Both the position numbers and the translations under genes were made by a program. The notes under the pieces were generated by a model. The model made no database searches and was not told the DNA's origin. It worked only from the letters and a program-made list of their open reading frames with translations. Shown one piece after another: positions 1 to 12,083 of a stretch of DNA of 12,083 bases. Position 1 is the first letter of the stretch; each line of letters starts with the position of its first letter. This stretch comes from Oscillospiraceae bacterium (GTDB lineage Bacteria; Bacillota; Clostridia; Oscillospirales; Ruminococcaceae): assembly GCA_031281115.1 (NCBI GenBank), contig JAITFV010000132.1, positions 1 to 12,083 of the forward strand. The letters run 5' to 3'.

Positions 1-171
1 TTTGCCGCTTTGCAGCCCCTCATTTACACGCGCCGCCAAAATTCCGGTTATGTAATCAATCACCATGAGCAAAAACGCGAAGAAAAAGTAATGCCACACG
101 TTATCAACCCACATTCCGACAGCTCCGATTGCCGCCGACAGCGCCGCCGTCAGCCTTGAATTAAGTTCCAT
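1..171 (-). CDS. Phage-type holin, N-terminal part (gene runs off the left edge)
   Basis: The first 57 codons of a small membrane protein that would form lesions in the cytoplasmic membrane and let an endolysin reach the wall. After a short polar start (MELNSRL) comes an Ala/Gly-rich hydrophobic stretch, then WVDNVWHYFFFAFLLMVIDY and the sequence DYITGILAARVNEG. The hydrophobic helix followed by D-Y-x-T-G is the hallmark of the phage_holin_4 (toxin secretion/phage lysis holin) family. The ATG at 171 has GAGGTG seven bases upstream. It lies inside the end of the preceding reading frame (stop at 161-163), an overlap that suggests translational coupling. The C-terminal half and any endolysin gene lie beyond the window. 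The same family also exports large clostridial toxins (TcdE-like), so phage lysis is likely but not proven. Confidence 0.85.
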   Translation of the reverse strand, partial: MELNSRLTAALSAAIGAVGMWVDNVWHYFFFAFLLMVIDYITGILAARVNEGLQSGK

Positions 172-440
172 TATCGTCACCTCTACATTCTATCATTGTT
201 TGCAATGCGCTTACCGACGTCAGCCCTCTTGTGTTTGCGGGCAGCTGCCCCGCCACTTCTAAAATCGCCGCTCTTAACAGCTTCACTTCTTCTTGAAGTA
301 TATCAAATTCCCCTCCTTGGAGGGGTGCCGCCTTTGGCGGCGGGGTGGTTGACGCCTCCTCGGAGGGGTGAACGGCGAAGTCGGAGTAGGTTGTGGCTCG
401 CCATATCGAGGCGGTTCCTTAAAATCATTTCTCTTGTCAT
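161..440 (-). pseudogene. Small pre-holin phage gene, frame-disrupted by a palindromic repeat
   Basis: The ATG at 440 has AAGGAG upstream and opens a frame (MTREMILRN...) that stops after 45 codons at 303. Downstream, a different frame encodes a coherent coiled-coil-like C-terminus (FDILQEEVKLLRAAILEVA, then QLPANTRGL and LQTMIE). This frame runs to a TAA at 161-163, inside the holin start. The distance from ATG to that stop is 280 bases, one more than a multiple of three, so the two halves are out of frame. The palindromic repeat at about 303-420 sits exactly between them. The second frame has no ATG of its own before its conserved part. My inference is that a small phage protein of the kind encoded between tail fibre and holin was interrupted by the repeat. 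A programmed shift is possible but no convincing slippery site is visible. Confidence 0.6.
303..420. repeat. GC-rich palindromic repeat inserted in the pre-holin gene
   Basis: Three compact palindromes in a row: CCCCTCC-TT-GGAGGGG (310-325), GCCGCC-TTT-GGCGGC (327-341) and CCTCC-TC-GGAGG (355-366). They are followed by a GC-rich tail to about 420 containing GGCTCGCCATATCGAGGCGG. Composition is sharply different from the AT-rich flanks, and the block falls where the host reading frame is broken. It resembles the short REP-like palindromic repeats scattered through many Clostridia genomes. The exact ends are estimates, and only one copy is present here. Confidence 0.6.
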
Positions 441-485
441 GTTTTTGTTCTCCTTATATTATAATGATTGCCTTTTCTACTTATA

Positions 486-514
486 ATTATATACTGGTGT
501 CAGTAGTTTGTCAA
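486..514 (-). promoter_or_regulatory. Sigma-A promoter of the pre-holin/holin operon
   Basis: On the minus strand, a perfect -35 TTGACA (514-509) and a perfect -10 TATAAT (491-486) are separated by exactly 17 bp. It points into the ATG at 440. The spacer is filled by the palindrome TACTG-ACAC-CAGTA (505-492), so a repressor bound there would block polymerase directly. Such a strong promoter ahead of a lysis gene implies tight repression. Confidence 0.8.
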
Positions 515-575
515 TACTTAAAGTTGCACAAATATACTGACGCCATTTTGTGTAATGTGTATATTGACACCAGTA
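492..575. promoter_or_regulatory. Operator array for the divergent RHH repressor / holin promoters
   Basis: Three related sites. Site A (492-505) reads TACTGACACCAGTA on the minus strand. Site B (562-575) reads TATTGACACCAGTA on the plus strand. Site C (535-548) reads TACTGACGCCATTT and is degenerate in its right half. Sites A and B are inverted repeats with arms TACTG/CAGTA around ACAC, and the match extends two bases further (16-mers with 15 of 16 identical). Site A fills the spacer of the minus-strand promoter, and site B covers the -35 of the plus-strand promoter. The likely ligand is the RHH protein encoded at 617-811, since RHH repressors bind short, repeated palindromic half-sites; this is inference. 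Confidence 0.7.
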
Positions 576-593
576 TATATAATAATGTATACT
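564..593 (+). promoter_or_regulatory. Promoter of the RHH repressor gene
   Basis: The -35 TTGACA (564-569) and -10 TATACT (588-593) have an 18-bp spacer and lie 24 bases before the ATG at 617. Operator site B overlaps the -35 box, which suggests autorepression. Confidence 0.7.
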
Positions 594-616
594 AAAATGT
601 AACTGGAGGTGAAGTT

Positions 617-811
617 ATGCCGTATAGCGAGGCTCAAAAAAGAGCGAGCATGAAGTATAATGAAAAAGCGTATGACCGCATAGCTTTGCGAGTCGCCAAA
701 GGTGACAGGGAAAAAATAAAAGCCTTCGCCGAAAGTAACGGCGAAAGCCTAAATGGTTTTATTAATAGAATTATTGATGAAGCTATGGGTAAAGAAAAAC
801 CGAGGGAGTGA
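617..811 (+). CDS. Small ribbon-helix-helix (Arc/CopG-type) DNA-binding protein
   Basis: A 64-residue basic protein. After a charged N-terminal arm (residues 1-18) comes YDRIALRVAKGDREKIKAFA, which fits a beta strand (DRIALRV) leading into helix 1. The turn SNGESLNGF then leads into helix 2 (INRIIDEAMG). This is the RHH fold used by Arc, CopG/MetJ-type repressors and many antitoxins. The ATG has GGAGGTG seven bases upstream. No toxin gene follows: a terminator overlaps the stop codon. The divergent promoter with matching palindromes suggests that the protein represses its own gene and the opposing pre-holin/holin operon. It could be a prophage regulator or a domesticated one. An orphan antitoxin is a weaker alternative. 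Confidence 0.8.
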   Translation: MPYSEAQKRASMKYNEKAYDRIALRVAKGDREKIKAFAESNGESLNGFINRIIDEAMGKEKPRE

Positions 812-826
812 TTCTTCGGTTTTTTT
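796..826 (+). terminator. Rho-independent terminator of the RHH gene
   Basis: The stem AAAACCGA (796-803) / TCGGTTTT (816-823) has a 12-base loop and is followed by a run of seven T (820-826). The 5' arm lies in the last codons and the TGA stop is in the loop. Confidence 0.8.
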
Positions 827-836
827 ATATAAAAAA

Positions 837-855
837 TGGCACATGATTGGCACAT
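837..855. repeat. TGGCACAT direct repeat, possible integrase arm-type sites
   Basis: TGGCACAT occurs at 837-844 and 848-855, offset by 11 bp. They lie about 120 bp from the 3' end of the tRNA-Trp gene on the phage-like side. Spaced direct repeats of this kind next to a tRNA 3' end resemble tyrosine-integrase arm sites at a prophage end. No integrase gene is in the window, so the role is inferred from position only. The rest of 856-974 holds only a weak hairpin (CCGCTTA/TAAGCGG around 919-945). Confidence 0.35.
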
Positions 856-974
856 TATTTTTAATATCAATGTGAACACTTGCAAACAAACGCTAACAAT
901 ATAACCAAAGAGATAACCCGCTTAAATTTAATGTCTAAGCGGATTTTGCTTTAATAATGCACTCTTTTTCACGA

Positions 975-1046
<72 letters not shown>

Positions 1047-1218
1047 ATGTTTTTTGCGAACCTTGTAAAATCGCTCTGTGACGCTGTTTATTGGCTTTGC
1101 TGCTTGCGTATGCGGTTTGGAAAGTACCCAGATTGGGGGGTCTTTCCGTGCTATAGGTGACCCCCAAAAACCCCGGCATAAAATTCTAAAAGTACAGATG
1201 CTGCCAAAACACCCTATA
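1047..1218 (-). other. Transcribed 5' leader of tRNA-Trp with a GC-rich hairpin
   Basis: About 165 bases separate the tRNA promoter from the mature 5' end. No credible reading frame was found. The one structure is a hairpin TTGGGGGGTC (1133-1142) / GACCCCCAA (1159-1167) with a 16-base loop, lacking a T-run on either strand and therefore not an obvious terminator. It may simply be processed away, or it may be an unrecognised small RNA. Confidence 0.35.
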
Positions 1219-1247
1219 ATTATATCACGAATTATAGAATATGTCAA
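1219..1247 (-). promoter_or_regulatory. Promoter of tRNA-Trp
   Basis: Perfect -35 TTGACA (1247-1242), a 17-bp spacer and perfect -10 TATAAT (1224-1219) on the minus strand, pointing to the tRNA. An 8-bp inverted repeat CTATAATT/AATTATAG overlaps the spacer and -10. Confidence 0.8.
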
Positions 1248-1305
1248 GAGAAAAATTCGGTTTTCCACGGAAATTTAGACCGTGTATCAAAATAGATAAA
1301 TCAAA

Positions 1306-2139
1306 TTAATATATTCCCCCTTTTTTATTCTTTCTGCTGAACATCGCGACTTCTTGGTTTTTCGCGCTTTTTTTACGCAGATATTCTGCCTTGTTTTCGG
1401 AAAAGCTCGCATCTCTTTTAAGAGATAGGTAGCTTTCCCAGTGCTCCCGCAGCAGTTCGCCGCTTCCGAGTGCAGCTTTTCCCACCCCCGACGAGCCGAG
1501 AAGGATAAGCGTTTTCTTAGGTTTTAAGTAATCTTGAAGTTCGGTCAAACCTTGTCCCGTAAGCGCGCTTATTACGTAAACACCTGCTTTTTTCGCTAAT
1601 TTTTCTGCTGCTTTCAATTGTCCGTTATAATCTTCAATCAAGTCTGCTTTCGTGAGAATTACAGCGGGGACTGCGCCGCTTTGCCAAGCGATTGCTAAAT
1701 AGCGTTCGAGCCGCTTTAAATTAAAATCGCGGTTGAGCGACTGCATTATAAATACACAGTCGAAGTTTGCGGCGATTGCCTGTTCACCCTGCCCGGGCGT
1801 CGGGTCGCGACGGGATAAGAATGTCTTGCGCTGCAGAGTTTTGATTATCCGGCTGTCGCCGTTTTTGTTATAATCATACTGTTTCTGAACAAACAAAATT
1901 TGTTCAGAAACAGGGATTGCGCCGTTGTAATCAATCATCACAAAGTCGCCCGTTGTGGGATATTCTTCGCCGGACTGATTAAAATACACGCTGCTTTTTA
2001 GTTTGCCGGAAACATGACCGTGCCCGCAAATTAATTCATAACGCCCGCGGTGAACGGCGGTGACCCGCGCAGGGATTCCTGTAGCGTCTTCCGGCAAAAA
2101 AGTCGGGGTAAAGCCGTAATTAAATAAGTCTGTTTTCAA
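1306..2139 (-). CDS. rsgA: RsgA-like ribosome-associated GTPase with internal in-frame deletion
   Basis: RsgA is a circularly permuted GTPase that helps mature the 30S ribosomal subunit. This 277-residue frame has the N-terminal OB-fold region (about 20-85), then the permuted G domain: RLERYLA (143-149), G4 as TKAD (163-166, normally NKxD), G5 SAL (191-193) and G1 GSSGVGK (215-221). Directly after that lysine the sequence jumps to AALGSGELL and a C-terminal helix region (HWESYLSLKRDASF, KAEYLRKKSA) that normally follows the zinc-binding Cys/His segment. The switch regions, G3 DTPG and the Cys-His-Cys zinc site are missing. About 80 residues have been lost compared with the usual ~350. GTP hydrolysis should therefore be abolished although the frame stays open. 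The start is TTG at 2139, chosen because AAGGAG lies seven bases upstream. Expression is probably controlled by the leader/attenuator at 2203-2384. A weak hairpin (CACGG/CCGTG, 1266-1284) follows the stop. Confidence 0.85.
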   Translation of the reverse strand: MKTDLFNYGFTPTFLPEDATGIPARVTAVHRGRYELICGHGHVSGKLKSSVYFNQSGEEYPTTGDFVMIDYNGAIPVSEQILFVQKQYDYNKNGDSRIIKTLQRKTFLSRRDPTPGQGEQAIAANFDCVFIMQSLNRDFNLKRLERYLAIAWQSGAVPAVILTKADLIEDYNGQLKAAEKLAKKAGVYVISALTGQGLTELQDYLKPKKTLILLGSSGVGKAALGSGELLREHWESYLSLKRDASFSENKAEYLRKKSAKNQEVAMFSRKNKKGGIY

Positions 2140-2202
2140 TGTTTTTCTCCTTGTATTAAAGTAGTTTTAACCGATTGCGAAATGTATACTCGTTTAAATT
2201 TG

Positions 2203-2245
2203 CGCACAAAAATACCGTATAAAGCAACAATGCCTTATACGGTAT
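2203..2245 (-). terminator. Intrinsic terminator in the leader of the RsgA-like gene (attenuator)
   Basis: On the minus strand, a 15-bp stem (2245-2231 with 2226-2212, one G-U pair) closes a four-base loop. It is followed by TTTTTGT. It lies between the leader ORF and the RsgA-like start, about 65 bases before the latter, so the downstream gene needs read-through. Its 3' arm can pair instead with the end of the leader ORF. Confidence 0.85.
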
Positions 2246-2269
2246 GTATAATTCAGGTTGTTACTTTAT
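2219..2269 (-). promoter_or_regulatory. Predicted antiterminator: leader-ORF stop region pairs with terminator 3' arm
   Basis: In the RNA, AUAAAGUAACAA (2269-2258, containing the leader stop codon UAA) is complementary over 12 bases, with one G-U, to UUGUUGCUUUAU (2230-2219), which is the loop and 3' arm of the terminator. A ribosome that reaches the stop codon would cover the first strand and let the terminator form. A ribosome stalled earlier in the ORF would leave it free to pair and allow read-through. The pairing is seen in the sequence; the regulatory logic is inferred from known leader-peptide attenuators. Confidence 0.65.
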
Positions 2270-2320
2270 TAGCACAGCAAAGCCGAAGGGCATGAACCCT
2301 CGCAAATGATTCAATTTCAT
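2261..2320 (-). CDS. 19-codon leader peptide ORF
   Basis: A short ORF, MKLNHLRGFMPFGFAVLIK, starting at ATG 2320 with AAAGGAG nine bases upstream and ending in TAA at 2263-2261. It sits between a strong promoter (2356-2384) and an intrinsic terminator (2203-2245), with nothing else in that transcript. It has no signal peptide or cysteine pattern pointing to a secreted or toxic peptide. The coupling of its stop region to the terminator arm suggests that translation itself is the signal, as in leader peptides of antibiotic-inducible ribosome-protection and methylase genes. The residues G-F-M-P-F-G-F would be the natural place for a stall. A stand-alone small protein cannot be excluded. Confidence 0.65.
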   Translation of the reverse strand: MKLNHLRGFMPFGFAVLIK

Positions 2321-2355
2321 AAAACACATCTCCTTTCAAAACAGGAATTGCTTAC

Positions 2356-2384
2356 AGTATAACATAAAACAACCGGTTTGTCAA
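2356..2384 (-). promoter_or_regulatory. Promoter of the leader peptide / RsgA-like transcript
   Basis: Minus-strand -35 TTGACA (2384-2379), 17-bp spacer and -10 TATACT (2361-2356). The start would fall near 2350, some 30 bases before the leader ATG. Confidence 0.8.
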
Positions 2385-2430
2385 CAGATTTTTCAGTTAA
2401 TATTCAACTAATCTTCGTTGACGCTGGCGT

Positions 2431-2473
2431 AAAAATAAAACAAGAGCGGTTTTCATGAATCCGCCCCCGCTTG
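2431..2473 (-). terminator. Probable terminator downstream of the S24 repressor fragment
   Basis: On the minus strand, CAAGCGG (2473-2467) pairs with CCGC..CTTG (2449-2441) with a two-base bulge and a GC-rich loop. It is followed by the T-rich TTTTATTTTT (2440-2431). It lies eight bases past the stop of the repressor remnant. Confidence 0.5.
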
Positions 2474-2480
2474 GTTATAT

Positions 2481-2618
2481 TCAATTTTCCGTCCAATTTA
2501 ACACTTCGCCGAAAGTGTGCAGATGGGCATCTTCGTGAATTTCTATATCTTCACAATCAGGATTATCGGAAACGAGCCGGATTTTACGATAATCGTGGTC
2601 TACTTTCAGCCGTTTACA
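2481..2618 (-). pseudogene. C-terminal fragment of an S24 (LexA/CI-type) phage repressor
   Basis: On the minus strand the frame from about 2618 reads KRLKVDHDYRKIRLVSDNPD, then EDIEIHEDAH and FGEVLNWTEN, ending in TGA at 2483-2481. The pattern (V)KRLK - x - L - SDNPxxxxIxI - FGxVxxW is the end of the peptidase_S24 domain of self-cleaving prophage and ICE repressors. It contains the region following the catalytic lysine-side strand but not the Ser/Lys dyad or the DNA-binding domain. Upstream of about 2618 the frame stays open but no longer resembles the family, so I place the break there. It is probably all that remains of an excised or decayed mobile element. Confidence 0.6.
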
Positions 2619-2698
2619 ATGCCGGTTATGATTGAGCTGGCAATGATTAAACGCAAATACGAGAAGGTGAAGAGCGCGCTTGAGGACGATTCTGTTAT

Positions 2699-2757
2699 AA
2701 TAGGACTAAGCAGGGAACTCTGTAAACATGAGGGGTTCGCGCTTAGTCCTATTTTTA
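2699..2757 (+). terminator. Orphan strong terminator in gene debris
   Basis: A perfect 13-bp stem AATAGGACTAAGC (2699-2711) / GCTTAGTCCTATT (2741-2753) encloses a 29-base loop and is followed by TTTTTATA. Just upstream a plus-strand frame (about 2620-2697; MPVMIELAMIKRKYEKVKSA) could be the tail of a lost gene, but I do not recognise it and it reads straight through the terminator. Confidence 0.65.
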
Positions 2758-2807
2758 TATGCCCGATATTCGGGTAAATCTTCAAAAATCAGGAGGTATT
2801 TAAAAAT

Positions 2808-2948
2808 ATGTGTAAAATCCTGACAATAGCTTCCCAAAAAGGGGGAGTTTCAAAAACCTCAAGCGTCCTTAATCTCGCTCATACTCGGAGCAATTCTATA
2901 TTGTCTCCCGCAGTACAAAACTGTGTCGCCGTAGTTAAGTGCAAATGA
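2808..2948 (+). pseudogene. N-terminal remnant of a ParA/Soj-family ATPase
   Basis: The ATG at 2808 has AGGAGG ten bases upstream. It begins MCKILTIASQKGGVSKTSSV and continues LNLA: the deviant Walker A (KGGVxKT) and first helix of ParA/MinD-type partition ATPases from plasmids, chromosomes and ICEs. The family similarity stops after LNLA at about 2879. From there the frame reads 22 unrelated residues to a TGA, because it has entered the antisense strand of the DUF45 gene. The remaining ~230 residues (Walker A', switch II, DNA-binding helices) are absent. The original gene was cut by the same deletion that truncated its neighbour. Confidence 0.8.
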
Positions 2949-3134
2949 ATCTTTGCGCTGTGACTGCGTTTTTGATTCGGAGAGATGGGTATTAATCCAT
3001 TTTTGTTTGGATAAAACAAACGCTTCAATTTCGCGGAGCGGCGTTCGCAGCGGCGCACGAACTTCGACTTTTCCGCCGCGTATGTAAATTGCAATAGTTT
3101 TGCGTTTTGAGCGGGTAAGTGAATATGGGTTCAT
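2859..3134 (-). pseudogene. YgjP/DUF45-type metallopeptidase, C-terminally truncated
   Basis: It starts at ATG 3134, which overlaps the cutA stop as ATGA. The upstream in-frame GTG (3155) lacks this logic. Residues 9-70 match the N-terminal region of YgjP/DUF45 proteins: RSKRKTIAIYIRGGKVEVRA, then PLREIEAFVLSKQKWI and ALNYGDTVLYCG. About 80 family-like residues remain out of ~230. The C-terminal catalytic part with the HELAH zinc motif is gone, replaced by about ten residues read antisense through the ParA fragment to a TGA at 2859. The break lies near 2880. It cannot be an active peptidase. Confidence 0.8.
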
Positions 3135-3445
3135 TTGGTACAATCCCAAATCCACTCTAAATATTCCGACAATCCGCCCTCTATCGGAACCTGCACAATT
3201 TCCGGCACATCATACGTGTGAATTTCTCTTATCGCCGCCGTAATTTCACCGAGCAAATCCGTTTTCGATTTTATCAAAAGCATAATTTCGCTTTCGTTGC
3301 AAATTTTACCCTGCCATGAATATAAACTTTCAATCGGAAGCAGCTGAACGCAGGCGGCAAGCCGTTTTTCAACAAGCAATTTCGCTGCCCGCTTCGCCGA
3401 TTCCTTATCGGGAAACGTTGAAATTATTATTGAATATTTTGTCAT
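3131..3445 (-). CDS. cutA: CutA1-family trimeric divalent-cation tolerance protein
   Basis: 104 residues, full family length. It shows the CutA1 signature throughout: IIISTFPDKESAKRAAKLLV, RLAACVQ (29-34), the SLYSWQGKI strand (40-48), ESEIMLLIKS (51-60), HTYDVPEIV (76-84) and a C-terminal YLEWIWD helix. CutA1 forms a cytosolic ferredoxin-like trimer with copper-binding ability in vitro; its exact role remains unclear even in well-studied bacteria. The ATG at 3445 has GAGGTG six bases upstream and overlaps the hxlR stop by ATGA. It is therefore the second gene of an operon whose third gene is broken. A metallothionein-like gene lies 600 bp away on the other strand. Confidence 0.92.
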   Translation of the reverse strand: MTKYSIIISTFPDKESAKRAAKLLVEKRLAACVQLLPIESLYSWQGKICNESEIMLLIKSKTDLLGEITAAIREIHTYDVPEIVQVPIEGGLSEYLEWIWDCTK

Positions 3446-3795
3446 TCTGCGCACCTCATAAAACAGCTTATGTCAATGCCATTTTCTTTCATGTAATTTG
3501 TTCCCCATGCGCACATAGCATCCAAAATCGGTTTTATACTCCTGCCCAAATCCGAAAGCGAATATTCAACTTTCGGCGGCACAACGGGATAAACCGTGCG
3601 AATCACCAAATTATCTTTTTCAAGTTCGCGCAGCTGCTGCGTGAGCATTTTTTGCGTTGCCTGAGGAATTAGGCGCTGCAGCTCCCCGAATCTCCGCTTC
3701 TCCTCAATTAAATGCCACAAAATAATAGCTTTATATTTCCCGCCAATCATAGCGAGCGTCGCCACGACGGGGCAGTTGGTGTTGCTGCAATCCAT
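3442..3795 (-). CDS. HxlR-family winged-helix transcriptional regulator
   Basis: 117 residues with the full HxlR pattern: CPVVATLAMIGGKYKAIILW (8-27), RRFGELQRLIP (34-44), the recognition helix TQKMLTQQLRELE (47-59), the wing VYPVVPPKVEYSLS (68-81) and the dimer helix LGRSIKPILDAM. The conserved N-terminal Cys8 (plus Cys3) is the position used for thiol-based sensing in relatives such as YodB and HypR, so redox or electrophile control is plausible. The ATG at 3795 has AGGAG six bases upstream. It is first in an operon with cutA, and repeated GTACT motifs in its promoter could be its own operator. The effector is not evident. Confidence 0.92.
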   Translation of the reverse strand: MDCSNTNCPVVATLAMIGGKYKAIILWHLIEEKRRFGELQRLIPQATQKMLTQQLRELEKDNLVIRTVYPVVPPKVEYSLSDLGRSIKPILDAMCAWGTNYMKENGIDISCFMRCAE

Positions 3796-3822
3796 GACAA
3801 ACTCCTGACAGGCACTTTTAGG

Positions 3823-3854
3823 GTACTATACCACTTTATTGTGCGTACTTGTAA
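3823..3854 (-). promoter_or_regulatory. Candidate promoter and operator of the hxlR-cutA operon
   Basis: Minus-strand -35 TTACAA (3854-3849) and -10 TATAGT (3830-3825) with an 18-bp spacer. GTACT occurs at both edges (3823-3827 and 3845-3849), 22 bp apart, consistent with a regulator binding on one DNA face. The -35 match is modest. Confidence 0.5.
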
Positions 3855-3889
3855 TTATGATTATTTGTGTCATCATTATAACCAGTTAA

Positions 3890-4007
3890 GTTAAAACCGC
3901 CAAAGGCGGCTTGACTTGACTGCATAGCTGATTGTCCGTGCTGATGGCACGACGGCAAGCGCCGCTTGCCGAGAAAACACTTTAGTGTTTTCAATTTAAT
4001 CAGCTAT
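3890..4007. repeat. Cloverleaf-like multi-hairpin element before the metallothionein-like gene
   Basis: An outer 10-bp stem ATAGCTGATT (3924-3933) / AATCAGCTAT (3998-4007) encloses three perfect hairpins. These are CGTGC-TGATG-GCACG (3937-3951), CGGCAAGC-GCC-GCTTGCCG (3953-3971) and GAAAACACT-TT-AGTGTTTTC (3973-3992). A fourth hairpin centred on CCGCC-AAA-GGCGG (3898-3910), extended by AAGTTAA/TTGACTT, lies just before. It is noncoding, sits between two divergent genes, and resembles the elements at 4239-4377 and 5292-5430 in architecture but not in sequence. It could be a non-autonomous repeat or a structured 5' leader. Confidence 0.65.
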
Positions 4008-4043
4008 ATAACCAAGTATAACATACGAAAGGAGGTCTGTCAA

Positions 4044-4187
4044 ATGAAAAGGTACATAAAGCTTCACATGATTGAAGACGGCAGCTGCAATAATCCGCAT
4101 TGTAAGTGTCCTGACTGTAAATGCGGCGACAACTGTAAGTGTGCTCCGGGCGAGCCATGTCCCTGCGGATGCGATTGCCACAAATAG
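4044..4187 (+). CDS. Metallothionein-like cysteine-rich small protein
   Basis: 47 residues with 11 cysteines (15, 20, 22, 25, 27, 31, 33, 39, 41, 43, 45) and histidines at 8, 19 and 46. Eight of the cysteines fall in CxC steps (20/22, 25/27, 31/33, then 39/41/43/45), the arrangement that lets metallothioneins wrap a cluster of Zn, Cd or Cu(I). The first 14 residues lack cysteine. I chose ATG 4044 because AAAGGAGG lies eight bases upstream; the frame is open further back, but that sequence is the cloverleaf repeat. It does not match the cyanobacterial SmtA pattern closely, so the family name is descriptive. Placement near cutA and a thiol-type HxlR regulator hints at metal or redox handling. 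No clear terminator follows. Confidence 0.75.
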   Translation: MKRYIKLHMIEDGSCNNPHCKCPDCKCGDNCKCAPGEPCPCGCDCHK

Positions 4188-4199
4188 TATTCTAAAACG

Positions 4200-4228
4200 T
4201 TGACTTTCAACAGCCGGTATAGTATAAT
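4200..4228 (+). promoter_or_regulatory. Promoter of the methyltransferase gene
   Basis: The -35 TTGACT (4200-4205), 17-bp spacer and perfect -10 TATAAT (4223-4228) are followed within 10 bp by the left inverted repeat. The transcript therefore starts with a ~140-base highly structured leader before the ATG at 4402. Confidence 0.75.
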
Positions 4229-4238
4229 GAAAGGACTA

Positions 4239-4377
4239 TATAATCGTTTAAATTGAAAACTGTTCCACAGTTTCAATTTAAAAGGGTTTCCGCTGCGTGA
4301 GCGCAGCGGGCGCTGTCGCAACAGCGCAAGCCCCTTTAACTTAAAAAGCGAAACGCTTTTTAAGTTAAAGGACTATA
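4239..4377 (+). repeat. 139-bp multi-hairpin repeat, copy 1 (left of methyltransferase)
   Basis: Four hairpins: TTTAAATTGAAAACTG/CAGTTTCAATTTAAA; CCGCTGCG-TGAG-CGCAGCGG; GCGCTGT-CGCA-ACAGCGC; and CCTTTAACTTAAAAAGCG/CGCTTTTTAAGTTAAAGG. A GGGTTT/AAGCCC stem encloses the two middle ones. The inverted copy at 5292-5430 differs at only two of 139 positions by my reading. AAAGGACTATA closes the element (4367-4377) and also occurs just before it (4230-4240), which could be a target-site duplication. It lies between promoter and start codon, so it is transcribed. Confidence 0.85.
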
Positions 4378-4401
4378 ACATAGCGAAAAGGGAGCAGAAT
4401 C

Positions 4402-5214
4402 ATGAAAGTTGACGATGCTGTAATCGTAAAAGCTCATTACGATGCCGACCCGCAAAAGGAGTGGGACAGACTCGCCGGCGGAAAGTTCGAGTTCAGAATC
4501 GCCTCGCATTACATGGAAAAACACATAAAACCCGGCGACAGCGTTTTAGACATCGGCGGCGGTCCCGGGCGATATTCGATTTGGCTCGCGCAAAAAGGCT
4601 GCGATGTAACTCTGCTCGACCTGTCCGAGCAATGTATCGAATTTGCGAAGAACAAAGCCGCCGATTACGGCGTTAAGATTAAAACCTTCGCAGGCGACGC
4701 ACGTTACATAAGCGCGAACCCGAAGCTCGCAAAAAAATACGACAACATTCTTATTATGGGGCCTCTTTATCACCTTGTTGACGAGAACGACCGCAAAGAC
4801 GTAATCCGCAGCGCGATTTCACGGCTTAAAAAAGGCGGGAAGCTTTTCGCTTCTTTCATCTCGCTCACAGGCGGCATGGTTTTTATGCTGAGGGAGTGTC
4901 CCGAGCTTATTACCCTGCCCGCAGAGCAATCTTTTATCTACGCGCTTACAAGCGGGAAATCTTTCGGCGGCGACGGATTCACCCGTGCTTACTTCGCCTA
5001 CCCCGATTCGATTGCCCCGTTCATGGCGCAATTTCCGCTCAAAAAACTGCATCTCTTTGCACAGGAAGGAATCAGCTCGCCCTTCTATCACAGAATTATG
5101 CCGCTGCCGCAAGATGCGCTTGAGGAATGGTACAGAATCAGCCTTGCCGTCTGCGAGAAGCCGGAGTTCCTCTCTTATTCCGAGCATCTTATGTACATCG
5201 GTGAGAAAGCATAG
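4402..5214 (+). CDS. Class I SAM-dependent methyltransferase
   Basis: 270 residues with a Rossmann-type methyltransferase core. Motif I is VLDIGGGPGRYSIWLA (48-63), which binds SAM. The acidic end of strand 2 is VTLLDLS (69-75), which contacts the ribose. GDA (98-100) follows for the adenine side, then NILIMGPLYHL (115-125) at the strand-4 active-site edge and LKKGGKLFASFIS (142-154). The C-terminal 100 residues are a family-specific cap. The substrate cannot be read from the sequence; similar stand-alone enzymes of Firmicutes act on small molecules. The ATG has GGGAG seven bases upstream. It is a single-gene transcription unit with its own promoter (4200) and terminator (5251-5287), bracketed by near-identical inverted repeats, which suggests it moved or can invert as a cassette. 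Confidence 0.9.
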   Translation: MKVDDAVIVKAHYDADPQKEWDRLAGGKFEFRIASHYMEKHIKPGDSVLDIGGGPGRYSIWLAQKGCDVTLLDLSEQCIEFAKNKAADYGVKIKTFAGDARYISANPKLAKKYDNILIMGPLYHLVDENDRKDVIRSAISRLKKGGKLFASFISLTGGMVFMLRECPELITLPAEQSFIYALTSGKSFGGDGFTRAYFAYPDSIAPFMAQFPLKKLHLFAQEGISSPFYHRIMPLPQDALEEWYRISLAVCEKPEFLSYSEHLMYIGEKA

Positions 5215-5250
5215 CAATTTGCAATATATTCCTTTGAGTTGAAAAAATAA

Positions 5251-5287
5251 AAAACGTGTGCGCTTTTAAAACCAGCGCACACGTTTT
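5251..5287. terminator. Bidirectional terminator between methyltransferase gene and tail operon
   Basis: A perfect 13-bp stem AAAACGTGTGCGC (5251-5263) / GCGCACACGTTTT (5275-5287) with an 11-base loop. On the minus strand it continues TTTTTTATTTTTT, an excellent T-tract for the phage operon. On the plus strand the tract is shorter (TTTT). Confidence 0.85.
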
Positions 5288-5291
5288 AAAC

Positions 5292-5430
5292 TATAGTCCT
5301 TTAACTTAAAAAGCGTTTCGCTTTTTAAGTTAAAGGGGCTTGCACTGTTGCGACAGCGCCCGCTGCGCTCACGCAGCGGAAACCCGTTTAAATTGAAACT
5401 GTGGAACAGTTTTCAATTTAAACGATTATA
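5292..5430 (-). repeat. 139-bp multi-hairpin repeat, copy 2 (inverted, right of methyltransferase)
   Basis: The reverse complement of 4239-4377 with two substitutions: one in the GGGTTT-stem flank and one in the 3' arm of the GCGCTGT hairpin. It begins TATAGTCC at 5292 and ends GATTATA at 5430, three bases before the last codon of the tail-fibre gene. With copy 1 it could form a very long stem around the methyltransferase gene or serve as recombination substrate. Confidence 0.85.
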
Positions 5431-5433
5431 ATA

Positions 5434-6783
5434 TTATTCCTGAGTTAATTCATAAGTTATCTTCATTGTGTTCAGCGCGTTTTTCGTGACAGGGGTATGA
5501 AGGTTATTGATTGTCGCCATGTAAGGGGTTATATAGCCGATATATTTGGTATGAAAATTTGAAGTCTGTTCGTGAAGCAATGCTATCAGCGGATACTTCA
5601 GGCTTGCCGAATTAAACAGATTCGGCATATTTATGTTATCGTTGCCTAATTGTGTAATTACGCTCTTAAAACCGTCATTAATAAACAATCCCGTGTTTGA
5701 AACAAACGGGCTAATCAAGTATTCTCCCCCGATGCAGACATATCTTCCGCTGATAGGAGCGTCAGAAACATTCCTTATAAAATTGCCGCTGTCATCTACT
5801 TCCATGATTCTGCCGGCTGTACTGTTTACATAAAGTTTATTTTTGAAAAAAGCTGTCGATGAGTTTGCTTGTATGCTTACGTTGAGCGGAATTATTTTAT
5901 CTTCAATTATTGTTTTTGTAATAAGGTTTACGGTTCTGATTCTCGCCGCTCCGCTGCCTCCGCTCGGAAGTGAAACGTGAACTAAATTATTGTTTTTATC
6001 AATTATGTGAGAGTTGAAAAGACTATTGAAGCGGGAGTCAGACTGAACTGAAAAAACATCTTCTCTGCAGTGAGTCGGAGAGGATGTGAGCAACCCTGCG
6101 CCGTTTAAAATACTCAGCGAAGAAGGATTTGCAAATGATTGCTCAAGAATTGTAAGAGCATTGTCATTCCTGTCTAAAACATATGTGTGGATTCCCCGGC
6201 GTAATTCACCGACATAAGACACTAACACGTTCGTGAATGTATTAATACTGCTCGGCGCAAAGCCCACAATATTTTGATTTATATTATCAATATTTATGCG
6301 TTGCCTGAAAAACGTACCTGCCTCCCACGGTGTCATCCAACCTCTGTCGCCGCCCGCAACCGATGTCAGTGAAATCGAATTTATAACACTGTTAGCTTTA
6401 TCTGTTGCGAAGTCCCATACCATTTTTACGCCGTTGCTGCGGATTTCGGTTTCGTTTTCATTCCAACACCCGCGGAGCGGATTTGCACCCCCGTAATTAC
6501 CGCCCGCGTGACCCACGCAATTAATTCCGGGAGGAGGTAAAATATTATTGACGTTTTCGTTAACTATGCTATCCCAAAGTAAAATTCCGCGTAAATACTG
6601 CGGATAAAGCGGCGTCAGCCGCGCCAGCATATCGCTTATCGAAACTCCGGATGCCAGCATTTCTCCGTTCCAGTCGAACATATTACGTATTGCGTCAGTG
6701 ACGATATTTTCGTCTTTGTATTCCTCTTTCTTTTTACCTGTAATACTGTCAAAAAGTTCTATGGTTGATTTTCCCTTTATCAT
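5434..6783 (-). CDS. Phage tail-fibre / receptor-binding-type structural protein
   Basis: 449 residues from ATG 6783, chosen because AGGAG lies seven bases upstream; an in-frame ATG at 6801 overlapping the previous stop is less well placed. The N-terminus (KGKSTIELFDSITGKKKEEY followed by DENIVTDAIRN) is the kind of conserved attachment segment seen in Clostridia siphophage tail-tip proteins. The middle has Gly/Asn-rich repeats and the long C-terminal half (YVLDRNDNALTILEQ, RFNSLFNSHIIDKNN) looks beta-rich, consistent with a receptor-binding or propeller-like region. It is the last gene of the tail operon, where fibre genes usually sit. No chaperone, holin or lysin follows; a terminator ends transcription at 5251-5287. 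The receptor cannot be predicted. Confidence 0.65.
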   Translation of the reverse strand: MIKGKSTIELFDSITGKKKEEYKDENIVTDAIRNMFDWNGEMLASGVSISDMLARLTPLYPQYLRGILLWDSIVNENVNNILPPPGINCVGHAGGNYGGANPLRGCWNENETEIRSNGVKMVWDFATDKANSVINSISLTSVAGGDRGWMTPWEAGTFFRQRINIDNINQNIVGFAPSSINTFTNVLVSYVGELRRGIHTYVLDRNDNALTILEQSFANPSSLSILNGAGLLTSSPTHCREDVFSVQSDSRFNSLFNSHIIDKNNNLVHVSLPSGGSGAARIRTVNLITKTIIEDKIIPLNVSIQANSSTAFFKNKLYVNSTAGRIMEVDDSGNFIRNVSDAPISGRYVCIGGEYLISPFVSNTGLFINDGFKSVITQLGNDNINMPNLFNSASLKYPLIALLHEQTSNFHTKYIGYITPYMATINNLHTPVTKNALNTMKITYELTQE

Positions 6784-6797
6784 TTTATGTCTCCTCA

Positions 6798-8732
6798 TCA
6801 TGTGTTAGTATCAAGGTTTAAAATATAATTAAACGATTGCAGCTGATTTCTTGTCAGCGCGCTTAAAAGATTGCCGAAGACCATATCATATTTTACAACC
6901 AGCTCGTTATATTGATTCAAATTTTCTTTGATTGTTAAAATTATCTCTCTGCCTTTTATTTCAATTGATTGAATTGAAAGCTCAATAATTCCGAACGAAA
7001 CAATAAACGCGTTGAAATCAATTGTATCCCCGTCAGGAGTTACGGCGTTTGTAAAAACAAGCAATATTTCATGTGTGGAAATCTTTTTCGCACTCTCGAA
7101 AATTGAATCAATCAGGACCCTTGCCGAAAACTTCAGAAGTGTCGGGCTCAAAGGCTTTATCGCTATATTTTCAATGCTGTGAAATAATGATTTCGGCATC
7201 GGTATTTGAAGCTCCGGTTCCACAAGTTTTCCCGATAATTTAGGAATTGTGATATTTATTAATCTAAGCTCATTTTTTTCGATGCACTGTGATATGTTTA
7301 TCTCCGGTCTTTGCGGGCCGCCGTCGCCGAGCATATATTGCCCGCTGAGAGAAGCTATCAGCTCGCCTTTAAAAATTAACGCATTCCCTGCACTAACTTT
7401 AGCCGTGAGTATGAGCGTATTTCTTCCCGGACGCATAACTCTGAAGCAATTATATAAACAAATGCTTTTAATTTCCGATTTTTTCAAAGTTGTTTCCGGC
7501 GTCTGTCCAACCTTCACGTTATTAATGAAATACTCAAGTTCCATTATGCAATCTTCGTTCGCCGTAACAGAAAACTGCGAATTAAATACCGCGAATGTTC
7601 TCGTTTCAAGGTTGAAATTTAAAGACGCGAGCGCAGCCGGAACTCCCCCGATTAAAATATCTTCTTTGTTCTCGCAGTTAATATACGTTACGCGCAGATT
7701 TTGGCTCAGCTCTTCAATCATTCTCTGCCGCGTCATCGGTTCGTCGTAATCGTCAAGAGGGTTTTTCGTTTTTGAAACAAGTCTTCCGGTAAGCCCGCCG
7801 TCGTATGTCAGAGTATAATCGCTGATTAATGCAAGATAGTGCGAATTTTCAAAATCATCCTGCACTAAAATTGCATCACCCGATTCAAGAAACGGAAGCC
7901 CCCGCATTTTTACTGTCAGCCCGTGATATTGAAATCCGTTCCAATGATTAAATAAACGTTCTGCCGCGTCCCGGCTTCCGAAAGGGTTATATTGACGATA
8001 AGTTGATACTTTCGTGCCGTTTCCCTCGGAAAATATTTCATCTTCAACAAAAAAATCAATTTGCCGAACCTCATTTATATCGGCTTTTACCGACAGTTCC
8101 GTATACTGATTGCGGGAGAGTACGAAGTCACACAACACTAACTTTTTAAGCTGTAAAACTCCGTCCCTGCCAAACTTTGCAAACCCACCGTTAATCCCCG
8201 CGATATACCCGATTACTTCGCGGCAGGTCGCCGTTCGGGGTACGAATTCTATCTTGTCGGCTTCGGGCTCAAATCCGATTTTAAAATCATAATGCGCCGC
8301 AATATCAGCGAGAACATCACCTGCTGTGCAGGGGAAGGTTATAGCCGGATTATACCGCGAATCAAGGCGGTACATCCTGTCGTAGCAGGTGACGCTGTAC
8401 CGCTCGCGCCTGCGGTAACGCCGTGTGATGTAAAACTCGCCGAGCGTACATTCTTCAGCAACTCCGGAATTATTACCGGTTAAATCCGCGAACCCGATAA
8501 ACGGACGAATCAACGCCGAGAGCGGGATATTATGACGGCTCCAAAGCTCAAAATGAAAGCGATTGGCGCAGGTCGTCCCGAAGTTCATATCCTCAGGATG
8601 AACCACATCGTTAAACTCAAACGATAAAATATCTGCGTCTGTGTAAACCTCACCGCCGGCGAAAATTCTGCACTTTACATCACGTCCGGGAGCAAGCGAT
8701 TTTTCCAAATAACTTTGTGAAACATTAATCAT
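6798..8732 (-). CDS. Phage tail hub / tail-associated protein
   Basis: 644 residues from ATG 8732. The N-terminus MINVSQSYLEKSLAPGRDVK is typical of the Firmicutes siphophage proteins that cap the tail after the tape measure. Next come ILSFEFNDV, LGEFYITRRYRRRERYSVTC and YDRMYRLD, then an LxDIAAHYDF-type segment. This resembles the gp27-like hub fold (ring domains around the tail tube end). The C-terminal half (about 340-644) is beta-rich and shows no lysozyme or peptidase motif, so I see no built-in wall hydrolase. An in-frame GTG at 8756 has no ribosome site; the ATG at 8732 overlaps the stop of a three-codon ORF that does. The stop overlaps the next gene's alternative start as ATGA. A 200-bp gap rich in hairpins separates it from the upstream gene. 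Confidence 0.7.
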   Translation of the reverse strand: MINVSQSYLEKSLAPGRDVKCRIFAGGEVYTDADILSFEFNDVVHPEDMNFGTTCANRFHFELWSRHNIPLSALIRPFIGFADLTGNNSGVAEECTLGEFYITRRYRRRERYSVTCYDRMYRLDSRYNPAITFPCTAGDVLADIAAHYDFKIGFEPEADKIEFVPRTATCREVIGYIAGINGGFAKFGRDGVLQLKKLVLCDFVLSRNQYTELSVKADINEVRQIDFFVEDEIFSEGNGTKVSTYRQYNPFGSRDAAERLFNHWNGFQYHGLTVKMRGLPFLESGDAILVQDDFENSHYLALISDYTLTYDGGLTGRLVSKTKNPLDDYDEPMTRQRMIEELSQNLRVTYINCENKEDILIGGVPAALASLNFNLETRTFAVFNSQFSVTANEDCIMELEYFINNVKVGQTPETTLKKSEIKSICLYNCFRVMRPGRNTLILTAKVSAGNALIFKGELIASLSGQYMLGDGGPQRPEINISQCIEKNELRLINITIPKLSGKLVEPELQIPMPKSLFHSIENIAIKPLSPTLLKFSARVLIDSIFESAKKISTHEILLVFTNAVTPDGDTIDFNAFIVSFGIIELSIQSIEIKGREIILTIKENLNQYNELVVKYDMVFGNLLSALTRNQLQSFNYILNLDTNT

Positions 8733-8828
8733 ATTTTCATAAAATCCTTTCTTCACTAACAGAGGACAGCTTCGTTTTAAAACGGAGCGAAAACAACGTT
8801 TCCTCCGTTTTGGTTGTACTTTGTTTCA
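8730..8828 (-). repeat. Duplicated leader sequence, copy L, with a three-codon ORF (8740-8729)
   Basis: Two blocks match the sequence before the minor capsid gene at the right edge: 8789-8828 (34 of 40 bases identical to 12044-12083) and 8730-8756 (25 of 27 identical to 12006-12032). Both copies contain AAAGGA, four bases, then ATG AAA ATA TGA, whose stop overlaps the start of the real gene. Between the blocks copy L has 32 bases and copy R only 11. In copy L, AAAACGGAG/CTCCGTTTT and CTCCGTTTT/AAAACGAAG hairpins are mutually exclusive. Confidence 0.65.
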
Positions 8829-8841
8829 AACTTGTTATACT

Positions 8842-8935
8842 AAAATCCAATAAATCGGCTTATTGGATTTTAGGGATGGCGCTGCTGCGACAGCGCGGAA
8901 CCCTGTTATCCATTTCTTAGATGGATAACAGGGTT
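8842..8935 (-). repeat. Three-hairpin element inside the tail operon
   Basis: On the minus strand, a 15-bp hairpin AACCCTGTTATCCAT/ATGGATAACAGGGTT (8935-8899) is followed by GCGCTG-TCGCAG-CAGCGC (8896-8879) and AAAATCCAATAA/TTATTGGATTTT (8871-8842). The central hairpin is nearly the same as GCGCTGTCGCAACAGCGC in the 139-bp repeats, while the AT-rich outer hairpins differ. The first stem begins within the stop codon of the upstream gene. There is no good T-run, so attenuation or RNA processing is more likely than full termination. Confidence 0.7.
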
Positions 8936-9281
8936 ATCTCTCCTCCAGGACTAATTTCATCGCCTTATAATACGTTATTCCCTGCCGTATATAATCAGTT
9001 ACCGCGACTTGTTCTTTCATGTGAAACTGCGAGGTTGTCTGCCCGGAATCCGGATTATCATAGGTTACGCTGAAGAATATACTGTCGGTTATAGCAAAAA
9101 GACGCTGCATCTCGGAGGCGCGGAGCCCCCCTAAATAAACCGTTAGGCTTATTTTTCGGCGTACCATATCTATCAGCATCCCGCCCTCTGCGTTAAACTC
9201 TGTCTTGGTGTTCCTTGTTACACGCTTCACCTGACATGATATAACGTTAGGCAGTTTATAGTTATTAAAAAATATATCCAC
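8934..9281 (-). CDS. Small phage tail protein (DUF6711-like)
   Basis: 115 residues from a GTG at 9281 with AAAGGA seven bases upstream. The pattern fits the small proteins encoded right after the tape measure in Firmicutes siphophages: an N-terminal INxxxLPNVxS-like strand (NYKLPNVISCQVKRV), AEGGMLIDMVRRKISLTVYL (32-51), a Phe-rich FFSVTYDNPDSGQ (69-81) and a closing YKAMKLVLEER. By position it would join the tape measure end to the hub, the place of a distal tail protein; DUF6711 itself has no established function. It lies 13 bases after the tape measure gene and before a hairpin-rich gap. Confidence 0.65.
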   Translation of the reverse strand: MDIFFNNYKLPNVISCQVKRVTRNTKTEFNAEGGMLIDMVRRKISLTVYLGGLRASEMQRLFAITDSIFFSVTYDNPDSGQTTSQFHMKEQVAVTDYIRQGITYYKAMKLVLEER

Positions 9282-9294
9282 GTTTTTTCCTTTC

Positions 9295-9981
9295 TCATCG
9301 GAGCGGATTTTCTCCCCATTGTCTGTAAAGATTATTCATTGTATCAGCGATTATTTGCGTAAATTCATACTCACCGATTTTAAGCGTAACCTCAACAGGT
9401 CTTCTGCTTATATCATCCGAAATATTCACATTGTTTTGCATATTTAACGGTTCGCTTTGGTTTAATGCGCCAATTCCGCCCGCCGCTTTTAAAGCGGCGT
9501 TTTCAGATGCAGTCAGCACCGCTTCACCCTTGTGCAAAAGAGCGGGGAAATCATCGTAAGGAACGTAGCTTGTCCCCACAGCAAACGAAGGTAAATTCAG
9601 CGATGAAACTGTATTTGCAGTTTTACTTTTTTGCGTTTCTTTTGCAGCGATTTTACCCGTGACCTCGCCCACATTATCTAAATTTAATTTCGATATTTTT
9701 TCAAGTTCTTTTGAAACAGGCGTGAGCGCGCTTAAAAGCGAAGGTGCTTTGTTTTTAAGTTTATCAAAGCTTGTTCCTAATCTTTCAACAGACCTCTCCG
9801 CAAAATTAACGCTGTTCCCGAACACATCACTCAGCATTTTTGAGAAAATCTGCGCAGTATCTGCGGCGAGCCGTGTTATTGTCTGTGTGCCTTTTTCAAG
9901 CAGTGAACCCGCTTTATCAAGGTCGCCGGCTACATTATCGCTGCTGACCCGCACCTCATATACAATGCTTCCGTCAGCCAT
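9295..9981 (-). CDS. Tail tape measure protein, unusually short
   Basis: 228 residues from ATG 9981 with GGGAGGTG five bases upstream. The N-terminus MADGSIVYEVRVSSDNVAGD and LDKAGSLLEKGTQTI match the start of Firmicutes tape measure proteins. The C-terminal signature FAVGTSYVPYD (133-143) and PALLHKGEAVLTASE (146-160) matches their end. Only about 90 residues of helical, coiled-coil-like sequence lie between, where these proteins usually have several hundred, often with hydrophobic segments. Tape measure length sets tail length at roughly 0.15 nm per residue, so a working tail would be about 35 nm long. Either an in-frame internal deletion made this gene or the element builds a very short tail. 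It sits in the normal place, after the two chaperone-type genes. Confidence 0.75.
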   Translation of the reverse strand: MADGSIVYEVRVSSDNVAGDLDKAGSLLEKGTQTITRLAADTAQIFSKMLSDVFGNSVNFAERSVERLGTSFDKLKNKAPSLLSALTPVSKELEKISKLNLDNVGEVTGKIAAKETQKSKTANTVSSLNLPSFAVGTSYVPYDDFPALLHKGEAVLTASENAALKAAGGIGALNQSEPLNMQNNVNISDDISRRPVEVTLKIGEYEFTQIIADTMNNLYRQWGENPLR

Positions 9982-9985
9982 TTTT

Positions 9986-10501
9986 TCACCTCCCGATTAA
10001 TTGATTAAACAACGTTTCGAGCCCGTCGTTTAAGTCCTCCGATGTCATTGAAAGCCTCGCTTTCATTACACAAAAAAGCGCGGTGTTTTCCGGTATGCAG
10101 GAAAGCAGCGCGTAAAATTCCCGCCAGTCAATGTCATCTTTTTGCAAATCAATTCCGTATGTTTGCATAAATGCCCCGTAAATTAGCGCACCGTCATCTT
10201 CAAGAGAAAGCAAGTTTTTCCTTGCTGAAGGGGACGGTGCATTATTATTTCCTGCGCTCTCTAAAAGCGTGAATATGCCGTCCAATAGCGCGAATTTCGC
10301 AGCGCACGGGAGAAAAAGAGAACGTGTATGTGAGGTATGCGTCAAAAGTAACTTAAGCCCCGCACTCACTCGCATTCTCTCAGAAATCCCGCTATCTTTC
10401 AACAGTGCTGCCGCTCTCATCACATTCCGGAAACCTACATCCAAGTAATACTTTTTCCCACGCAAGGCAACATATTTTTTCAGTGAAAATCCGAGCTTCA
10501 T
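9986..10501 (-). CDS. Bacteriophage Gp15-family tail assembly protein
   Basis: 171 residues. The middle and C-terminal part show the Gp15 family pattern: LSLEDDGALIYGAFMQTYGI (97-116), DLQKDDIDWREFYALLSCIP (117-136) and a closing VMKARLSM. Members of this family (after Listeria phage A118 gp15) are encoded just before the tape measure and are thought to chaperone it during tail assembly. The ATG at 10501 overlaps the previous stop (ATGA) with no independent ribosome site, so translation is coupled. It ends four bases before the tape measure ATG. Confidence 0.8.
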   Translation of the reverse strand: MKLGFSLKKYVALRGKKYYLDVGFRNVMRAAALLKDSGISERMRVSAGLKLLLTHTSHTRSLFLPCAAKFALLDGIFTLLESAGNNNAPSPSARKNLLSLEDDGALIYGAFMQTYGIDLQKDDIDWREFYALLSCIPENTALFCVMKARLSMTSEDLNDGLETLFNQLIGR

Positions 10502-10821
10502 AGATATTTTTTCACTCCCTGCCTGTCTTCGTGTTTTCGCTGCCGGACAGCAAGCGGATAAATTTTTCTCTTTATTACACGTCCAAATTTCTTCATGGCT
10601 TTTTCAGGTTTCTGCATACAATAGCACAATAATTTTTCTGTGATTTCCTCCCCGAAAAGCATTAGAAACATTTCTATCGCCGCCAATCCCGCTTCATGGT
10701 TTTCCCGGGTTTTAATCAGCCTTTCATACAGCGCGCCGAGCGCGTTTTTCGCTGCTTCGCCGCTTACACATACAATAACATTTTCGTCGTCAAGTTTAAA
10801 GCGGATTTTTTTATGCGGCAT
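10498..10821 (-). CDS. Small tail assembly (chaperone-type) protein
   Basis: 107 residues from ATG 10821, which overlaps the end of the tail tube gene by 11 bases. An in-frame start farther upstream (10848) lies deeper inside that gene and is less likely. It has a short beta N-terminus (KKIRFKLDDENVIV) and a helical remainder (AAIEMFLMLFGEEITEKLLC, then RVIKRKIYPLA), matching in size and composition the protein encoded between tail tube and Gp15 in related phages, which acts with it as tail chaperone pair. No frameshift signal joining it to Gp15 is apparent; the two overlap by ATGA. Function is mainly inferred from gene order. Confidence 0.6.
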   Translation of the reverse strand: MPHKKIRFKLDDENVIVCVSGEAAKNALGALYERLIKTRENHEAGLAAIEMFLMLFGEEITEKLLCYCMQKPEKAMKKFGRVIKRKIYPLAVRQRKHEDRQGVKKYL

Positions 10822-11236
10822 TAGGTTTTCCCGCGCCTTTGAGTTCAAGTGTTACACTGTTCGGCTCATTTGCATCGCCGCCCGTCTCTTGAATTTTCGT
10901 CATTGTAACATCCCAAATAACCGTACGGTTTCCCTTTGATAACCGCAGCTTAGTTTTCCTCGCATCACCCACTCCGTAAAGAGTCTCGCGAGAAAAAATA
11001 TACTCAATTACAGGGTCGCCGGCAATGTAATCACCGCGGAAAGTTACTGTGAAATTAAGCCCCGTAACCTCGCTTGACGAGAACCCGCTATCCGATAAAT
11101 AGCTCGCTGTATAAACGTTTTCGCCAAGCGTTTGGCTGATGCTTTTGAACGCTTTTCCGAGGCTTTCCCACTTGCGTGTTCCCGCTCCGGGAGTAACATC
11201 AAGCTCGGCTTTTATTTGATTGTTTAATTCTACCAT
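10811..11236 (-). CDS. Phage major tail tube protein
   Basis: 141 residues from ATG 11236 with GGAGAGGG seven bases upstream. The sequence is typical of short siphophage tail tube proteins: an N-terminal segment ELDVTPGAGTRKWESLGKAF, the tube-forming beta strands (SSSEVTGLNFTVTFRGDYI, DPVIEYIFS) and the C-terminal SVTLELKGAGKP motif common to the family. It would polymerise as stacked hexameric rings around the tape measure. It lies between the tail terminator and the chaperone pair, the canonical place. Confidence 0.8.
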   Translation of the reverse strand: MVELNNQIKAELDVTPGAGTRKWESLGKAFKSISQTLGENVYTASYLSDSGFSSSEVTGLNFTVTFRGDYIAGDPVIEYIFSRETLYGVGDARKTKLRLSKGNRTVIWDVTMTKIQETGGDANEPNSVTLELKGAGKPNAA

Positions 11237-11256
11237 TTGTTTCCCTCTCCTGTTTT

Positions 11257-11646
11257 TTATGCCAAATAATCTATGTTAATTATAAGGCTGTAAATGTAAT
11301 CCGCGCCGCTTCTCTGCATAAATTCAGGCGCGCTTCCCATGTTTATTCCTGCGATTTTTTCATCAATTTTAATTCCGTTAATCGTTATTCCGCACACAGT
11401 CTTTGCAATTTTAAATGCAGTCTCCATCGCAGTTTGATGCTTGCCGTGCCGAATAAGAATCAATACCGGCAAACGTTGAAAAACCCCGCCATCAAGATAG
11501 ACAGACTTAGAATATCCCGGTGTGATTTCAGCGCTTATACCGCTGTTGTTCGGCGATAAACCGCCGATAGAAACAGGCGAAAAAGGACTGCATTTTTCGT
11601 TTAAATATTCAATTGTTTTTGTAAGAATCTGCGTTTCTGCTATCAT
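11257..11646 (-). CDS. Tail terminator / minor capsid protein (Minor_capsid_3-like)
   Basis: 129 residues from ATG 11646, overlapping the previous stop as ATGA. The pattern GGVFQRLPVLILIRHGKHQT (53-72), preceded by SAEITPGYSKSVYLDG and followed by a C-terminal AEFMQRSGADYIYSLIINID-like end, fits the Minor_capsid_3 family. Its members occupy the tail terminator slot and cap the head-proximal end of the tail tube. The tail tube gene follows 20 bases later. Confidence 0.75.
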   Translation of the reverse strand: MIAETQILTKTIEYLNEKCSPFSPVSIGGLSPNNSGISAEITPGYSKSVYLDGGVFQRLPVLILIRHGKHQTAMETAFKIAKTVCGITINGIKIDEKIAGINMGSAPEFMQRSGADYIYSLIINIDYLA

Positions 11647-12008
11647 TTAATTTCCTCTTTTCTAAAACCGAAAACGGCTCTCTGCAGGAATCTCCGCCGC
11701 GTAATTTCAAGCCATTTATCTCCGAAAACCGCCGCTGCCTTATGCGCCCAAAGACGCGAAGCAAGCGGGTTTTTCGACCTGTCAGCCTCTCCGAGATAAT
11801 AGGCGTGACGCGCATAATTAGTTCTCCAAACTAATTTGCCGAGAAGTAAATTACTCGCTTTATAACTTGATGCGCACAGCTCGCCCGTATCAAATTTGCA
11901 AAATTTATTGCAGTCCTCCAGTGCGGTTTTTGAAAGCTCAATTTGCGCTTCCGCAGCCGCGCCGGCGAGCCGTACTCCCAGCTTTAACATTTCTGCCGCT
12001 ACATTCAT
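11643..12008 (-). CDS. Head-tail connector / minor capsid protein (Minor_capsid_2-like)
   Basis: 121 residues from ATG 12008. The features are those of the Minor_capsid_2/HK97-gp10-type connector family: CKFDTGELCASSYKAS (DTGxLxxS, about 36-53), WRTNYARHAYYL (YAR-x-x-YY) and KNPLASRLWAHKA (NP..s.W..kA). It would sit at the head-tail joint. An upstream in-frame TTG (12035) lacks a ribosome site. The start at 12008 instead overlaps the stop of the three-codon ORF ATG AAA ATA TGA, which has AAAGGA just ahead, the same arrangement as before the hub gene. Upstream head genes lie beyond the window, and a non-coding leader occupies 12009-12083. Confidence 0.75.
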   Translation of the reverse strand: MNVAAEMLKLGVRLAGAAAEAQIELSKTALEDCNKFCKFDTGELCASSYKASNLLLGKLVWRTNYARHAYYLGEADRSKNPLASRLWAHKAAAVFGDKWLEITRRRFLQRAVFGFRKEEIK

Positions 12009-12083
12009 ATTTTCATTAAGTCCTTTCTTCACCAACGAAGAATGAAAACAACGTTTTCCCCGTTTCAGTCGTATTTTGTTTCA
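12006..12083 (-). repeat. Duplicated leader sequence, copy R, with a three-codon ORF (12016-12005)
   Basis: Partner of 8730-8828; the repeat probably continues past the right edge. It keeps the AAAGGA, the ATG AAA ATA TGA mini-ORF and the GAAAAC-GTT-GTTTTC hairpin (12044-12058), but lacks the extra hairpin seen in copy L. Confidence 0.65.

Follow-up and report, generated by a model that had tools for sequence, protein, structure and literature searches.

The window, by which we mean the whole 12,083-nucleotide stretch of DNA analysed here, carries on its minus strand a gene of 277 codons with a TTG start (2139-1306) that encodes a paralogue of RsgA. Upstream of this gene and on the same strand lies a compact leader, which begins with a sigma-70-type promoter, TTGACA-17-TATACT with an extended TG (2384-2356), agreeing with the consensus at 11 of 12 positions, and continues with a Shine-Dalgarno sequence, GAAAGGAG (2337-2330), and a 19-codon ORF (2320-2261) for the peptide MKLNHLRGFMPFGFAVLIK*. 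An intrinsic terminator of 15 pairs with a loop of 4 (2245-2212), whose stem has a folding energy of -20.4 kcal/mol and whose T tract TTTT occupies 2211-2208, separates the ORF from the gene. A preliminary description had read this locus as a leader-peptide attenuator, and the promoter, the Shine-Dalgarno-led ORF, the terminator and the RsgA-like gene are all present as it claimed. The pairing that it put forward as an antiterminator, of 2269-2258 (ataaagtaacaa) with 2230-2219 (ttgttgctttat), exists as well, with 12 base pairs, one of them G-U, at -12.4 kcal/mol. Over wider segments around it the duplex reaches -16.8 kcal/mol, a value equalled by 94 of 5000 shuffles, and the pairing goes only mildly beyond chance. 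The leader as a whole folds with z -2.48 (3 of 200 shuffles equally good), and a search of it down to E 1 found no Rfam family.

Elsewhere in the window, a tRNA-Trp (973-1047, minus strand) lies directly downstream of the RsgA-like gene behind a perfect TTGACA-17-TATAAT promoter (1247-1219). Phage structural genes, namely those for major tail, tape-measure-like, tail and minor head proteins, were recognised among 8 scanned ORFs at 5434-12035 on the minus strand, and the product of a small plus-strand ORF (3966-4187) has a cysteine-rich, metallothionein-like end (CKCPDCKCGDNCKCAPGEPCPCGCDC).

The window protein has 277 residues, against mostly about 350 in the relatives listed. Alignment with 19 relatives (alignment A1) shows a gap of about 92 residues right behind the P-loop, in which we place G2, G3 (DTPG) and the zinc cluster; a 19-residue insert is also present, and the P-loop itself and the TKAD motif are retained. 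The deletion junction is in frame, GSSGVGK / A-ALGSGELLREHWES, and falls at approximately 1476-1479 on the minus strand, a coordinate counted by hand from the protein in A1. Scores against the NCBIfam RsgA-type models are far under their cut-offs, and the Pfam cut-off for PF03193 is passed, but with coverage of positions 2-122 of 174 only. Judged by its sequence, a complete GTPase is no longer encoded by the window gene. Part of the in-frame insert is a palindromic repeat, CTGTTTCTGAACAAA-N5-TTTGTTCAGAAACAG (1879-1913, minus strand), whose arm has 20 forward and 17 reverse matches in the genome at up to 2 mismatches, compared with 6 and 3 for the backward control; both arms are exact at seven places in the genome, that of the window included. 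The full-length relatives belong to the RsgA family, as RsgA chains in the PDB are found by the A1 profile with E values down to 3.2e-46. A presumed housekeeping RsgA is encoded elsewhere in the same genome (G000:C326) and is 33% identical to the window paralogue. This genome is a draft of 333 contigs, so that an assembly fault in the window gene or its leader is possible.

Conserved leader RNA ahead of RsgA paralogues

Upstream DNA was read at the best 80 of 521 confirmed loci encoding relatives and at 12 further loci from a family search. The leader of the relatives runs, in order, through SD1 (CGAAAGG), ORF1, a CTGAATA box, hairpin A, the core AACCTTTCGTGAATAC, hairpin B and terminator C, after which a second Shine-Dalgarno sequence (SD2) and ORF2 often follow. 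The conserved core is AACCUUUCGUGAAUAC. Its exact 16-mer occurs in 8 of 391 genomes of the class, as against none for the backward control, and seven of the eight places lie just before a paralogue, the eighth being inside a coding region. With up to 3 mismatches the core is present in 34 of 100 pooled upstream sequences (the 80, the 12, the window and 7 that were found through the core itself), and the window is not among the 34. An exact 18-mer of the core had no occurrence in viral contigs, the leader DNA of L011 had no match among plasmids, and no match at the Rfam gathering score was found in the leaders of the window, nine relatives and another 12 loci; six weak Rfam matches arose in the nine relatives, none of them inside a leader. 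Reduced leaders occur among the relatives too, with ORF1 shortened to MKP* in L009, L035 and L126 and hairpin B missing in L041. A loose search found ORF2 at 33 of 53 loci, and in 22 of these 33 it overlaps the gene start in the +1 frame, possibly for translational coupling.

ORF1 is Shine-Dalgarno-led, 9-13 codons long, and ends in E-V-I-x-S-stop; examples of its peptide are MTALYEVIVS, MTVCEVIAS and MTVSMMVVET. Valine stands four codons ahead of the stop in 50 of 56 tallied ORF1s, a tally of 59 ORFs less the three MKP* ones, which includes a different and unlikely ORF chosen for L131. The codon for this valine is GTG or GTA in all 50, and in the 30 ORF1s in which glutamate precedes it the codon is always GAG. 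The absence of GAA from this position suggests that selection acts on the RNA as well as on the peptide; GAGGTGAT at the ORF1 end (GAG-GTG-ATT) is the perfect complement of the 16S 3' end ATCACCTC, the anti-Shine-Dalgarno sequence. The 59 leaders from which ORF1 was read include weak matches to the covariance model R1 described below (E up to about 0.03), and the choice of ORF in them favoured the CTGAATA box. A fairer count is that of a strict ORF1 signature, which was written from the same loci on which it was counted and which occurs in 26 of the 80 family upstream sequences (21 of the 48 nearest, L032-L079, and 5 of the 32 others, L080-L111), in 0 of 8000 shuffled sequences and on 0 of 80 reverse strands.

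RNAalifold on a plain MAFFT alignment of leaders (A2, which took in 21 of 27 chosen leaders) returned hairpins B and C. Across both, 14 of 16 pairs show changes in both partners and 94.3% of the cells pair, a level of covariation that none of 500 shuffles reached. The preliminary description had named, as a check in relatives, a conserved short ORF and a covarying terminator, and both were found ahead of RsgA paralogues. With the conserved Shine-Dalgarno-led ORF and the covarying terminators in the relatives, control of this gene family by a translation-linked attenuator is likely.

Pairings between leader segments were compared by their duplex energy with those of segments swapped in from other leaders, a test whose z ignores the relatedness of the leaders and may be inflated. 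Hairpins B, C and A gave z -12, -15 and -5.4, respectively (47 of 52 leaders; 46 for B). Outside the hairpins, SD1 pairs with the core at -10.4 kcal/mol and z -3.0 to -3.8 (47 of 52 leaders; -2.4 with other cuts), the 5' arm of hairpin A, which follows ORF1, pairs with the sequence immediately downstream of terminator C (z -4.6, 42 of 52 leaders), and the 3' end of the core pairs with the upper part of the C 5' arm (z -4.7, 36 of 52 leaders, one of 325 segment pairs tested). This last pairing excludes terminator C and is the best candidate for an antiterminator. Its energies range from -2.1 to -13.2 kcal/mol across the 19 leaders shown, so that some leaders do not have it, and in L044, from Paenibacillaceae strain CAVE-418, and in L147 the sequences differ yet stay paired. 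The swap test gave no support to two further pairings, one between the ORF1 end and hairpin A, the other between the 3' arm of A and hairpin B. A second partner of the hairpin B 3' arm is the sequence behind B (z -5.25; by eye, GTGCGC..GCGCAC in L006), and B is a possible switch in its own right.

For every ribosome state tried, the equilibrium prediction has terminator C formed at 0.84-0.88 (41 leaders), so that a switch would have to act during transcription. In transcripts ending before the 3' arm of C, the expected number of antiterminator pairs is 5.4 without a ribosome, 4.0 with SD1 masked (p 0.03), 5.6 with a ribosome midway through the ORF and 4.9 when the ORF1 stop is masked. The effect of masking SD1 is small and opposite in sense to a simple stalled-ribosome model.

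Genomic distribution and neighbouring genes

R1, a covariance model trained on leader sequences with no input from the proteins, gave 14 matches in the family (14 of 297 genomes), 15 in the class (13 of 391) and 6 in the phylum sample (6 of 398), or 34 distinct matches, as genome G360 is present in two samples. A full paralogue lies downstream of 27 of them (all 14 in the family, 12 of the 15 in the class, and L149 in the phylum sample), a remnant downstream of two (L148 and L152) and neither downstream of five (L146, L147, L150, L151 and L153). Eleven of the 34 are training leaders; the remaining 23 divide into 16 with a full paralogue, two with a remnant and five with neither. The match in L146 has no visible ORF1 and may be due to chance. 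Among the 32 distant loci (L080-L111), two have an R1 match at E <=0.01. No match at E <=1 was obtained at 11 loci with presumed housekeeping RsgA genes, and five records of a plasmid collection with GTPase relatives yielded two weak matches only (E 0.49 and 0.89), both in L160 and on the strand opposite to the gene. These results place the conserved leader before a non-housekeeping RsgA-type GTPase in Clostridia and some Bacilli.

The genes directly downstream were taken as the nearest same-strand ORF; 59 loci were viewed, many ending at the locus edge and two (L068 and L073) being near-identical, and in the 29 genes so obtained Pfam identifies GNAT in 14, methyltransferase in 4, APH in 3 and the HflX domain set in 1, the last being the gene behind the paralogue of L006, judged by its sequence. 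As a control, 43 of 51 upstream neighbours (the longest ORF near the leader on either strand) were scanned; GNAT was found in 2 of the 43, and neither APH nor methyltransferase is within the first 25 of the 70 families listed for them. The make-up of the downstream genes suggests a translation-stress or antibiotic-response operon. The GNAT protein of L147 scores far under the AAC(6') cut-offs, and the kinase of L148 is marginal for Pfam APH (23.6 vs 23.2 bits) and finds its best NCBIfam model, below cut-off, in the CotS spore-coat family, so that a resistance role is a guess.

At some loci the leader stands directly before such a gene with no paralogue between: before a GNAT gene in L147 (scanned) and in L151 and L153 (by sequence), and before a methyltransferase-like gene in L150 (by sequence). 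The downstream genes of L150-L153 were read from their sequence and from Pfam tallies that do not name members; the leader of L153 is shortened. In L148 and L152 the leader and the C-terminal codons are kept and the paralogue has internal or near-complete deletions, the N-terminal piece in L152 being read by eye. Together with the window, this makes three reduced paralogues behind such leaders, in genomes of different families.

The leader copy in the window and its alternative readings

Several features of the window leader have counterparts in the family leader. Its Shine-Dalgarno sequence is homologous to SD1 and its start codon to that of ORF1, and its terminator is a shortened terminator C. 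In a MAFFT alignment with 12 relatives, TTTGCTGTGC (2281-2272, minus strand) is a relic of the 3' arm of hairpin A, and by eye and MAFFT AATAAAGTAACAACCTGAATTATAC (2270-2246, minus strand) is a relic of the conserved core (A)AAGTAACCTTTCGTGAATACTG; the covariance model sets the core slightly more upstream. This relic contains both the stop of the 19-codon ORF and the strand of the proposed antiterminator. With filters off, R1 finds its best place in the window at 2295-2208 (14.2 bits, E 0.13), first of 23 and ahead of a next score of 9.4 bits; the genome-sample searches with R1 found nothing in the window genome. A whole-leader profile HMM built from 40 of 52 leaders matches the Shine-Dalgarno sequence and start codon (2338-2316, model positions 4-27, 1.9 bits, E 0.33), which is weak alone, and the terminator 3' arm (2228-2204, 2.0 bits, E 0.32). 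Neither match reaches the threshold for inclusion, and elsewhere (2773-2751) there is another of 1.9 bits; the two best are co-linear with the leader, an arrangement that recurs in 1 of 300 shuffled windows.

According to the MAFFT alignment, the window lacks the ORF1 coding stretch, the core tail and hairpin B, and its reading frame runs on through TTTGCTGTGC of the former hairpin A to stop in the core relic AAAGTAAC. The strict ORF1 signature is absent from the window, and no ORF2 was seen there by eye. The 19-codon ORF is accordingly not the conserved leader ORF. Its end, AVLIK*, with valine at -4, was considered as a conserved ORF1 end; MAFFT favoured loss of the ORF1 stretch, though the sequence so aligned is short and eroded. 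The 19-residue peptide, searched in plasmids, gave one match, by chance. Nor did the proposed antiterminator fare better in relatives, in which the corresponding pairing of the core start with the terminator C 3' arm does not outdo swapped combinations (z -1.3 to -1.4). What finds support in the leader-peptide attenuator described earlier is its kind, as control for the gene family; the identity of the ORF and the proposed antiterminator do not. The window leader is probably a reduced and decaying copy. With ORF1, hairpin B and the core tail lost and the GTPase broken, a regulated function in the window is doubtful, and the well-preserved promoter, Shine-Dalgarno sequence and terminator and the open frame of the gene argue against long decay. 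Our preferred reading, to which we attach good though not strong confidence, is that the leader in the window is a reduced copy, probably in decay, of an RNA that in intact relatives acts as a translation-linked attenuator of a second RsgA-type GTPase.

Two other readings concern the window alone. Its copy could be a streamlined attenuator that still works, in which a ribosome at the stop codon would cover ataaagtaacaa and let the terminator form, and one stalled earlier would free this strand to pair with the terminator loop and 3' arm. The strength of promoter, Shine-Dalgarno sequence, ORF and terminator speaks for this, as do a 12-bp pairing that is real and beats most shuffles, the reduced leaders of other relatives (L009, L035, L126 and L041), and the expected antiterminator pairs, which change in the right direction (0.36 with no ribosome, 0.56 in mid-ORF and 0 at the stop). 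We nevertheless regard both the streamlined copy and this manner of working as unlikely, given an ORF that is not ORF1, a homologous pairing without support in relatives, a terminator that prevails in equilibrium predictions for all three ribosome states tried (0.92-0.97 formed), and a would-be target gene without switch regions and zinc cluster. At the other extreme, the locus could be ordinary intergenic DNA, a promoter, a chance ORF and a terminator ahead of a pseudogene with no regulatory link. The broken gene and the lack of the conserved signature in the ORF fit that account, to which we give little weight in view of the co-linear homology to the family leader and of a strong terminator correctly placed between promoter and gene.

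Two more concern what the family leader senses. It might report a shortage of ribosomes: without initiation on ORF1, SD1 would pair with the core, the antiterminator would form and the GTPase operon would be switched on when competent 30S subunits are scarce. In its favour are the action of RsgA proteins on the 30S subunit, the RsgA/EngC identity of the solved relatives, the strong and covarying pairing of SD1 with the core, and the drop from 5.4 to 4.0 in expected antiterminator pairs when SD1 is masked. That predicted effect is small, however, the conserved peptide end would go unexplained, and SD2, which has the same sequence, could pair with the core too, though the core:SD2 pairing is not better than swapped; we hold this account possible but rather doubtful. 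A leader that imitates the RsgA-bound site of 16S rRNA, so that the paralogue would bind its own leader in autoregulation, is in our judgement highly improbable. The invariant core 8-mer GTGAATAC does occur in the 3' part of the 16S rRNA of the four leader-bearing genomes examined, within a shared stretch that reads CGTGAATAC in G540; leaders score 16.3 against the G540 16S rRNA, as compared with 14.2 for shuffles (sd 0.4), and the last 16S hairpin of L164 (GCCGTAG..CTGCGGC) resembles terminator C of some leaders. Only CGTGAATAC aligns in three alignments, however, and, being nearly invariant, it counts once, while terminator C has no counterpart in GCCGTATCGGAAGGTGCGGC, the last hairpin of the other three 16S sequences. 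With one short shared word only, this candidate was rejected.

Proposed mechanism and relation to known systems

Returning to the translation-linked attenuator, we propose that the family leader probably reads whether ribosomes translate a peptide of about ten codons. A ribosome would start on SD1 and translate the 9-13 codons of ORF1, and its presence would decide the fold of the RNA. The core segment CCUUUCG could bury SD1, and the 3' end of the core (ACUGYAA) could pair with the 5' arm of terminator C as an antiterminator; otherwise terminator C would form and end transcription. The gene under control would be the RsgA paralogue, which frequently has GNAT, methyltransferase, APH-like or HflX-like genes behind it, and ribosome inhibitors would be expected to raise read-through. 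Comparison among leaders supports ORF1, hairpins A, B and C, the SD1:core pairing and the candidate pairing of the core 3' end with the C 5' arm as the parts of this scheme; termination, read-through, the inducer and the sign of the switch we infer.

More tentatively, and with somewhat less than even confidence, we suggest that this RNA family, which has no Rfam entry at the loci tested, is the tandem-hairpin, ribosome-reading leader of an inducible ribosome-protection module. The RsgA paralogue would clear or repair 30S subunits that are faulty or carry a bound drug, its partners would be of the GNAT, APH-like, methyltransferase or HflX kinds, and in some genomes the leader would outlive the GTPase and then drive the partner genes directly (L147, L148, L150, L151, L152 and L153). 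A subfamily of spare RsgA GTPases, annotated in the entries examined only as ribosome biogenesis or small-subunit-dependent GTPases, is thereby linked to putative translation-linked control and to operons with enzymes of antibiotic-modifying types, and some of these paralogues may be 30S factors induced by stress or drugs, in parallel with HflXr on the 50S subunit. R1 provides a covariance model for finding more such operons, with the caution that the window's own leader copy is probably a relic.

Ribosome-mediated transcription attenuators control antibiotic-response genes in Bacillota, among them ABC-F genes and attenuators seen by term-seq. The family leader resembles them in its promoter, its short Shine-Dalgarno-led ORF with a conserved end, its putatively competing hairpins and terminator, and a downstream gene whose product acts on the ribosome; it differs in that the gene is an RsgA-type GTPase, in its tandem hairpins, in the pairing of SD1 with a conserved core, and in a conserved anti-Shine-Dalgarno complement near the ORF stop. 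With the erm, cat and tet leaders it shares a short leader peptide, and some of its Val/Ile-rich ends recall ErmC/ErmA as these are described, whereas control here would be mainly by terminators and the genes differ. The paralogue belongs by sequence to the same family as housekeeping RsgA/YjeQ/YloQ (TIGR00157, PF03193; PDB 5no2, 7boi, 1t9h), unlike which it is a second copy; the 11 presumed housekeeping loci gave no R1 match at E <=1. A further parallel is HflXr, the antibiotic-inducible HflX-type GTPase of Listeria, which is likewise a ribosome-associated GTPase paralogue with a leader, and L006 has an HflX-set gene downstream. The GTPase described here differs from HflXr in belonging to the RsgA family, which acts on the 30S rather than the 50S subunit.
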